Assembly: GCF_021462285.1 (NCBI RefSeq)
Contig: NZ_CP082787.1
Span: forward strand, 1,922,001 to 1,986,000
DNA length: 64,000 nucleotides
From: Serratia entomophila
Lineage (GTDB): Bacteria > Pseudomonadota > Gammaproteobacteria > Enterobacterales > Enterobacteriaceae
Reading direction: 5' to 3'
Shown here one piece after another: positions 1 through 64,000 of this stretch; the first letter of the stretch is position 1; each line of letters starts with the position of its first letter. A program made the position numbers and the translations under genes. The notes beneath the pieces were generated by a model. The model had not been told where the DNA came from. It saw only the letters and a program-made list of their open reading frames with translations, and made no database searches.

Positions 1-70
1 TGCCGAGGATCTTCAGCAGCGTGGCGTTTTCTGGCACGGCTTCCGGCGCCGCGGTGTCTTTGTCGGTCAT
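1..70 (-). CDS. Hypothetical protein, N-terminal fragment cut by window edge
   Basis: A reading frame starts at the ATG at 70 (minus strand) and leaves the window after 23 codons. It is preceded by a good ribosome binding site (GAGAGGA) about 6 nt upstream. The visible residues are polar and Ala/Pro-rich and then turn hydrophobic (TLLKILG). That would fit a short cytoplasmic tail before a first membrane segment, but this is inference. I do not recognise the family from 23 residues. The gene has an unusually long upstream region with hairpins, described separately. Confidence 0.55.
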   Translation of the reverse strand, partial: MTDKDTAAPEAVPENATLLKILG

Positions 71-240
71 TAAAAATCCTCTCTGTCGTGACGGAAGGGA
101 GATACGGCTAACGTGCTTACCTAAGTAAACGCGCATTCCCTCAGGGTTCATTGAGCCCAATCGCTACCGTAAGGCAGGGATGTGGATTTCCACTTATTCA
201 TTACAGTTATAACAACTCACTGCAATATGCTCCAGCATAA
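71..240 (-). promoter_or_regulatory. Candidate structured 5' leader of the truncated gene
   Basis: Between a possible promoter (TTGCAG and TATAAC-like elements around 205-225, minus strand) and the start codon at 70 lies about 130 nt without coding potential. Read on the minus strand it contains several small inverted repeats: a GTGGA/TCCAC hairpin near 182-193, a GGGCTC/GAACCC hairpin with one mismatch near 145-159, and a GC-rich segment next to the ribosome binding site. I could not match it to a riboswitch consensus. A regulatory leader is inference from length and hairpin density. Confidence 0.25.
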
Positions 241-330
241 CTTTGCCCTAACTTGGAAGCCGGGGCTGAGCAATGCGTGCTCTGTATGCAAAGTGAATTA
301 TATGCGCTCTGGCGATCGGGCGTAGGACGG

Positions 331-363
331 GAAAAACCCTGCAAATACTGATGATTTGCAGGG
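331..363 (-). terminator. Rho-independent terminator of opgC
   Basis: A perfect 10-bp stem (CCCTGCAAAT at 337-346 with ATTTGCAGGG at 354-363) has a 7-nt loop. On the minus strand it is followed by five T residues. It lies 8 nt beyond the opgC stop codon. Confidence 0.85.
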
Positions 364-371
364 CGAGGGGT

Positions 372-1502
372 TTATTGCGGTTTGCCGGAGAACAGGAAAC
401 GCAGTACGGGAACCCGCTTGTGCAGTTCATATAATCCGAAGGCCAACGTGAAGACAAACAGCAGGCCCAGCAGGAATCCCAGCAGATTGTTACCGATATA
501 AGGTGTCACAAAAGCGCCATATATCAGGGTGAGCGGATGGTGCACCAGATATATAAACAGCGAGGCATTGACCAGATAAGTGATTCGTGGCGAGTGGTAG
601 TTCAGCAGGCTGTGGCCGAATGAGAACACCAGATTAGCCATCAGGATCCCCAATAGGGATTTGATCACCACTTCCAGTTCAAACATATAGCTGCTGTGGG
701 CCAACAGCTTCTGGTTCAGCATGTAAGCGATGAACAGCAACAGCGCGCCCAGCAGCGCCAGCGGCGAACGGCGCAGAAAAATTTCCTTCAACCACACATA
801 CTTAAACGCGTAAGCGCCCAGGATGAAGAACGGCAGATAGAACATCGTCTCCATCACCACGAAGTTGAACAGACCGTTGGATAATAACTGAGGGGCAAAA
901 ATTAAAATAATACGGTGCGCGGCCGAATAGAATAACGCATAAATAAGAAAGAGCAGTGAGATGTTTCCTAATCCTGTCATCTTATTTATTAGCGCCGGCA
1001 CCTGGGCGCTTTTTTGCGCCTTAATTTTTCTGAACAGGTAAAAGCATACGCTGGTCAATAACGTGAGCGTTAATAAAAACCACAGATGAGAAACCAGCTC
1101 CCAAACTGTTACATTTATTTTCTGATAGAGAGAAAAATTATCCCAGCCGTTCAGCTTATCGGTGAAGTATTTCAGCATGAAAAACTGCGGCACGGTTATT
1201 AATGGGATGGAACTCAGCAACGGGATCGCCACGCGTTCCAGCCGCACCTTCAGCCACTGGCGGCGCTCGTAGCGCTGGTAGAGCATGTAGGAGAAGTAGC
1301 CGGATATCACGAAGAACACCTGCATGCGGAAAGCGTGGATGAAGTCGTTCAGCACCGTAAGCGAAAAGGAGGGGGTGGCGCTGTTCACCGCCCAGGCGTG
1401 GCTGGAATAGATCAGGGAGAGGTGAAAAGGGACACCGAGCAACATCAAATAGGCCCGGATTGAATCGAGAAAAAACTCGCGTTGGTTGCTGCCGTTAGTC
1501 AT
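372..1502 (-). CDS. opgC: Glucans biosynthesis protein C (OPG succinyltransferase)
   Basis: This 376-aa multi-spanning inner-membrane protein of the acyltransferase-3 family is nearly collinear with E. coli OpgC (MdoC). Recognisable stretches are the N-terminal FFLDSIRAYLMLLG, the SHLWFLL segment and the C-terminal YLVHHPLTL and RFLFSGKP. In E. coli the enzyme transfers succinyl groups to osmoregulated periplasmic glucans. It is transcribed divergently from opgGH, the usual arrangement, and shares a roughly 220-bp promoter region with it. A strong terminator follows. The start codon (ATG at 1502) has only a weak ribosome binding site but matches the family N-terminus. Confidence 0.95.
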   Translation of the reverse strand: MTNGSNQREFFLDSIRAYLMLLGVPFHLSLIYSSHAWAVNSATPSFSLTVLNDFIHAFRMQVFFVISGYFSYMLYQRYERRQWLKVRLERVAIPLLSSIPLITVPQFFMLKYFTDKLNGWDNFSLYQKINVTVWELVSHLWFLLTLTLLTSVCFYLFRKIKAQKSAQVPALINKMTGLGNISLLFLIYALFYSAAHRIILIFAPQLLSNGLFNFVVMETMFYLPFFILGAYAFKYVWLKEIFLRRSPLALLGALLLFIAYMLNQKLLAHSSYMFELEVVIKSLLGILMANLVFSFGHSLLNYHSPRITYLVNASLFIYLVHHPLTLIYGAFVTPYIGNNLLGFLLGLLFVFTLAFGLYELHKRVPVLRFLFSGKPQ

Positions 1503-1722
1503 AGGTTACCGCTGGTGATTTAATCGGATGATCATTAACACGCTTAATAAGTCGTCAAGGGTTAAATCGTTATCTGAAACCCTACTATACCGATTCACAT
1601 TTTTCCATAGCGTCTTGTTGCGCGGCTTGCTACGCTGGTGTTTCGCCAGCTGCTTAAACAATGAGCCGCAAATATGAACCATCCATTTATCATGTTGTCG
1701 GAAAGCTGAATAATCCATTAAT
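1503..1722. promoter_or_regulatory. Divergent opgC / opgG promoter region
   Basis: This is a non-coding, relatively AT-rich stretch between two divergently transcribed glucan genes. It must hold both promoters. I cannot fix either -10/-35 pair with confidence. The opgG side contains a run of G residues (1753-1759) that looks like a ribosome binding site. Confidence 0.45.
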
Positions 1723-3330
1723 ATGGATTTAAATGTTTTGAGCACACGAATAGGGGGGGATGTGCTAGTTAATATATTGTCCGGACAACCACGCGCGGCG
1801 AGCGTTCGTTGGTTAGGCGCTACCGTATTGTTCACGCTGTTTACTTCGCAGGCTTGGGCTTTTTCCATCGATGATGTGGCCAAGCAGGCGCAGGATCTGG
1901 CAGGGAAAGGCTTCGAAGCGCCGAAGAGCAACCTTCCTTCTCAGTTCCGCGAGATGAAGTTCGCGGACTATCAGCAGATTCAGTTCAATCACGATAAAGC
2001 CTATTGGAGTAAGCTGAAAACCCCTTTCAAGCTTGAGTTTTATCATCAGGGGATGTACTTCGACACGCCGGTGAAGATCAATGAAGTCACCACCACCAGC
2101 GTAAAAGAGATCAAGTACAGCCCGGACTACTTTAACTTCGGTTCGGTCAAGCACGATCCGGATTCGGTGAAGAACCTCGGCTTTGCCGGCTTCAAGGTGC
2201 TGTATCCGATCAACAGTGCGGACAAGAACGACGAGATTATGAGCCTGCTGGGCGCGAGCTACTTCCGCGTGGTGGGTAAAGGGCAGGTATACGGGCTTTC
2301 GGCCCGCGGCCTGGCGATTGACACCGCTTTGCCGTCTGGCGAAGAGTTCCCGCGTTTCCGCGAGTTCTGGGTCGAGCGTCCGAAGCAGGGCGACAAACAC
2401 CTGGTTATCTACGCGCTGCTGGATTCGCCGCGCGCGACCGGCGCTTACCGCTTTGTGGTTTATCCGGGCCGCGACAGCACGGTGGACGTCGAGTCCAAAG
2501 TGTTCCTGCGCGACAAGGTCGGCAAACTGGGCATGGCGCCGTTGACCAGCATGTATCTGTTTGGGCCGAGCCAGCCTTCGCCGACGCTGAACTACCGCCC
2601 GGCGCTGCATGACTCCAACGGCCTGTCGATCCACGCCGGCAACGGTGAATGGATCTGGCGCCCGCTGAACAACCCGAAACATCTTTCCGTCAGCACCTAC
2701 ACCGTCGAGAATCCGAAAGGCTTCGGCCTGCTGCAGCGCGGCCGCAACTTCCGCGATTACGAAGATCTGGACGATCGTTACGATCTGCGCCCAAGCGCCT
2801 GGATCGAACCGCGCGGCGACTGGGGCAAGGGCAAGGTTGAGCTGGTGGAAATCCCGACGGCGGACGAAACCAACGACAACATCGTCGCCTTCTGGACGCC
2901 GGACGTGCTGCCGGATGCCAAAAAGCCGCTGGCGCTGAGCTACCGTCTGCACTTCACCCGCGATGAAGACAAGCTGCATTCGCAGGATATCGCCTATGTC
3001 AGCAAGACCATGCGTTCAACCGGCGACGTGAAACAGTCGAACCTGATCCGCGAGCCTGACGGCAGCGTGGCGTTCCTGGTTGACTTCGTCGGCCCGGTGC
3101 TGAAAGGCCTGGACGCCAACGCGCCGATCGCCTCTCAGGTGAGCGTCGGTGATAACGGTGAGATGGTGGAAAACAATGTCCGCTATAATCCGGTGACCAA
3201 AGGCTGGCGCCTGACGCTGCGTCTGAAAGTGAAAGACGACAAGAAGCCGGTGGAAATGCGCGCGGCGCTGGTCAATGGTGATAAGACCCTGTCGGAAACC
3301 TGGAGCTATCAGCTACCTGCCAATGAATAA
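1723..3330 (+). CDS. opgG: Glucans biosynthesis protein G, periplasmic
   Basis: This protein is highly similar throughout to E. coli OpgG (MdoG, 511 aa), a periplasmic protein needed for osmoregulated periplasmic glucan backbone synthesis and branching. A Sec signal peptide is visible (hydrophobic core [17 protein letters not shown], cleavage before [11 protein letters not shown]). The C-terminus [11 protein letters not shown] is the family's. The start is uncertain. ATG 1723 gives 535 aa with an unusually long leader. GTG 1762 and TTG 1777 would give a normal signal peptide, but their spacing to the G-rich ribosome binding site at 1753-1760 is not ideal. The last 8 nt overlap opgH, implying translational coupling. 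Confidence 0.95.
1777..1788. promoter_or_regulatory. 12-bp perfect palindrome at the opgG start
   Basis: TTGTCCGGACAA is a perfect palindrome overlapping the possible TTG start codon of opgG. Sites of the TNGTCNNACNA type are typical operators of GntR-family regulators. No such regulator is nearby and the assignment is only a resemblance. Confidence 0.3.
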
Positions 3331-5884
3331 GCCTACTCAACCCGCCCAGGATTATCTTGCGGCGATGCCTCTGACCGCTGAGCGGTCGGAGGCGCTTAAA
3401 TCACAGCCGGCGGCGGATGACGCCCTGGCGCTGGAGGCGCTGCATCGTCAGATGGGCGCCGCCGACGCCAACGTCAACAGCCTGCCGGCGGACGACGTGG
3501 CGCTGGCCTCGGTCAAGGCGCGTATTGAAAACGCCTGGCCGGACGCGGTCAGCGATGAAGACTTCGATACCGACCCGGAAGGGCGCACCATTCTCAAGGC
3601 GACGCCGCCGGTGAAACGCACCAGCATGTTCCCCGAAGCCTGGCGCACCAACCCGGTGGCGCGCTTCTGGGATTCGTTGCTGGGCCGTACCCCGCATAGC
3701 CGCCATGCCTCCAAAGAGGAAGCCGAAGCGGAAAATCGCTGGCGCGCGGTCGGCTCGATGCGCCGCTACGTGCTGCTGGTATTGATGCTGGTGCAGACCG
3801 GCATCGCCACCTGGTACATGAAAACCATTCTGCCTTATCAGGGATGGGCGCTGATCGATCCGCTCGCCATGTGGGACCAGGATGTGATGCAGTCGGTGCT
3901 GCAGTTGCTGCCTTATGTGCTGCAAACCGGCATCCTGATCCTGTTCGCCATCCTGTTCTGCTGGGTGTCCGCCGGTTTCTGGACCGCGCTGATGGGCTTC
4001 CTGCAGCTGCTGATCGGCAAAGACAAATACAGCATCTCCTCCACCATCAAGGGCGATGAGCCGATCGATCCGGCGCACCGCACCGCCTTGATCATGCCTA
4101 TCTGCAACGAAGACGTCGAACGGGTGTTCGCCGGCCTGCGTGCGACCTACGAATCCGTCGCCGCCACCGGCCAGCTGGAACACTTCGATATCTACGTGCT
4201 GAGCGACAGCTACGACCCGGATATCTGCGTGGCGGAGCAAAAGGCCTGGATGGAGCTGTGCCGCGACGTCGACGGCCACGGCCGCATTTTCTATCGCCGC
4301 CGCCGCCGCCGCGTGAAGCGTAAAAGCGGCAACATCGACGACTTCTGCCGTCGCTGGGGTGGGGAATACAGCTACATGGTGATCCTGGACGCCGACAGCG
4401 TGATGAGCGGTGAATGCCTCACCGGTCTGGTGCGCCTGATGGAAGCCAACCCGAACGCCGGGATTATCCAGTCGGCGCCGAAGGCCTCCGGCATGGACAC
4501 CCTGTACGCGCGCGTGCAGCAGTTCGCCACCCGGGTGTACGGGCCGCTGTTTACCGCCGGCCTGCATTTCTGGCAGTTGGGCGAATCGCACTACTGGGGC
4601 CACAACGCGATCATCCGCGTGAAGCCGTTTATCGAACACTGTGCGCTGGCGCCGCTGCCGGGCGAGGGCTCCTTCGCCGGCTCGATTTTGTCGCATGACT
4701 TCGTCGAGGCTGCGCTGATGCGCCGCGCCGGTTGGGGCGTGTGGATCGCCTATGATCTGCCTGGCAGCTACGAAGAATTGCCGCCTAACTTGCTGGACGA
4801 GCTGAAGCGCGACCGCCGCTGGTGCCACGGCAACCTGATGAACTTCCGCCTGTTCCTGGTGAAGGGCATGCACCCGGTGCACCGTGCGGTGTTCCTGACC
4901 GGCGTGATGTCCTATCTGTCGGCGCCGCTGTGGTTCATGTTCCTGGCGCTGTCCACTGCGCTGCAGGTGGTGCATACCCTGATGGAACCGCAGTACTTCC
5001 TGCAGCCGCGCCAGCTGTTCCCGGTGTGGCCGCAGTGGCGCCCGGAACTGGCGATAGCCTTGTTCTCCACCACCCTGGTGCTGCTGTTCCTGCCTAAGCT
5101 GCTCAGCATCGTGCTGATCTGGGCCAAGGGCGCGAAAGAATACGGCGGCGCTTTCCGGTTGCTGATTTCGATGCTGATGGAAATGCTGTTCTCGGTGCTG
5201 CTGGCGCCGGTGCGCATGCTGTTCCATACCGTGTTCGTGGTCAGCGCGTTCCTTGGCTGGGAAGTGGTGTGGAATTCACCGCAGCGCGATGACGACGATA
5301 CCCCCTGGGGCGAAGCGTTCAAACGCCACGGCTCGCAAATGTTGCTGGGCCTGGTGTGGGCCGGCGGCATGGCCTGGCTGGATCTGCGTTTCCTGTGGTG
5401 GTTATCGCCGATCGTGTTCTCGCTGATCCTGTCGCCGTTCGTTTCGGTGCTGTCGAGCCGGGCGACCCTGGGCATGAAGAGCAAGCGCGCCAAGCTGTTC
5501 TTGATCCCGGAAGAATACTCGCCGCCGCGTGAGCTGCTGGCGACGGAAGAGTATCTGCAGCTTAACCGCGAACGCGCCTTGGCCAACGGTTTTATGCATG
5601 CGGTGGTCAACCCGTCCTTCAATGCGCTGTCCGCCGCATTGGCGACGGCGCGCCACCACCTGCGCGCGACGATTGAACGCAACCGCGAAGAGCGGGTGAA
5701 GGAAGCGTTGGCGCTGGGGCCGGAGAAACTGGTGAAAGGCAAACGCCTGGAGCTGTTGAGCGACCCGGTGGCGCTGTCGCGCCTGCACCAGCGCGTCTGG
5801 CTGCAGCCGGAAGGCGCCGCCTGGCGTGAATATTATCAACGGTTGCCGCATAACCCGCTGGCGCATCCGGTGGGGCAGCGTTAA
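3323..5884 (+). CDS. opgH: Glucans biosynthesis glucosyltransferase H
   Basis: This 853-aa inner-membrane family-2 glycosyltransferase polymerises the beta-1,2-glucose backbone of osmoregulated periplasmic glucans from UDP-glucose; in E. coli OpgH also inhibits FtsZ in a UDP-glucose-dependent way. Visible features are an N-terminal cytoplasmic tail, membrane segments around 155-175 and 205-250, the GT2 core with DADSV and a processivity motif ending RRWCHGN, then clustered C-terminal membrane helices. The start ATG at 3323 overlaps the end of opgG by 8 nt and gives the family N-terminus (MNKPTQ). The N-terminal 120 residues diverge more from E. coli than the core. A terminator follows. Confidence 0.97.
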
Positions 5885-5905
5885 CCGCTGGATCCGCAGT
5901 TGCGA

Positions 5906-5937
5906 AAGGGGATGCGCATGGCGCGTCCCCTTTTTTT
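5906..5937 (+). terminator. Rho-independent terminator of opgGH
   Basis: An AGGGGATGCGC / GCGCGTCCCCT stem-loop (5907-5931) is followed by seven T residues, 22 nt after the opgH stop. Confidence 0.85.
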
Positions 5938-6059
5938 CGCCCATTGCTTACGTATCGCCGACCAAGCGCCGGCCTAAAAGCATGCTAAAATCCGCCTGAG
6001 GCGTTGTTTATTCCGAACAACCCAGGCAAAGAGTCAATGTGGTGAAGCTCCCTTTTCTC

Positions 6060-6287
6060 ATGCGTTTCCCGTTGCTGGTGGCCGGCGTGATGGCCTTATC
6101 CGGCTGCGGCAGCATCGTCAGCCGCACCGTGCCCGGCGCCGGGCACGGCCATCAATATTATCCCGGCGTGCAGTGGGATCTGCGCGATAGCCCGTGGCGT
6201 TATATCACGGTGATAGACGTGCCGCTGTCGATGGTGGTGGATACCTTTATGCTGCCGTTTGACGCGCAGCATGGCCCTTATGAATAA
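6060..6287 (+). CDS. yceK: YceK family lipoprotein (DUF1375)
   Basis: This 75-aa lipoprotein has an N-terminal hydrophobic signal and the lipobox LSGC. The conserved segment GHGHQYYPGVQWDLRDSPWRY and the terminal HGPYE match E. coli YceK, also 75 aa. Its function is unknown. I chose ATG 6060 because it gives the family length. In-frame GTG codons at 6039 and 6042 lie behind a weak GAG ribosome binding site and would add seven or six residues. Its place directly downstream of opgGH is the same in E. coli. Confidence 0.85.
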   Translation: MRFPLLVAGVMALSGCGSIVSRTVPGAGHGHQYYPGVQWDLRDSPWRYITVIDVPLSMVVDTFMLPFDAQHGPYE

Positions 6288-6293
6288 GGCACA

Positions 6294-6875
6294 TCAGCGC
6301 GTGGCGAACACCACCAATTGGTAATCTTTTTGGCCGCTGCGAAAGGGCGCCAGCGCCGTCATGCCGAGGCCTTGCACATGCGCCGCCAGCGAGTGGGGGT
6401 TATCGTCGTCGATAAACAGCGCGCCGGCGTCAAATTCGCCGCAGGTATGCGCCCTGACGGCGGCATACAGCTGCTTCAGCACGCCCTTGCCGCGCCAGGC
6501 GCGATCGAGGCACACCGGGCCATACATAAACACCCGCTGCTCGCTGAGCGGCGCGCCGTTGAAAGACAGGCCGGCCAGCGTCGCCAGCATGGCGTCCACC
6601 ACCGGCGGGCGCGGCCGCGCGTCGGTGGACATCAGGCAGACAAAGCCCGCCAGCCGCTCAGCCGCCGTCGCCACCAGAATGCCCAGCCGCTGATTGATGT
6701 GCGCCAGCTGCGCCTCGTCCATGCGCGAGACGATGAATCCCTGCCGCTTTTGGGCGTCGCTGAGGTTCTCCGGCACGTTTTGCGCCTGCAGCTGCAGAAT
6801 AGCGGGGTAGTCTGCAGGGCGCGCCAGGCGAACGGCTATCGAGGCTTGGCCGCAGGGGCTCACCTTTCGTCCCAT
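6294..6875 (-). CDS. GNAT family N-acetyltransferase
   Basis: This is a protein of about 193 aa with the GNAT fold. The beta4 segment VFMYGPVCLDRAWRGKGVLKQLY contains the acetyl-CoA binding motif RGKGV, and the C-terminal part has FIDDDNPHSLAAH. The substrate is unknown. The start is a choice between ATG 6875, which overlaps the end of msyB by 16 nt, and GTG 6863, which forms a GTGA overlap with the msyB stop. Either way the gene is translationally coupled to msyB and probably cotranscribed with it. The linkage to msyB is not found in E. coli K-12. Confidence 0.75.
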   Translation of the reverse strand: MGRKVSPCGQASIAVRLARPADYPAILQLQAQNVPENLSDAQKRQGFIVSRMDEAQLAHINQRLGILVATAAERLAGFVCLMSTDARPRPPVVDAMLATLAGLSFNGAPLSEQRVFMYGPVCLDRAWRGKGVLKQLYAAVRAHTCGEFDAGALFIDDDNPHSLAAHVQGLGMTALAPFRSGQKDYQLVVFATR

Positions 6876-7237
6876 TCGTCGGCGGCGGCCTGGCCTTCCT
6901 CGGTGTCCAGCGGCGGTTCGAGCTGGAAGTCGCCTTCCTCCCACTCGTACAGGGTGTTTTCATCGATCCATTCGGCGGTGATCTCCACTTCGTCGTAGTC
7001 ACCGTCAAAAATTGCCTGGGCCGCCGCACCGCTGCGCAGCGTCAGGCACTCAACCGACTCGCCTTCCTCTTCGAAGAATTCCGCCTGCCACATGATGTCG
7101 CCTTCCTGCATCACGTATTTTTGCAGGTTGAACTGCTGTGGCACCGGCGGTTCGTCGTCATTGCCGCCTTCGGCGAACTCAATAAACTCTTCGCGTGCCG
7201 CTTCGATGGCTTCTTCCAGGGTTGCATACAGGCTCAT
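6860..7237 (-). CDS. msyB: Acidic protein MsyB
   Basis: This 125-aa, strongly acidic protein is close to E. coli MsyB (124 aa). The conserved start MSLYATLEEAIEAAREEF, the QKYVMQEGDIMW segment and the terminal EGQAAADEWDER are all present. MsyB was found in E. coli as a multicopy suppressor of secY/secA export mutants; its molecular role is not established. ATG 7237 was chosen for its GGAGG ribosome binding site and the family N-terminus. The following acetyltransferase overlaps its 3' end. Confidence 0.93.
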   Translation of the reverse strand: MSLYATLEEAIEAAREEFIEFAEGGNDDEPPVPQQFNLQKYVMQEGDIMWQAEFFEEEGESVECLTLRSGAAAQAIFDGDYDEVEITAEWIDENTLYEWEEGDFQLEPPLDTEEGQAAADEWDER

Positions 7238-7430
7238 GTTCGCCTCCGTTAACAATGAGGGGATAGGGCAGTGTCATGTCAAACATCAGCATTAATTGTT
7301 GCCTCACTCGCTCAGGATGCAAATTTTTTTGTTGTCCGTTTTGCGACGACGATTGTCCGCTAAACGGGAGAAGGGGGCGGCGGTGCGGGAAATAATGGCT
7401 TTATCGTTCAGCTACAGCCAGGAGACTCTC

Positions 7431-9107
7431 ATGTTAATCGACCCTTCCGTCAAATATCGCCCGTTCCCGCCGGTGGCGCTGCCAGATCGGCAATGGCCGG
7501 GGCATACTCTGCAGCGGGCGCCGCGCTGGTGTTCCAGCGATTTGCGCGATGGCAATCAGGCGCTGGCGGAGCCGATGGACAATGTCCGCAAGCGCCAGTT
7601 TTATCAATTGCTGCTGCAATGCGGCTTTAAAGAGATTGAAGTGGCTTTCCCGTCGGCGTCGCAAACGGATTTCGATTTCGTGCGCGCGCTGATCGACGAA
7701 CGGCTGATCCCGGACGACGTCAGCATTCAGGTGCTGACCCAGTCGCGTGACGATCTGATCGATCGCACCTTCGAGGCGCTGCAGGGCGCCCCTCGCGCCA
7801 TCGTGCATCTGTATAACGCCACCGCCCCGATGTTCCGCGACATCGTGTTTCGCCAGGACAAGGCCGCCACCGTGGCGCTGGCGGTGAACGGCGCGCGGCG
7901 CATTCGCCAGCTGTGCGAACTGCAGCCGGAAACGGCCTGGACCTTTGAATATTCGCCGGAAACCTTCTGTTTTACCGAGCTGGAGTTCGCGCTGGAAATT
8001 TGCGAGGCGGTGGCCGACGTCTGGCAACCCGGGCCGCAGCGGCCGATGATCGTCAACTTGCCGGCGACGGTGGAGGTCAGCACCCCTAATGTGTATGCCG
8101 ATCAGATCGAATGGTTCTGTCGCCGCTTCAGCCGGCGCAGCCAGGTGACGATCAGCGTGCACCCGCACAACGACCGCGGCACCGGGGTCGCCTGCGCCGA
8201 GCTGGCGCTGCTGGCGGGCGCCGATCGGGTGGAAGGCTGCCTGTTCGGCAACGGCGAGCGTACCGGCAATGTCGATCTGGTCACGCTGGCGCTGAATTTG
8301 TATACCCAGGGGGTGGCGCCGGGATTGGATTTCAGCCGTTTGAAACAGGTGGTCGAGGTGGTGGAACAGTGCAATCAGCTGCCGGTGCACCCGCGCCATC
8401 CTTATGCCGGCGAGCTGGTGTTCACCGCATTTTCCGGATCGCATCAGGATGCTATCAAGAAGGGCTTTCAGGCGCAGCAACAGCGGCGGGACGGGCTGTG
8501 GCAGGTGCCGTATTTGCCGCTCGATCCGGCAGACGTCGGCTGCAGCTATGAAGCGGTGATCCGGGTCAACAGCCAGTCAGGCAAAAGCGGCGCCGCCTGG
8601 CTGCTGGAGCAAAATCACGGTCTGTCGCTGCCGCGCGGGCTGCAAATCGATTTCAGCAAGGTGGTGCAACAGGCCACCGACGGCAGCGGCAAGGAGATGA
8701 CCACGGCGGAGGTATGGCGGCTGTTTCGCGACACCTACGGCCTGGTGGACCTGCCGCGGCTGCAGCTGCTGAGCTATCAAACGGAAAGCCATGGCGTAGA
8801 GGCTTACAGCTTCAGCGCCCGGGTGCTGCGGCAGGGGGAGCAGTTGCGGCTGCTGGGCGTTGGCAACGGGCTGCTTTCCAGCGCGGTTGACGCGCTGCGC
8901 CAGCAGTTTGGCCTGAGTCTGGCGATAGAAGATTATCACGAGCATACGCTGGGGCATCAGAGCAGCAGCCGTGCGGTCACCTATATTCGCTGCACCCTGG
9001 CGCACGGCGAAGCGGCCTATGGCGTCGGCATTGACGTCGACTCCGCCAGCGCTTCGCTACAGGCGCTGTTCAACGTTGCCGGTCGCTATCTTGAGGCATC
9101 TTGCTGA
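7431..9107 (+). CDS. leuA: 2-isopropylmalate synthase, long (class II) form
   Basis: The 558-aa enzyme condenses acetyl-CoA with 2-oxoisovalerate, the first leucine-specific step. HMG-like motifs are clear: [11 protein letters not shown] near the N-terminus, [13 protein letters not shown] in the middle and [11 protein letters not shown] after it. A C-terminal LeuA dimer/allosteric domain covers about residues 420-558. It belongs to the long form known from actinobacteria and pseudomonads rather than the leuABCD-operon form of enterics, and no leuBCD is adjacent. ATG 7431 follows an AGGAGA ribosome binding site. The last 38 nt overlap the convergent AraC gene. A role in an alternative leucine or 2-oxoacid elongation route is inference. 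Confidence 0.88.
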
Positions 9108-9858
9108 AGTATTCGCTGGGCGCGACGCCCAGCATACGACGAAACATGGCGCTGAAGGCGCTGGGGCTGTCGTAGCCGAGATCCAGCGCCACCTCCAGCA
9201 CCGAATGCCCGGCCGCCAGGGCATTCAGCGCCGCCAGCAGCCGGGCGCGGCGCACCCAGTCGCTAAAGCGCAGGCCGGTTTCCCGCTGGAAACGCCGTGA
9301 CAGGGTACGGCCGCTGACGTTGAGATGAGCAGCGGCCTGCTCCAACGCCCAGGGCTGCGCCAGCGATTGCTGCATATGCCGGCACAGCGCCAGCAGGGGC
9401 GCGTCGCGCGGTTCCGGCAAATGCAGCGGCAGGATGGGCAACACCCGTAACTCGTCGAGGATCAGCTCCATCACCCGTTCCTCCCTGCCACCCGGCGGAT
9501 AGCCCGGTGCAATCTCCATCGAGCAGATAATCAGCTCGCGCAGCAGCGGGGATATCTGCACCACCTGGCACTGCGCCGGCAGATCGGCCCGCGCCAGCGG
9601 ATCGATAAACAACGTCCTGGCCGCCACCTTGCCGGTAATGCGCAGGCTATGCACCACCTGAGCCGGCAGCCAGACGCCGCGCCCGGGAGGCACCACCCAA
9701 CTGCCCAGACGGGTATTGACCTGCACCACGCCGCTGAGGCTGTGTATCAACTGCGCGCAGTTATGGTAGTGATCGGGTTCGAAATCACCGTGCAGGTAAT
9801 CCCTGGCAAGCGGCCGGACCGGCTGATTGGCAGGCAGAAAGTCGTGGTACAACAGCAT
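9070..9858 (-). CDS. AraC family transcriptional regulator
   Basis: This 262-aa protein has an N-terminal cupin-like sensing domain ([20 protein letters not shown] and [16 protein letters not shown], typical of the RmlC-type AraC subgroup) and a C-terminal double helix-turn-helix of about 95 residues ending in the family motif [19 protein letters not shown]. The ligand is unknown. ATG 9858 was chosen for family length; AGGAG lies about 14 nt upstream. The 3' end overlaps the convergent leuA by 38 nt. It is divergent from the VOC gene, which is a candidate target. Confidence 0.88.
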
Positions 9859-10056
9859 CTTCAGGCTGCTCCTGCTGGAGAGAACGATAAGGCAGCATGC
9901 CATGGCGCATCATTTCGCACCAGCCTGTGGCGCCAGGCGCGCCGCATTTCTTGTCAGGTGATCAGTTTGCGCGGAGTTATAAGCTGTCGCAGCTCTTTTG
10001 CCTGGGATTGCCCCGTATGGCAACGCCCCATGGCCTATCCTCAAACGGAGATAATC

Positions 10057-10455
10057 ATGTCGACCGAGAAAGCGGTATTGCGCGTTGCGCGTCCCAGCGA
10101 TCGCCTGGCGGAGATCGCCGCCATGTATTGCCGGGGGCTGGGGTTCGAGATCCTGGGCGAGTTTGTCGATCATCAGGGTTTTGACGGGGTAATGATAGGC
10201 CACCCACAGCATGCCTATCATCTGGAGTTTACCCATCACCGCGGTGTGCAAGTGAGGCAGGCGCCGACGCAGGATCACCTGCTGGTGTTCTATCTGCCGG
10301 AAGACGACGCCTGGCAGGCGGGGTGCCGGCGGATGCTGGCGGCGGGTTTTCGCCAGGTTGAGGCCTATAACCCCTATTGGGATCGGCTCGGGCGGACATT
10401 CGAAGATCTGGACGGTTACCGGGTGGTGCTGCAGCGTCAGGTATGGCGGCAATAA
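10057..10455 (+). CDS. VOC family protein (glyoxalase/dioxygenase fold), YycE-like
   Basis: The 132-aa protein has the paired beta-alpha-beta-beta-beta modules of the vicinal oxygen chelate superfamily: LRVARPSDRLAEIAAMYCRGLGFEILGEF opens module 1 and the end reads DPDG-like FEDLDGYRVVLQ. Likely metal ligands include the His in HLEFTHH, but substrate and reaction cannot be told. ATG 10057 follows ACGGAG. It is divergent from the AraC gene across about 200 bp. Confidence 0.8.
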   Translation: MSTEKAVLRVARPSDRLAEIAAMYCRGLGFEILGEFVDHQGFDGVMIGHPQHAYHLEFTHHRGVQVRQAPTQDHLLVFYLPEDDAWQAGCRRMLAAGFRQVEAYNPYWDRLGRTFEDLDGYRVVLQRQVWRQ

Positions 10456-10457
10456 AA

Positions 10458-10483
10458 AAGCCGGCGCATCAGGCGCCGGCTGA
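10458..10483 (-). terminator. Rho-independent terminator of the peptide transporter
   Basis: An AGCCGGCGC / GGCGCCGGCT stem with a short loop is followed on the minus strand by six T residues. It lies 22 nt beyond the downstream end of the POT gene and just after the VOC stop, so it may also stop convergent transcription weakly. Confidence 0.8.
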
Positions 10484-10504
10484 AAGGTAAAAGCTTCGCG
10501 TCGG

Positions 10505-12058
10505 TCAGGCGCTGGTGGCCGGTTTCTGCTCGCTCTTGGTCTGGGTATTTGCCAGCATGCGGCGCACCGGCACGATCAGGACGATCAGCACGGCGGCGCA
10601 GATTAACAGCGCAATTGAGCAGCGGGCGAACAGATCCGGCAGCATGTCCAGCTGGTCAGCCTTGACGTGCCCGCCGATCAGGCCGGCCGCCAGGTTGCCC
10701 AACGCGCTGGCGCAGAACCACAGGCCCATCATCTGGCCGCGCATTCTTTCCGGCGCCAGCAGGGTCATGGTCGCCAGGCCGATAGGGCTCAGGCACAGCT
10801 CGCCCAGCGTCAGCATCAGAATACTGCCGACCAACCACAGCGGCGATACGCCGGCGCCGCCGTTGCTCAGCACGTTCTGCGCGGCCAGCATCATCAGGCC
10901 GAAGCCGGCGGCGGCGAACAGAATGCCGATAACGAATTTGGTGATGCTGCTCAGGCGTACCTTGTTGCGCGCCAGCGCCGGCCATGCCCAGCTGAATACC
11001 GGCGCCAGCAGGATGATGAACAGGGCGTTGATCGACTGGAACCACACCGCCGGGATCTCGAAGTCACCGATCATGCGGTTGGTATAGTCGTTGGCGAACA
11101 GGTTGAACGAGGTCGGTTTCTGTTCAAACGCCGACCAGAAGAAGGCGGCGGAAATCAGCAGGATAAAGCACACCAGCAGGCGCGCGCGTTCCTTGCGGCT
11201 CAGGCCGGCAAACACGAACAGGTAGATGAAGTACAGGGTAACCGACGCGGCGATCACGTACACCAGCACGCTGGCGACTTCGACCGGATTAATGACGATC
11301 ACGCCCTGTGCGATCAGGGTGATAATCACCGCCACGCCGACCGCCAGCGCCAGTAGCCAGGCGCCAACGCCGTTTTTCTTGGCGACCGGGCTGTTCCAGG
11401 TGGAGTCCAGACCCACTTCGCGGTCGTAGCGCTTCATTGCCGGCACCGCAAATACGCGGAAGATCACCAGCGCCACCAGCATCCCGATACCGCCGATGCC
11501 GAAGCCCCAGTGCCAGCCGTGCGATTTAATCAGCCAGCCGGAAATCAGCGGCGCAATGAACGAGCCCATGTTGATGCCCATGTAGAACAGCGAGAAGCCG
11601 CCGTCACGGCGCGCATCGCCCTTCTTGTACAGGGTACCGACCATCACCGAGATGCAGGTCTTGAACAGGCCGGAGCCGAGCACGATGAACATCAGCCCGA
11701 TAAAGAACAGGTTGTTGCCCATCACGGCGGACAGGGCGATCGACAGGTGGCCGAGGGCGATCAGGATCGAACCGTACCACACCGCTTTGCGCTGGCCGAG
11801 CCAGTTATCCGCCAGCCAGCCGCCCGGCAGCGCGGCCAGGTACATGCTGCCGGCGAAGATGCCGACGATCGCCGAAGCGTTTTCGCGCGCCAGCCCCATG
11901 CCGCCGTCATAGACGGTGGCCGCCATAAACAGGATCAGTAACGGTCGAATGCCGTAAAACGAGAATCGCTCCCACATTTCGGTGAAAAACAGCGAGCCAA
12001 GCGGATAAGGGTGGCCGAAGAAGGTCCGGCTTTCTTGTTTATTAACAGAGGATTGCAT
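10505..12058 (-). CDS. Proton-dependent oligopeptide transporter (POT/PTR2 family)
   Basis: The 517-aa inner-membrane protein has about 14 hydrophobic segments. The POT signature ExxERF occurs in the first helix region (EMWERFSFYGIRPLLILFM), and the FYMGINMGSFIAPLISG and SAFFWSAFEQ segments are family motifs. It should import di- and tripeptides with protons. It resembles the larger POT members rather than E. coli DtpA/DtpB and has an additional hydrophilic loop near residue 235. ATG 12058 follows GGGAAG. A terminator follows, so it is monocistronic. Confidence 0.9.
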   Translation of the reverse strand: MQSSVNKQESRTFFGHPYPLGSLFFTEMWERFSFYGIRPLLILFMAATVYDGGMGLARENASAIVGIFAGSMYLAALPGGWLADNWLGQRKAVWYGSILIALGHLSIALSAVMGNNLFFIGLMFIVLGSGLFKTCISVMVGTLYKKGDARRDGGFSLFYMGINMGSFIAPLISGWLIKSHGWHWGFGIGGIGMLVALVIFRVFAVPAMKRYDREVGLDSTWNSPVAKKNGVGAWLLALAVGVAVIITLIAQGVIVINPVEVASVLVYVIAASVTLYFIYLFVFAGLSRKERARLLVCFILLISAAFFWSAFEQKPTSFNLFANDYTNRMIGDFEIPAVWFQSINALFIILLAPVFSWAWPALARNKVRLSSITKFVIGILFAAAGFGLMMLAAQNVLSNGGAGVSPLWLVGSILMLTLGELCLSPIGLATMTLLAPERMRGQMMGLWFCASALGNLAAGLIGGHVKADQLDMLPDLFARCSIALLICAAVLIVLIVPVRRMLANTQTKSEQKPATSA

Positions 12059-12532
12059 AACGTCTTCCCAATAAAGTGCGCCGCATGGCTGCGGCAGATA
12101 CTGTGGTATGTATGTGTATTTAAGCAAGGTGATCCACCCAATGCGGATTACCCGACAAAACCTCAGCCGCAGCGCCCGTAAACCGTGGAAAGCGCGCCGG
12201 CCATTTTTTCACTTAGCCGATGTTTTACATCTGGCGTGATATTATTTAACCATTTGATAACTGGATGATGGTTTTGTCTAGTCCCTGTATCCCATTTTTT
12301 AGATGAAAAGTCGACAAACATCTACTTTCTTGGTTTTTACGTTGGTTATGACAGGAATATGATTGACAGCGGCTTTTATGCGCTAAAGGTTAATTAACCT
12401 TTTATAAACAAAGCGTTGTGCTAAGATTTTTCTTAATGGAAGGGGAAGGCGCCGTCCGGCGGGAAGCATTACTAAAAGTAGGGTAAACGGCGCGTTGCCC
12501 CGCTCAAGGCAAAAAACTGGCGATAAATTGGG
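12059..12532. other. 474-bp intergenic region, AT-rich
   Basis: No convincing coding sequence lies between the POT transporter start and the mdtG end. The region contains the POT promoter, a TTGACA hexamer at 12363-12368 and an 18-bp perfect palindrome at 12385-12402 (listed separately). Confidence 0.5.
12385..12402. promoter_or_regulatory. 18-bp perfect palindrome, possible operator
   Basis: AAAGGTTAATTAACCTTT is perfectly self-complementary and is followed by TATAAA. It sits alone in the long gap upstream of the POT gene. It could be a dimeric-regulator site; no regulator is indicated. Confidence 0.35.
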
Positions 12533-13771
12533 CTATCGCTCTTCCTGCAGGGTGTCTTCACGCGTTCGCGCCGGCCGGCGCTGCAGGCACCACCACGAAT
12601 ACGCGGCATTGAACAACACCACCAGCGCGGTGACGCAGAATACCGCCCGGAAACCGTAGCTGGCGGAGACCGCGGCGCCGAGCAACGGGCCGCTGACGTT
12701 GCCGACGTCGCGGAACGATTGGTTATAGCTGAAGATACGCCCGGCGACCTGATTGGTGCAGTTGTATATCAGCAACGTCTGAACCGCCGGCAGCAACGCG
12801 CCGTCGGCGGCGCCCAGCAGGAAACGCAATACGCCCAATTGCCAGGGCGTTTGCACGAAGGCCATCGGGATCAGCAGCAGCACCGATACGATCAGCATAA
12901 ACACCAGGATGCGCTCAGGCCCGATGTGATCGCCCAATTTACCCAGCCGCGGTGCGCTCATCAGCGCCGCCACGCCGGGCACCGACGCGATCAGGCCGCT
13001 GATAAACGCCAGGTTGTGAGTGTCGCCGGCCAGGTCACGCACATACAGCGTCAGGATTGGCGCGATAGAACCGGTAGCAACCTGGATAATCAGGGTAGTG
13101 ACGAACAGGCTGAGGATCAGCTTTGGGCTTTTCAGCGAAGCGAAAACCTGCCGCGCGTGCAGCATGTCTTTTTTCTGTACCGGGGTGAACTGCTCTTTAA
13201 CGCACAGCAGCGTCAGTACAAAGCAGGCGAACAGCACGGCGGCGGTGATATAGAACACCGGGCGCAGGCCGTACTGGTCGGCCAACAGCCCGCCGATCAG
13301 CGGGCCAATCAGCGCGCCGCTGACGCCGCCGGTGGACAGGGTGCCCAGCGCCCAACCGCTGCGATTGCGCGGCACCTGGGTAGCGATCAGCGCGTTGGCG
13401 TTGGGGATAAAGCCGCCGAGCAGCCCCAGGACGGCGCGCAAAGCGAGGAACTGCCAGATATTCTGCGCCATGCCCATCAGCGCCATCACGATGGCCATGC
13501 CCAGCGCCGAGCGCAGCAGCATCAGTTTGCGGCCGCGCCGGTCCGCCAGCCCGCCCCAGAAGGGCGAGGCAATCGCCGAAAACAGAAAGGTGATGCTGAA
13601 CACCAGGCCGGACCACATGTTCAGCGCCTGGTGGCCGGTAACGCCCAGCGCCTCCACGTACAGCGGCAGGAACGGCATGATCAGGCTGAAGGCGGCGCCG
13701 GTGAGGAAACACCCCAGCCAGGTGACGAAAAGATTGCGTTTCCAGTTAACAGGTTCCGATACCGGGGCCAT
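12533..13771 (-). CDS. mdtG: Multidrug efflux MFS transporter MdtG
   Basis: The 412-aa, 12-helix major facilitator is close to E. coli MdtG (fosfomycin and deoxycholate resistance when overproduced; part of the MarA/SoxS/Rob regulon there). Conserved blocks are [20 protein letters not shown], the loop 2-3 motif [19 protein letters not shown] and [16 protein letters not shown]. In E. coli it also lies next to lpxL. The start at 13771 gives the family N-terminus. No terminator is obvious immediately downstream. Confidence 0.95.
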
Positions 13772-13945
13772 AAATTACCGTTGCCGAGTGGGTGGCGCGC
13801 TTTGCCCGTGGGCGCAAAAGGGGGCAAAAGGGGGCAAAGCGTGAAGGTTAGCCTGATAAGTATGCGCCTTAACGGCGGGGACGGCAATTGCAGAGCGGCG
13901 TTTTACGGGGAAATGAAATAAAGTTTTAAAAATAAGTAATTAGCG

Positions 13946-13972
13946 AAATTCCGCGCTTAACGCGCGGAATTT
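13946..13972 (-). terminator. Strong hairpin after the YciI-like gene
   Basis: A perfect 11-bp stem (AAATTCCGCGC / GCGCGGAATTT) with a 5-nt loop lies 9 nt beyond the stop of the YciI-like gene. There is no long T tract, so termination efficiency is uncertain. Confidence 0.55.
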
Positions 13973-13980
13973 ATGGAATT

Positions 13981-14265
13981 TTATAATCCAGCCAGGGCGT
14001 CGAACCCCTCGGCGGTAGTGGTGGCGCTGAAGTCTGTCACCTCGTAATGCGCCACGGCGTTAAACGGATCTTCGGCCAGAATGGCGTCCAGCCGCGTGCG
14101 CTCAATGCCTTTGGCCAGTATCACGCCGCCGGTGCGCGGATTCTTGCGGCCGGAGGCGACGAAGGTGCCCTCCTGAAAATATTTCTTCAGCCAGGCAATG
14201 TGCCCCTCGAGGTGGCTGTCGACTTCGGCGATAGGGCGGTGATAGGTCAGGCTTACAATATACAT
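13981..14265 (-). CDS. YciI family protein
   Basis: This 94-aa protein has the YciI (ferredoxin-like, EthD-related) layout: an N-terminal strand MYIVSLTYHRP, a conserved His in HLEGHIAWLKKY, an ASGRKNPRTGGVILAKG strand-loop and the FNAVAHYEVTDF segment. Proposed roles for the family are small-molecule binding or lyase activity; none is proven here. ATG 14265 follows GGGAG. It is monocistronic between two hairpins. Confidence 0.85.
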   Translation of the reverse strand: MYIVSLTYHRPIAEVDSHLEGHIAWLKKYFQEGTFVASGRKNPRTGGVILAKGIERTRLDAILAEDPFNAVAHYEVTDFSATTTAEGFDALAGL

Positions 14266-14336
14266 AACGGCTCCCGGGTTAGCGGCAAAGGTTTTAACAT
14301 CCCACCCTTACCGCCGATACTCAAGCCCCGCTTAGC

Positions 14337-14362
14337 AAAAAACCCGCCGGCCGGCGGGTTTG
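14337..14362 (-). terminator. Rho-independent terminator of lpxL
   Basis: An AACCCGCCGG / CCGGCGGGTT palindromic stem is followed on the minus strand by six T residues. It begins 4 nt after the lpxL stop. Confidence 0.8.
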
Positions 14363-14365
14363 GGG

Positions 14366-15286
14366 TCAGTACAGCGAAGGCTCGCCTTCCGGGCGGGTCT
14401 TGAAGCGGCGGTGCAGCCACATGTACTGATCTGGCGCCATCAGGATCTCTTTCTCCACCACCTTGTTCATAAAGGCGGCGGCCTCAAGCTCGTTATCCAG
14501 CGGGAAGTTCTCTACCGCCGGCTGCATAATCAGCTCATAGCCCTGGCCTTCCGGCAGGCGGCGCGGGGTGAAAGGAATGATCGCCGGTTTGCCCATCCGC
14601 ACCAGCACGTAGCTGCCGGTGGTGGTGGCGGCTTTCTCCACGGCGAACAGCGGGGCGAATACGCTGCTGCGCGGGCCATAGTCATGGTCCGGCGCATACC
14701 AGATGATGTCACCCTGCTTCAGGGCGCGGATCATGCCTTTCACGTCTTTGCGGTCCAGCATCGATTTGTTGGAACGCATGCGGCCCCAGGTTTGCAGCCA
14801 GTCCATCAGCTTGTTGTCGTGCGGGCGATAAACGCCGATACCCGGGTTATGGATGCCAAAGATGCGGGCGCCCAGCTCAAGCGTCAGAAAATGCAGGCCA
14901 ATCAGCAGCACACCCTGGTGGTTGTCCCGCGCTTTTTGGATGTGCTCCAATCCGCTGACCTTGAACCAGCGCTCAATGCGCCAGTTTGGCCAGAACCAGG
15001 CCATGCCGGTTTCAAACAGCCCCATGCCGACGGATTCAAAATTTTTCACCACCAGCGCATCGCGCTCGGCCTGCGGCATGTCGGGGAAACACAGCGTCAG
15101 GTTGCGCTGGGCAATGGCCACCCGGCGCTTCAAAAAGCGCATCGAGAACCGCCCGAGCGAGGTGCCTAGCCGGTAGATAATCGGGTAGGGCAGCAATACC
15201 AACAGGTAAAGCAAACCGATACCGAACCAGGTGAGCCAGTAGCGCGGATGTAATAAAGAGCGATTGAAAGAGGGAACGTGAGTCAT
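14366..15286 (-). CDS. lpxL: Lipid A biosynthesis lauroyl acyltransferase LpxL
   Basis: The 306-aa inner-membrane acyltransferase adds a secondary acyl chain from acyl-ACP to Kdo2-lipid IVA. It has an N-terminal membrane anchor ([19 protein letters not shown]), the HX4E catalytic motif in LHFLTLELG, the [16 protein letters not shown] and [13 protein letters not shown] blocks, and the C-terminal [14 protein letters not shown] that matches E. coli LpxL (306 aa). LpxP is the close alternative, but the mdtG-lpxL-trhO neighbourhood favours LpxL. It is monocistronic, with its own terminator. Confidence 0.94.
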
Positions 15287-15548
15287 GTTTTCTCAGTTTA
15301 AAAGCAATCATTTAACGATAATAACAGAGTCATACGGCGGCCTGGAAATCGGAGGAGTCCAGCTGCGCGCTTCTTTTTCTGCCGTTTATTGTCAGCTATT
15401 GTGGCATTTTTCTCGGTAAACGGGAAAATACAGCGCATTAAAATATAATTTTTCGTGATGAATACCGGCCAGGGATTGGCAGCGCTGCCTGGATAGACGG
15501 CATTCAACGACAGGATTATGATAGCAGGATAATGATTAGGAGGGGGTC

Positions 15549-15710
15549 ATGTTGGCGTCATGGTCAAGCGCGGGCCTGTTGGTCCTGGGGGCGTTGTTGG
15601 GCTGCCTGGGCGCGCATCTGCAATGGAATCCGCTGTTGGCGTTCGCCGGCGGCATGCTGCTGCTCGGCATGGTGATTTCCGGCTTTACCGAATGCGAAGG
15701 CGGGCGCTGA
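15549..15710 (+). CDS. Small hydrophobic membrane protein, 53 aa
   Basis: A short frame starts with ATG 15549 behind a very strong ribosome binding site (AGGAGGGGG). It encodes two hydrophobic stretches, GLLVLGALLGCLGAHL and LLAFAGGMLLLGMVISGF, separated by a polar QWNP turn, and ends CEGGR. That predicts a two-helix hairpin in the inner membrane. I do not recognise the family. It is convergent with the Old Yellow Enzyme gene, whose stop lies 20 nt away. Good ribosome binding site and hydrophobic pattern support translation, but homology evidence is lacking. Confidence 0.6.
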   Translation: MLASWSSAGLLVLGALLGCLGAHLQWNPLLAFAGGMLLLGMVISGFTECEGGR

Positions 15711-15729
15711 ACGCCCACCTTGGCCAACC

Positions 15730-16827
15730 TTAGCGGCTGTTGAACAGGCCTTTCACCACGTGGGGCTCAGAGCGCCAGTACTGCGGCGGAGCATTGACCT
15801 TGTCGCCCAGCCTGGCCGCCGCGTGCCACGGCCAGCGCGGGTCATAGAGAATGCCGCGCGCCAGCGCCACCATGTCCGCCTGGCCGGTGGCGATTATCGC
15901 CTCCGCCTGCTCCGGCTCGGTAATCAGGCCGACGGCGATGGTTGGCAAGCCGGTCTCTCTTTTGATCGCTTCGGCGAACGGCACCTGGTAATTGGGGCCA
16001 ACCGGAATTTTTTGCTGAGGCGACATACCGCCGCTGGAGACGTGAATATAGTCGCAGCCCAGTTCTTTCAGCGCTTTGCTCAACTCAATTGACTGCGCCA
16101 GATCCCAGCCGCCCGCGACCCAATCGCTGGCGGAAATGCGCACGCCAACCGCCTTGCCGGCCGGAAACGCCGCGCGAACGTCGCTAAAAATTTCCAGCAG
16201 CAATCGCATGCGGTTTTGCAACGAACCGCCGTATTGATCGCTGCGCTGATTGGCCAACGGCGAGAGGAATTGATGCAACAGATAGCCGTGCGCGCCATGC
16301 AGCTCAATCAGCGCAAAGCCCAGACGGTCGGCGCGCTTCGCCGCCGCGACGAACTGCGCTTTCAACTGGGCTATCTGATCCAGGCTCATCGCCTGCGGCG
16401 TTTCGTCATGTTCACCGAACGGCAGCGAAGAGGCGGACAGCGTCTGCCAGCCGCCGTGGGCCGCGCCTAACTGCGCGCCGCCCTCCCAGGGCACCGCGCA
16501 GGCGGCTTTGCGCCCTGCATGGGCGAGTTGAATGCCTAGCGGCAGGGTAGCGTGCTTTGTCACGGCCTGAACCACGTTCGCCAGCGCCTGTTCGGTTGCG
16601 TCGTCCCACAGGCCGAGATCGTTGGGCGTGATGCGCCCTTCGGGCGAGACGGCGGTCGCTTCGACGATCAGCAGCCCGGCGCCGGACAACGCCAGATGAC
16701 CGAGGTGGATGCTGTGCCAATCGGTGGCCTTGCCGCCGTCGGCGGAATATTGGCACATCGGCGCGATGACAATGCGGTTGGGCAAGGTGAGCGGCCCCAG
16801 GGCTATAGGGGTAAACAGTTGACTCAT
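15730..16827 (-). CDS. NADH:flavin oxidoreductase, Old Yellow Enzyme family (YqjM/XenA class)
   Basis: This 365-aa FMN-dependent TIM barrel reduces activated C=C bonds with NAD(P)H. It belongs to the 'thermophilic-like' OYE class: the Cys in IAPMCQYSA that tunes FMN, the substrate-binding His pair in LHGAHGYLLHQFLSPL, RSDQYGGSLQNRMRL, and the phosphate-binding ALARGILYDPRWPWHAA. The physiological substrate is unknown; XenA-type enzymes reduce enals and xenobiotics. ATG 16827 follows AGGAGA. It stands between lpxL and trhO, where E. coli has no such gene. Confidence 0.9.
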   Translation of the reverse strand: MSQLFTPIALGPLTLPNRIVIAPMCQYSADGGKATDWHSIHLGHLALSGAGLLIVEATAVSPEGRITPNDLGLWDDATEQALANVVQAVTKHATLPLGIQLAHAGRKAACAVPWEGGAQLGAAHGGWQTLSASSLPFGEHDETPQAMSLDQIAQLKAQFVAAAKRADRLGFALIELHGAHGYLLHQFLSPLANQRSDQYGGSLQNRMRLLLEIFSDVRAAFPAGKAVGVRISASDWVAGGWDLAQSIELSKALKELGCDYIHVSSGGMSPQQKIPVGPNYQVPFAEAIKRETGLPTIAVGLITEPEQAEAIIATGQADMVALARGILYDPRWPWHAAARLGDKVNAPPQYWRSEPHVVKGLFNSR

Positions 16828-17034
16828 GGCGTTCTCCTGAACCGTGATAAATCGATAGCGAGCTATCATTAGGCTTATCGGGATTTGTGAGCCCCGTCAA
16901 GTTTCCGCCGGCAATGCCGCACGTCCGGCTAATGCTGCACAGCGGATTATTTTCCGGTATGATGTGCGCCGCGCGCGGGCCAAGCGCCTGTGCGCGGTAA
17001 AATCAGTCACCTCCGAAAGACAGGAAAGTACACC

Positions 17035-18102
17035 ATGCCAGTGTTACATAACCGAATTTCCAATGAGGAACTGAAGGCGCGCATGCTGGCCGAAACCGAG
17101 CCGCGCACCACAGTTTCTTTTTATAAATACTTCAGCATCGACGATCCGCAAGCCTTCCGCGACAGCCTCTATATTCAGTTCGACAAGCTGAAGGTGTTCG
17201 GCCGCATTTACGTGGCGAAAGAAGGCATCAACGCGCAGATCAGCGTGCCGCAGAACAATTTCGACGCCTTCAGGACCGCGCTGTTTGCTGCGCATCCGGC
17301 GTTGGATCAGGTGCGTTTGAATATTGCGCTGGAAGACGACGGCAAATCCTTCTGGGTGCTGCGCCTGAAGGTGCGCGATCGCATCGTGGCCGACGGCATC
17401 GATGATGAAAGCTTTAACCCGGCGAACGTGGGTGAATATCTGCAGGCCGATCGCGTCAATGCGATGATCGACGACCCGGATACGCTGTTTGTCGACATGC
17501 GCAACCACTACGAATATGAAGTCGGCCACTTCGAAAATGCCATTGAGGTGCCTTCAGACACCTTCCGCGATCAGCTGCCGATGGCGGTGGAGATGTTGCA
17601 GGACAGCAAAGACAAAAACATCGTCATGTACTGCACCGGCGGCATTCGTTGTGAAAAAGCCAGCGCCTACATGCTGCATAACGGCTTTAAAAACGTCTAC
17701 CACGTGGAAGGCGGGATTATCGAATATGCGCGCAAGGCGAAAGAGCAGGGGCTGCCGCTGAAGTTTGTCGGCAAAAACTTTGTGTTCGATGAGCGTATGG
17801 GTGAGCGGATCTCGGATGACGTGATCGCCAACTGCCACCAGTGCGGCGCGCCGTGCGATACCCACACCAACTGCAAGAACGACGGGTGTCACCTGCTGTT
17901 TATTCAGTGCCCGAGCTGCGCCGCCAAGTTTGAAGGCTGCTGCAGCGAGATCTGCCGCGAAGAGCTGAAACTGCCGCGCGAAGAGCAGCGTGCGCGCCGC
18001 GCCGGCCGCGAGAACGGCATCAAAATCTTCAATAAGTCGAAAGGGCTGCTGCAGACCACGATGCACATTCCGGCACCGGAAGAAGAAGGCCCAGCGGGCT
18101 GA
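17035..18102 (+). CDS. trhO: tRNA uridine(34) hydroxylase TrhO (rhodanese-like)
   Basis: The 355-aa cytosolic enzyme makes 5-hydroxyuridine at tRNA position 34 using O2. The N-terminal half ([21 protein letters not shown]) is the TrhO-specific domain. The central rhodanese domain carries the active-site Cys in [13 protein letters not shown], and a Cys-rich C-terminal tail ([21 protein letters not shown]) follows. The protein is close to E. coli YceA (350 aa). ATG 17035 follows CAGGAAAG. A terminator separates it from the convergent yceI. Confidence 0.95.
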
Positions 18103-18110
18103 GCCTGATG

Positions 18111-18137
18111 AGAGCGCGGCGAACGCCGCGCTTTTTT
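18111..18137 (+). terminator. Rho-independent terminator of trhO
   Basis: A GCGCGGCG / CGCCGCGC stem with a short loop is followed by six T residues, and the convergent yceI stop is immediately adjacent. Confidence 0.85.
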
Positions 18138-18138
18138 A

Positions 18139-18717
18139 TTACTTCTCGCGTACGCCTTCCACGGAGATGATCAGCTCCACGTCCTGAGACGCCGGGCCCA
18201 GATCGGTAGTGATACCGAAGTCTTTCAGCTTGATCTTGCCGTTGGCTTCAAAGCCGGCGCGGTAACCGCCCCACGGATCGTTGCCCTGACCAATCAGCTT
18301 GGCGTCCAGCGTGACCGGTTTGGTAACGCCGTTCAGCGTCAGGTTGCCGACTACCGCATAGCCTTCACCGTTCTTCTTCACCTCGGTGGATTCAAACTTG
18401 GCCTGTTTGTTCTTCTCAACGTTGAGGAATTCTGCGCTGCGCAGGTGTTTATCACGCTCGGCGTGGTTGGTATCGACGCTGGCGGTGTTGATGGTCACTT
18501 CCACCTTGTCCTTGGACGGGTCTTTTTCATCGAAGGAGAAGCCGCCGTCAAAGTCTTTGAAGCTGCCGTACAGCCAGCTGTAACCCAGGTGCTGGATGCG
18601 GAATTCGATAAAGGCGTGCTGCCCCTGTTTATCAATCTTGTAGTTCGCCGCCAGTGCGGAACCGGCGCTCAGCAGCAGGGCGCCTGCGGTCAGGCCCAAT
18701 ACGGTCTTTTTCAACAT
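18139..18717 (-). CDS. yceI: Periplasmic YceI family protein
   Basis: This 192-aa protein has a Sec signal peptide ([24 protein letters not shown]) and the YceI lipocalin-like beta barrel, which binds polyisoprenoid or amphiphilic chains. It is close to E. coli YceI over its whole length ([46 protein letters not shown]). In E. coli the gene is induced by high pH and osmotic stress. ATG 18717 follows GGAG. The gene is 23 nt downstream of yceJ, so the two form an operon. Confidence 0.94.
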
Positions 18718-18740
18718 AGCAATCTCCATAAATCCAAAGG

Positions 18741-19298
18741 TTAATCGGCGCTGCTACCCAGCATCCGTTTCAAAGTCACATCACGGTCGACAAAGTGATG
18801 TTTAAGCGCGGCCAATCCGTGCAGTATAGAAAGCACTACGACGGCCCAGGCCAGATAAAGATGAATAGCGCCGGCGGTGTCGGCCTGTTCCGCCATGCCG
18901 CTGACGGTGGCTGGCACGTCAAACCAGCCGAATACGCTGATCGGCTGGCCGTCGGCGGTGGAGATCAGGTAACCGCTGATCAGAATGCTGAACAGCACCA
19001 CATACAGCGCCAGGTGAGCCAGAATGGCGCTGACGCGCGTAAAACGGCTATAGCTGGCCAACGGCTTGGGCGGCGGCGAAACGAAGCGCCAAATCACCCG
19101 CACCAGCATGACGATGAACAGCAGGGTGCCGATGCTTTTATGGATCTCGGGCGCCTGGTGATACCAGACGTCGTAATAACCCAGCGTCACCATCCACAGA
19201 CCGAGGGCGAACATGCCGTACACCGTCAACGCCACCAGCCAGTGGATCAACACTGACAGATGGCCGAAGCGGTCGGCGGTATTTTTCCAACGCATCAT
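18741..19298 (-). CDS. yceJ: Cytochrome b561 family protein YceJ
   Basis: This 185-aa, four-helix inner-membrane cytochrome b561 carries candidate haem ligands: His in LIHWLVAL (helix 1), EIHKSIG (helix 2), AIHLYLAWA and [11 protein letters not shown] (helices 3 and 4). It should pass electrons between a quinol pool and a periplasmic acceptor. The partner may be YceI, encoded next in the operon as in E. coli. ATG 19298 follows AAGGAAAC. Confidence 0.92.
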
Positions 19299-19688
19299 GT
19301 TTCCTTACTTTCTTCATTTTCTGGCAGCAATAGTTAAACATTAGGAAACACAAAATCAATAATAAATTTTACTATGTTACTACTTTAAAATATTGGTCAG
19401 CGGTTTTGCTGGAGGCGGGCGGAGTTAGTCAGTTAAATCGTTGGAGTTAGTATTATTCATAAAAAAACGGAATGTTCATTACCTGTTGAAATAACAGCTA
19501 ATTATTTATTATTGTCAGCTTTTGTCATTTTAGGTAAATACGCTTTCGGCGTTAAGCATAATGCCGGTAGCAGGAGTTATCGGTTATTTCAAGCAGAACG
19601 AAAATATATCAGGGCATTTGCCGCAGATGGCTGCGCGCTAATTTGCTGCGGAGCGCCGCCGGAGTGAAGAAGTCTTGCCGCTCCAGGG
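19299..19688. other. 390-bp intergenic region, AT-rich
   Basis: This region lies upstream of the yceJ-yceI operon and beyond yceO. It must hold the yceJ promoter. I see no coding sequence, RNA gene or convincing terminator. Confidence 0.5.
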
Positions 19689-19805
19689 TTACAGCATAAA
19701 GAAGAAATAGACGTCCAGCGCCAACAGTATCAGCCACAGGCAGAGGTACAGCACCAGATGTTCACGCACGTTGTTGACGATCGCCGCCAGTATTCTGTTT
19801 AACAT
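19689..19805 (-). CDS. yceO: Small membrane protein YceO, 38 aa
   Basis: A 38-aa frame encodes INNIREHL-like IVNNVREHLVLYLCLW followed by a hydrophobic helix ending in DVYFFFML. This matches E. coli YceO (RRLLHYLINNIREHLMLY and onward), which occupies the same place between yceJ and solA. One transmembrane helix is predicted after a short amphipathic N-terminus. Function is unknown. ATG 19805 is preceded by a TTGGA/GGCGG region that can serve as ribosome binding site. The E. coli protein is slightly longer at its N-terminus. Confidence 0.75.
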   Translation of the reverse strand: MLNRILAAIVNNVREHLVLYLCLWLILLALDVYFFFML

Positions 19806-19895
19806 GTCCAACCGCCTGAGGATAAGGGCCCCAGATTATAGTCTTTTTGCCGCCGGCTTTAATAGCTCGGCAGCTCGCGGGGAAAACAACGGGCG

Positions 19896-19922
19896 AAAAA
19901 AAGCCCGCTTTGCAGCAGGCTT
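19896..19922 (-). terminator. Rho-independent terminator of the RcsA-like gene
   Basis: On the minus strand an AAGCCTGC / GCGGGCTT stem (one G-U pair) has a 6-nt loop and is followed by a run of T residues. It begins 5 nt after the stop at 19928. Confidence 0.8.
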
Positions 19923-19927
19923 GCGCT

Positions 19928-20554
19928 TTATGCCGTCAGCATGGGCTGCGACGTTGTGCCGACCTGCGTGCCTGGCGGGTAGAAGTAGCGCAGCACGTTA
20001 TAGAGTGAATAGAACTCCAGCCGGTTGCGGGCGTTAATTTTTTCCGTGATATGGCGTTTGTGCACGTAAACCGTGTGCGAGCTGATCTGCAGCTTTTTGG
20101 CAATGCGGTAGTTAGGCATTTCCGCCATCCAGTATTTCATCACCGTCAGCTCTTGCGGGCTGAACAGCGAATGTTCAACGCCGGTTTCCACCTGCGGCAG
20201 CGGATTTTCCCGCAGAGTGCGGAGCGTGGTGGGCAGAATACTCTTATTGAACAGGAAGGCGTTATCCGAGATGCGCATTGGCGTCTCGCTGTACGGGTAC
20301 GGGGTATCCAGGTAGATAAAGGATAGCGCCGATTGGCTGGCCGTCATAAACGTCTGCAGCTGCTCGTCATCTTCGCTATAGCGGCACTGGTTGGTCAGAT
20401 TCACCAGTATGTGGCTTGGCTGGAAGCTGTCGAGTAGCGGCATGGCGTACTCTATGTTCTGGCAGCACTTCACCGTCGTGAAACCATTATCAGCAAAATA
20501 GCTGGCGATACCGACCCGGGTGAAGCAGCATTCGTCCACGACAAGCAGTTTCAT
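19928..20554 (-). CDS. LuxR-type regulator, RcsA-like
   Basis: The 208-aa protein (RcsA is 207 aa) has a degenerate receiver-like N-terminal domain without the full phosphorylation site (MKLLVVDECCFTRVGIASYF) and a LuxR/FixJ helix-turn-helix at about residues 135-195 (FSPQELTVMKYWMAEMPNYR, SSHTVYVHKRHITEKI). It looks like a non-phosphorylated partner regulator such as RcsA rather than a classical response regulator. No kinase is nearby. ATG 20554 follows AAGGATG. An RcsAB-box-like sequence lies about 100 bp upstream. Orthology to rcsA is not established. Confidence 0.8.
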   Translation of the reverse strand: MKLLVVDECCFTRVGIASYFADNGFTTVKCCQNIEYAMPLLDSFQPSHILVNLTNQCRYSEDDEQLQTFMTASQSALSFIYLDTPYPYSETPMRISDNAFLFNKSILPTTLRTLRENPLPQVETGVEHSLFSPQELTVMKYWMAEMPNYRIAKKLQISSHTVYVHKRHITEKINARNRLEFYSLYNVLRYFYPPGTQVGTTSQPMLTA

Positions 20555-20655
20555 GGTGACATCCTTGTTGATGGTGCTAAAGCCGATACGGCATATCACC
20601 TGTAAAATAGGGCTTACACCGGAGGGGATCAATTCGGAAATTCGACAGGCGAATA

Positions 20656-20669
20656 TAAGAAATTTCCGT
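20656..20669. promoter_or_regulatory. RcsAB-box-like sequence upstream of the RcsA-like gene
   Basis: TAAGAAATTTCCGT matches the RcsAB consensus TAAGAATATTCCTA at 11 of 14 positions. It is also one arm of an inverted repeat: CGGAAATT at 20635-20642 with AATTTCCG at 20661-20668. Autoregulation by RcsA/RcsB is known for E. coli rcsA; here it is inference. Confidence 0.4.
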
Positions 20670-20779
20670 CATCACATTTTTTACTTGATATATAAAAGGG
20701 TTAGCAGGTTAATTAATTGTAAATCGACATCACAACTGCCCGCCAGGCTGCAAGGTTCGAGGCGGGACCCGCTGAAAGG

Positions 20780-21895
20780 TTAGCTAAATCGCTTCAGACC
20801 GAAGGGGGCGACGTCTACCGGCGGTGCTTTACCTTGGGCGAACAGTGCAGCCACTTCGCCCAGCGCGCTGGCGAATTTGAAACCGTGACCGCTCAGGCCG
20901 GTGATGACCATCAGATTATCGCATTCCGGTAGGGTATCGATAATGAAATCTTCGTCTGGACTCATATCATAACTGCATGCTTCACCGTGTAAACATACAC
21001 CTACACCCGGCAGGAACTGACGCAGGAAATTGAAGACCTCGGTGCCGTCGCTGGCATAGCTGCCAAAAGGCTTCCTCTGCTCCGGCGCATCCATCGGCTG
21101 GCCGCCGTCGTGTTTGCCCAACTTGAGGCCGTCGTTATCCGCCGGAAAGCCATAATAGTGCGTGCCGTCCTGCGCTTCGACGGTAAACGCCGGGAAGCGG
21201 TTGTTGGTGCTGTAGCGGCCATCCGCCTGATGCCAGGAAAATACCTTGCGCAGCGGCGTGACCGGCATGTGCGGCAGCAGGGCTTTCACCCAGGTTCCCG
21301 CCGTCACCACCGCTTTGCGGCCGCAGAAGCGGCCTTCGCCGGTAACCACTTCGACGCCGCCTTCCACGGGTTCCACCGCGCTGACCGGGCAATTGAACAG
21401 TTGGCTGCACCCGGCTTCGTTGGTGAGTCTGATCAGGCTGGCCACCGCCTGTTCCGAACGCAGGAAACCGGCGTCCGGCTCAAACACGCCGAGGTAGTCC
21501 GCCGGCACATTGAATTCAGGCCAGCGCTGGTTAATTTGCTCGGCGCTGAGGTTCTGCGTGTTCAGGCGAAATTTCTGTGCGCTTTGTTGCGCATTGCCGA
21601 TGAATTCGGACCGTTGCGGCCCCAGGTTCAGCACGCCGCAGGGTTGAAACAGCTCTTCACCGGTCTTCTGCATCAGCGCGTTCCACAGCGCCTGAGCGCG
21701 CAGCGCCAGAGGGACATATTTTTCACCTTCACCATAGGCGTGCCGAATGATGCGAGTGTCGCCGTGGTGACTGCCGTTACGGTGCGGCGGCATGGCGCTA
21801 TCGATCATCAGTACCTTCAGGCCGGCCTGCGAGGCATAGTAGCCTGCCGCCGCGCCCACTGAACCGCTGCCCACGACAATCAAGTCATATTCCAC
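20780..21895 (-). CDS. solA: N-methyl-L-tryptophan oxidase SolA
   Basis: The 371-aa flavoprotein of the monomeric sarcosine oxidase family oxidatively demethylates N-methyl amino acids. It has an N-terminal dinucleotide-binding [14 protein letters not shown], the [18 protein letters not shown] block, the Cys in [16 protein letters not shown] expected to bind FAD covalently, and the C-terminal [17 protein letters not shown]. Length and sequence match E. coli SolA (372 aa). As in E. coli it sits next to bssS. Confidence 0.94.
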
Positions 21896-21985
21896 GTGCC
21901 ATACCCTCTCTGATAGATGTTGTTTATCGCGTTATGATAAAAGGTTGGGGGCGACAATGCATCCGTTGTGCGGCCTGTAGGCAAA

Positions 21986-22017
21986 GAAAAAGGCGCCGGA
22001 GATGATCGCGGCGCCTC
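21986..22017 (-). terminator. Rho-independent terminator of bssS
   Basis: An AGGCGCCG / CGGCGCCT stem (21991-21998 with 22009-22016) is followed on the minus strand by five T residues, 22 nt after the bssS stop. Confidence 0.85.
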
Positions 22018-22037
22018 GGGGGTTTTGGCGTGGTGAA

Positions 22038-22292
22038 TTAGTGCTTTCTTCTATCAAGGTCCTGGTAATCCGTAGCTTCAATCTTGGCGATGCCGGCTTC
22101 TAATATGTTGATTAATTGCCGTGCGACATCTGTGGTGAGCCAAAGCGTTCTGTCTACTTGGGCTTCTTCGGGCGTTTGGTCTAGTGAAGACAGGTAATGA
22201 AGGCGTATCATCATGGCGTCATAAACGTCGACAGTACTGATATCCCAGCCAACAAGCGGATGTGTCTGAATTACTTCATCATTTCTGTCCAT
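22038..22292 (-). CDS. bssS: Biofilm formation regulator BssS
   Basis: This 84-aa cytosolic protein has the hallmark EVIQTHPLVGWDISTVDVYD and TLWLTTDVARQLINILEAG of E. coli BssS (84 aa). BssS influences biofilm formation through AI-2/indole-linked signalling in E. coli; no biochemical activity is known. The gene is monocistronic with its own terminator and lies between solA and dinI as in E. coli. Confidence 0.95.
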   Translation of the reverse strand: MDRNDEVIQTHPLVGWDISTVDVYDAMMIRLHYLSSLDQTPEEAQVDRTLWLTTDVARQLINILEAGIAKIEATDYQDLDRRKH

Positions 22293-22495
22293 AAAGACCC
22301 CTTATTGAGTAGTGACTACCTTGAGTAACTAACGAGGATCAATGCGGCTCATCATCATGCGAGCAATTACAGTATACGCATCTGCTTTCATCGTTGGGGG
22401 TTTTCCCACCTTTTTTGCAAAATAAATATTTAGTTGAGCAATTATTCAACAGTCTTACCTGCGAATACGGGAATGATTCAGAATCGCTGGCTTAT

Positions 22496-22771
22496 TCAGC
22501 CGAGGGGGGACGGCGGGGCGCTATGCAGGCGCTTTTCCAATTCTTCCGCCAAATGGGCAAAATGTTTTTGCGTTTCAGCGTCGCGATTCTGGTTTTGCGA
22601 CTCCAGCTTCAGGCTGTGGATCAACAGCTGATTGGCTTTGTCATCCAGGCCAAACGCCAGATAAGAGAACGCCACTTCCAGTACGCTCAGACGCCGCTTT
22701 TGATCGGCAATCAGCGCCAGCAATTCGCCAAAGGTCATTGCTTCTTCGGTTTTCACCTTGTCCGGGGCCAT
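22496..22771 (-). CDS. Conserved hypothetical protein, 91 aa, coiled-coil-like
   Basis: A well-formed gene starts at ATG 22771 behind AGGAGG. The product is 91 aa: an N-terminal helix (MTFGELLALIADQKRRLSVLEVAF), a central segment FGLDDKANQLLIHSLKLESQ and a charged C-terminal helix QKHFAHLAEELEKRL. Leucine spacing suggests helical oligomerisation. I do not recognise a named family. It sits between bssS and dinI, where E. coli has no equivalent of this size. It has no signal peptide or membrane segment. Confidence 0.75.
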   Translation of the reverse strand: MAPDKVKTEEAMTFGELLALIADQKRRLSVLEVAFSYLAFGLDDKANQLLIHSLKLESQNQNRDAETQKHFAHLAEELEKRLHSAPPSPLG

Positions 22772-22863
22772 GCTTACTACCTCCTGTCAAAACATTCAGT
22801 ACAGACCAGATGCGGATTTATTCCAGACTAAGGGTAATAGATGAACGGGTGGGGCGCCAGAAA

Positions 22864-22891
22864 CAAAAAAGCCGGAGAGCGACCCCCGGCA
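22864..22891 (-). terminator. Rho-independent terminator of dinI
   Basis: A GCCGG / CCGGC stem with a 10-nt loop is followed on the minus strand by six T residues, 18 nt after the dinI stop. Confidence 0.8.
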
Positions 22892-22908
22892 AAAACAGCA
22901 TTGCAGTA

Positions 22909-23148
22909 TTATTCCGCGCTGAACCACTCGTCGGCGCTTTCCCAGGTTTCCTGGAGTATTTCTTCGATCAGATCCCGGTCGGTTTTCGCGCCGCCCAGTA
23001 CCGAAAGCCCGTTGGCGCCGGCATAACGCACCTGAACGCTGGTGCCCGGAAACTGGCGGTTCACCCTTTTGCTCAGTTCACCGGTCAGCGCCTCAATGGC
23101 GCCAGACGGCAACGGCTTGGTTTTATCTACAGTGACTTCAACACGCAT
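22909..23148 (-). CDS. dinI: DNA damage-inducible protein DinI
   Basis: This 79-aa protein modulates RecA filaments and thereby tunes LexA and UmuD cleavage in the SOS response. It matches E. coli DinI from MRVEVTVDKTKPLPSGAIEAL to the acidic C-terminal EILQETWESADEWFSAE. ATG 23148 lies a few nt after a G-run ribosome binding site. A LexA operator overlaps the promoter just upstream and a terminator follows. Confidence 0.95.
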   Translation of the reverse strand: MRVEVTVDKTKPLPSGAIEALTGELSKRVNRQFPGTSVQVRYAGANGLSVLGGAKTDRDLIEEILQETWESADEWFSAE

Positions 23149-23169
23149 AATTGCCCCCGAAGCGATTTA

Positions 23170-23185
23170 CTGGTTATTTATACAG
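23170..23185 (-). promoter_or_regulatory. LexA operator (SOS box) of dinI
   Basis: On the minus strand CTGTATAAATAACCAG fits the LexA consensus CTGT-N8-ACAG with one mismatch (CCAG). It lies 22 bp upstream of the dinI start and is almost the same as the E. coli dinI box. Confidence 0.85.
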
Positions 23186-23228
23186 TTAACCATCAGCGGG
23201 AGCAATAGGCAGCATTAAAAAAAGATTG

Positions 23229-24275
23229 TCAGTCCTTCAGCGACCAACTCAGGGTTTCGCCGGCCAGGAACGGAATGACAGATTCACCGCCCAGGGCTAT
23301 CTCTTCCGGCTGGGTAGTTGGCACGCGCTGCAGCTCGATAATCTCTTCATTGACCGGCAGGCCGTAGAAGCGCGGGCCGTTCAGCGAACAGAAGGCTTCC
23401 AGATGTTCCAGCGCGCCCAGTTGGTCAAACACGGTGGCGTAGGCCGGTATGGCATTCGGTGCGTTGAAAACGCCGGCGCAGCCGCAGCTGGACTCTTTAC
23501 GGTGTTTGGCGTGCGGCGCCGAGTCGGTGCCGAGGAAGAAGCGATCCGAACCGCTGGCGACCGCTTTGCGCAGGGCTTCCTGATGAGTATTGCGCTTAAG
23601 GATTGGCAAGCAGAACAGGTGTGGGCGAATACCGCCAACCAGCATATGGTTGCGGTTGAACATCAGGTGCTGCGGCGTGATGGTAGCGCCGAGGAAACGA
23701 TTGCCTTCCTGCACGTACTGAGCCGCCTCTTGGGTGGTGATGTGTTCGAAGACGATTTTCAGCTCCGGAAACTGCCGGCGGATCGGCTCCATGACCTGGT
23801 CGATAAAGCGCGCCTCGCGATCGAAGATATCGACGTGAGCGTCAGTCACTTCGCCGTGGATCAGCAGCGGCATGCCGATTTTCTGCATCTGTTCGAACAG
23901 CGGGTAAATGCCTTTCACGTCGCTCACGCCATGGCTGGAGTTGGTGGTGGCGTTGGCCGGATACAGTTTGGCGGCGGTAAACACACCTTGTTCAAAGCCG
24001 CTGACCAGCTCATTGGCGGAGAGGGAGTTGGTCAGGTAGCAGGTCATCAGCGGGGTGAAGTTATGGCCCTGCGGAACCGCAGCCAAAATGCGCTCGCGGT
24101 AGGCGCGCGCGGCGGCCACGGTGGTGATTGGCGGAGCCAGGTTCGGCATCACGATCGCCCGGCCAAACACCTGACTGGTATAGGGCACTACCGTTTTCAG
24201 CATCTCGTCGTCACGCAGATGGATATGCCAGTCGTCAGGGCGGCGAATTTTCAGGGCTTGAAGTTGTGCGGTCAT
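23229..24275 (-). CDS. pyrC: Dihydroorotase PyrC
   Basis: This 348-aa zinc amidohydrolase interconverts carbamoyl aspartate and dihydroorotate in pyrimidine synthesis. Metal ligands are visible: DDWHIHLRD at the N-terminus, the carbamylated Lys in [10 protein letters not shown], the His in LLIHGEVTD and EHITT, and the Asp in [14 protein letters not shown]. Length and sequence match E. coli PyrC (class II, 348 aa). The ribosome binding site is GGAG. An AAAACGTCT sequence upstream (about 24299) is a weak PurR-site candidate. Confidence 0.96.
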
Positions 24276-24500
24276 GTTGCATGGGCTCCGGCGGTCAGAA
24301 AACGTCTAAGTAAAAGCGAATAATGGGGGTTATTCACGCCGGGGTGTAAGGATAAGCGGAAAGCGCGCGCGATGCATCTGTTTGTTGCCGGCAAGTTGAA
24401 ATCAATCGGCTATCGGGCGCATAGTGGCAGGGACTTTAATCATCCGGGGGAGAAACCACCGGAGAAGGGTCTTTATCATCATCTGGAAAGGGAGAAAGCA

Positions 24501-24788
24501 ATGGAAGTACGCGTTATCGCCACCCTGCAGGCGAAGCCCGAATTTTTGTCCGCCGTCAGCGAGGCGGTGCACGAGATCATCGAACCAAGCCGCCAAGAGT
24601 TGGGCAACCTGCAGTACGATCTGCATCGCGATCTGGAAAAACCGGGCACCTTCGTCTTCTTCGAACGTTGGGCCAGCAGTGAGGCGCTTGATAAGCATAG
24701 TGCGACCGCGCATTTCCAACGCTTTGTCGGCCAGGTCGATGGCAAGCTGGACGTGCTGGATATCAAGAAGCTGAAGAAAATCGCCTGA
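24501..24788 (+). CDS. Putative quinol monooxygenase (YgiN/ABM domain)
   Basis: This 95-aa antibiotic-biosynthesis-monooxygenase fold protein has MEVRVIATLQAKPEF, the EIIEPSRQELGNLQYDLHRD block and FFERWASSEALDKHSATAHFQRF. It resembles E. coli YgiN, which oxidises menadiol without a cofactor; the true substrate here is unknown. ATG 24501 follows GGGAGAAAG. It is monocistronic, convergent with rne, and the two share a bidirectional terminator. Confidence 0.88.
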   Translation: MEVRVIATLQAKPEFLSAVSEAVHEIIEPSRQELGNLQYDLHRDLEKPGTFVFFERWASSEALDKHSATAHFQRFVGQVDGKLDVLDIKKLKKIA

Positions 24789-24808
24789 TCGCCGCGTTTT
24801 CAGGCCAG

Positions 24809-24837
24809 AAAAAACCCGCCGATTGGCGGGTTTTTTT
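24809..24837. terminator. Bidirectional terminator between the YgiN-like gene and rne
   Basis: AAAAACCCGCC / GGCGGGTTTTT forms an 11-bp stem with a 4-nt loop and runs of A and T on the two sides, so it can stop transcription from both directions. Confidence 0.9.
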
Positions 24838-24851
24838 ATCGCGAGGTTAAC

Positions 24852-27800
24852 TTACTCGTTGACCGGCTGCGGTTTGGTGGCCGGGGCCGTAGCCTGGTTC
24901 ACCGCCGCATGGCCGCCGGCTGAGCCTTTACCTTCGAAGTTGAAGGAAGGGCGCTGCCAGTCGCTGTGCTTGCGTTCTTCCGGCACATAGGCCGGTGCAG
25001 GAGCTTTGGTCATCGGTGCCGTAGCGATGTGCTTATACAGCACGTTCTGAACGGTTTTCACCGGAACAGGCTGTTGGATCGCCGGAGCGGGTTCGGCAAC
25101 GACCGGGGCCGCCACCTCTTCTTGCTCTGGGGCCGCTTCAGCTTCCGCTGTAGGCTCAACGGCCACCGGGGTTTCTTCCGCCACTATTTCAGCTTCAACG
25201 GCAGGCGCCGCCTCAACCGTCGCAGGCTCTTCCGCCGCTGCGGCCACCGGGGCTTCTTCCACTGGCGCCGGCGCTTCTGCTGCTGCAGGTGCCGCTTCAG
25301 CTGCGATGACGGTAGTGTCTTCCTCTACGGCTGCGGTTTCAGCCTCCACTTCCACAACGGTTTCTTCAACCGGCTGGCTGGCAATGACCGGCGCCGCTGG
25401 GGCTTCAACCTTGGCCTCAGCCTCTTCCGCTTCAACCGGCAGCTGTTCAGCCGCGGCGGTGATGACCGGCGCTGCGACAGCGACGGCTTCCGGCGCCATC
25501 AGGTTATCGGCGGCGATCTCGGCGGCTTCGGCCTGAACGTCTGCCGCTTCTTCCACCTGTGCGCTCTGTGCAACCGGGTAGCTTACCCAGACTTTGCCCG
25601 ATGCCATTTCCGGTGAAGCGAAAGCCCCGGCCAACGGCATTGGCGACTGCAGCGGGTAACGCTCATCGCGGTAGCGGCGACGGCGCTGGCCGCTGACGCG
25701 CAGGTGGCGCGGCGAGCGGCGCGAGCGGCGTGGCATGCCGTTTTCGCCATTAGCGCGGTTTTCACCCTGGGCATCATCTTCCGCCTGGGCGGCAACGCTT
25801 TCCGGCAGCAGTTTAACGCTGTCTTCGGCCGCAGCCGGCTTAACGTCTTCGAGCTTGGCGATCGGTGCTTTCGGTGCCAGCAGCTCTTCCGCTGCGCGGT
25901 GCAGTTCTTCTTCTGCAGACAGCACGCGAACTTTCTGCGTCAGAGGGCGGCGTTGGCGACGCTGCATGTTCTGCTGCTGACGTTCTTCCTGTTCCTCATC
26001 GCTCTCGACGGCAACGTCGGCGCTTTCCAGCGCTTTCACTTCCTGTTGAGCCTGACGTTTCTCTTCCTGGCGGCGACGCTGGCGTTCTGCGCGCTGCTCA
26101 CGGCGTTGCTGCTGCTCTTCGCGCTGTGCTTTAGCGGCTTCTTCCGACACCGCCTCTTCGACAACCGGCGCATTTTGCTGCTGGTTGCGGCGGTTGCGGC
26201 GCTGTTCCTCACGAGACTCGCGGCTTTCGCGGCCTTCGCGGTTGTCGCGCGGCTCGCGATTATCGCGGTTGTCGCGTTCGCCACGGTTGTCACGGCCTTC
26301 ACCGCGCTCTTTGCGCTCACCGCGTTCCGGGCGATCGTTGCGTTCGCTACGCTCACCGCGCTCGCCGCGTTCTTTACGGCCGGTGCCCTGACGGCGCTGG
26401 CCGCGGCGATCCTGACGGCGGTTTTCACCGGTGTTTTCCGCCTTCGGCGCTTCGGCCGGTTTGGCTTCTACGGCGGCAGGCTGCTCTTCAGCGGCGAACA
26501 ACGACTTCAGGCCACCGAACAGACGGCCCAACAGGCCCGGCTTGGCGGCGACCGGCGCAGCGGCCTTGGCGGCAGAGGCGGCCGGTTTGGCGGCGGCGGG
26601 TTCTTCAGACGGCGGCGGCACGTCGGCAGCCAGAGAGAAGGAAGCCAGAGCCGGTTGTTCTGGGCGTTTGCGCTCCATCGGCGCATCTTCCAGCGGTTGA
26701 GCCATTTCTTCTTCATGCAGCTTCGGCAGCAGGTAGCTGAGGGTAGGGGTTTCTTCACCTTTGCGCACGCGCAGTACCGAGTAATGCGGGGTCTGCATTT
26801 GATCGTTCGGCACGATGACGGCTTTCACGCCACCCTGACGTTTTTCGATCGCGCTGACCGATTCACGTTTTTCGTTCAGCAGGTAAGAGGCAACCTGAAC
26901 CGGCACGATGGCGTGAACTTCTTTGGTGTTTTCCTTCAGCGCTTCTTCTTCGATCAGACGCAGGATGGACAACGCCAGCGATTCGTTATCACGAATGGTG
27001 CCGGTGCCGTTACAGCGCGGGCAGACGTGATGGCTGGATTCGCCCAGCGACGGGCTGAGGCGCTGACGCGACATCTCAAGCAGGCCGAAGCGGGAAATGC
27101 GGCCGATCTGAATGCGCGCACGGTCTTGACGCACGGCGTCGCGCAGGCGGTTTTCGACTTCGCGCTGGTGGCGTACCGGGGTCATATCGATAAAGTCGAT
27201 GACGATCAGGCCGCCGAGGTCGCGCAGGCGCAGCTGACGGGCGATCTCGTCCGCCGCTTCCAGGTTGGTGTTAAACGCCGTTTCTTCGATATCGCCGCCG
27301 CGGGTCGCGCGGGCGGAGTTGATGTCGATGGCGGTCAGCGCTTCGGTGCTGTCGATGACAATCGAACCGCCGGAAGGCAGACGCACTTCACGCTGGAAGG
27401 CCGATTCGATTTGCGATTCGATCTGGTAATGGCTGAACAGCGGGATTTCACCGCTGTACAATTTGATTTTGCTGCTGAAATCCGGGCGGCCCAGCGCAGC
27501 GATGTGCTCTTTGGCCAGATCGAGAACCTTCGGGTTGTCGATCAGGATTTCGCCGATGTCCGGGCGCAGGTAATCGCGGAATGCGCGCACGATAACGTTG
27601 CTTTCCTGGTGGATCAGGAACGGAGCAGGGCGGCCTTCGGCGGCTTTCTTGATCGCTTCCCAGTGCTTGAGGCGGAAGGACAGATCCCACTGCAGCGCAT
27701 CGGCGGATTTACCGACGCCCGCGGTGCGAACGATCAGGCCCATGCCGTCCGGCAGTTGCAGCGAGGAAAGCGCTTCTTTCAGTTCGGTGCGGTCGTCACC

Positions 27801-28232
27801 CTCGATGCGGCGGGAAATGCCACCGGCGCGCGGGTTGTTCGGCATCAACACCAGGTAACTGCCGGCCAGGCTGATGAAGGTGGTCAAGGCGGCGCCTTTG
27901 TTGCCACGTTCTTCTTTGTCTACCTGGACGATGACTTCCTGGCCTTCGCGCAGCACATCTTTGATGTTCGGGCGGCCATGGGAGGAATAGTTACTTGGGA
28001 AGTATTCGCGGGCGATTTCTTTAAGAGGGAGGAAACCATGTCGTTCTGCGCCGTAGTCCACGAACGCTGCTTCAAGACTTGGTTCAATGCGGGTGATTTT
28101 GCCTTTGTAAATATTCGCTTTTTTCTGTTCATGACCCGGGCTTTCAATGTCCAAATCATACAGCCGCTGTCCATCTACGAGGGCAACACGCAACTCTTCC
28201 TGCTGAGTCGCGTTAATCAACATTCTTTTCAT
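24852..28232 (-). CDS. rne: Ribonuclease E
   Basis: This 1126-aa essential endoribonuclease and degradosome scaffold has an N-terminal catalytic half almost identical to E. coli: S1 domain (about 35-125), 5' sensor, DNase-I-like part with the metal-binding Asp in [12 protein letters not shown] and IDFIDMTP, and the Zn-link CPRCNGTG. The C-terminal half is disordered: a membrane-binding amphipathic helix ([15 protein letters not shown]), an Arg-rich region, a second Arg-rich patch ([17 protein letters not shown]), an Ala/Glu/Val-rich stretch and the PNPase-binding tail ([19 protein letters not shown]). E. coli RNase E is 1061 aa; the extra length is mostly in the Ala/Glu/Val-rich part. Confidence 0.97.
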
Positions 28233-28577
28233 CTTAACTTACTCGTTATTTTTACATTATCGACAAAGCTGCGGGCAAAATAACCTCATGGCCGGATTAA
28301 AACCGAAAACCCCGTGTCTTCTCGCAAAGCCGTCAACCTCACGGTTGTCGCCTGCATAGGGGCGCATTATCTCGGTAAGCCTGCATTTCTTTGTGAAAGG
28401 CAGCGCTTTTGACTTAGGGAATAGCTTCTGATTTACGTCGACAGATCTGATTCCATTTGCCGGCCAAGCTGCAACCCGCAGCCCGCTAATTGTTTGATTT
28501 CGCATTACGTCTTACGCCATTGCTGCGTTTTTGCGCGATCAGACAAACTTTATAATTCCACCGTTTTCCCTGTTTAA
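28233..28577 (-). promoter_or_regulatory. rne promoter and long autoregulatory 5' UTR
   Basis: About 300 nt without coding potential precede rne. On the minus strand a promoter-like pair TTAAAC (28572-28577) and TATAAA (28549-28554) has 17-bp spacing, placing the transcript start near 28542. E. coli rne has a 361-nt 5' UTR whose hairpins mediate feedback cleavage by RNase E. The same arrangement here is inferred from position and length; I did not fold the leader. Confidence 0.5.
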
Positions 28578-28785
28578 CGAGAATCAACGCGGAAAGTGAC
28601 TGCATTATTCCACTGCTGATACCGTTATAGCAAGGTGACTTTTCCTTAACTGCGGTAGAAATCGCAAACGTTCAAACCGGCTTGCTGCCTTATTGTCCGC
28701 TGGGGTTTCGCCCGCCGTCAGAGAGACAGTTAAGCACAGAAAAAGATGTGGCGCTATTAACGCGCTCTATTTAGAATCCCGCTCC

Positions 28786-29745
28786 ATGAAAACGAACAAT
28801 CCGGCAGTACAATTAATCACGATTTCTGACGACGAAGCCGGTCAGAGAATCGACAACTTTCTGCTCGCTCGCCTGAAAGGCGTGCCAAAGAGCATGATTT
28901 ACCGCATCGTGCGCAAAGGCGAGGTGCGGGTCAATAAAGGGCGCATCAAGGCCGAATACAAGCTGGCTGCGGGCGACGTGGTGCGCGTGCCGCCGGTGCG
29001 CGTGGCCGAGCGCGAAGAGGCGCCGGTGTCCGCCAAGCTGGACAAGGTGGCCGCGCTGGCCGATTGCATTCTGTATGAAGACGATCACCTGCTGATCCTC
29101 AACAAGCCCTCGGGCACCGCAGTGCACGGCGGCAGCGGCCTGAGCTTCGGCGTGATCGAAGGGCTGCGCGCGCTGCGGCCCGAAGCCCGTTTCCTGGAGC
29201 TGGTGCACCGCCTGGACCGCGATACCTCCGGCGTATTGTTGGTGGCGAAGAAGCGCTCGGCGCTGCGTTCGCTGCACGAACAGCTGCGGATGAAGGGCAT
29301 GCAGAAGGATTACCTGGCGCTGGTGCGCGGCCAGTGGCAATCCCACTGCAAGGCGGTGCAGGCGCCGCTGCTGAAAAACATTTTGCAGAGCGGCGAACGC
29401 ATCGTGCGCGTCAACAGCGAAGGCAAGCCGTCGGAAACGCGCTTCAAGGTGGAAGAGCGCTATGAATTCGCCACGCTGGTCAAGGCCAGCCCGATCACCG
29501 GGCGTACCCACCAGATCCGCGTGCATACGCTGCACGCCGGGCACCCGATCGCTTTCGACGATCGCTATGGCGATCGCGAATTCGACCGGCAGCTGGCGGG
29601 CACCGGCCTGAAACGCCTGTTCCTGCACGCCGCGGCGCTGCGCTTTGAACATCCGGCCACCGGCGAAACCCTGCGCATCGAAGCGCCGATGGACGAAGAG
29701 CTGCGCCATTGCCTGCAGGTGTTGCGCCAGCAGGCAACTCAATAA
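28786..29745 (+). CDS. rluC: 23S rRNA pseudouridine(955/2504/2580) synthase RluC
   Basis: This 319-aa enzyme has the same length as E. coli RluC. An N-terminal S4 RNA-binding domain ([20 protein letters not shown]) is followed by the RluA-type catalytic domain with the active-site Asp in HRLDRDTSG and the [11 protein letters not shown] block. ATG 28786 matches the family start ([13 protein letters not shown]). It is divergent from rne across about 550 bp, as in E. coli. It is convergent with yceF. Confidence 0.95.
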
Positions 29746-29751
29746 GCCGGA

Positions 29752-30333
29752 TCACGCCAGCGGGTTGAGGCCTTCCGCCCGCAGCATGTCCAGCAGCGCT
29801 ATCAGCGGCAGGCCAACCAGCGCGTTCGGGTCGCGGCCTTCCAGCTTTTCAAACAACGCAATGCCCAATCCTTCGCTCTTAAAGCTGCCCGCGCAGTTCA
29901 GCGGCTGCTCCAGCCGCACGTAGGCGCCGATCTCCGCCTCGCTCAGCGTGCGGAAATGCACGTGGAACGGTTCGCACAGCGCCTGCAGGTGCCGGCTGCG
30001 GCCGTTGTACAGCGCCAGGCCGGTATAAAAGGTGACGGTCTGGCCGCTGGCCCGGCGCAGCTGCGCGCAGGCGCCTTCTGCGCTGTGCGGTTTGCCGGTG
30101 ATTTTTCCGTCGAGCACGCAGACCTGATCGGAGCCGATAATCAGATGATCGGGGTAGGCGATGGCCAGCGCCTGGGCCTTCGCCGCCGCCAGCCGCAGCA
30201 CCAGGGCTTCGGCGGTTTCATCGGCCAGCGGGGTTTCATCCACCTCCGGCGCTGCGCAGATAAAGGGCAGGTGCAGCTTTTCCAGCAGCATTTTCCGGTA
30301 GGGTGACGTCGAGGCTAACAGCAATCTCTGCAT
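29752..30333 (-). CDS. yceF: 7-methyl-GTP pyrophosphatase YceF (Maf-like)
   Basis: This 193-aa Maf-family nucleotide pyrophosphatase hydrolyses modified nucleotides (m7GTP for E. coli YceF), a house-cleaning role. Motifs are [16 protein letters not shown] at the N-terminus, the catalytic [18 protein letters not shown], the [10 protein letters not shown] segment and [34 protein letters not shown] 30333 gives the family start (MQRLLLAST), although its ribosome binding site is weak. It is divergent from yceD. Confidence 0.94.
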
Positions 30334-30436
30334 AATTTTTTTCGCAAACCATAGCGTAAATAGGTTGGGCATTTTAAACTGTCGGCCGCTGTGGAAGCGA
30401 ATATTGGTGAAAGGTGCCGTTTTGCGGCCTTTTTCT

Positions 30437-30465
30437 TTGACTCTATGTCGTTACAAAGTTAATAT
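30437..30465 (+). promoter_or_regulatory. Strong promoter of the yceD-rpmF-fab cluster
   Basis: TTGACT (30437-30442) and TAATAT (30460-30465) are separated by 17 bp and followed by the GC-rich discriminator GCGCGCC, typical of stringently controlled ribosomal-protein operons. The yceD ATG begins only 9 nt after the -10 element, so a transcript from this promoter would have almost no leader. Just upstream, GCCGTTTTGCGGCCTTTTT (from about 30418) is a small hairpin with a T run. The E. coli sRNA SraB is reported from this same yceF-yceD gap; I cannot confirm an equivalent here. Confidence 0.6.
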
Positions 30466-30474
30466 GCGCGCCCT

Positions 30475-30996
30475 ATGCAAAAGGTAAAATTACCCTTGAC
30501 CATTGATGCGGTACGTACCGCTCAGCGTCGCCTGGATTATGCAGGCGTCTATACCCCTGAGCAGGTTACACGTGTCGCCGCCTCCGTGGTCAGTGTGGAC
30601 AGTGATGTCGATGCGTCGTTGTCGTTTAATATCGATAACCAACGCCTCGCGGTGATAACAGGGCATGCGGACGTCGCGGTAACGCTGATGTGCCAACGCT
30701 GTGGCATCCCGTTTGAGCACCATGTTCACACAACATATTGTTTTAGCCCGGTCGTCACTGATGAGCAGGCTGAGGCATTACCGGAAGCGTACGAACCGAT
30801 CGAAGTCGACGAGTTTGGCGAAGTCGATCTGTTGGCAATGATTGAAGACGAAATTATTCTTTCACTGCCTGTCGTTCCGGTACATGAATCTGAACACTGT
30901 GAAGTGTCCGAAGCGGACATGGTATTTGGCAAACTGCCTGCAGAGGCCGAGAAACCGAATCCATTTGCCGTATTAGCCAGTTTAAAGCGTAAGTAA
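30475..30996 (+). CDS. yceD: YceD (DUF177), 23S rRNA accumulation protein
   Basis: This 173-aa protein of the DUF177 family is close to E. coli YceD (173 aa): [22 protein letters not shown] start, a Cys pair in [32 protein letters not shown], and [16 protein letters not shown]. The family is linked to 23S rRNA accumulation and always precedes rpmF. The start codon has no Shine-Dalgarno sequence and sits at the promoter edge (see findings). The gene is cotranscribed with rpmF 16 nt downstream. Confidence 0.95.
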
Positions 30997-31012
30997 TTGA
31001 GGAGTAAGGTCC

Positions 31013-31180
31013 ATGGCCGTACAACAGAATAAACCAACCCGTTCCAAACGTGGCATGCGTCGTTCACACGATGCGTTGACCACCACCACTTTGTCTGTAG
31101 ATGCGACTTCTGGTGAAACTCATCGTCGTCACCACATCACTGCCGACGGTTTCTACCGCGGTCGCAAGGTTATCGGCTAA
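31013..31180 (+). CDS. rpmF: 50S ribosomal protein L32
   Basis: This 55-aa basic ribosomal protein starts [20 protein letters not shown] and ends [11 protein letters not shown], matching E. coli L32 (57 aa). ATG 31013 follows GAGGAGTAAGG. It lies between yceD and plsX in the conserved order that couples ribosome and fatty-acid synthesis genes. It lacks the zinc-binding cysteines found in some L32 paralogues, as is normal for enterics. Confidence 0.97.
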
Positions 31181-31191
31181 GTAGCGGTACC

Positions 31192-32226
31192 TTGACTCGT
31201 CTAACCCTGGCGTTAGATGCAATGGGCGGGGACTTCGGTCCCTGCGTCACAGTGCCTGCTTCATTGCAGGCACTGGCCTCTAATTTACAGCTTCATCTCC
31301 TGCTGGTCGGCGATCCCGACGCAATCTCCCCCTTACTTGCCAAAGCCGATCCGGTTCTTCTGGAGCGTCTGCAAGTCGTGCCCGCCGAGTCAGTGATTGC
31401 CGGCGACGCCAAACCTTCACAAGCGATACGCGCCAGCCGCGGAACCTCCATGCGCATTGCGCTGGAGCTTATCAACGGCGGAAAAGCGCAGGGCTGCGTC
31501 AGCGCAGGCAATACCGGCGCTTTGATGGGCCTGGCCAAGCTGTTGATCAAGCCGTTGGAAGGCATTGAGCGCCCGGCGTTGATGACGGTGATACCGAATC
31601 AGCAGCGCGGCAAAACCGTGGTGCTGGATTTAGGCGCCAACGTCGAGTGCGACAGCACTATGCTGGTGCAGTTTGCGGTGATGGGCGCGGTGATGGCGGA
31701 GGAAGTGGTCGGCATCGCGCAACCCCGTGTGGCGCTGCTGAATATTGGCGAAGAAGAAACCAAAGGCCTGGATAATATCCGCGAAGCGGCCGCCGTGCTG
31801 AAAAATACGCCGGCAATCAACTATATCGGCTACCTGGAAGGCAACGATCTGCTTACCGGCAAAACCGATGTGATGGTTTGCGACGGCTTTGTGGGTAACG
31901 TCACCCTGAAGACCATGGAAGGTGTGGTAAGAGTGTTCTTATCGCTGCTGAAATCCTCCGGAGACGGCGGCAAGCAGGCGTGGTGGTTGAAATTGTTGGG
32001 CCGTTGGCTGCAAAAACGGGTGGTAAAGCGCTTCGGCCACCTGAACCCCGACCAGTATAATGGCGCATGTCTGTTAGGATTGCGCAGCACCGTAATCAAG
32101 AGCCACGGCGCTGCAAACCCTCACGCGTTTGCAGTCGCAATCGAACAGGCTGTGCAGGCGGTGCAGCGGCAAGTCCCCGAAAGGATTGCTGCGCGCCTTG
32201 AGGCTGTATTACCTAAGAGTGACTGA
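31192..32226 (+). CDS. plsX: Phosphate acyltransferase PlsX
   Basis: The 344-aa enzyme converts acyl-ACP to acyl-phosphate for phospholipid synthesis. Family blocks are [42 protein letters not shown] and the C-terminal [15 protein letters not shown]. The start is a TTG codon at 31192, which gives the family N-terminus [13 protein letters not shown]; the ribosome binding site is poor, so translation may be coupled to rpmF 11 nt upstream. fabH follows after 6 nt. Confidence 0.95.
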
Positions 32227-32232
32227 TCGTAC

Positions 32233-33186
32233 ATGTATACAAAGATTCTCGGTACGGGGAGTTATTTACCCGTACAAGTGCGCACCAATGCTGATCTGGA
32301 AAAAATGGTGGATACCTCTGACGAGTGGATCGTCACGCGTACCGGTATCCGTGAACGCCGTATCGCTGCCGCAGATGAAAACGTAGCGACGATGGGCTTC
32401 CATGCGGCTGAAAAAGCGCTGGAAATGGCGGGTGTGGCTAAAGAAGACATCGGGCTGATCGTGGTGGCGACCACCACCTCGACTCACGCGTTCCCAAGCG
32501 CCGCTTGCCTGGTGCAGCAGATGCTGGGCATCAAGGACTGTGCGGCGTTCGATCTGGCCGCGGCCTGCGCCGGTTTTACCTACGCGCTCAGCGTAGCCGA
32601 TCAGTATGTGAAAAACGGCGCGGTGAAGCATGCGCTGGTGATCGGCGCGGACGTGCTCTCGCGCACCCTGGATCCTGAAGATCGCGGCACTATCATCCTG
32701 TTTGGCGATGGTGCGGGCGCGGTGCTGTTGGGCGCTTCCGAAGAGCCGGGCATCATGTCGACCCATTTGCACGCCGATGGCAGCTACGGCGGCCTGCTGA
32801 CCCTGCCGTTCAAAGATCGCCAGGATCAGGACAAGCCGGCCTATGTCACCATGGCGGGCAACGAAGTATTCAAAGTTGCGGTTACCGAACTGGCGCACAT
32901 CGTTGATGAAACGCTGCAGGCCAACGATATGGACCGCAGCGCGCTGGACTGGCTGGTGCCGCATCAGGCCAACCTGCGCATCATCAGCGCAACGGCGAAA
33001 AAATTGGGCATGGGCATGGATAAAGTGGTGGTGACGCTCGACCGTCACGGCAACACCTCAGCGGCCTCTGTCCCGGCAGCGCTCGATGAAGCGGTGCGCG
33101 ATGGGCGAATTCAGCGCGGCCACCTGGTGCTGCTGGAAGCCTTTGGCGGCGGCTTTACCTGGGGCTCGGCGCTGGTTCGTTTCTGA
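32233..33186 (+). CDS. fabH: Beta-ketoacyl-ACP synthase III FabH
   Basis: The 317-aa condensing enzyme starts fatty-acid synthesis from acetyl-CoA and malonyl-ACP. The Cys-His-Asn triad is visible: Cys in [11 protein letters not shown] (about 112), His in VPHQANLRI (about 244) and Asn in GNTSAASVP (about 274). Length equals E. coli FabH. It lies 6 nt after plsX and is followed by fabD after 17 nt. Confidence 0.97.
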
Positions 33187-33203
33187 TTTGACAGGAAGAG
33201 AAA

Positions 33204-34133
33204 ATGACGCAATTTGCTTTTGTATTCCCAGGCCAGGGGTCTCAGGCCCTTGGCATGCTGGCCGAGCTGGCCGCGCAGTTCCCGATCGTCGAAGAAACCT
33301 TCGGCGAAGCTTCCGCCGCCCTGGGTTACGACCTGTGGCAGCTGGTGCAGCAAGGCCCGGCGGAAGAGCTGAACAAAACCTGGCAGACGCAGCCGGCATT
33401 GCTGGCCGCCTCCGTGGCTATCTTCCGCGTATGGCAGCAGCAGGGCGGTAAAACCCCGGCGCTGATGGCCGGCCACAGCCTGGGCGAATATTCGGCGCTG
33501 GTGTGCGCCGGCGTGCTGGACTTCAAGGCGGCGATCCGCCTGGTTGAGCTGCGCGGCAAGCTGATGCAGGAAGCGGTGCCGGAAGGTACCGGCGCCATGT
33601 ACGCCATTATCGGCCTGGACAACGCCGCCATCGCCAAAGCCTGCGAAGAGTCGGCCCAGGGCCAGGTGGTTTCTCCGGTCAACTTCAACTCGCCGGGCCA
33701 GGTGGTGATCGCCGGCAACAAAGAAGCGGTTGAACGCGCGGGCGCAGCCTGTAAAGCCGCCGGCGCCAAGCGCGCGCTGCCGCTGCCGGTGAGCGTGCCT
33801 TCGCACTGTGCGCTGATGAAGCCGGCCGCCGACAAACTGGCCGTGGCGCTGCAAGACGTGACCTTCAGCGCGCCGCAGGTGCCGGTAGTGAATAACGTCG
33901 ACGTGCGTACCGAAACCGATCCTGAAGCGATCCGCAGCGCGCTGGTGCGTCAGCTGTACAGCCCGGTGCGTTGGACCGAGAGCGTAGAATTTATCGCAGC
34001 GCAGGGCGTGACGTCGCTGCTGGAGGTTGGTCCGGGCAAGGTTCTGACCGGCCTGACTAAACGTATTGTTGACACCCTGACGGCGGCGGCGGTAAATGAT
34101 CCTGCCAGTCTGTCGGCGGCGCTTGAACAATAA
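33204..34133 (+). CDS. fabD: Malonyl-CoA:ACP transacylase FabD
   Basis: This 309-aa enzyme moves malonyl groups from CoA to ACP. Visible are FVFPGQGSQALGML at the N-terminus, the nucleophile Ser in MAGHSLGEYSALV (about 92) and His in VPSHCALMKPA (about 201). The length equals E. coli FabD. ATG 33204 follows AGGAAGAG. It is 10 nt upstream of fabG. Confidence 0.97.
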   Translation: MTQFAFVFPGQGSQALGMLAELAAQFPIVEETFGEASAALGYDLWQLVQQGPAEELNKTWQTQPALLAASVAIFRVWQQQGGKTPALMAGHSLGEYSALVCAGVLDFKAAIRLVELRGKLMQEAVPEGTGAMYAIIGLDNAAIAKACEESAQGQVVSPVNFNSPGQVVIAGNKEAVERAGAACKAAGAKRALPLPVSVPSHCALMKPAADKLAVALQDVTFSAPQVPVVNNVDVRTETDPEAIRSALVRQLYSPVRWTESVEFIAAQGVTSLLEVGPGKVLTGLTKRIVDTLTAAAVNDPASLSAALEQ

Positions 34134-34143
34134 GAGGAAAATG

Positions 34144-34878
34144 ATGAGCTTCGAAGGAAAAGTTGTTCTGGTCACCGGCGCAAGCCGCGGTATTGGCCGG
34201 GCTATTGCTGAAACGTTTGTGGCACGCGGCGCCAAAGTGATCGGTACCGCCACCAGTGAAAGCGGTGCTGAGGCTATCAGCGGCTATCTGGGCGCAAACG
34301 GCAAAGGGTTTATGTTGAACGTTGTTGATGCTCAATCTATCGACAGCGTGCTGGCATCTATTCGTGCTGAATTTGGCGAAATCGACATTTTAGTGAATAA
34401 TGCCGGTATTACGCGTGATAACCTGCTGATGCGTATGAAGGACGACGAGTGGGCCGATATCCTGGACACCAATCTGACTTCCGTATTCCGTCTGTCAAAA
34501 GCGGTAATGCGCGCTATGATGAAAAAGCGGTTTGGCCGTATCATCACCATCGGTTCCGTTGTCGGCACCATGGGGAACGCAGGGCAGGCTAACTACGCGG
34601 CGGCTAAAGCCGGTCTGATTGGTTTTAGCAAGTCTTTGGCACGTGAAGTCGCTTCACGTGGCATTACGGTCAACGTCGTGGCACCTGGCTTTATTGAGAC
34701 GGACATGACACGGGCGTTGACAGATGATCAACGTGCAGGCATTTTGTCATCAGTTCCAGCCAACCGGCTGGGCGATGCTAAAGAAATCGCCAGCGCTGTT
34801 GCATTTTTAGCCTCTGATGAGGCTGGCTACATCACCGGTGAAACGTTACATGTCAATGGCGGCATGTACATGATTTAA
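34144..34878 (+). CDS. fabG: 3-oxoacyl-ACP reductase FabG
   Basis: This 244-aa NADPH-dependent short-chain dehydrogenase reduces 3-oxoacyl-ACP. The cofactor motif is TGASRGIGRAIAE, the structural motif NNAGITRDN, the catalytic Ser is in TIGSVVGTMG, and Tyr/Lys in NYAAAKAGLIGF. ATG 34144 was preferred over the adjacent ATG 34141 because it has better spacing to GAGG and gives the E. coli length. Base composition is lower in GC than in fabD, shading into the AT-richer acpP region. Confidence 0.97.
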   Translation: MSFEGKVVLVTGASRGIGRAIAETFVARGAKVIGTATSESGAEAISGYLGANGKGFMLNVVDAQSIDSVLASIRAEFGEIDILVNNAGITRDNLLMRMKDDEWADILDTNLTSVFRLSKAVMRAMMKKRFGRIITIGSVVGTMGNAGQANYAAAKAGLIGFSKSLAREVASRGITVNVVAPGFIETDMTRALTDDQRAGILSSVPANRLGDAKEIASAVAFLASDEAGYITGETLHVNGGMYMI

Positions 34879-35032
34879 AAAATGCGAAAACTATTTGCGT
34901 TATTTGGGGTAAAAACCGCAAAATAGCGTAAAATCGTGGTTTGACCAGCCGGGATTTAGTTGCATCTTTTTCAACATTTTATACACTACGAAAACCATCG
35001 CGAAAGCGAGTTTTGATAGGAAATTTAAGAGT
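34879..35032 (+). promoter_or_regulatory. fabG-acpP intergenic region with inverted repeat and acpP promoter
   Basis: A hairpin can form between TATTTGCG (about 34891) and CGCAAAATA (about 34917). It has no following T run. Downstream, TTGCAT (34960-34965) and TACACT (34982-34987), 16 bp apart, form a plausible acpP promoter, in line with the separate strong expression of acpP known in E. coli. The acpP ribosome binding site is TAAGAG. Confidence 0.45.
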
Positions 35033-35269
35033 ATGAGCACTATCGAAGAACGCGTTAAGAAAATCATTGTTGAGCAACTGGGTGTTAAACAGGAAGAAGT
35101 TTTAAATAACGCTTCTTTCGTTGAAGATCTGGGCGCTGATTCTCTTGACACCGTTGAGCTGGTAATGGCACTGGAAGAAGAATTCGACACCGAGATTCCA
35201 GACGAAGAAGCTGAGAAAATCACTACTGTTCAGGCAGCTATTGATTTCATCAACGCTAGCCAGCAGTAA
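35033..35269 (+). CDS. acpP: Acyl carrier protein
   Basis: This 78-aa, very acidic carrier protein is essentially identical to E. coli Acp[19 protein letters not shown] start, the phosphopantetheine-attachment Ser in [15 protein letters not shown] (about 37) and the C-terminal IDFINASQQ. Codon use is biased as for a very highly expressed gene. A terminator-like hairpin follows before fabF. Confidence 0.98.
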
Positions 35270-35280
35270 GAGAACATATC

Positions 35281-35311
35281 TAGGCGGTCATTCGACCGCC
35301 TAAGTTTTTTC
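35281..35311 (+). terminator. Terminator/attenuator after acpP
   Basis: An AGGCGGTC / GACCGCCT stem with a 4-nt loop is followed, after AAG, by six T residues. It lies between acpP and fabF and probably lowers fabF relative to acpP expression. Confidence 0.8.
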
Positions 35312-35351
35312 TATCCCTAGTGTCATATTTTTCCCTCCTTGGAGGACAAAC

Positions 35352-36593
35352 GTGTCTAAGCGTCGAGTAGTTGTGACCGGACTGGGCATGTTGTCTCCTG
35401 TCGGCAATACGGTAGAGTCCACATGGAACGCTCTTCTTGCCGGTCAGAGTGGCATCAGCCTGATCGACCATTTCGATACCACTGCCTATGCGACCAAGTT
35501 TGCAGGCCTGGTAAAGAACTTTAATTCAGAGGATTTCATCTCCCGCAAAGATGCGCGCAAGATGGACGCCTTTATCCAGTACGGTATCGCTGCCGGCATG
35601 CAAGCCATGCAGGATGCCGGGCTGGACATCACCGAGGCTAACGCCAGCCGCATTGGCGCCGCTATCGGCTCCGGCATTGGCGGCCTGGGTTTGATTGAAG
35701 AAAACCACAGTTCACTGGTTAACGGTGGCCCACGGAAAATCAGTCCGTTCTTCGTGCCATCCACCATAGTGAACATGATTGCAGGCCACCTGACAATCAT
35801 GTACGGCATGCGTGGCCCAAGCATCTCCATCGCCACCGCCTGTACCTCAGGTGTGCATAACATCGGCCACGCGGCGCGTATCATTGCTTACAATGACGCA
35901 GACGTGATGCTGGCCGGCGGGGCAGAGAAAGCCAGCACCCCATTGGGCGTCGGCGGCTTCGGCGCAGCGCGCGCGCTGTCCACCCGCAACGAAAACCCGC
36001 AGGCGGCCAGCCGACCTTGGGACAAAGACCGTGACGGTTTCGTGCTGGGCGACGGCGCCGGCATGATGGTGCTGGAAGAGTACGAGCACGCCAAGAAACG
36101 CGGCGCGAAGATCTACGCCGAAGTGGTCGGTTTTGGTATGAGCAGCGATGCCTACCACATGACCTCGCCACCGGAAAACGGCGCAGGCGCTGCGCTGGCG
36201 ATGGAGAACGCCTTGCTTGACGCTGGCGTGACCACGTCACAAATCGGTTACATCAACGCGCACGGCACTTCTACGCCGGCCGGGGATCAGGCCGAAGCGC
36301 AGGCGGTGAAATCTGTCTTCGGCAGCGATGCGCAACGCGTGATGGTCAGCTCGACCAAATCGATGACCGGCCACCTGTTGGGCGCGGCGGGCGCGATTGA
36401 ATCGATCTTCACCGTACTGGCGCTGCGCGATCAGGCGGTACCGCCAACCATCAACCTGGATAACCCGGATGAAGGTTGCGATCTGGACTTCGTGCCACAT
36501 GAAGCGCGTCAGGTGAGCGACATGCAGTACACGCTGTGTAACTCCTTTGGCTTCGGCGGCACCAACGGTTCCCTGATTTTCCGCAGAGTGTAA
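35352..36593 (+). CDS. fabF: Beta-ketoacyl-ACP synthase II FabF
   Basis: The 413-aa condensing enzyme elongates acyl-ACP, including the temperature-responsive C16:1 to C18:1 step. The Cys-His-His triad is visible: Cys in [12 protein letters not shown] (about 164), His in [11 protein letters not shown] (about 304) and His in [11 protein letters not shown] (about 341). GTG 35352 is the start, behind a perfect GGAGGA; E. coli fabF also uses GTG. A terminator follows. Confidence 0.97.
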
Positions 36594-36612
36594 CTCGCGC
36601 TGTGGATAGCTG

Positions 36613-36646
36613 ACGAAAAGCCCGGTTTTTTAACCGGGCTTTTTTA
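36613..36646 (+). terminator. Rho-independent terminator of fabF
   Basis: An AAGCCCGGTT / AACCGGGCTT stem with a T-rich loop is followed by further T residues, 20 nt after fabF. Confidence 0.85.
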
Positions 36647-36738
36647 CGCCCGCCGTTTGGCCGCCGGTGGGGCTGCGTATCGTCTCGCCGCCTGCTATCC
36701 TGCGAGCGTAATGAAATAAGCCGGCAACAGGAGGAAGC

Positions 36739-37536
36739 ATGTACTGGATTAACGGACAACGCCACGATGCGCTGGCGCCGAGCGATCGCGGCCTGCAGTT
36801 CGGCGACGGCTGTTTCACCACTGCCCGGGTTATCGACGGTAAAATCGATCTGCTGCCCTGGCACATCGAGCGTTTGCAGCAGGCGGCGCAGCGCCTCATG
36901 CTGCCTGCCATCGACTGGGCGGCCTGCGAACAAGAGATGACGCATGCGGCAGAATCTATCCCGCTCGGCGTGGTCAAAGCGATACTGACGCGGGGCAGCG
37001 GCGGGCGCGGCTATGGCCCGGCCGGGTGTGAAAACCCCACGCGCATCGTTTCGCGCAGCGGCTATCCGGCGCATTATCTGCAATGGCGCGAGCAGGGCAT
37101 CAGCCTGGCGCTCAGCCCGGTGCCGTTGGCGCGCAACCCGCTGCTGGCGGGCCTGAAGCACCTTAACCGGCTTGAGCAGGTGCTGATCCGCGCGCATCTT
37201 GACCAGACGGCCGCCGACGAGGCGCTGGTGCTTGACACTGCCGGTATGCTGGTGGAATGCTGTGCGGCTAATTTGTTCTGGCGCAAGGGAAAAGCGGTAT
37301 TTACGCCGGACCTTAGCCAGGCGGGCGTCGCCGGGCTGATGCGGCGGCGGGTGATCGCGTTGTTGGCGGGGACTGAATACCGTCTGCATTACGTCAGCGA
37401 ACCGCCGGATACGCTGGCCGGCGCCGACGAGGTGCTGGTCAGCAACGCGCTGATGCCGCTGCTGCCGGTCAACGCCGCGCATTTATGGCGCTACCGTTCG
37501 CGGCAACTGTATGATTTTTTACGTCCACACTGTTAA
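36739..37536 (+). CDS. pabC: Aminodeoxychorismate lyase PabC
   Basis: This 265-aa class-IV PLP enzyme converts aminodeoxychorismate to p-aminobenzoate for folate synthesis. The PLP Lys is in GLKHLNRLEQVL, with the class-IV motifs FGDGCFTTARV near the N-terminus and LVLDTAGMLVECCAANLFW. ATG 36739 follows AGGAGG. It begins the pabC-mltG-tmk-holB-ycfH run, which has tight spacing and overlaps. Confidence 0.94.
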   Translation: MYWINGQRHDALAPSDRGLQFGDGCFTTARVIDGKIDLLPWHIERLQQAAQRLMLPAIDWAACEQEMTHAAESIPLGVVKAILTRGSGGRGYGPAGCENPTRIVSRSGYPAHYLQWREQGISLALSPVPLARNPLLAGLKHLNRLEQVLIRAHLDQTAADEALVLDTAGMLVECCAANLFWRKGKAVFTPDLSQAGVAGLMRRRVIALLAGTEYRLHYVSEPPDTLAGADEVLVSNALMPLLPVNAAHLWRYRSRQLYDFLRPHC

Positions 37537-37549
37537 CCATGGCTGATTG

Positions 37550-38575
37550 ATGAAGAAAAGAAAGCTGAAGATCCTGTCCATTATTGTTGTCCTGGCATTG
37601 GCCCTGCTGTTCTGGGGTTACCAGAAGGTCGAACGCTTCGCCGATACGCCGTTGGCCATTCAGCAGGAAACGATATTCAAACTGCCGGCCGGCACCGGGC
37701 GCGTGGCGCTGGAAGGGTTGTTGGTGCGCGACAAGCTTATTCGCAACGGCATGTGGTTCCCGCTGTTGCTGCGGATAGAGCCGGAGCTGGCGGAATTCAA
37801 GGCCGGCACCTACCGTTTTACCCCGGGCATGACGGTACGCCAGATGCTGAAGCTGCTGGCCAGCGGCAAAGAAGCCCAGTTTAACGCGCGCTTTATCGAA
37901 GGCTCGCGCCTGCGCGACTGGCTGCAGGTGCTGCAGCAGTCCAAATATCTGAAACATACCCTGGCGGGCAAGAGCGAGGCGGAGATTGCCGCGGCGCTGG
38001 GCATGCCCGAAGGCGCCCACCCGGAAGGGCAGCTGTATCCGGATACCTATCTGTATACCGCCGGCATGAGCGATATCGCCTTGCTGAAGCGCGCGCACCT
38101 GCGGATGGAAAAAACGCTGCAGGCCGCCTGGGATGAGCGCGACACCAGCCTGCCGTATAAAACGCCGGAAGAGCTGCTGACCATGGCCTCGATCGTCGAG
38201 AAAGAAACCGCGGTGCCGGAAGAGCGCAGCAAGGTGGCCTCGGTGTTTGTCAACCGGCTGCGCATCGGCATGCGCCTGCAGACCGATCCGACGGTGATTT
38301 ACGGCATGGGTGACAGCTATAATGGCAACATCACCCGCAAGGATCTGGAAACCGCCACGGCCTACAATACCTATGTGATCGCCGGCCTGCCGCCAACGCC
38401 GATCGCCATGCCGGGAGAGGCCTCGTTGAAAGCCGCCGCCAATCCGGCCAAGACGCCTTATCTGTATTTTGTCGCCGACGGCAAGGGCGGGCACGCCTTC
38501 ACCACCAATCTGGCGAGCCATAACCAGGCGGTGCGCGCCTACCGCCAGGTGCTAAAGGAAAAGAATGAAAAGTAA
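37550..38575 (+). CDS. mltG: Endolytic peptidoglycan transglycosylase MltG
   Basis: This 341-aa inner-membrane enzyme cuts nascent glycan strands in the periplasm. A single N-terminal membrane helix ([18 protein letters not shown]) anchors it. The YceG domain contains the catalytic Glu in [11 protein letters not shown] (about 218), [12 protein letters not shown] and [20 protein letters not shown] 37550 matches the family start. The 3' end overlaps tmk by 11 nt. Confidence 0.95.
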
Positions 38576-39203
38576 ATTCGTGGTTATCGAAGGACTGGAA
38601 GGCGCGGGCAAAACCACCGCGCGCGACACCGTGGTCAACGTGCTGCGCGAATATGGCGTCGAGGATATCGTCTTCACCCGCGAGCCGGGCGGCACGCCAT
38701 TGGCGGAGAAGCTGCGCGATTTGTTCAAGCGGGGCATCGACGGCGAGCTGCCGACCATCAAGGCGGAAGTGCTGATGCTATACGCCGCCCGGGTGCAGCT
38801 GGTGGAAACCGTCATCAAGCCGGCGTTGGCGCGCGGCGCCTGGGTGGTCGGCGATCGTCACGATCTGTCGTCACAGGCTTATCAGGGCGGCGGGCGCGGC
38901 GTGGATCCGCAGCTGATGACTTCGCTGCGCGATACCGTGCTGGGAAGTTTCCGCCCGGACTTGACGCTTTATCTGGATCTGCCGCCGAGAGTCGGTCTGC
39001 AGCGCGCGCGCGCGCGCGGCGAGCTGGACCGCATCGAGCAAGAGGCGCTGCCGTTCTTCGAGCGCACGCGCGAGCGCTATTTGGCGCTGGCGGCGCAGGA
39101 CGACGCTATCGTTACCCTTGACGCTTCGCAACCGCTGGAGCAGGTAACGGCCGCCATTCGCGCCAGCGTGCGCCAGTGGCTGCAACAGCAGGAAGGCGCG
39201 TAA
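38565..39203 (+). CDS. tmk: Thymidylate kinase
   Basis: This 212-aa enzyme phosphorylates dTMP to dTDP. It has the P-loop [11 protein letters not shown], the [11 protein letters not shown] block, the DRH motif in [18 protein letters not shown] and the LID-region [12 protein letters not shown], as in E. coli Tmk. It overlaps mltG at its start (11 nt) and holB at its stop (the A of TAATG), so all three are translationally coupled. Confidence 0.96.
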
Positions 39204-40210
39204 TGAACTGGTACCCGTGGTTGAACGGCCCTTATCGCCAATTGGTTGGGCAGTACGCCACCGGCCGCGGCCACCATGCGCTGCTGTTGCATGCCGCCGC
39301 CGGCAATGGCGACGATGCGCTGGCCTACGGCCTGAGCCGTTGGCTAATCTGCCAGCGGCGCAACGGTGAAAAGAGCTGCGGCGAATGCCACAGCTGCCGG
39401 CTGATGCTGGCGGGCAATCATCCTGATTACCACGTACTGGCGCCGGAAAAGGGTAAAAGCAGCCTGGGGATCGAGCCGATTCGTCAGGTGATTGAAACGC
39501 TTTATTCCCACGCCCAACAGGGCGGCGCCAAGGTGATTTGGTTGGCGCAGGCGGAGCTGCTGACCGAAGCGGCGGCCAATGCGCTGCTAAAAACGCTGGA
39601 AGAACCGCCGGAGAAAACCTATTTCCTGCTCGGTTGCCGCGAACCGTCACGCCTGTTGGCGACGTTGCGCAGCCGTTGCCTGTACTGGCATCTGGCCAGC
39701 CCGGACGAGCAGCTTGGTCTGCAGTGGTTGAACCGCCAAACGCCGGGCGATCCGGTCGACCATCTTACCGCGTTGCGCCTGCATGACGGTGCGCCGATCG
39801 CCGCCGAGCGCTTGTTGCAGCCGGAGCGCTGGCAGCAGCGCAGTGCCCTGTGCGCGGCGCTGAGCGCCGCACTGCCGCAGCATGACATGCTGTCGTTGTT
39901 GCCGGTGCTGAACCATGAAGACGTCGCTGAACGCCTGCACTGGCTGTGCGCATTGCTGGTGGACGCCATGAAATGGCAGCAGGGCGCACAGGGCTACGCG
40001 CTCAATCAGGACCAACAGCCGTTGGTGCATCAGCTGGCCAGCCGGCTGAGCAGCAGCTCGCTGCAGCAAATCGTGCAGCAATGGCTGACCTGCCGCCATC
40101 AGCTGCTCAGCGTGGTTGGCGTCAACCGCGAGCTGCTGCTGACCGAACAATTACTGGGCTGGGAGCAGATGTTGGGCGCTGCCGGCTATTCACATCCTCA
40201 TTCGCTGTAA
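39203..40210 (+). CDS. holB: DNA polymerase III delta' subunit HolB
   Basis: This 335-aa clamp-loader subunit has the AAA+ fold without a functional Walker A (HAAAGNGDD in its place), as expected for delta'. Zinc-binding cysteines are in LICQRRNGEKSCGECHSC, and AAANALLKTLEEPPEKTYF and REPSRLLATLRSRC are the SRC-type sensor region. Length is as in E. coli (334 aa). Its start overlaps the tmk stop. Confidence 0.95.
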   Translation: MNWYPWLNGPYRQLVGQYATGRGHHALLLHAAAGNGDDALAYGLSRWLICQRRNGEKSCGECHSCRLMLAGNHPDYHVLAPEKGKSSLGIEPIRQVIETLYSHAQQGGAKVIWLAQAELLTEAAANALLKTLEEPPEKTYFLLGCREPSRLLATLRSRCLYWHLASPDEQLGLQWLNRQTPGDPVDHLTALRLHDGAPIAAERLLQPERWQQRSALCAALSAALPQHDMLSLLPVLNHEDVAERLHWLCALLVDAMKWQQGAQGYALNQDQQPLVHQLASRLSSSSLQQIVQQWLTCRHQLLSVVGVNRELLLTEQLLGWEQMLGAAGYSHPHSL

Positions 40211-40230
40211 CGTCAAAGAGTTAAAAAATT

Positions 40231-41007
40231 ATGTTGTTAGTCGATTCTCATTGCCACCTTGACGGTCTGGATTATCAAGACCTGCACCAAAACGTCGACG
40301 ATGCGCTGGCCAAGGCCAAAGCGCGCGATGTCGGTTACGTGCTGGCGGTCGCCACTACGCTGCCGGGCTACCAGGCCATGACCCAGCTGATTGGCGCGCG
40401 CGAAGACGTCGCCTTCTCCTGCGGCGTGCATCCGCTGAACATCGAGGAGGGCTACGACTACGCCGAACTGCGCCGCCTGGCGGCGGATGAGCGGGTGGTG
40501 GCGCTGGGGGAAACCGGTCTGGATTACTTTTATCAGAAGGACAACCTCGAGCTGCAGCAGGCGTCGTTCCGCGAACATATCCGCATTGGCCGCGATCTGA
40601 ATAAACCGGTGATCGTGCACACTCGCGATGCGCGTGAAGATACGCTGGCGATCCTCCGCGAGGAGAACGCGCAGGACTGCGGCGGCGTGTTGCACTGTTT
40701 TACCGAAGACCGCGCTACCGCCGAGGCGCTGCTGGATCTGGGTTTCTACATTTCTTTCTCCGGTATCCTGACCTTCCGCAATGCCGAACAGCTGCGCGAG
40801 GTGGCGCGCTATGTGCCGCTGGATCGCATCCTGGTGGAAACCGACTCGCCTTATCTGGCGCCGGTGCCGCACCGCGGCAAAGAAAACCAACCCGCCTACG
40901 TGCGCGATGTGGCTGAATACATGGCGGTATTGAAGGGCGTCAGCCTGGAAAGCCTGGCCGAAGCCACCACCGCCAATTTTTCACGCTTATTTCACATCGA
41001 ACTCTGA
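40231..41007 (+). CDS. ycfH: TatD family metal-dependent hydrolase YcfH
   Basis: This 258-aa TIM-barrel hydrolase has VDSHCHLDGL (metal His), the Glu in LGETGLDYFY, His in VIVHTRDAR and HCFTED, and Asp in VETDSPYLAPVPHRGKENQP. TatD proteins are 3'-5' exonucleases or D-aminoacyl-tRNA deacylases; the role of YcfH is unproven. The C-terminus stops at FHIEL, about 7 residues shorter than E. coli YcfH. It follows holB by 20 nt in the same operon. Confidence 0.93.
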   Translation: MLLVDSHCHLDGLDYQDLHQNVDDALAKAKARDVGYVLAVATTLPGYQAMTQLIGAREDVAFSCGVHPLNIEEGYDYAELRRLAADERVVALGETGLDYFYQKDNLELQQASFREHIRIGRDLNKPVIVHTRDAREDTLAILREENAQDCGGVLHCFTEDRATAEALLDLGFYISFSGILTFRNAEQLREVARYVPLDRILVETDSPYLAPVPHRGKENQPAYVRDVAEYMAVLKGVSLESLAEATTANFSRLFHIEL

Positions 41008-41344
41008 TCTTTGGCCTAGGCTTAGCGGGAGTCACCGCGGGCTGAATTTTTTTTAAGCTCGTAATTAATCGATGAAACGCGTAATGTTCCCCGCCGTTTC
41101 AGGGAATGTGGCGAGCGTTTTTTCGCCTGTTTTGACAAAAAACAGGCGATTTAAGAAAATTTGCCGCCTTCGTTCATTGAAACGTGATTGCCATCAAACA
41201 TTGTGCGGGGTATTTATTTTACTCTGCGTAATAAATTCAAGGGGTGCTCAGACACCCTGAATTGCAGGGGTTTTTCTCCCCCCCTTGCAACGCGAACAAT
41301 CGCGAGAAGTAGCAAAGCATTATTACTCAGGAGCACACTCAACT
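41008..41344 (+). promoter_or_regulatory. ptsG promoter and SgrS-target leader
   Basis: This non-coding region precedes ptsG. Its last part, ACTCAGGAGCACACTC overlapping the ribosome binding site, is almost identical to the E. coli ptsG segment paired by the sRNA SgrS, so repression under sugar-phosphate stress is likely. Upstream, two hairpins occur in the leader: GGGTG/CACCC (41242-41257) and TTGCAGGGG/CCCCTTGCAA (41262-41290). CRP and Mlc sites are expected by analogy but I did not locate them. Confidence 0.65.
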
Positions 41345-42778
41345 ATGTTCAAGAACGCATTTGCAAACCTGCAAAAAGTAGGTAAATCGCTAATGCTGCC
41401 GGTGTCCGTATTGCCTATCGCAGGTATCCTGCTGGGCGTCGGTTCCGCCAACTTTAGCTGGCTACCTGCGGTAGTCTCCCACGTGATGGCGGAAGCGGGC
41501 GGGTCTGTTTTCGCCAACATGCCGTTAATCTTCGCGATCGGCGTTGCCCTCGGCTTCACGAATAACGACGGCGTTTCCGCGCTGGCGGCGGTGGTGGCTT
41601 ACGGCATCATGGTGAAAACCATGGCGGTGGTAGCACCGCTGGTGCTGCATCTGCCTGCCGAAGAGATCGCGGCCAAACACCTGGCGGATACCGGCGTGCT
41701 CGGGGGGATTATCTCCGGCGCCATCGCCGCCTACATGTTTAACCGCTTCTTCCGCATTCAGTTGCCGGAATACCTGGGCTTCTTTGCCGGTAAGCGTTTC
41801 GTGCCGATCATCTCCGGTCTGGCGGCAATCGTTCTGGGCGTAGTGTTGTCCTTCATCTGGCCGCCGATTGGGACGGCTATCCAGACCTTCTCACAGTGGG
41901 CGGCTTATCAGAACCCGGTAGTGGCCTTCGGCATCTACGGCGTGGTTGAGCGTGCGCTGGTGCCGTTCGGTCTGCACCACATCTGGAACGTCCCTTTCCA
42001 GATGCAGATTGGCGAGTTCACCAACGCGGCGGGCCAGGTGTTCCACGGCGACATCCCACGCTACATGGCGGGTGACCCGACCGCGGGCAAACTGTCCGGC
42101 GGCTTCCTGTTCAAAATGTACGGTCTGCCTGCTGCCGCTATCGCCATCTGGCATTCGGCCAAGCCGGAAAACCGCGCTAAAGTCGGCGGTATCATGATCT
42201 CCGCGGCGTTGACCTCGTTCCTGACCGGGATCACCGAACCGATTGAATTCTCCTTCATGTTCGTTGCGCCGATCCTGTATGCGATCCACGCCATCCTGGC
42301 CGGCCTGGCATTCCCAATCTGTATCCTGTTGGGCATGCGTGACGGCACCAGCTTCTCGCATGGTTTGATCGACTTTATCGTCCTGAGCGGCAACAGCAGC
42401 AAAATCTGGCTGTTCCCTATCGTCGGCATCATCTACGGTCTGGTGTACTACACCATCTTCCGCGTGCTGATCGCCAAGCTGGATCTGAAAACGCCAGGCC
42501 GTGAAGACACCGCTTCCGAGCAGGTGGCGCAGGGCGGTTCCGAAATGTCCGCAGCTTTGGTTCAGGCCTTCGGCGGTAAAGAAAACATCACCAACCTGGA
42601 TGCTTGCATCACCCGTCTGCGCGTCAGCGTGGCCGACGTATCCAAGGTTGACCAGGCTGGCCTGAAGAAACTGGGCGCAGCCGGCGTTGTGGTTGCAGGC
42701 TCTGGCGTGCAGGCCATCTTCGGCACCAAATCTGACAACCTGAAAACCGATATGGACGAATACATCCGTAATCATTGA
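41345..42778 (+). CDS. ptsG: PTS glucose transporter subunit IICB (PtsG)
   Basis: This 477-aa protein takes up and phosphorylates glucose, receiving phosphate from EIIA-Glc. The membrane EIIC domain (about 1-390) starts [20 protein letters not shown] and contains the [12 protein letters not shown] motif. The EIIB domain has the phosphorylated Cys in [11 protein letters not shown] (about 421) and ends EYIRNH. Length and sequence match E. coli. The ribosome binding site overlaps the SgrS target. A terminator follows. In E. coli fhuE and hinT come next; here mntR/mntH and accessory genes intervene. Confidence 0.97.
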
Positions 42779-42796
42779 TTCAGGCAGGGGAGTTTC

Positions 42797-42823
42797 AAGG
42801 GAGGCGAAAGCCTCCCTTTTTTA
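42797..42823 (+). terminator. Rho-independent terminator of ptsG
   Basis: An AGGGAGGC / GCCTCCCT stem with a GAAA tetraloop is followed by six T residues, 20 nt after ptsG. Confidence 0.9.
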
Positions 42824-42834
42824 TGGCCGTGAGG

Positions 42835-43305
42835 CTACTTCGCGGTAGGCTTTTGCAAGAACTGCTCGAACACCGCCAGGGTGTCGTCAGAGATATGGTG
42901 CTCAATCCCCTCGCTGTCCAGTTCTGCCGTTTCCGTCGGCACGCCCAGACAAATCAGCAGATCGACCACAATCCGGTGACGGCGGCGCACCTTCTGCGCC
43001 AGCATTTCGCCTTCTTCGGTCAGAAACACCCCGCGGTAGGGGCGTGACTCCACCAGGCCGGCGCTTTTCAGCCGCGCGATGTTTTTAATTGCCGTCGGGT
43101 GGGAAACGCCAAAGCGACGAGCGATATCGGTGGTTCTGGCTTCGCGGGTGGTTTGCAGCAGGTCGGCAATCAGCTCGACGTAATCTTCGATCAACGCATT
43201 GGACTGCGCTTCACGGGCGCGGGTAAAACGCAGCGCGTGCTCTGCTTCGTCCGGCATGTCGGCGAAGGTGGGGCGTTCGGCGTTATCTGGCGCGCTTGTT
43301 ACCAT
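42835..43305 (-). CDS. mntR: Manganese-dependent transcriptional regulator MntR
   Basis: This is a DtxR-family repressor of about 156 aa: a winged helix (ARRFGVSHPTAIKNIARLKSAGLVESRPYRGVFLTEEG) and a dimerisation/metal domain with RHRIVVDLLICLGV and the Glu-His-His cluster in DSEGIEHHISDD. It represses manganese import with Mn2+ bound. ATG 43305 gives the E. coli MntR length (155 aa); an ATG seven codons upstream is possible. It is divergent from mntH, its expected target, with an MntR-like box in between. Confidence 0.9.
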   Translation of the reverse strand: MVTSAPDNAERPTFADMPDEAEHALRFTRAREAQSNALIEDYVELIADLLQTTREARTTDIARRFGVSHPTAIKNIARLKSAGLVESRPYRGVFLTEEGEMLAQKVRRRHRIVVDLLICLGVPTETAELDSEGIEHHISDDTLAVFEQFLQKPTAK

Positions 43306-43462
43306 GGTGAGGCGTCCTTTAAGCATAAAATCTGTCGGCTCTCGCTTGCGAGAGGTTTGCCCTAAGTTAGTCCAAAGAGCACACATTATCAATTCGATAC
43401 CCCGCAATCTGGTATTCAGAAATATCTATACACAAAGCCACTTTATTTTGCCTGTTGCATAA

Positions 43463-43482
43463 AGTGTAGCCGATGCTACATT
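43463..43482. promoter_or_regulatory. MntR-box-like inverted repeat upstream of mntH
   Basis: TGTAGC-CGAT-GCTACA (43465-43480) keeps the TAGC-N4-GCTA core of the enterobacterial MntR site. It lies in the mntR-mntH divergent region, 50 bp before the mntH start. The match and the neighbourhood make regulation by MntR likely; it was not scored against a matrix. Confidence 0.7.
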
Positions 43483-43531
43483 GCCTGTAGAGCAGGTGGA
43501 AAAATAACCAGTAAAAGATTGAGGGTAAATC

Positions 43532-44836
43532 ATGCGAGATGCGGCGACCACCACATCGTTAACCGAACGAACCAACCTGGCTATCGGCGCAGCCCTTGCC
43601 GGGCGCAAGCGCGGCGCCTTTACGCCGCTGCTGTTCGCCGGGCCGGCGGTGATTGCTTCTATCGCCTACATGGATCCCGGCAACTTCGCCACCAATATTC
43701 AGGCCGGCGCCAAGTACGGCTACAGCCTGCTGTGGGTGGTGGTGATGGCTAACCTGATCGCCATGCTGTTTCAGGCACTGTCGGCCAAGCTCGGCATCGT
43801 CACCAATCGCAATCTGGCCGAGATGTGCCGTGACCAGTTTTCGCGTCCGGTGGTGATCGGCATGTGGCTGCTCAGTGAAGTGGCGGCGATGGCTACCGAT
43901 CTGGCGGAGTTCCTCGGCGGGGCCATCGCGTTGGCGTTGCTGTTCCATATGCCGCTGCTGGCGGGCATGGGCGTGACGGCGGTGATCACCTATGCGCTGC
44001 TGATGGTGGAGAAAAAGGGTTTCCGCCCGGTAGAGCTGATGATCGGCGGGCTGGTGGGCGTTATCGCGCTGTGCTACCTGGTTGAAATGTTCATCGTGCC
44101 GGTGGATTGGAAAGCGGCGGGTATCGGCATGGTAACGCCGCAGCTGCCGGATGCGCAGGCGCTGACCATTGCGGTCGGCATTATCGGCGCCACCGTGATG
44201 CCGCACGCGATTTTTCTGCACTCGGGCCTGACCCAGCATCGCAGCCCGGCAAGCGACAGCGGTGAGCGGCGCAAGCTGCTGCGTTTTTCCAATATCGAAG
44301 TGATTATCGCGTTGGCTGTCGCCGGGCTGGTCAACATCGCCATGGTGATCATGGCCTCAAGCGCCTTCCACGCCGGCAACAGCGACGTTGCCGAGATAGG
44401 CACCGCCTACCATACCCTGACGCCGCTGTTCGGCGTAGCCGCCGCCGGGATCTTCCTGGCTTCCCTGATCGCCTCCGGCATTTCCAGCTCGGTGGTGGGC
44501 ACCATGGCGGGGCAGATGATCATGCAGGGCTTTGTCGGTTTCCGCATTCCGGTCTGGGTGCGCCGGCTGGTGACCATGGTGCCGGCGTTTATCGTGGTGG
44601 CGATGGGGGTCAACGCCACCGACGCCCTGGTCTACAGCCAGGTGGTGCTGAGCCTGGCGCTGCCGGCGCCGATGATTGCGCTGGTGATGTTCACCCGCCG
44701 CCGCGACATCATGGGCGAGTTCGCCAACGGCCGATGGACCAGCCTGGCGGCCATCGTCGGCACCGTGGTCATAGTGCTGCTCAACATGGTGCTGCTGCTG
44801 CAAACCTTCGGCGTGGCGATCCCGGGTTTGGGGTGA
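43532..44836 (+). CDS. mntH: Nramp-family Mn2+/H+ symporter MntH
   Basis: This 434-aa, 11-helix inner-membrane transporter imports Mn2+ (and Fe2+) with protons. The metal-site motif DPGN lies in YMDPGNFATNIQAG (helix 1) and the helix 6 motif in VMPHAIFLHSGL; the ATDLAEFLGGAIAL block is also typical. ATG 43532 follows TTGAGGG-like sequence. It is divergent from mntR and convergent with the LysR gene 12 nt away. E. coli carries mntH elsewhere. Confidence 0.94.
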   Translation: MRDAATTTSLTERTNLAIGAALAGRKRGAFTPLLFAGPAVIASIAYMDPGNFATNIQAGAKYGYSLLWVVVMANLIAMLFQALSAKLGIVTNRNLAEMCRDQFSRPVVIGMWLLSEVAAMATDLAEFLGGAIALALLFHMPLLAGMGVTAVITYALLMVEKKGFRPVELMIGGLVGVIALCYLVEMFIVPVDWKAAGIGMVTPQLPDAQALTIAVGIIGATVMPHAIFLHSGLTQHRSPASDSGERRKLLRFSNIEVIIALAVAGLVNIAMVIMASSAFHAGNSDVAEIGTAYHTLTPLFGVAAAGIFLASLIASGISSSVVGTMAGQMIMQGFVGFRIPVWVRRLVTMVPAFIVVAMGVNATDALVYSQVVLSLALPAPMIALVMFTRRRDIMGEFANGRWTSLAAIVGTVVIVLLNMVLLLQTFGVAIPGLG

Positions 44837-44848
44837 GCAGGCGGGTGG

Positions 44849-45754
44849 CTATTGCCCGACCGGTTTACCGGCAAACAGCCGGCTGATGAAATCGACAAAC
44901 ACCCGAATTTTATGGCTTTGATCCCGCAGGCGTGGATAAAGAATGTTGACCGGCGCTCCCGCAGGCGCCCAATCCTGTAATACCAGCTCCAGTTCGCCCG
45001 CCTGAAGGTAGTTTTCCAGCGTGCAATCCAACAGGTAAACCAACCCGAGATGATTTTTGGCAACCTCACACAGCGAATGGGAATGATTGAAGCTCAGCAA
45101 CGGGCTGGGCGGTAGGCGATAACGCTGTTCATCGCGAATGAACTGCCAGTCATCCGCCGCCGTCTCGCCTGAACGAATAAAACCTAACCGCTGATGTTCC
45201 AGCAGCTGTTCCGGATGTTCTGGGCGGCCAAAGCGGGCAAAATATTCGGGTGAAGCACAGCACAGGTAGCGTGGCAGAAACAGCTGGCGGCTGACCATGT
45301 CCGGTATATTGCCGGCGCCGATGCGGATAAACACGTCGGCGCGATCTTCCGTCGGATTGACCAGCCGATCGCTGACCGAAACGCTGAGCTGGAGCTGCGG
45401 ATATTGCGCCAGAAATGCCGGCAGCGCGGGGGCGATGTGCATACTGCTGAGCATCGAGGCTATCTCTACCCGCAGTGGGCCGCGCGGTTGTTCAAACTCT
45501 CCCGACATATCGTTTTTCAGCCGATCGAACTGTTGCAGTATCTCCTGCGCCGAGCGGTAGCAACGTTCACCTGCGCTGGTCAGGGAGAAGCGTCGGGTAG
45601 AGCGTTTGAACAGGGGTTGCTGAAACTGCTTTTCAAGCTGATTGATGCTGTAGGTTACGCTGGCCGGAGAAAGCCCCATCTTGATCGCCGCCTGGCTGAA
45701 TCCCTTCATTTCCACCACCTGGCAGAAAACCCGCAGGGCATGCAGTTCGTTCAT
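44849..45754 (-). CDS. LysR family transcriptional regulator
   Basis: This 301-aa protein has an N-terminal winged helix-turn-helix (FCQVVEMKGFSQAAIKMGLS, VTYSINQLEKQF) and a periplasmic-binding-protein-like effector domain (RGPLRVEIASMLSSMHIAPAL). Effector and targets are unknown. It is transcribed divergently from the secreted SnoaL-like gene across 160 bp, so that gene is the likely target. It belongs to the CrgA/AaeR-like branch by general appearance only. Confidence 0.88.
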   Translation of the reverse strand: MNELHALRVFCQVVEMKGFSQAAIKMGLSPASVTYSINQLEKQFQQPLFKRSTRRFSLTSAGERCYRSAQEILQQFDRLKNDMSGEFEQPRGPLRVEIASMLSSMHIAPALPAFLAQYPQLQLSVSVSDRLVNPTEDRADVFIRIGAGNIPDMVSRQLFLPRYLCCASPEYFARFGRPEHPEQLLEHQRLGFIRSGETAADDWQFIRDEQRYRLPPSPLLSFNHSHSLCEVAKNHLGLVYLLDCTLENYLQAGELELVLQDWAPAGAPVNILYPRLRDQSHKIRVFVDFISRLFAGKPVGQ

Positions 45755-45913
45755 GGTTGGCGACGTCCATTATTTAAATTATTAAAAGAGTATTTTTAAA
45801 CTTGCCCGCTGTCAATAAAGTCAGCCGTTGGATAAATTAATTTCAGCGTTTTTATTAATTTGGAATCGCCCGCTATTACGATTAATTAAGTAACTTCAAT
45901 GAAGGGTATTTAT

Positions 45914-46432
45914 ATGAAAAAGCTAATCACTATATTGTTATTGTTGGGGCCAGGCTTGCTTGGCCAGGTTTTGGCAGCGGAAAACCATGCGGCACAACAA
46001 AGTTACCGGGTTTCTGCAGATGCGGGCGTCGCCGCCGAACAAAAGGCGGTCTATGACCTGATAAACAGCTACCAGACTGCGCTGAATGCCGGCGACACCA
46101 AAACTATCCTGTCGCTGTTCGCGAAAGAAAGTTACTCACAATGGAACGATAAGCCGACGGCGGACAGCAACGAGAAACGCCGGCAGCAATATGACGATTT
46201 ATTTAAGAATGAGAAGTTTGAAACCGAATTCGCCTATGACAGCGTTAGCGTAAACGGCAATATGGCCTACGTTCGCACGCATCATCATCGCGGGGCAACG
46301 GTTACCAGAATAAGCGACGGTGCTACCCTGATAGATTTAAATCGTGAGGTGTTTGTATTGGAAAAACATCAGGGAGGATGGAAAATCGTAGTTTATACCT
46401 TCAATGCTAATCCGATTCAGGGTGTGAGCTGA
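45914..46432 (+). CDS. Secreted SnoaL-like / NTF2-fold protein
   Basis: The 172-aa protein has an N-terminal Sec signal (MKKLITILLLLGPGLLGQVLAAE) followed by an NTF2-like (SnoaL/DUF4440) domain: EQKAVYDLINSYQTALNAGDTKTILSLF, VSVNGNMAYVRTHH and GGWKIVVYTFNANP. Such domains bind small hydrophobic ligands or act as isomerases; no activity can be assigned. ATG 45914 has AAGG 8 nt upstream and gives a clean signal peptide; ATG 45899 is less likely. AT-rich upstream DNA separates it from the divergent LysR gene. Confidence 0.8.
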   Translation: MKKLITILLLLGPGLLGQVLAAENHAAQQSYRVSADAGVAAEQKAVYDLINSYQTALNAGDTKTILSLFAKESYSQWNDKPTADSNEKRRQQYDDLFKNEKFETEFAYDSVSVNGNMAYVRTHHHRGATVTRISDGATLIDLNREVFVLEKHQGGWKIVVYTFNANPIQGVS

Positions 46433-46435
46433 GTG

Positions 46436-46472
46436 ATTAAAATAAAGACCGCCGCGGCGGTCCTTATTTTAA
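46436..46472. terminator. Bidirectional terminator between SnoaL-like and SDR genes
   Basis: The GACCGCCGCGGCGGTC palindrome (46447-46462) is flanked by AAAATAA and TTATTTT, extending the stem and giving T-rich tails on both strands of these convergent genes. Confidence 0.75.
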
Positions 46473-46489
46473 TAGTCACCACGCAGCGA

Positions 46490-47239
46490 CTAGAGGTTGC
46501 CCACGCCGCCGTCCATCTGCAGTTCGGCGCCGACCATAAAGGCGGATTCGTCCGAAGCTAAAAACACCGCCGCCTTGGCCAGCTCCAGTGCGGTGCCCAT
46601 GCGGCCGATCGGCACCAGCGCGTGGATCTGATCGCGCAGCGCCTGTTCATCGCTGTCCGCCAGGCCCAGCTTGCCGAGCGCCGGGGTTTCGGTCGGGCCT
46701 GGGCTCAGGCCGTTGACCCGAATGCCGCGCGGATGCAGCTCGCCGGAAAGCGTTCTGGCCAGCGACAGCAGCCCGGCTTTGCTGGCGGCATAGGCGCTGC
46801 TTTGCGGCAGGCCGATATGGGCGCTGACGGACCCGCACAAAATGATCGAAGCCGGGTTGGCCAACAGCGGCAGCAGCGCCTGGATCAGGAAAAACGGTCC
46901 TTTAAGGTTGATGTCCATCAGCCGCTGATAGCTCTGCTCGTCCCACTCCTGCAGCGAGCGGTGCGTTACGTCGCCGGCGTTGACGTAGAGCGCATCCAGC
47001 CGCGGCCACAGGGCGCCGAGCTGCTGCGCCAGGCTGTGCTGTTGCGCAATCTCGCCGGCGTCGCTGTGCAGCAACAACGCCGCTGGCCCCAGCGCCTTGC
47101 CGGCGGCGGCCAGCCCGTTCCGGCTACGGCCGGTGATCGCTACCGTCGCGCCTTCGGCGATAAACTGGCGTGCGGTTTCCAGGCCGATGCCGCTGGTGCC
47201 GCCGGTGATCAATGCGTATTTGCCTTTCAGTCGTGACAT
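46490..47239 (-). CDS. SDR family oxidoreductase
   Basis: This 249-aa short-chain dehydrogenase has the cofactor motif TGGTSGIGLETARQF, the YVNAGDVTH equivalent of NNAG, catalytic Ser in CGSVSAHIG and Tyr-x3-Lys in SAYAASKAGLLSLAR. The Arg in ITGRSRNG suggests NADPH preference. The substrate is unknown. ATG 47239 follows GAGGAACGGG. It is divergent from an HxlR regulator 99 bp away, a common regulator-target arrangement for aldehyde- or quinone-responsive SDRs. Confidence 0.9.
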   Translation of the reverse strand: MSRLKGKYALITGGTSGIGLETARQFIAEGATVAITGRSRNGLAAAGKALGPAALLLHSDAGEIAQQHSLAQQLGALWPRLDALYVNAGDVTHRSLQEWDEQSYQRLMDINLKGPFFLIQALLPLLANPASIILCGSVSAHIGLPQSSAYAASKAGLLSLARTLSGELHPRGIRVNGLSPGPTETPALGKLGLADSDEQALRDQIHALVPIGRMGTALELAKAAVFLASDESAFMVGAELQMDGGVGNL

Positions 47240-47338
47240 AACCCGTTCCTCAATGCTGTTGGTAACGCCATTATTTGCGCTATAGTTTCCTTTGCATAGT
47301 AGGCACCTTTTGGATACTAAAGACCGAGGCGGGATGAA

Positions 47339-47716
47339 ATGACGATGCAAGCGCCGTTGCCGGCGAAAAATATTTTAGCGCGGCTGCCCAGCGCTGGCGG
47401 GCCTTGCCCGATGGTGGATTTTGTCAACCTGATATCGGGTAAGTGGGCGATACCTATCCTCTATAGGATGATACTGATCGACAACCCGGTGCGTTTCAGC
47501 GAGCTGCAGCGCGCGGTGGCGCCGATCGCGCAAAAAGAACTGACGCGGCAGCTGCGCCAATTTGAGCAGCGCGGGTTGGTCACGCGCCAGGTGTTCCCCG
47601 AAGTGCCGCCGCGGGTGGAGTATCAGATTACGCCGTTGGGTAAAACGCTGCGGCCGACGCTGGATTCCCTGGCCGAATGGATGCGCCTGAACGCGCCGCA
47701 GCTGATTGGCGATTAG
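47339..47716 (+). CDS. HxlR family transcriptional regulator
   Basis: This 125-aa winged-helix protein of the HxlR/YodB type has PCPMVDFVNLISGKWAIPILYRM with the conserved N-terminal Cys, SELQRAVAPIAQKELTRQLRQFEQRGLV recognition region and the wing VEYQITPLGKTLRP. The single N-terminal Cys could sense electrophiles, as in YodB/QorR; this is inference. It is divergent from the SDR gene and overlaps the convergent binding-protein gene by 4 nt. Confidence 0.88.
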   Translation: MTMQAPLPAKNILARLPSAGGPCPMVDFVNLISGKWAIPILYRMILIDNPVRFSELQRAVAPIAQKELTRQLRQFEQRGLVTRQVFPEVPPRVEYQITPLGKTLRPTLDSLAEWMRLNAPQLIGD

Positions 47717-48618
47717 TCGCCGATGCCCGGCGGATTGATGGTCGAGCTTTCGACCTTTTCATCCTGTTCGCCCCAGCGATCCAGCACCCTGGCGTATTCG
47801 CCGCTGACGATCACGCCGTTAATGGCGGCGTTGATGGCCTTCACCAAGCCATTGTCCTTTTTGGTGGTCACCGCTACGTAGGCGACGCTTGGGCCGATGC
47901 CGACCATTTTGGTCTTGCCGGTCAACGCCGCTTTGTATGCGCCGGTGGAGTGGGGGCCAAAGAAGGCGTCGGTGCGGCCGGACTGGATGCTCAGGTTGGC
48001 GGCGGCGTCGTCGGTGACGTAGATAGGTTGAACAGGGGGCAGGCCGTTCGCGCGGTTCTGCCGATCCCAGCCGAGCAGGATGTTCTCCTGATTGGTGCCG
48101 GAGCCGACGATGATGCGCAGCCCGGCGACGTCTTGCGGCCGGTTGATCGCGGTGATTTTGCTGGTGGATTTTACGTAGAAGCCCAGCGTGTCTACCCGAT
48201 AGGTGGCGAAATCGAATTTGGTTTTACGCAGCTTGGTGACGGCAATATTAAAAATAGCCGCATCATATTTGCCGGAGGTGATGCCCAGGGGCCAATCCTC
48301 CCAGGAGGTCGGCACCAGGTTCAGCTCCAGCCCCAGGCTGTCGGCCACCAGCCGCGCGATATCCGGATCGCTGCCGATCAGCGTCTTGTTGTCCTCGGCG
48401 AACAGCGCCAGCGGCGGGGAGTTCTCGGAAGCTACCGCCACGGTGAATTTGCCGGGCACGGCAAAATGATATCCCGCCGGGATCAGCGCGGCGGCGGCGG
48501 GGTTTTTCGCCGCACGTACCGGCTGCTGGTTGGCCTGCAGGTCGATGGTGGCCTGCGGGGCCGCCAGAGCGCCGCCGCCGTAAAGCAGCGCGCCCAGCGC
48601 CAGGGTTCTGAGTTGCAT
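47713..48618 (-). CDS. Amino-acid ABC transporter substrate-binding protein (family 3), orphan
   Basis: This 301-aa periplasmic protein has a signal peptide (MQLRTLALGALLYGGGALAA) and a family-3 solute-binding domain: FTVAVASENSPPLALF, GSDPDIARLVADSLGLEL, SGKYDAAIFNIAVTKLRKTKFDF and GLRIIVGSGTNQE. It probably binds a polar amino acid or a related compound. No permease or ATPase is next to it. Its 3' end overlaps hxlR by 4 nt. An additional segment of about 35 residues sits between signal and domain. Confidence 0.87.
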   Translation of the reverse strand: MQLRTLALGALLYGGGALAAPQATIDLQANQQPVRAAKNPAAAALIPAGYHFAVPGKFTVAVASENSPPLALFAEDNKTLIGSDPDIARLVADSLGLELNLVPTSWEDWPLGITSGKYDAAIFNIAVTKLRKTKFDFATYRVDTLGFYVKSTSKITAINRPQDVAGLRIIVGSGTNQENILLGWDRQNRANGLPPVQPIYVTDDAAANLSIQSGRTDAFFGPHSTGAYKAALTGKTKMVGIGPSVAYVAVTTKKDNGLVKAINAAINGVIVSGEYARVLDRWGEQDEKVESSTINPPGIGD

Positions 48619-48850
48619 GATGCCCTCTATCCTTTGTTAATCATGGGGTTACTATTGGCGGCGGCCGGGCGCAAGTAAAGCAACAATAGTGGATAACCAA
48701 AGTGAAAAAAATCAGATGATTGGCATTGGCGGCGGGCGAGGCTGAGCGATTCTGCATCATTCGACGCGGAAAGTGCGCAATCAGGTTGAAAGCAGTAGAA
48801 TTTGTCACTCATACTGCGTACAGCAAATTGTGTCGAACAAGGAACGCCAG

Positions 48851-49201
48851 ATGGCCGAAGAAACGATTTTCAGTAAAATTATCCGCCGCGAAATCCCTGC
48901 TGATGTGGTTTACCAGGACGAACTGGTCACCGCTTTCCGCGATATCTCACCTCAGGCTCCAACCCACATTTTGATCGTGCCGAACGTGCTGATCCCTACC
49001 GTCAATGACGTGAGCGTCGAGCATGAGGCTGCGCTGGGCCGCATGATCACCGCCGCCGCGAAGATTGCCGAACAGGAAGGCGTGGCCGAAGACGGCTACC
49101 GCTTGATCATTAACTGCAATCGCCATGCCGGCCAGGAGGTCTATCATATTCATATGCATCTGGTCGGCGGCCGTTCACTGGGCCCGCTGCTGTCACGTTA
49201 A
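48851..49201 (+). CDS. hinT: Purine nucleoside phosphoramidase HinT
   Basis: This 116-aa histidine-triad enzyme hydrolyses adenosine phosphoramidates. The triad HIHMH is near the C-terminus ([19 protein letters not shown]), and the N-terminus reads [23 protein letters not shown] as in E. coli (119 aa). ATG 48851 follows AAGGAACG. It leads the hinT-ycfL-lpoB-thiK-nagZ-ycfP cluster in the same order as E. coli. Confidence 0.96.
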
Positions 49202-49213
49202 TCGAGGAAAACC

Positions 49214-49603
49214 ATGCGCTATAGCAAAACCCTGCGTTGTCTGATGGCGCTGGCCTTGCCCGCCGTGTTACTGATGGGCTGCAGTTCGCCGCCCGGCATT
49301 GCGGTGAACGAAGGGCAAACGGTAGTGATGGATTCGTCGGTGCTCACCGCGGGCATTTTGGCTGATACCCCCTCGCTTTCCACCGCTTCGGGGCAGATGA
49401 TGGCCGCCTCGGTGCTCAGCAACAGCCAAACGACGCCGGTGACCGTGCATTACCGCTTCTATTGGTACAACGCGCAGGGGCTGGATATCCGCCCCTTCGA
49501 AGAACCGCGAGAGGTTGTCGTCGCCCCGGGGGCGGAGGTCAAGATTTACTCGCTCAACGGCAACCTGGATGCTAAACGCGCGCGTCTGTATCTGTTCTTG
49601 TAA
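49214..49603 (+). CDS. ycfL: YcfL family lipoprotein
   Basis: This 129-aa lipoprotein has a signal with lipobox LLMGCSS and a beta-rich DUF1425 domain (VTVHYRFYWYNAQGLDIRPFEEPREV, KRARLYLFL). Function is unknown. It lies 12 nt after hinT and 26 nt before lpoB. The second residue after Cys is Ser-Ser, not Asp, so outer-membrane sorting is predicted. Confidence 0.92.
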   Translation: MRYSKTLRCLMALALPAVLLMGCSSPPGIAVNEGQTVVMDSSVLTAGILADTPSLSTASGQMMAASVLSNSQTTPVTVHYRFYWYNAQGLDIRPFEEPREVVVAPGAEVKIYSLNGNLDAKRARLYLFL

Positions 49604-49629
49604 GCTCTTGCCTGGTTTGGAGAGGAAAA

Positions 49630-50220
49630 ATGAAAAAGTATATGTGGGTGGCGCTGGCCGCTTTAACCTTAAGCGGATGCTTGTCGCGCCCGTCTGAGCC
49701 GGAACAGCCGCAGCCGCCGGTTACCGTCGAGCCTGTTACGCCGCCGCCGACGGTGGAGCAACCGCAACCGCCGACCAGCGAGCCGGTGCCGCAGCCGCCA
49801 AAAATCCAGCAGCTTGACTGGCTGGGCAGCGTACAACCGCTGGTGAGTCAGATGTTGAAGGCCGACGGCGTGACCGCCGGCAGCGTGCTGCTGCTGGACA
49901 GCGTAAAGAACAACACCAACGGTTCGCTGCAGACGGCGAAGGCGACTTCCGCGCTGCATAAGGCGCTGGCGTCCAATACCACCTTCAGCGTGGTGCCGGA
50001 AGCGCAGCTGGCGAGCGCCAGGCAGACGCTGGGCCTGTCTTCGGATGACAGCTTCGGCTCGCGCAGCAAGGCCATTGGCCTGGCGCGTATCGTGAGCGCG
50101 CAGTACGTGCTGTACAGCGACGTCAGCGGCGACGTGAAATCGCCAACGCTGGATATGCAACTGATGCTGGTGCAAACCGGTGAAATCGTCTGGTCAGGCA
50201 ATGGCGCCGTTAAACGCTGA
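49630..50220 (+). CDS. lpoB: Penicillin-binding protein activator LpoB
   Basis: This 196-aa outer-membrane lipoprotein stimulates the PBP1b glycosyltransferase/transpeptidase. It has lipobox LSGCLS, a Pro/Glu/Gln-rich disordered stalk (about 22-57) that lets it span the periplasm, and a globular domain beginning IQQLDWLGSVQPLV. ATG 49630 follows GGAGAGG. The 3' end overlaps thiK by 20 nt. Confidence 0.95.
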   Translation: MKKYMWVALAALTLSGCLSRPSEPEQPQPPVTVEPVTPPPTVEQPQPPTSEPVPQPPKIQQLDWLGSVQPLVSQMLKADGVTAGSVLLLDSVKNNTNGSLQTAKATSALHKALASNTTFSVVPEAQLASARQTLGLSSDDSFGSRSKAIGLARIVSAQYVLYSDVSGDVKSPTLDMQLMLVQTGEIVWSGNGAVKR

Positions 50221-51070
50221 GGCCGGGCTGCGACAATTGATGGAACACAGGCTGCCGGCGGTGAATACCGCCGGTTGTCGTTTCAGCCCGGTGCAGGGGC
50301 TGACCGGCGAAAGCTGGCGCATCGACGGTGAGGGCGTTCGGCTGCTGGCGCGCCAGCAAAGCGCCGAAAAATACGCCCTGGGCGTCAGCCGCAAGCGCGA
50401 GGCGCGGCTGTTGCGCCGCTGTGGAAAAGGGTTGGGGCCACAGGTTTTAGCGCAAAATAATCAATGGATTATCCTCGAATGGCTTGTAGGTGACGTCGTC
50501 ACAATTGACGCATTCGAGGCCCTGAATCAGCGCGGTGAACTGGCGGCGATGGTAGCGGCGTTGCACCAACGGCCGCTCAGCGGCTACCGGTTGAACCTGC
50601 AGCGCCAGTTCGCCGATTACTGGCAGCGGTTGGACAGACGCCGCCTGACCCCGGCCTGGCTGCGTTGGCAGCGGCATTTTATGCGGGCGGAGCCGCCCGC
50701 GCCGCTGCAGCTGGCGCCGCTGCATATGGATATTCACCCGGGCAATCTGATCGCCGGCCCCGCCGGGCTGCGGCTGATCGACTGGGAATATGCCGCAGAT
50801 GGCGACGTGGCGTTGGATATCGCCGCGCTGTTTCGCAGCAATGGCTGGGCAGGGGCGCAGCAGCGGCGTTTTCTGCAGGACTATGCGCAGCGCGGTTACC
50901 CTGACGTGGGCCGCCTGCACGCTCAGGTGCAACGCTGGCTGCCGTGGGTGGACTACCTGATGTTGATGTGGTTCGAGGTACGTTGGCGGCAAAGCGGCAA
51001 CGCCGAATTTTTACGCTGGGGCGCGGCGCTGCGCCGGCGTTTTTGTTTATCATCCCCATGTTCTGAATGA
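50201..51070 (+). CDS. thiK: Thiamine kinase ThiK
   Basis: This 289-aa kinase of the aminoglycoside phosphotransferase fold salvages thiamine. It has Brenner's motif with catalytic Asp in LHMDIHPGNLIAG, the metal-binding Asp in LRLIDWEYAADGD and a hinge ILEWLVGDVV. E. coli ThiK is 274 aa. ATG 50201 lies inside the end of lpoB, an overlap of 20 nt. nagZ follows. Confidence 0.92.
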   Translation: MAPLNAEAGLRQLMEHRLPAVNTAGCRFSPVQGLTGESWRIDGEGVRLLARQQSAEKYALGVSRKREARLLRRCGKGLGPQVLAQNNQWIILEWLVGDVVTIDAFEALNQRGELAAMVAALHQRPLSGYRLNLQRQFADYWQRLDRRRLTPAWLRWQRHFMRAEPPAPLQLAPLHMDIHPGNLIAGPAGLRLIDWEYAADGDVALDIAALFRSNGWAGAQQRRFLQDYAQRGYPDVGRLHAQVQRWLPWVDYLMLMWFEVRWRQSGNAEFLRWGAALRRRFCLSSPCSE

Positions 51071-51091
51071 ATATAATGAAGTGAGGTGGCC

Positions 51092-52123
51092 GTGGGCCCA
51101 GTAATGCTAGATGTCGCCAGCTATGAGCTGGATGCCGAAGAACGTGAGATTTTACAGCACCCGCTGGTCGGCGGGCTGATCCTGTTTACCCGTAACTTCC
51201 ACGACGCGGAACAGCTGCGCGAACTGGTGCGCCAGATCCGCGCGGCATCGCACGATCGGCTGGTCGTGGCGGTGGATCAAGAGGGCGGGCGCGTGCAGCG
51301 TTTCCGCGAAGGCTTTACCCGCCTGCCGGCGGCGCAGTCGTTCGCCGCGCTGAACGACGCGCAGGAAGGCGGCCGCCTGGCGCAGGAGGCCGGCTGGCTG
51401 ATGGCGGCGGAAATGATCGCGCAGGACATCGATATCAGCTTTGCACCGGTGCTGGATATCGGCCACGGCAGCGCCGCGATTGGCGAACGCGCGTTCCACA
51501 GCGATCCGCAGCAGGCGCTGGCGATGGCCGAGCGGTTTATCCAGGGCATGCACAGCGCCGGGATGAAAACCACCGGTAAACATTTCCCGGGGCATGGCGC
51601 GGTCAGCGCCGACTCGCACAAGGAAACCCCGCGCGATCCGCGGCCGCTGGCGCAGATCCGCGAGCACGACATGGCGATTTTCCGTGAGTTGATCAACCGC
51701 CAGTTGCTGGACGCGGTGATGCCGGCGCACGTCATCTATACTGAAGCGGACCCGCGCCCGGCCAGCGGCTCACCCTACTGGCTGAAGCAGATTCTGCGGC
51801 AAGAACTGGGCTTTGACGGCGTGATTTTCTCCGACGATCTGTCGATGGAAGGGGCGGCGATCATGGGCAGCTATGCCGAACGCGGCCAGGCGGCGCTGGA
51901 CGCCGGCTGCGATATGATCCTGGTGTGCAACAATCGCGCCGGTGCGGTGAGCGTGTTGGATAACCTGTCCCCGGTCAAAGCGGAGAAGGTTAAGCGGTTA
52001 TATCATCGCGGTCAGTTCACCCGTCAGGAGCTGCGCGATTCCGAGCGGTGGCAGCAGGCGCACCGGGCGCTGAGCGCACTGAGCGAACGCTGGGAGGAGC
52101 ACAAGCAGCGTTTCCAGGGGTGA
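51092..52123 (+). CDS. nagZ: Beta-N-acetylhexosaminidase NagZ
   Basis: This 343-aa cytosolic glycoside hydrolase (GH3) removes GlcNAc from anhydromuropeptides; its products feed AmpR-AmpC induction in organisms with chromosomal AmpC, as Serratia has. Catalytic elements are [17 protein letters not shown], the His-Asp-containing loop [16 protein letters not shown] and the nucleophile Asp in [14 protein letters not shown] 51092 gives the E. coli N-terminus (MGPVMLDV) behind GAGG; GTG 51086 is an alternative. Confidence 0.95.
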
Positions 52124-52204
52124 ATCCACAGCGCCGCGACGCGGCGCAGAGCAGAAATGATGAGGGTTTGCGTGCGCAACCCTCAGCTTATTGCGAGGAT
52201 CCAC

Positions 52205-52747
52205 ATGATTATCTATTTGCACGGCTTCGATTCCACCAGCCCCGGCAATCATGAAAAGGTGTTACAGCTGCAGTTCATCGATCCGGACGTGCGTTTTATC
52301 AGCTACAGCACCCGGCATCCGCGCCACGACATGCAGCATCTGTTGAAAGAGGTGGACAAGGCGGTGCAGCAGGAGGGGGATAGCCATCCGCTGATCTGCG
52401 GGGTGGGGCTCGGTGGCTTCTGGGCCGAGCGTATCGGCTTTTTGTGCGGCATTCGCCAGGCTATCTTCAACCCTAACCTGTACCCCGAAGAGCATATGCA
52501 CGGCAAGATAGACCGGCCGGAGGAGTATCGCGATATCGCCACCAAGTGCGTCGAGGACTTCCGCGAGAAAAACCGCGATCGTTGCCTGGTGGTGCTGTCG
52601 CGCCATGATGAAGTGTTGGACAGCCGGCGCAGCGCTGCGTTGCTGCATCATTATTATGAAATCGTCTGGGATGAGCAGCAGACCCACAAGTTCAAAAACA
52701 TCTCGCCGCATCTGCAGCGCATCAAGGCGTTCAAGAGCCTGGGTTAA
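52205..52747 (+). CDS. ycfP: YcfP, alpha/beta-hydrolase-like protein
   Basis: This 180-aa protein is nearly identical to E. coli YcfP (180 aa). The fold is alpha/beta hydrolase: [18 protein letters not shown], but the nucleophile elbow reads GVGLGG, without the Ser/Cys nucleophile of GxSxG. A His in the C-terminal QTHKFKN remains. It may therefore be non-catalytic or use another residue. ATG 52205 was chosen by family start. It lies 81 nt after nagZ. Confidence 0.93.
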
Positions 52748-52930
52748 CAGTTTTATAACGCCGGCGTGGGCCGCAATTATTGCTTTTATCGGCAATAAAC
52801 TGCGGCTTTTGTTCGCCATGCGGCAGAATTATGGTGGGCAATCGGCAGAATGCGAAACTGTGACTCAGCGCTAACTATTTGAATCGCAATCCCCAAAAAT
52901 ACCCCCAGTCCACCCTTTAACCAAAAAAAT

Positions 52931-52944
52931 TTGATGTACGTCAA
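52931..52944. promoter_or_regulatory. FNR site upstream of ndh
   Basis: TTGATGTACGTCAA matches the FNR consensus TTGAT-N4-ATCAA in all but one position. It lies about 135 bp before the ndh start. FNR represses ndh anaerobically in E. coli through sites in its promoter. Confidence 0.75.
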
Positions 52945-53079
52945 TTTTGGTATGACCAAATAACCTCACATGCTATTCTGGCTGCAGACAGCAGGTTTAT
53001 TTTACGCGAACCCTATGTATTCTAAGGATATTGTTTCTTTACCCTTGGATAACAATTGGTTCACATTTAGGGGGTTATT

Positions 53080-54384
53080 TTGACAACGCCAAAGAAAAAA
53101 ATCGTCATTGTCGGCGGCGGCGCCGGCGGCCTGGAGCTGGCGACCAGCCTGGGGCGCAAGCTCGGCCGCAAGAACAAAGCGGAAATCACCTTGGTGGACC
53201 GCAACCACAGCCACCTGTGGAAACCGCTGCTGCACGAAGTCGCCACCGGTTCCCTCGACGACGGTGTGGACGCGCTAAGCTATCTGGCGCATGCGCGCAA
53301 CCATCACTTCAGCTTCCAGCTGGGTTCGCTGACCAACATCAATCGCGAGACGCAAACGCTGCAGCTGGCGCAAATCTGCGACGAGCAGGGCGGCGAACTG
53401 GTGCCGGCGCGCGAACTGCCTTACGACATCCTGGTGATGGCGCTGGGCAGCACGTCGAACGACTTTGGTACGCCGGGCGTGAAGGAAAACTGCATCTTCC
53501 TGGACAACCCGCATCAGGCGCGCCGTTTCCACAACGAAATGCTTAACCTGTTCCTCAAGTTCTCGGCGCAGCCGGGGCAGAAAGAACGGGTGAACATCGC
53601 CATCGTCGGCGGCGGCGCTACCGGCGTTGAGCTGTCGGCAGAGCTGCATAACGCGGTGAAACAGCTGCACAGCTACGGTTTTGAAGGCCTGGACAACAGC
53701 GCGCTGAACGTGACGCTGGTCGAAGCCGGTGAACGCATTCTGCCGGCGCTGCCGCCGCGCATTTCCGCCGCGGCGCACCAGGAGCTGAACAAGCTCGGCG
53801 TGCGGGTGCTGACCAACACCATGGTCACCAGCGCCGACGCCAAGGGCCTGAACACCAAGGGCGGCGAGTTTATCGACGCCGATCTGATGGTATGGGCGGC
53901 CGGCATCAAAGCGCCGGACTTTATGAAGGACATCGGCGGGTTGGAAACCAACCGCATCAACCAACTGGTGGTTGAACCGACCTTGCAGAGCACGCGGGAT
54001 CCGAACATTTTCGCTATCGGCGACTGCGCCTCCTGCCCGAAAGAGGGCGGCGGTTTTGTGCCGCCGCGCGCTCAGTCGGCGCACCAGATGGCCTCACGCT
54101 GCTTCACCAACATTCTGGCGCTGATGAACGGCCAGACGCTGAAGCCTTACGTGTACAAAGACCACGGTTCGCTGGTGTCGCTTTCCCGCTTCAGCACCGT
54201 CGGCAGCCTGATGGGCAACCTGATGCGCGGTTCGATGATGGTCGAAGGGCGCATTGCGCGCTTCGTCTACATCTCGCTGTACCGCATGCACCAGGTGGCG
54301 CTGCACGGCTATATCAAAACCGGCCTGATGATGCTGGTGGGCGGCATTAACCGGGTGATCCGCCCGCGCCTGAAAATGCACTAA
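53080..54384 (+). CDS. ndh: NADH:quinone oxidoreductase type II (Ndh)
   Basis: This 434-aa membrane-bound, non-proton-pumping NADH dehydrogenase has two dinucleotide folds ([14 protein letters not shown] at residue 10; [16 protein letters not shown] near 175), the [15 protein letters not shown] and AIGDCASCP blocks, and an amphipathic C-terminus ending [11 protein letters not shown]. It is collinear with E. coli Ndh. The start is TTG 53080 behind AGGGGG. The FNR site upstream suggests aerobic expression. A terminator follows. Confidence 0.96.
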
Positions 54385-54400
54385 AACGCACTGCGCCACA

Positions 54401-54436
54401 CCAACCCACGCCGGTTCGCCCGCGTGGGTTTTTTAT
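54401..54436 (+). terminator. Rho-independent terminator of ndh
   Basis: AACCCACGC / GCGTGGGTT with a 10-nt loop is followed by six T residues. Confidence 0.9.
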
Positions 54437-54744
54437 TTCCCGCCTCTGCGAGAATGGCGGCGGTAGCGGCTTTGGCCGGCAGCAAAGGTGGGGCGTATGG
54501 GTAAAATTCTTAAGATTCCTCCTAAACAACGGCAGACTGCCCGGTTTCCAGCATTTTTGGTCCCCTTGTCTTATTGCGGGGTTTCGGAACATTGTGCAGA
54601 CTTTACCTCGTTTACAGACGGCGCGTCGCGCACGCCGTAAACCGGGATGCCACATGCCGCCGATACGCAAAATAATAAGCGTGGTGCAATGTTGGTAGCG
54701 TCCCCCGGGATAAAATGCGTGGTAACACTTTCAGGAGGTTTCCT
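54437..54744 (+). promoter_or_regulatory. ndh-ycfJ intergenic region with an Rcs-box-like sequence
   Basis: This 308-bp region has no coding sequence. It contains TAAGATTCCTCCTA at 54511-54524, which resembles RcsB/RcsAB boxes (11 of 14 positions to TAAGAATATTCCTA). The ycfJ ribosome binding site AGGAGG lies at the end. A specific promoter could not be fixed. Confidence 0.4.
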
Positions 54745-55281
54745 GTGAACAAGTCAATGTTAGCCGGTGTTGGGATTGGTATCGCTGCCGCTCTGGGGAT
54801 CGCCGCGGTAGCTAGCCTGGACGTCTTTTCTTCCGGCCCGCAGTTCGCGCAGGTTCTGGCCGCAACGCCGATTAAAGAAACCATCAAGACGCCGCGTCAG
54901 GAGTGTCGCAACGTCACAGTGACGCACCGTGCGCCGGTGCAGGATGAAAACCGTATCGCCGGTTCGGTGCTGGGCGCGGTAGCCGGCGGTGTGATTGGCC
55001 ACCAGTTCGGTGGCGGCCGCGGCCGCGATGTCGCCACCGTGGTTGGCGCGTTGGGCGGCGGCTATGCCGGCAACCAGGTGCAGGGCGCGATGCAAAACAA
55101 CGACGTGCGCACCAGCACGCAGCAGCGTTGCAGAACGGTCTACGACAAGTCGCAGAAAATGCTGGGTTATGACGTGACTTACAAAATCGGCAATCAGCAG
55201 GGCAAAATCCGTATGGATCACGATCCCGGCACTCAGATCCCGCTGGATAAAAGCGGCCAACTGGTGCTGAATAAAGCCTGA
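54745..55281 (+). CDS. ycfJ: Glycine-zipper protein YcfJ
   Basis: This 178-aa envelope protein is close to E. coli YcfJ (179 aa): an N-terminal hydrophobic anchor (MLAGVGIGIAAALGIAAVASL), a paired Cys (RQECRNVTVTH and QQRCRTVYDK) and a glycine zipper (SVLGAVAGGVIGHQFGGG and VVGALGGGYAGNQ). The start is GTG 54745 behind a perfect AGGAGG. Function is unknown; the glycine zipper suggests membrane insertion or stress-related roles. Confidence 0.92.
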   Translation: MNKSMLAGVGIGIAAALGIAAVASLDVFSSGPQFAQVLAATPIKETIKTPRQECRNVTVTHRAPVQDENRIAGSVLGAVAGGVIGHQFGGGRGRDVATVVGALGGGYAGNQVQGAMQNNDVRTSTQQRCRTVYDKSQKMLGYDVTYKIGNQQGKIRMDHDPGTQIPLDKSGQLVLNKA

Positions 55282-55460
55282 TTGCAGAGCTGAGAATTAA
55301 ACCCGCGGATAGTGTTAGTTCTGATCGTTTAACCCGGTTAAGCGAGCGGCGTTAACATTAACGCGGGTTTCTGCTTTTTTGTTCCCGGCAAAGCGCGCGC
55401 AGCCTAATGTATGCGTGCGATTTCACCGGCCGTAACTTCAAAAATGCCGCCATGTTTGTT

Positions 55461-55477
55461 ATATTATTGTGCAATAT
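55461..55477. promoter_or_regulatory. Inverted repeat upstream of the Rrf2-type regulator
   Basis: ATATT-N7-AATAT (ATATTATTGTGCAATAT) lies about 70 bp before the regulator start, in an AT-rich patch of otherwise GC-rich DNA. Rrf2 proteins often bind such AT-rich palindromes, so autoregulation is possible. Confidence 0.4.
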
Positions 55478-55544
55478 GAGCGCGATGTTATGGCGCTGAG
55501 CCACATCGGCAAACCCGAGATTTTCGTCTCTTAGAGATAACGAC

Positions 55545-56024
55545 ATGTTAGATTTTCGCTTTCCGACAGCGTTGCAAATGGTCCTTAGCGTCGCCGTAGC
55601 TGAGAAGCAGGGCGTGCGCTCAACCAGCGCCATCCTCGCAGCCGGTCTGGAAGCCAACCCCAGCTTTATCCGCAAACTGATGGTGCCGTTGACCAAAGAC
55701 GGCATTATCGTCTCCACCCTGGGCCGTAACGGTTCGATTCACCTCGGCCGCCCGGCGGATCAGATCACCCTGCGCGACATCTATCTGGCGGTGATCGACG
55801 ACAAACGCATCTGGGCTGCGCGCCCTGAAGTGCCGGCCCGTTGCCTGGTGAGCGCTAACGCCTGCTGGTATTTCAAGTCAGTGGTGAACGAAGCGGAGCA
55901 GGCATCGCTCGAGGTGCTGGCGCGCCATACCGTGGCCGATTCGCTGGCCGAACTGGAGCGGGGCGACAAGCGCGCCTGTGCGGAATACGCCGCGGCTCAA
56001 GAGGCGGAAGCCGCCGCCAAATAA
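55545..56024 (+). CDS. oqxR: Rrf2 family repressor, OqxR/SdeS-like
   Basis: This 159-aa Rrf2 (BadM-type) winged-helix regulator starts MLDFRFPTALQMVLSVAVAEKQG, with the recognition region NPSFIRKLMVPLTKDGIIVSTLGRNGSIHLGRP. The usual three-Cys Fe-S cluster is incomplete: only RCLVSANAC in the middle plus a distant Cys, so redox sensing by Fe-S is doubtful. It is convergent with the oqxAB-like pump, exactly where Klebsiella has oqxR, and a BadM-type repressor of sdeAB is described in S. marcescens. Identity with those is by resemblance and position. Confidence 0.85.
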   Translation: MLDFRFPTALQMVLSVAVAEKQGVRSTSAILAAGLEANPSFIRKLMVPLTKDGIIVSTLGRNGSIHLGRPADQITLRDIYLAVIDDKRIWAARPEVPARCLVSANACWYFKSVVNEAEQASLEVLARHTVADSLAELERGDKRACAEYAAAQEAEAAAK

Positions 56025-56044
56025 TCTGTGGGCATCGCGCAAAG

Positions 56045-56076
56045 AAAAAGGTCGGGTATTAACCCGACCTTTTTGC
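56045..56076. terminator. Bidirectional terminator between oqxR and oqxB
   Basis: AAAAGGTCGGGT / ACCCGACCTTTT forms a 12-bp stem with a 4-nt loop, with A and T runs on the two sides. Confidence 0.9.
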
Positions 56077-56090
56077 ATTTCAGCGGGCGA

Positions 56091-59000
56091 TTACGCCGGC
56101 CGTTGCTGTGCTTTGCGCGCAACCATGCGCCGCAACGTGACGTAGAACACCGGCGTCAGGAACAGCCCGAACAGCGTCACGCCCAACATGCCGGAGAACA
56201 CCGTAATGCCGGTAACGCCGCGCACTTCCGCGCCGGCGCCATGCCCCAGGATCAGCGGTATGGTACCGGCGATAAAGGCGATGGAGGTCATCACTATCGG
56301 GCGTAAACGCAGGCGGCAGGCTTCCAGCGCCGCTTCGACGATACCTTTGCCCTGCATTTCCAGCTCGCGGGCGAACTCGACGATCAGGATGGCGTTCTTA
56401 CAGGCCAACCCCATCAGCACCACCAGCCCAACCTGCACAAACACGTTGTTGTCGCCGCCGGTCAGCCACACGCCGAACAGCGCCGAAAGCATGGTCATCG
56501 GCACGATCAGGATCACCGCCAACGGCAGCGTCCAGCTTTCATACAGCGCCGCCAGCGCCAGAAACGCCAGCAGCACCGCCACCGGGAACACCACCAACGC
56601 CGCGTTGCCCTGGGTCGACTGCTGGTAGCTCAGATCGGTCCACTGAATGTTCATGCCGTTTGGCAGCAGTTTGCCGGCCATCTGCGTCAGTGCGCTCATC
56701 GCCTGTGAAGAGGACAGCACGCGCGGATCGGCATCGCCAATCAGGTCCGCCGCCGGGAAGCCGTTATAGCGGATCACCGGATCGGGGCCGTAGGTGGTGC
56801 CGATGCTGACCATGCTGCCGATCGGCACCATTTCGCCTTTATCATTACGGGTGCGCAGGTTGGCGATGTCCTCGACGCTGTCGCGGAACTGGCCGTCGGC
56901 CTGCGCCATCACCTTCCAGGTGCGGCCGTAGCGGTTGAAGTCGTTGATGTAGGACGAACCCAGGTAAGTCTGCAGGGTGCTGAACAGCGCGTTGAGCGGC
57001 ACCCCCTGCGCCTTGGCCTTGTCGCGATCGATCTTTGCATCCAGCTGCGGCACGTTGGCCTGATAAGACGAGATCGGGAACCCCATGCCCGGCGTCTGCA
57101 TGATGGCGCCAGACAGAGTATTGACTGCCGTTTGCAGCGCACCGTAGCCCAGGCCGGCGCGGTCCTGCACGTACAGCGAGTAACCGGATCCCTGGCCGAT
57201 GCCGAGGATCGGCGGCGGCATGATCGAGAAGGCGAAGCCTTCCTGGATCTGCGAAATGCGCGCGTTGATCTCGGCGTTGATTTGCGCCGCGCTGCGGGTA
57301 CGGGTGCTCAGCGATTCCAACGCGAAAAATACCGTGCCGGTATTCGGCGTGTTGGTGAACTGCAGCGCGTTCAGGCCCGGGAAGGCCACCGCATCCGTAA
57401 CGCCCTCGACGCTCAGGCCGATGGCGCTCATTTTGCGGATCACCGCATCGGTGCGCTCCAGCGACGCGCCTTCCGGCATCTTGACGCCGCCGATCAGGTA
57501 CAGCTTATCCTGGGTGGGGATAAAGCCGCCCGGCACGGTTTTGAACATCACGCCGGCGGCGCACAGCAGCAGCAGATACACCGCGAATACCGCGCCGCGG
57601 CGGCCCAGCACGCGGGAAACTCCGCGCTGGTAGCGCTGGGAGCTGCTGGCGAAGAAGCGGTTGAACGGGCGGAACAACCAGCCGAACAGCCGATCGATCA
57701 GGCGCGTCGGCACATCTTTCGGCGCGCCGTGCGGCTTCAGCAGCAGGGCGGCCAGCGCCGGCGACAGGGTCAGCGAGTTGATGGCGGAGATCACCGTCGA
57801 AATGGCGATGGTGACGGCGAACTGCTTGTAGAATTGGCCGGTGACGCCGGACAGGAACGCCATCGGCACGAACACCGCGCACAGCACCACGGCGATGGCG
57901 ATAATCGGCCCGGAGACCTCGCGCATCGCCTGATGCGCCGCCGCCAGCGGCGATAGCCCTTCTTCGATATTGCGTTCGACGTTTTCCACCACCACGATGG
58001 CGTCGTCCACCACGATACCGATCGCCAACACCAGTCCGAACAGGCTCAGCGTATTGAGCGAGAACCCGAGCAGGTACAGCGCGGCGAAGGTGCCGACGAT
58101 GGAAATAGGCACCGCCAGCAGTGGGATGATCGAGGCGCGCCAGGTTTGCAGGAACAGAATCACCACCAGCACCACCAGGATCACCGCTTCGAGCAGGGTA
58201 TCCACCACTGCGCGGATCGAATCGCGCACGAATACCGTGGGATCATAAGGGGATTTCCAGCTCATGCCGTCCGGGAAACGGGTGGCCAGTTCTGCCATCT
58301 TGCCGCGCACTGCATCCGACAGCGCGATGGCGTTGGCGCCCGGCGCCTGGAAAATACCGATGCCTACCGCATCCTTGTTGTTGAGCTGGGCGCGCAGCGC
58401 GTAACTGCCGGAGCCCATTTCGATGCGCGCCACGTCGCGCAGCCGCACTATCTCGCCGTTGTCGCCGCTCTTGAGGATGATATCGCCGAACTCCTCCTCG
58501 GTCTGCAGGCGGCCCCGCGCGTTGATCGACAGCAGATAATCACTGCGGGTCGGCATAGGTTCGGCGCCCAGCTGGCCGGCGGAAACCTGTACGTTCTGTT
58601 CCTGCATGGCGCTGACCACGTCGGAAGCGGTCAGCCCGCGTGCTGCGACTTTGTTCGGATCCAGCCAAATGCGCATCGCATACTCGCCGGCGCCGAAGAT
58701 CTGCACCTGGCCGACGCCCGGCAGGCGAGCCAGCTCATCCTTGACCTTCAGGGTGGCGTAGTTGCGCAGATACAGCGAATCATACTTGCCGGAAGGCGAC
58801 ACCAGGTGCACCACCAGCGTCAGCGCCGGCGATTGCTTTTGGGTGGTGATGCCCTGGCGGCGCACGTCTTCCGGCAGGCGCGCCTCGGCCTGCGCCACGC
58901 GGTTTTGCACCTGCACCTGTGCCTGATCGGGATCGGTGCCCGGGCGGAAGGTCACGGTGGTCACCAGTACGCCGTCGGAACCGGCCACCGATTTCATGTA

Positions 59001-59234
59001 CATCATGTTTTCGACGCCGTTGATCGCTTCTTCCAGCGGCGTGGCCACCGTTTCAGCGATCTCCTTCGGGTTGGCGCCCGGGTATTCGGCGCGCACCTGC
59101 ACGCTGGGCGGTACCACGTCCGGGTACTCGCTGATGGGCAGCAGCGGGATGGCGATCACCCCACCGACAAAAATCAGGATCGACAGGACCGCGGCGAAAA
59201 TCGGCCGGTCGATGAAAAAACGGGAAAAGTCCAT
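56091..59234 (-). CDS. oqxB: RND multidrug efflux permease, OqxB/SdeB-type
   Basis: This 1047-aa hydrophobe/amphiphile efflux (HAE-1) RND pump starts MDFSRFFIDRPIFAAVLSIL. It has 12 membrane helices with two large periplasmic domains, the proton-relay Asp pair in GIVVDDAIVVVENVERN (helix 4) and the Lys in GLACKNAILIVEFA (helix 10). It resembles Klebsiella OqxB and Pseudomonas MexF throughout and is probably the pump called SdeB in S. marcescens, which exports fluoroquinolones, chloramphenicol and biocides. It is 24 nt downstream of the adaptor gene. An outer-membrane channel is not encoded here, so TolC is likely used. Confidence 0.94.
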   Translation of the reverse strand: MDFSRFFIDRPIFAAVLSILIFVGGVIAIPLLPISEYPDVVPPSVQVRAEYPGANPKEIAETVATPLEEAINGVENMMYMKSVAGSDGVLVTTVTFRPGTDPDQAQVQVQNRVAQAEARLPEDVRRQGITTQKQSPALTLVVHLVSPSGKYDSLYLRNYATLKVKDELARLPGVGQVQIFGAGEYAMRIWLDPNKVAARGLTASDVVSAMQEQNVQVSAGQLGAEPMPTRSDYLLSINARGRLQTEEEFGDIILKSGDNGEIVRLRDVARIEMGSGSYALRAQLNNKDAVGIGIFQAPGANAIALSDAVRGKMAELATRFPDGMSWKSPYDPTVFVRDSIRAVVDTLLEAVILVVLVVILFLQTWRASIIPLLAVPISIVGTFAALYLLGFSLNTLSLFGLVLAIGIVVDDAIVVVENVERNIEEGLSPLAAAHQAMREVSGPIIAIAVVLCAVFVPMAFLSGVTGQFYKQFAVTIAISTVISAINSLTLSPALAALLLKPHGAPKDVPTRLIDRLFGWLFRPFNRFFASSSQRYQRGVSRVLGRRGAVFAVYLLLLCAAGVMFKTVPGGFIPTQDKLYLIGGVKMPEGASLERTDAVIRKMSAIGLSVEGVTDAVAFPGLNALQFTNTPNTGTVFFALESLSTRTRSAAQINAEINARISQIQEGFAFSIMPPPILGIGQGSGYSLYVQDRAGLGYGALQTAVNTLSGAIMQTPGMGFPISSYQANVPQLDAKIDRDKAKAQGVPLNALFSTLQTYLGSSYINDFNRYGRTWKVMAQADGQFRDSVEDIANLRTRNDKGEMVPIGSMVSIGTTYGPDPVIRYNGFPAADLIGDADPRVLSSSQAMSALTQMAGKLLPNGMNIQWTDLSYQQSTQGNAALVVFPVAVLLAFLALAALYESWTLPLAVILIVPMTMLSALFGVWLTGGDNNVFVQVGLVVLMGLACKNAILIVEFARELEMQGKGIVEAALEACRLRLRPIVMTSIAFIAGTIPLILGHGAGAEVRGVTGITVFSGMLGVTLFGLFLTPVFYVTLRRMVARKAQQRPA

Positions 59235-59258
59235 GGGTCAGGGTTCTCTGCTGGAGGC

Positions 59259-60446
59259 TTAGTTGAGTGCGGCGGTATTGGCGGCCATGGCGACGGTTTT
59301 CGCATCGACCGGCATGCCCGGCATAAATACCTTCTGCATGCCGTCGACGATCACCCGATCGCCCGCAGACAGCCCTTTTTGTACGATGCGCAGCCCTTCG
59401 GCCACGCGGCCCACCTGGATATCGCGGCGCTGCGCTTTGCCGTCTTTATCGACGATGTACACGAACTTGCGGTCCTGGTCGGTCATCACCGATTTGTCGT
59501 CAATCAACATGGCGTTGAACGCGGCGCTGCCGGGCATCTGTACCCGAGCGAACAACCCCGGCGTGAAGCGGCGCTCGGGATTGTCGAGCAGGGCGCGCAT
59601 GCGGATGGTGCCGGTACCGGCGTTCAGCTGGTTGTCGGTAAAGTCCACCAGGCCCTGATGCGGATAACCGTCTTCACCCACCAGCCCAACCTTTACCGGC
59701 AGCCGGGCAGTGCGTTGGCCTTGTTGCTGGTAGCGCAGGAAGGTGGCTTCGTCCACGTCGAAGTAAACGTAGACCTTGTCGAGCGACACCAGCGTGGTGA
59801 GCACGCTGGCGCTGTCGCCGGCGGTCACCAGGTTGCCGGCGGTGATCATCGCGCGGCTGGCGCGGCCATCGATGGGGGCGATTACCCGGGTAAAGTCCAG
59901 ATTCAACTGCGCCATATCGAGCTGCGCCTGGGCGGCCATGACATTGCTCTGCGCCTGCGCGGCGGAGGAGCGGCGCTGTTCCCATACCTCTCTGGAGATG
60001 GCCTGAGAACCTATCAGCTTCTCGGTGCGCGAGGATTCGCTGCGCGCCAATGCGGCCTGATTGCGCGCCAGCACCAGCTGCGCCTGCGCTTGTTCACGGG
60101 CGGCGCGGTAGGTGCGATCGTCGATGGTGAACAGCACCTGGCCTTTTTTCACCTCGTCGCCTTCGGTGTAATTGACCCGGTCGATATAGCCGGAAACCCG
60201 CGGCCGCAGCTGCACGCTCTGCACCGCTTCGATCCGGCCGTTGAAAGCGTCCCATTGGCTGATCGGTTTGATCACCACATTTGCTGCGCTGACCGCCGGC
60301 GGCGGCGGGGCGGCGTTATGGGCCACGCTGTTGTCGCACCCGGCGAGCAGCGCGACCAGCAGCGCCACCCCTGAAAGGCGCTGGCCCAGAACGGCGGCGC
60401 GCACGCGGCCGCTGGCGTTGAACAATGAGTTTGGCTGGCTTGGCAT
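59259..60446 (-). CDS. oqxA: RND efflux periplasmic adaptor, OqxA/SdeA-type
   Basis: This 395-aa membrane-fusion lipoprotein has lipobox LLAGC followed by Asp, the inner-membrane retention signal. The order is beta-barrel/lipoyl strand RPRVSGYIDRVNYTEGDEVKKGQVLFTID, an alpha-hairpin (about 100-175, Gln/Ala-rich), FTRVIAPIDGRASRA lipoyl half, and a barrel with QRTARLPVKVGLVGEDGYPHQG. It bridges the RND pump and the outer-membrane channel. ATG 60446 gives the family start. It is divergent from the AraC-type activator. Confidence 0.92.
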   Translation of the reverse strand: MPSQPNSLFNASGRVRAAVLGQRLSGVALLVALLAGCDNSVAHNAAPPPPAVSAANVVIKPISQWDAFNGRIEAVQSVQLRPRVSGYIDRVNYTEGDEVKKGQVLFTIDDRTYRAAREQAQAQLVLARNQAALARSESSRTEKLIGSQAISREVWEQRRSSAAQAQSNVMAAQAQLDMAQLNLDFTRVIAPIDGRASRAMITAGNLVTAGDSASVLTTLVSLDKVYVYFDVDEATFLRYQQQGQRTARLPVKVGLVGEDGYPHQGLVDFTDNQLNAGTGTIRMRALLDNPERRFTPGLFARVQMPGSAAFNAMLIDDKSVMTDQDRKFVYIVDKDGKAQRRDIQVGRVAEGLRIVQKGLSAGDRVIVDGMQKVFMPGMPVDAKTVAMAANTAALN

Positions 60447-60743
60447 TATTTTTATTTCCGATAAGTAAGCGAAGGCAGGCCATACACCCGGCCCTGTTAT
60501 CCGGGTAACGTCCCTGGCCTGCGTTCGGCGGCAGAGCGGCTGCATCGGTCTTCGTCGCAGCGTTTAGGTTTTGAAACATATTGCTGTCACATTAATGTAT
60601 CAATATCGGTTACATTAATTGGATGAATTATAGAAGCGGCCATTCATTAAATGCAATAATAAAAATTGCATTTAATGTGAAACTGCTGCAACGTATGTGC
60701 ATTGGGCAGCGGGCATACCTGCCGGCAAGATGGGAGCGTCACC
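60447..60743. promoter_or_regulatory. Divergent oqxA / rarA promoter region
   Basis: This 297-bp region between the pump operon and its presumed activator gene is strongly AT-rich in its centre (about 60580-60680), unlike the flanks. It should hold both promoters and the activator site; I did not identify a clear marbox. Confidence 0.45.
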
Positions 60744-61103
60744 ATGAACACTACGGGTTTTATTACTGATTTGATCGAGTGGATTGACAACAATCTGGAA
60801 GAGAAGCTGGATATCAACAGGGTGGCGGACCGCGCAGGCTACTCCAAATGGCACCTGCAGCGCATGTTCAAACGCCAGACCGGCTATGCGTTAGGGGAGT
60901 ACATCCGCATGCAGAAGCTGAAGGTATCTGCTGAGCGGTTGGCCAACAGCGGCGAGCCGATTGTCAGCGTGGCGATCTCGCTGGGTTTCGATTCGCAACA
61001 GTCGTTTAACCGCAGCTTCAAACGCCAGTTCGGCCAAACGCCGGGCGACTGGCGCCGCGCATTGGCGCGGCCGCAGGCGGTAATGGGGCGAACCCATCAC
61101 TGA
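60744..61103 (+). CDS. rarA: AraC-family activator, RarA/SdeR-like (MarA/SoxS group)
   Basis: This 119-aa protein consists of the DNA-binding domain only, like MarA, SoxS and RamA: first helix-turn-helix INRVADRAGYSKWHLQRMFKRQTG, second IVSVAISLGFDSQQSFNRSFKRQFGQTPGDWR. Proteins of this group activate efflux pumps and lower porin levels. It is divergent from the oqxAB-like operon, as rarA is in Klebsiella; in S. marcescens a MarA-like sdeR is reported beside sdeAB. ATG 60744 follows GGGAG. Confidence 0.88.
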   Translation: MNTTGFITDLIEWIDNNLEEKLDINRVADRAGYSKWHLQRMFKRQTGYALGEYIRMQKLKVSAERLANSGEPIVSVAISLGFDSQQSFNRSFKRQFGQTPGDWRRALARPQAVMGRTHH

Positions 61104-61121
61104 GCGGTGGATTGCGGACAA

Positions 61122-61160
61122 CAAAAAAGCCTGAACTTTCGCTCAGGCTTTCTCTTTAAA
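61122..61160. terminator. Bidirectional terminator between rarA and the tRNA repeat array
   Basis: AAAAAGCCTGA / TCAGGCTTT with a loop ACTTTCGC is followed by T-rich sequence on both strands. It is the last copy of the terminator hairpin that recurs in each 169-bp unit. Confidence 0.85.
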
Positions 61161-61163
61161 ATA

Positions 61164-61670
61164 TGGCGGTGAGGGAGGGCTTGATTCGCTGCGCTCACCC
61201 TGCGGGCCGCCTTTGGCGGTCCAAAACGCAATGCGTTTTGTCGAACCCTGTCGAGGCTTCTCACCCCTCCCGGTCGGTGCGCTATGCAAACGAAAAAGCC
61301 TGAACTTTCGCTCAGGCTTTCTCTTTAGAATATGGCGGTGAGGGAGGGCTTGATTCGCTGCGCTCACCCTGCGGGCCGCCTTTGGCGGTCCAAAACGCAA
61401 TGCGTTTTGTCGAACCCTGTCGAGGCTTCTCACCCCTCCCGGTCGGTGCGCTATGCAAACGAAAAAGCCTGAACTTTCGCTCAGGCTTTCTCTTTAAAAT
61501 ATGGCGGTGAGGGAGGGCTTGATTCGCTGCGCTCACCCTGCGGGCCGCCTTTGGCGGTCCAAAACGCAATGCGTTTTGTCGAACCCTGTCGAGGCTTCTC
61601 ACCCCTCCCGGTCAGTGCATTATGCAAATGAAAAAGCCTGAACTTTCGCTCAGGCTTTCTCTTTAGAATA
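61164..61670 (-). repeat. Array A: three tandem 169-bp tRNA-Ser distal repeats
   Basis: Units lie at 61164-61332, 61333-61501 and 61502-61670, downstream of tRNA-Ser at 61671-61760. They are almost identical; the unit next to the tRNA differs at a few bases around 61612-61629. Read on the minus strand, each unit has the terminator hairpin (GCCTGA/TCAGGC, then T run), an arm GGGAGGG, hairpins CAAAACGC/GCGTTTTG and CCGCC/GGCGG, the complementary arm CCCTCCC and the tRNA 3' end CTCACCGCCA. The arrangement resembles the tRNA-Tyr distal repeats of E. coli tyrT that give rtT RNA. A processed structured RNA is inference. Confidence 0.9.
61625..61670 (-). terminator. Terminator hairpin directly after tRNA-Ser copy 1
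   Basis: On the minus strand an AAAGCCTGA / TCAGGCTTT stem is followed by five T residues, about 25 nt after the tRNA 3' end. Copies of it occur in each unit at 169-bp intervals, so reading into the array needs antitermination or incomplete termination. Confidence 0.8.
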
Positions 61671-61760
61671 TGGCGGTGAGGGAGGGGTTCGAACCCTCGA
61701 TACACTTTCGCGTATACACACTTTCCAGGCGTGCTCCTTCAGCCACTCAGACACCTCACC
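61671..61760 (-). tRNA. tRNA-Ser(GGA), copy 1
   Basis: This 90-nt gene includes an encoded CCA. On the minus strand the acceptor is GGTGAGG pairing with CCTCACC, discriminator G, D-arm CTGAGTGGCTGAAGG, anticodon arm CGCCTGGAAAGTG with GGA, a long variable arm (class II) and T-arm GAGGG-TTCGAAC-CCCTC. It matches E. coli tRNA-Ser(GGA) closely. It has its own promoter and is followed by array A. Confidence 0.96.
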
Positions 61761-61800
61761 GTATTTTTCCGTTGCGAACTCATCGCTGCAACGGGGCGCT

Positions 61801-61829
61801 ACTATAGGGAGTGAGGGCGATCCGGTCAA
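61801..61829 (-). promoter_or_regulatory. Promoter of tRNA-Ser copy 1
   Basis: On the minus strand TTGACC and TATAGT are spaced by 17 bp and followed by the GC-rich discriminator AGCGCCCC, the pattern of stringently controlled stable-RNA promoters. It lies about 40 bp upstream of the mature tRNA 5' end. Confidence 0.85.
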
Positions 61830-61952
61830 GCATAATTTCTGCGTTTCGCTGCGTCCGCTCAAGCCGTGTTCAGATTGTAGAAAACTGCGGCGTACCGCGC
61901 GGTGGCGGCAGAAGAAAGCGATAAAAAACCGGGGGTTCCGCGTGCCGCAAAC

Positions 61953-61994
61953 GACAAAAAAAAGCCTGGACGTGAATCCAGGCTTTCTCTTTAG
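61953..61994 (-). terminator. Terminator at the distal end of array B
   Basis: On the minus strand AAAGCCTGGA / TCCAGGCTTT is followed by eight T residues. It is the array-B version of the recurrent hairpin, with a different stem sequence from array A. Confidence 0.85.
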
Positions 61995-61998
61995 AATA

Positions 61999-62334
61999 TG
62001 GCGGTGAGAGAGGGCTTGATTCGCTGCGCTCACCCTGCGGGCCGCCGTTGGCGGTCCAAAACGCAGTGCGTTTTGTCGAACCCTGTCGAGGCTTCTCACC
62101 CCTCTCTTTCGGAGCGTCATGCAAAAAAAAAGCCTGGACGCGGATCCAGGCTTTCTCTTTAGAATATGGCGGTGAGAGAGGGCTTGATTCGCTGCGCTCA
62201 CCCTGCGGGCCGCCGTTGGCGGTCCAAAACGCAGTGCGTTTTGTCGAACCCTGTCGAGGCTTCTCACCCCTCTCTTTCGGAGCGTCATGCAAAAAAAAAG
62301 CCTGGACGCGAATCCAGGCTTTCTCTTTAGAATA
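61999..62334 (-). repeat. Array B: two tandem 168-bp tRNA-Ser distal repeats
   Basis: Units lie at 61999-62166 and 62167-62334, downstream of tRNA-Ser copy 2. They share the core of array A (same two internal hairpins, differing only in loop bases), but the closing arms are GAGAGGG and CCCTCTC instead of GGGAGGG and CCCTCCC, and the terminator stem is GCCTGGA/TCCAGGC. Each unit again ends with CTCACCGCCA from the tRNA 3' end. The two units are nearly identical to each other. Confidence 0.9.
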
Positions 62335-62424
62335 TGGCGGTGAGAGAGGGGTTCGAACCCTCGATACACTTTCGCGTATACACACTTTCCAGGCGTGCTC
62401 CTTCAGCCACTCAGACACCTCACC
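62335..62424 (-). tRNA. tRNA-Ser(GGA), copy 2
   Basis: This 90-nt gene is identical to copy 1 except at one base: the innermost acceptor position is T instead of C on the 3' side, giving a G-U in place of a G-C pair at 7-66. Anticodon GGA, class II variable arm, encoded CCA. It has its own promoter upstream and array B downstream. Confidence 0.96.
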
Positions 62425-62464
62425 GTTTTGTCGTCGATAACGCTTTGCGCTGTCGACGGGCGCT

Positions 62465-62493
62465 AATGTAGGAGAATCTGATCCCAGCGTCAA
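62465..62493 (-). promoter_or_regulatory. Promoter of tRNA-Ser copy 2
   Basis: On the minus strand TTGACG and TACATT are spaced by 17 bp and followed by AGCGCCCG, a GC-rich discriminator as at copy 1. It lies about 40 bp upstream of the tRNA 5' end. Confidence 0.85.
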
Positions 62494-62853
62494 CCCCCTT
62501 ATGACATTCACATGACCGTTTAGCCAAACTTGCAGCAATTTGCTGATTTACCGAACGATAACCCGCCGTTTATCGCCGGCGGATGAGGGCGTCACGCCGC
62601 GCAATCTCATTTCAGGTTAATATTTGAGCGTGAATGCATTGAGTAGCTCAATATATCGCCGGTAAGGTTTTCCTCGCTGGGGTTATATGCATTAATACTG
62701 GATTATTAGTCAGATGTGTCGCTAAATGAAAAGGTGTCGGCGCGGCGACTTTGGCAAGGAATATCACATCGCCGCGCAGATTGCCGGGCCATGCGCCGGC
62801 GATAACTCAGACAGGGACTGACCTATTAAATAATAATGCCGTAGAGGTTTATT
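62494..62853. other. 360-bp intergenic region before the POT-like gene
   Basis: No coding sequence or RNA gene is evident. The middle (about 62620-62730) is AT-rich and should hold the promoter of the downstream transporter. I could not fix its elements. Confidence 0.45.
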
Positions 62854-64000
62854 TTGACTCCTTCAGACTCCATGCCGGCGCCCAAGCCGCGCCATGCCAT
62901 CCCCCCGGGCGCCGGGGCGTTGTTCTTCATCCAGATTTTCGCCACCCTCGGTTTCGCCGTGCTGTATTCCACCTTGGTGCTCTACGCCACCAAGCGGCTG
63001 GGGTTCAGCGAAAGCAACGCCAACGCCATGATGGGCGTGTTCGGTGCCTTCAACTATGGTCTGCATATGTTTGGCGGTTACCTCGGCGGCCGCTTCCTGA
63101 GCAACCGTAACCTGTTTGTGCTGGGCATGGTGCTGCAGGTGATCGGCTGCGCGCTGATCGCCGTAGCGGGCGTCTGGGGTCTGTACTGGGGGCTGGCGAT
63201 GTTTCTCACCGGCAGCGGCCTGAACGTTACCTGCATTAATATGATGCTCACCCAGCGTTTCAAACCGGATGACGATCGGCGCGAGTCCGCTTTCCTGTGG
63301 AACTACGCCGGCATGAACCTCGGCTTCTTCGTCGGCTTCACCGTGGCCGGCTATTTCCAGTTGAGCGAAAACTACCGCGCGCTGTTCCTGTTTGCCACTT
63401 TGGGCAACGCAGCGGCGATTATCGTCGCCGTCAGCCGTTGGCGCATTCTGGTGGACCTCAATACGCCGTTGCACGACGCCAGCCGCGCGCAATACCGTTG
63501 GCGCATGTTGGTCGGCCTGGCGGTGCTGGTGGCGCTGGTGCCGATTATTCGTGTGATGCTTACCCACGCCGAATTCAGCGGTCATTTCGTGATTGGCCTC
63601 GGTGCGCTGATCTTCCTGATGCTGTGCGCGGTGACGCTGCGCCATCATCCGCGCGGCGAACGCCGCAGAATGACCGCCTACCTGATCCTGGCGCTGGGCG
63701 CGTTGGTGTTCTGGACGCTGTATCAGTTAGCGCCGATGGGCCTGATGCTGTTCTCAGAACACAATATCGACCTTAACGTTTACGGCATGCGGGTGGCGCC
63801 GCAGTGGCTGCAGAATATCAACACGCTGGTGATCGTGGTGGGCGGCCCGCTGCTGGCCTGGTGGTTCAACCGCCTGCGCGCCCGCGGCTGCAATATCGAC
63901 ATTCCAATGCAGTTTTCCGGTTCGCTGTTCTGCATCGGGCTGGGCATGCTGGTGCTGCCGTTGGGCATCAGCCTGGCCGGCGGCGACGGGCTGGTGGCGT
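62854..64000 (+). CDS. Divergent POT-type peptide/MFS transporter, C-terminally truncated by window end
   Basis: A hydrophobic protein of at least 382 aa runs off the window. It has repeated membrane helices (FFIQIFATLGFAVLYSTLVLY, LFVLGMVLQVIGCALIAVAG, FWTLYQLAPMGLMLF) and a POT-like overall pattern, including NYAGMNLGFFVGFTVAGYF after helix 4. The canonical ExxERF motif of helix 1 is missing: the region reads IQIFATLGF. The start is probably TTG 62854, with GAGG 6 nt upstream; ATG 62872 is the alternative. Substrate is unknown. Confidence 0.8.
   Translation, partial: MTPSDSMPAPKPRHAIPPGAGALFFIQIFATLGFAVLYSTLVLYATKRLGFSESNANAMMGVFGAFNYGLHMFGGYLGGRFLSNRNLFVLGMVLQVIGCALIAVAGVWGLYWGLAMFLTGSGLNVTCINMMLTQRFKPDDDRRESAFLWNYAGMNLGFFVGFTVAGYFQLSENYRALFLFATLGNAAAIIVAVSRWRILVDLNTPLHDASRAQYRWRMLVGLAVLVALVPIIRVMLTHAEFSGHFVIGLGALIFLMLCAVTLRHHPRGERRRMTAYLILALGALVFWTLYQLAPMGLMLFSEHNIDLNVYGMRVAPQWLQNINTLVIVVGGPLLAWWFNRLRARGCNIDIPMQFSGSLFCIGLGMLVLPLGISLAGGDGLVA

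Follow-up and report, generated by a model that had tools for sequence, protein, structure and literature searches.

Tandem repeat units behind stable RNA genes, the tRNA-linked repeats (TLRs), have been reported at ten loci of E. coli with a total of 22 units (PMC8144298). According to the authors of that paper, TLRs have been known since 1978, and no function had been assigned to any of them until the authors obtained data on three. In passages of the same paper, about 18-19 bp at the 3' end of a TLR unit equal the 3' end of the upstream tRNA or rRNA. A further criterion is that the unit lies immediately downstream of its host tRNA, with one to five units per locus. The processed RNAs of the three copies studied there, RrA, RrB and RrF, are reported to bind Hfq and CsrA (PMC8144298), and in the passages surveyed the published function of TLRs is limited to these three 5S-linked copies. 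Passages of other papers describe a tandem GA motif in the RtT family (PMC7657543) and rtT-like elements upstream of several genes, which were assigned to BIMEs (PMC2965389), and a role of RtT in the stringent response is still cited in PMC4986893. The annotation of the E. coli K-12 record places rttR behind tyrV.

The window, the whole 64,000-nucleotide stretch of Serratia entomophila contig NZ_CP082787.1 that was analysed, carried, on its minus strand, two neighbouring tRNA-Ser(GGA) genes with an array of repeats behind each. The features were as follows.

62465..62493, minus strand, promoter-like site upstream of tRNA-Ser B (9/12 consensus bases, consensus match only)
62335..62424, minus strand, tRNA-Ser(GGA) B, host of array B, with U66 (ARAGORN; Rfam tRNA 45 bits)
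62167..62288, minus strand, TLR unit B1 (RF00391 51.6 bits)
61999..62120, minus strand, TLR unit B2 (RF00391 51.6 bits)
61801..61829, minus strand, promoter-like site upstream of tRNA-Ser A (10/12 consensus bases, consensus match only)
61671..61760, minus strand, tRNA-Ser(GGA) A, host of array A, with C66 (ARAGORN; Rfam tRNA 48.4 bits)
61624..61670, minus strand, trailer with a terminator-like hairpin that separates tRNA A from unit A1 and recurs after each A unit (fold -22.8 kcal/mol, z -6.9)
61502..61623, minus strand, TLR unit A1, RtT (RF00391 55.2 bits)
61603..61609, minus strand, antisense arm of unit A1, GGGAGGG, pairing with 61511-61517 (sequence; covariation)
61560..61578, no strand, palindrome CAAAACGCATTGCGTTTTG, hairpin 1 of the body of unit A1 (equivalents in other units)
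61545..61557, no strand, palindrome CCGCCTTTGGCGG, hairpin 2 of the body of unit A1 (read from the sequence)
61502..61517, minus strand, 3' end of unit A1, a direct copy of the end of its tRNA, CCCTCCCTCACCGCCA (16 nt identical to tRNA A)
61333..61454, minus strand, TLR unit A2 (RF00391 53.1 bits)
61164..61285, minus strand, TLR unit A3 (RF00391 53.1 bits)

The direct-repeat copies started at 61120, 61289 and 61458 in array A (spacing 169, three units) and at 61955 and 62123 in array B (spacing 168, two units). Tandem Repeats Finder scored the arrays 1085 and 776, and the other three rows of the window 51-52. The ARAGORN calls and the repeat spacing agreed with the sequence-only reading, which had described five units of 168-169 bp (three and two) behind two tRNA-Ser(GGA) genes of the minus strand. 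Its statement that each unit closes with a copy of the tRNA 3' end was confirmed by a 16-nt exact identity with the unit's own upstream tRNA. Of the last 19 nt, 18 agreed; at position 60 the unit had G where the tRNA had C, so that the strict identical run was 16 nt. The A units ended with CCCTCCCTCACCGCCA and the B units with CCCTCTCTCACCGCCA, and the single base separating tRNAs A and B (position 66, C vs U) recurred in the copies of each array. The arm was GAGAGGG in the B units where the A units had GGGAGGG. The internal hairpins and the terminator hairpin of the same reading were found as the palindromes CAAAACGCATTGCGTTTTG and CCGCCTTTGGCGG and as a terminator-like hairpin (z -6.9, one folded).

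By sequence, a terminator-like hairpin followed each tRNA and each unit, and the trailer of the units was nearly the same as that of the tRNA. A simple terminator scan of the region reported no terminator, probably because the U-run was counted within the stem. Two units folded singly had ordinary stability when compared with shuffles (z -1.2 and -0.3); the structural evidence for the units is covariation rather than folding energy. As to coding sequence, many short overlapping frames ran through the arrays. At 60744-61103 on the plus strand, a small frame resembling an AraC-family regulator by eye was seen; its end was some 20 bp away from the terminator-like hairpin that comes last in array A, with which it was convergent.

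Comparison with Rfam showed that all five units matched RtT (RF00391) with 51.6-55.2 bits, at a curated cut-off of 45, and the units are therefore TLRs. The arrays had the RtT score, the 3' copy, the position (3 and 2 units) and the arm/copy stem of TLRs, and among the 181 units that shared at least 14 nt with a tRNA, the strict 3' match was 18-19 nt in 173. It is very likely that the window arrays are TLRs (RtT) of tRNA-Ser(GGA), with the anatomy given here, and that they are the same type of element as the repeats of E. coli serX. The serX gene, also a tRNA-Ser(GGA) gene, was followed in E. coli K-12 by three units (46.4-56.2 bits with the model R1), unannotated in the feature table of the record; the Ser arrays are the counterpart of these units. 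The T-stem of serX differed from that of the window, and its arm differed to match. The gene next to serX in E. coli, ghrA, was near the matching array in one S. marcescens and one Klebsiella record. The likeness to E. coli tyrT that had been seen from the letters was thus right and closer than claimed, since the units fell in the same Rfam family. The claim of an undescribed RNA system did not hold: all five units were Rfam RtT, TLRs are already published, and E. coli serX has three such units. It is plausible that the arrays would give rise to RNAs of about 105 nt with a CCA end.

The window arrays and the E. coli TLRs (serX, tyrT/rttR) have in common the tandem units behind a tRNA, the copy of its 3' end and the RtT fold. 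They differ in that the window arrays have another T-stem and acceptor sequence, to which the arm corresponds, occur as two arrays at two neighbouring Ser genes, and have other terminator and hairpin letters. With RF00391, the Ser units of the window (51.6-55.2 bits) stayed below the best Tyr unit of their own genome (108.4 bits). RrA, RrB and RrF share with the arrays a unit that lies between two terminators, copies the 3' end of the upstream RNA and is a read-through product (passages of PMC8144298); they differ in having 5S rRNA as host and no inverted copy by eye, and CsrA motifs were not evident in the Ser units. In the S. entomophila genome, a hairpin body of the same order as the RrA/B/F units was seen behind 5S rRNA. 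In this 5S-linked region (L232 and L234), two hairpin bodies followed one another in the same order by eye; the second was flanked by GTAGGAC on one side and by a copied 5S 3' end on the other, which places it within a duplicated 5S tail. Arrc20 and Arrc21 of Actinobacillus pleuropneumoniae are likewise RtT-family RNAs at non-Tyr tRNA genes, and differ in belonging to Pasteurellaceae, in their Asn and Lys tRNAs, and in being described in a passage of the source as upstream of those genes (PMC4986893).

In a full-length unit, an inverted host T-arm and acceptor 3' strand (GGATGAGAACC core) was followed by GGTTCGA, the direct 5' half of the T-stem, and by a body with a few small hairpins; after the body came a direct copy of about positions 59-76 (CCA), with the trailer and the terminator behind it. 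In RNA, the inverted arm would clamp the direct copy in stems P1 and P2, and the body would be an insertion at the T-loop. Near-literal inverted copies were found at a Ser locus (L212, 20/20 nt) and at a Gln locus (L209, 22/23 nt, starting within CCA). In L209 the inverted copy came directly after the terminator hairpin, and the tRNA-Gln end, the terminator hairpin and the inverted tRNA end formed one long palindrome; this layout suggests that a unit may originate by inverted duplication around a terminator hairpin. A short form with model hits of about 76-78 nt, which had no GGTTCGA/hairpin 1 module, was present in L001 (1197-1274), L067, L091, L115 and L150; the module is therefore optional.

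The relation of the arm to the host tRNA was analysed with the 181 units, out of 1829 rows, sharing at least 14 nt with a tRNA; the other 1648 rows, which had no suffix in common with the tRNA, were a script artefact and were set aside. Filters reduced the 181 units to 176 and then to 172; 163 of these had the arm motif and 9 had none. This gave 137 unique arm/host pairs, and 135 unique arm/copy rows for a test by position. In the latter test, in which each unit, but not its shuffles, was set in the register with most pairing (a bias towards an arm that follows), the observed (expected) P1 Watson-Crick pairs were 117 (92.5) at position 63, 108 (40.9) at 64, 118 (68.7) at 65, 83 (45.7) at 66, 101 (63.3) at 67 and 62 (35.0) at 68, with 0/2000 shuffles as high at each. 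Position 60 was slightly above chance (117 vs 114.1, 0/2000), and positions 61 and 62 hardly varied. Small excesses were obtained at position 69 (42 vs 33.0, 76/2000) and position 71 (29 vs 26.8, 30/2000), and positions 70 and 72 had no pairing excess in the 135 rows. Kinship among the sequences inflates this and all other shuffle tests given here.

A structure-blind MAFFT alignment of 61 units (from 62 selected, L029 omitted), to which this register bias does not apply, gave a six-helix structure with 85.6% paired cells. It held 179 double-change cells vs 60.2 in shuffles (0/500), and the best slid register gave 83. Judged from these alignments, the inverted arm pairs with the direct copy and has compensatory changes in P1.

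Host positions 49-51, which lie outside the unit's 3' copy, were matched by the inverted form at 0.75 vs 0.48 shuffled and by the direct form at 0.70 vs 0.44 shuffled (148 rows, 0/2000), and this held after collapse to 61 rows. The match was strong for Pro, Tyr and Ser and weak for Gln and Lys (about 0.4-0.55). When the register rule was also applied to the shuffles, the 137 pairs pooled gave 771 matches vs 645 by chance (0/2000). Within isotypes, arm tracking was present for Tyr and Lys (0/2000) and absent for Ser (1242/2000 shuffles as high) and Pro (1862/2000), and in only 42 of the 137 pairs did no other host match the arm better than the own one. Because the copy equals the host tRNA, an arm that follows the copy and an arm that follows the tRNA fit the data alike.

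Diverged copies had 36 mismatches at positions 69-76 vs 16 at positions 60-68 (binomial p 0.002, non-independent), counted in 127 rows after duplicate removal, from 150 less 6 skipped, with a finder model that favours paired units. Because divergence is stronger at the CCA-proximal end of the copy than within its paired part, the fold rather than the mature CCA end may be the conserved thing. Divergence of internal and last units did not differ (8/56 vs 13/71).

In the genus Serratia, all 30 genomes (own included) matched the locus, some of them at the tRNA alone. The unit was not absent from other strains of the genus, since 18 of the 30 genomes (own included) had at least one unit at the locus. 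Among the 54 tRNA-Ser(GGA) genes of the 30 loci, 50 were fully visible; 27 of these had no unit, 12 had one, 6 had two, 4 had three and 1 had four, so that at least one unit lay behind 23 of the 50. In 41 units, the arm base opposite host position 66 was A in 15/15 units of U66 hosts and G in 25/26 units of C66 hosts, an agreement that may stem from one or a few events by common descent.

The core was also found beside other tRNA genes, where the sequence-only reading had suggested looking for it. The S. entomophila genome had 16 RtT matches, all above the cut-off, at seven tRNA loci: 2 units behind Arg, 4 and 1 behind Lys, 5 behind Ser, 2 and 1 behind Tyr, and 1 behind Pro. One unit behind tRNA-Tyr (L010) was degenerate, its tRNA-end copy having decayed to CCCAAA.

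At E 0.001 or better, 21/40 genomes of the family matched. In the order, 6/40 genomes matched, the window's own included, and in the class 64/229, with a strict filter by which weak matches were lost. Among 29 fetched loci of the class, 24 repeated 14 nt or more of an upstream tRNA exactly (Gln 12, Ser 8, Tyr 4). Several distant units of the class (within L199-L223) had GGA in seeming hairpin loops by eye, as in CsrA-binding RNAs. In the phylum of a Kiritimatiellae assembly, 9/115 genomes matched, that assembly included, again with a strict filter that loses weak matches. In 7 of ten newly fetched loci of the same phylum (6 genomes, two loci overlapping), tRNA-Ser, Pro or Arg was followed by an exact copy. 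At least three assemblies titled Kiritimatiellae or Verrucomicrobia had a unit behind tRNA-Ser, and another (L108) had no tRNA in the locus. TLRs thus appear to reach a second phylum in tRNA-linked form, which looks new, with phyla taken from the record titles of metagenome assemblies in which contamination is possible. In the passages, titles and abstract openings surveyed, which do not extend to the older original papers, neither this reach nor the host-matched inverted arm was described, and both look new.

The model R1 was built from 61 units and run on 100 of 230 loci, and the best 150 of its 216 hits were aligned. Of these best 150 hits, 149 had a tRNA upstream on the same strand at a distance of 0-886 nt, and 125 of the 149 matched the last 17 nt of that tRNA exactly. 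In a tree built from 67 columns of 115 bodies, with many of its forks unresolved, host isotype changed 11 times (least possible 4, shuffled about 60) and genus 59 times (least possible 44, shuffled mean 90), so that both labels were clustered. The nearest body was that of the same host in another genus, not that of the same genus behind another host, in 48 of 49 testable rows. By this measure the TLR element mostly stays with its tRNA, and the host clustering of the bodies speaks against the idea that it moves actively from one tRNA type to another in the same genome.

Carriage by phages was also considered and rejected: the enteric RtT core pattern occurred in 1 stretch of the viral collection, near the contig end, and among the phage records 7 had some match to the Ser array query and none covered 80% of it. 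Among plasmids, 104 of 72,556 records matched the Ser array and 9 covered at least 80%. Four of the ten listed plasmid matches were 4.8-5.4 Mb, the size of chromosomes. The best match (NZ_CP042515.1, 1-12416) was a linear 67-kb non-mobilizable 'plasmid' of S. marcescens, with the Ser array by a peptide transporter gene and ghrA. By gene content, this record and one 275-kb Klebsiella plasmid record (ghrA near the match) look like chromosome pieces. The other records may carry plasmid copies.

At the level of sequence, the anatomy, the tRNA linkage, the compensatory changes in P1 and the patchy presence are established. We consider it probable that the arrays are tRNA-linked RtT repeats which give a self-folding read-through RNA and are dispensable. 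The units would be transcribed when RNA polymerase passes the first terminator, cut free by the tRNA 3'-maturation enzymes, and would then build up as small structured RNAs, a behaviour that has been reported in E. coli for RttR and RrB. The likeliest effect of such dispensable units would be that of an accessory or decoy small RNA, with an RNA-binding protein or a processing enzyme as the target of the decoy; on our analysis this functional part is tentative, at somewhat less than an even chance. The reading has to face the terminator-like hairpins, which by sequence separate the tRNA from the units, and the patchy presence, with 27/50 Ser genes without a unit and 6/40 genomes of the order matching. 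It has also to face Ser and Pro, which lack within-isotype tracking, the own host as best match in only 42/137, the weak matching at 49-51 for Gln and Lys, and the ordinary folding energy of the units.

A rival explanation is a neutral or selfish by-product, that is, a tandem duplication of the tRNA 3' end and terminator that trapped a hairpin-rich body, with no selection at the RNA level, and with copies kept alike by unequal crossing-over and gene conversion. The patchy presence with 0-4 copies per Ser gene, the degenerate unit behind tRNA-Tyr in S. entomophila and the homogeneity of the arrays within a locus fit this origin, as does a 122-bp rtT RNA difference between Salmonella serovars, listed as a variable tandem repeat in a passage of PMC2658671. 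However, the inverted arm is no part of a tandem duplication and yet has compensatory changes at positions 63-68, and the copy mismatches avoid the paired part (16 at 60-68 vs 36 at 69-76, with a finder model that favours pairing). We regard the by-product as rather unlikely. A sponge RNA for CsrA or Hfq, a role that has been put forward for the 5S-linked E. coli RNAs RrA/B/F, is improbable. Binding was reported for RrA/B/F, and GGA stands in seeming hairpin loops of several distant units by eye, but a sequence-based predictor gave scores <0.01 for the other 19 E. coli TLRs (both in passages of PMC8144298), and in the Ser units of the window GGA was read only between hairpins, with none in hairpin loops. 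There is a slim chance of a role at the DNA level, in which spare tRNA 3' ends serve as decoy integrase attachment sites or as back-up terminators. Each unit does supply a tRNA 3' end and a terminator-like hairpin; the compensatory arm is left unexplained by such a role, and the core pattern was seen in 1 stretch of the viral collection, near the contig end.

Two further explanations concern the host tRNA itself. The arm and the copy could cancel out and so keep the extra 3' end from misfolding the host tRNA, which would agree with the existence and persistence of their complementarity. In the predicted pre-RNA of 73 units, however, the native acceptor/T-stem pairing was 0.067 for the wild type and 0.931 for the tRNA alone; scrambling gave 0.155 (arm), 0.143 (copy) and 0.359 (both). 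The arm and the copy thus harm native tRNA pairing instead of protecting it; the protective role is rejected at equilibrium, and we give it hardly any weight. The arm of the read-through RNA could instead capture the T-arm and acceptor of the real tRNA across the terminator, so that no tRNA would be made (feedback or quality control). In the predicted folds, a unit joined to its own tRNA gained 8.7 kcal/mol over separate folds vs 2.9 with other isotypes, the joint-fold energy was lower for the own host in 61/66, and the joint fold of tRNA A and unit A1 opened the tRNA. The near-perfect antisense copies of L209 (22/23 nt) and L212 (20/20) point the same way. A lead is the putative sRNA antisense to E. 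coli tRNA-Tyr near tpr (PMC11623569); the inverted arms of RttR might supply such an antisense. ViennaRNA ignores the tertiary structure and modification of tRNA and the co-transcriptional order, in which the tRNA is made first. Most rows of the 61-unit alignment keep TGAGAA, not the perfect antisense TTCGAA, and pairing with the real T-loop would therefore be weaker. The conformation is possible on paper, as modelled, and its use as a switch is quite improbable. The same low probability applies to the wider claim that TLRs are widespread host-specific anti-tRNA elements, in Gammaproteobacteria and in Verrucomicrobiota/Kiritimatiellota assemblies, that couple read-through to tRNA loss or surveillance, with the sense copy resetting the arm. 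If this were true, the antisense arm in a read-through RNA would open the T-arm and acceptor stem of its own tRNA.

For the tRNA-linked, self-folding repeats that we consider probable, the window is a clean natural case, as its neighbouring tRNAs are one base apart near the 3' end and the arm of each array differs accordingly. The inverted and direct copies of the tRNA tail provide a concrete structure to break and repair, which would make the old question about TLRs testable.
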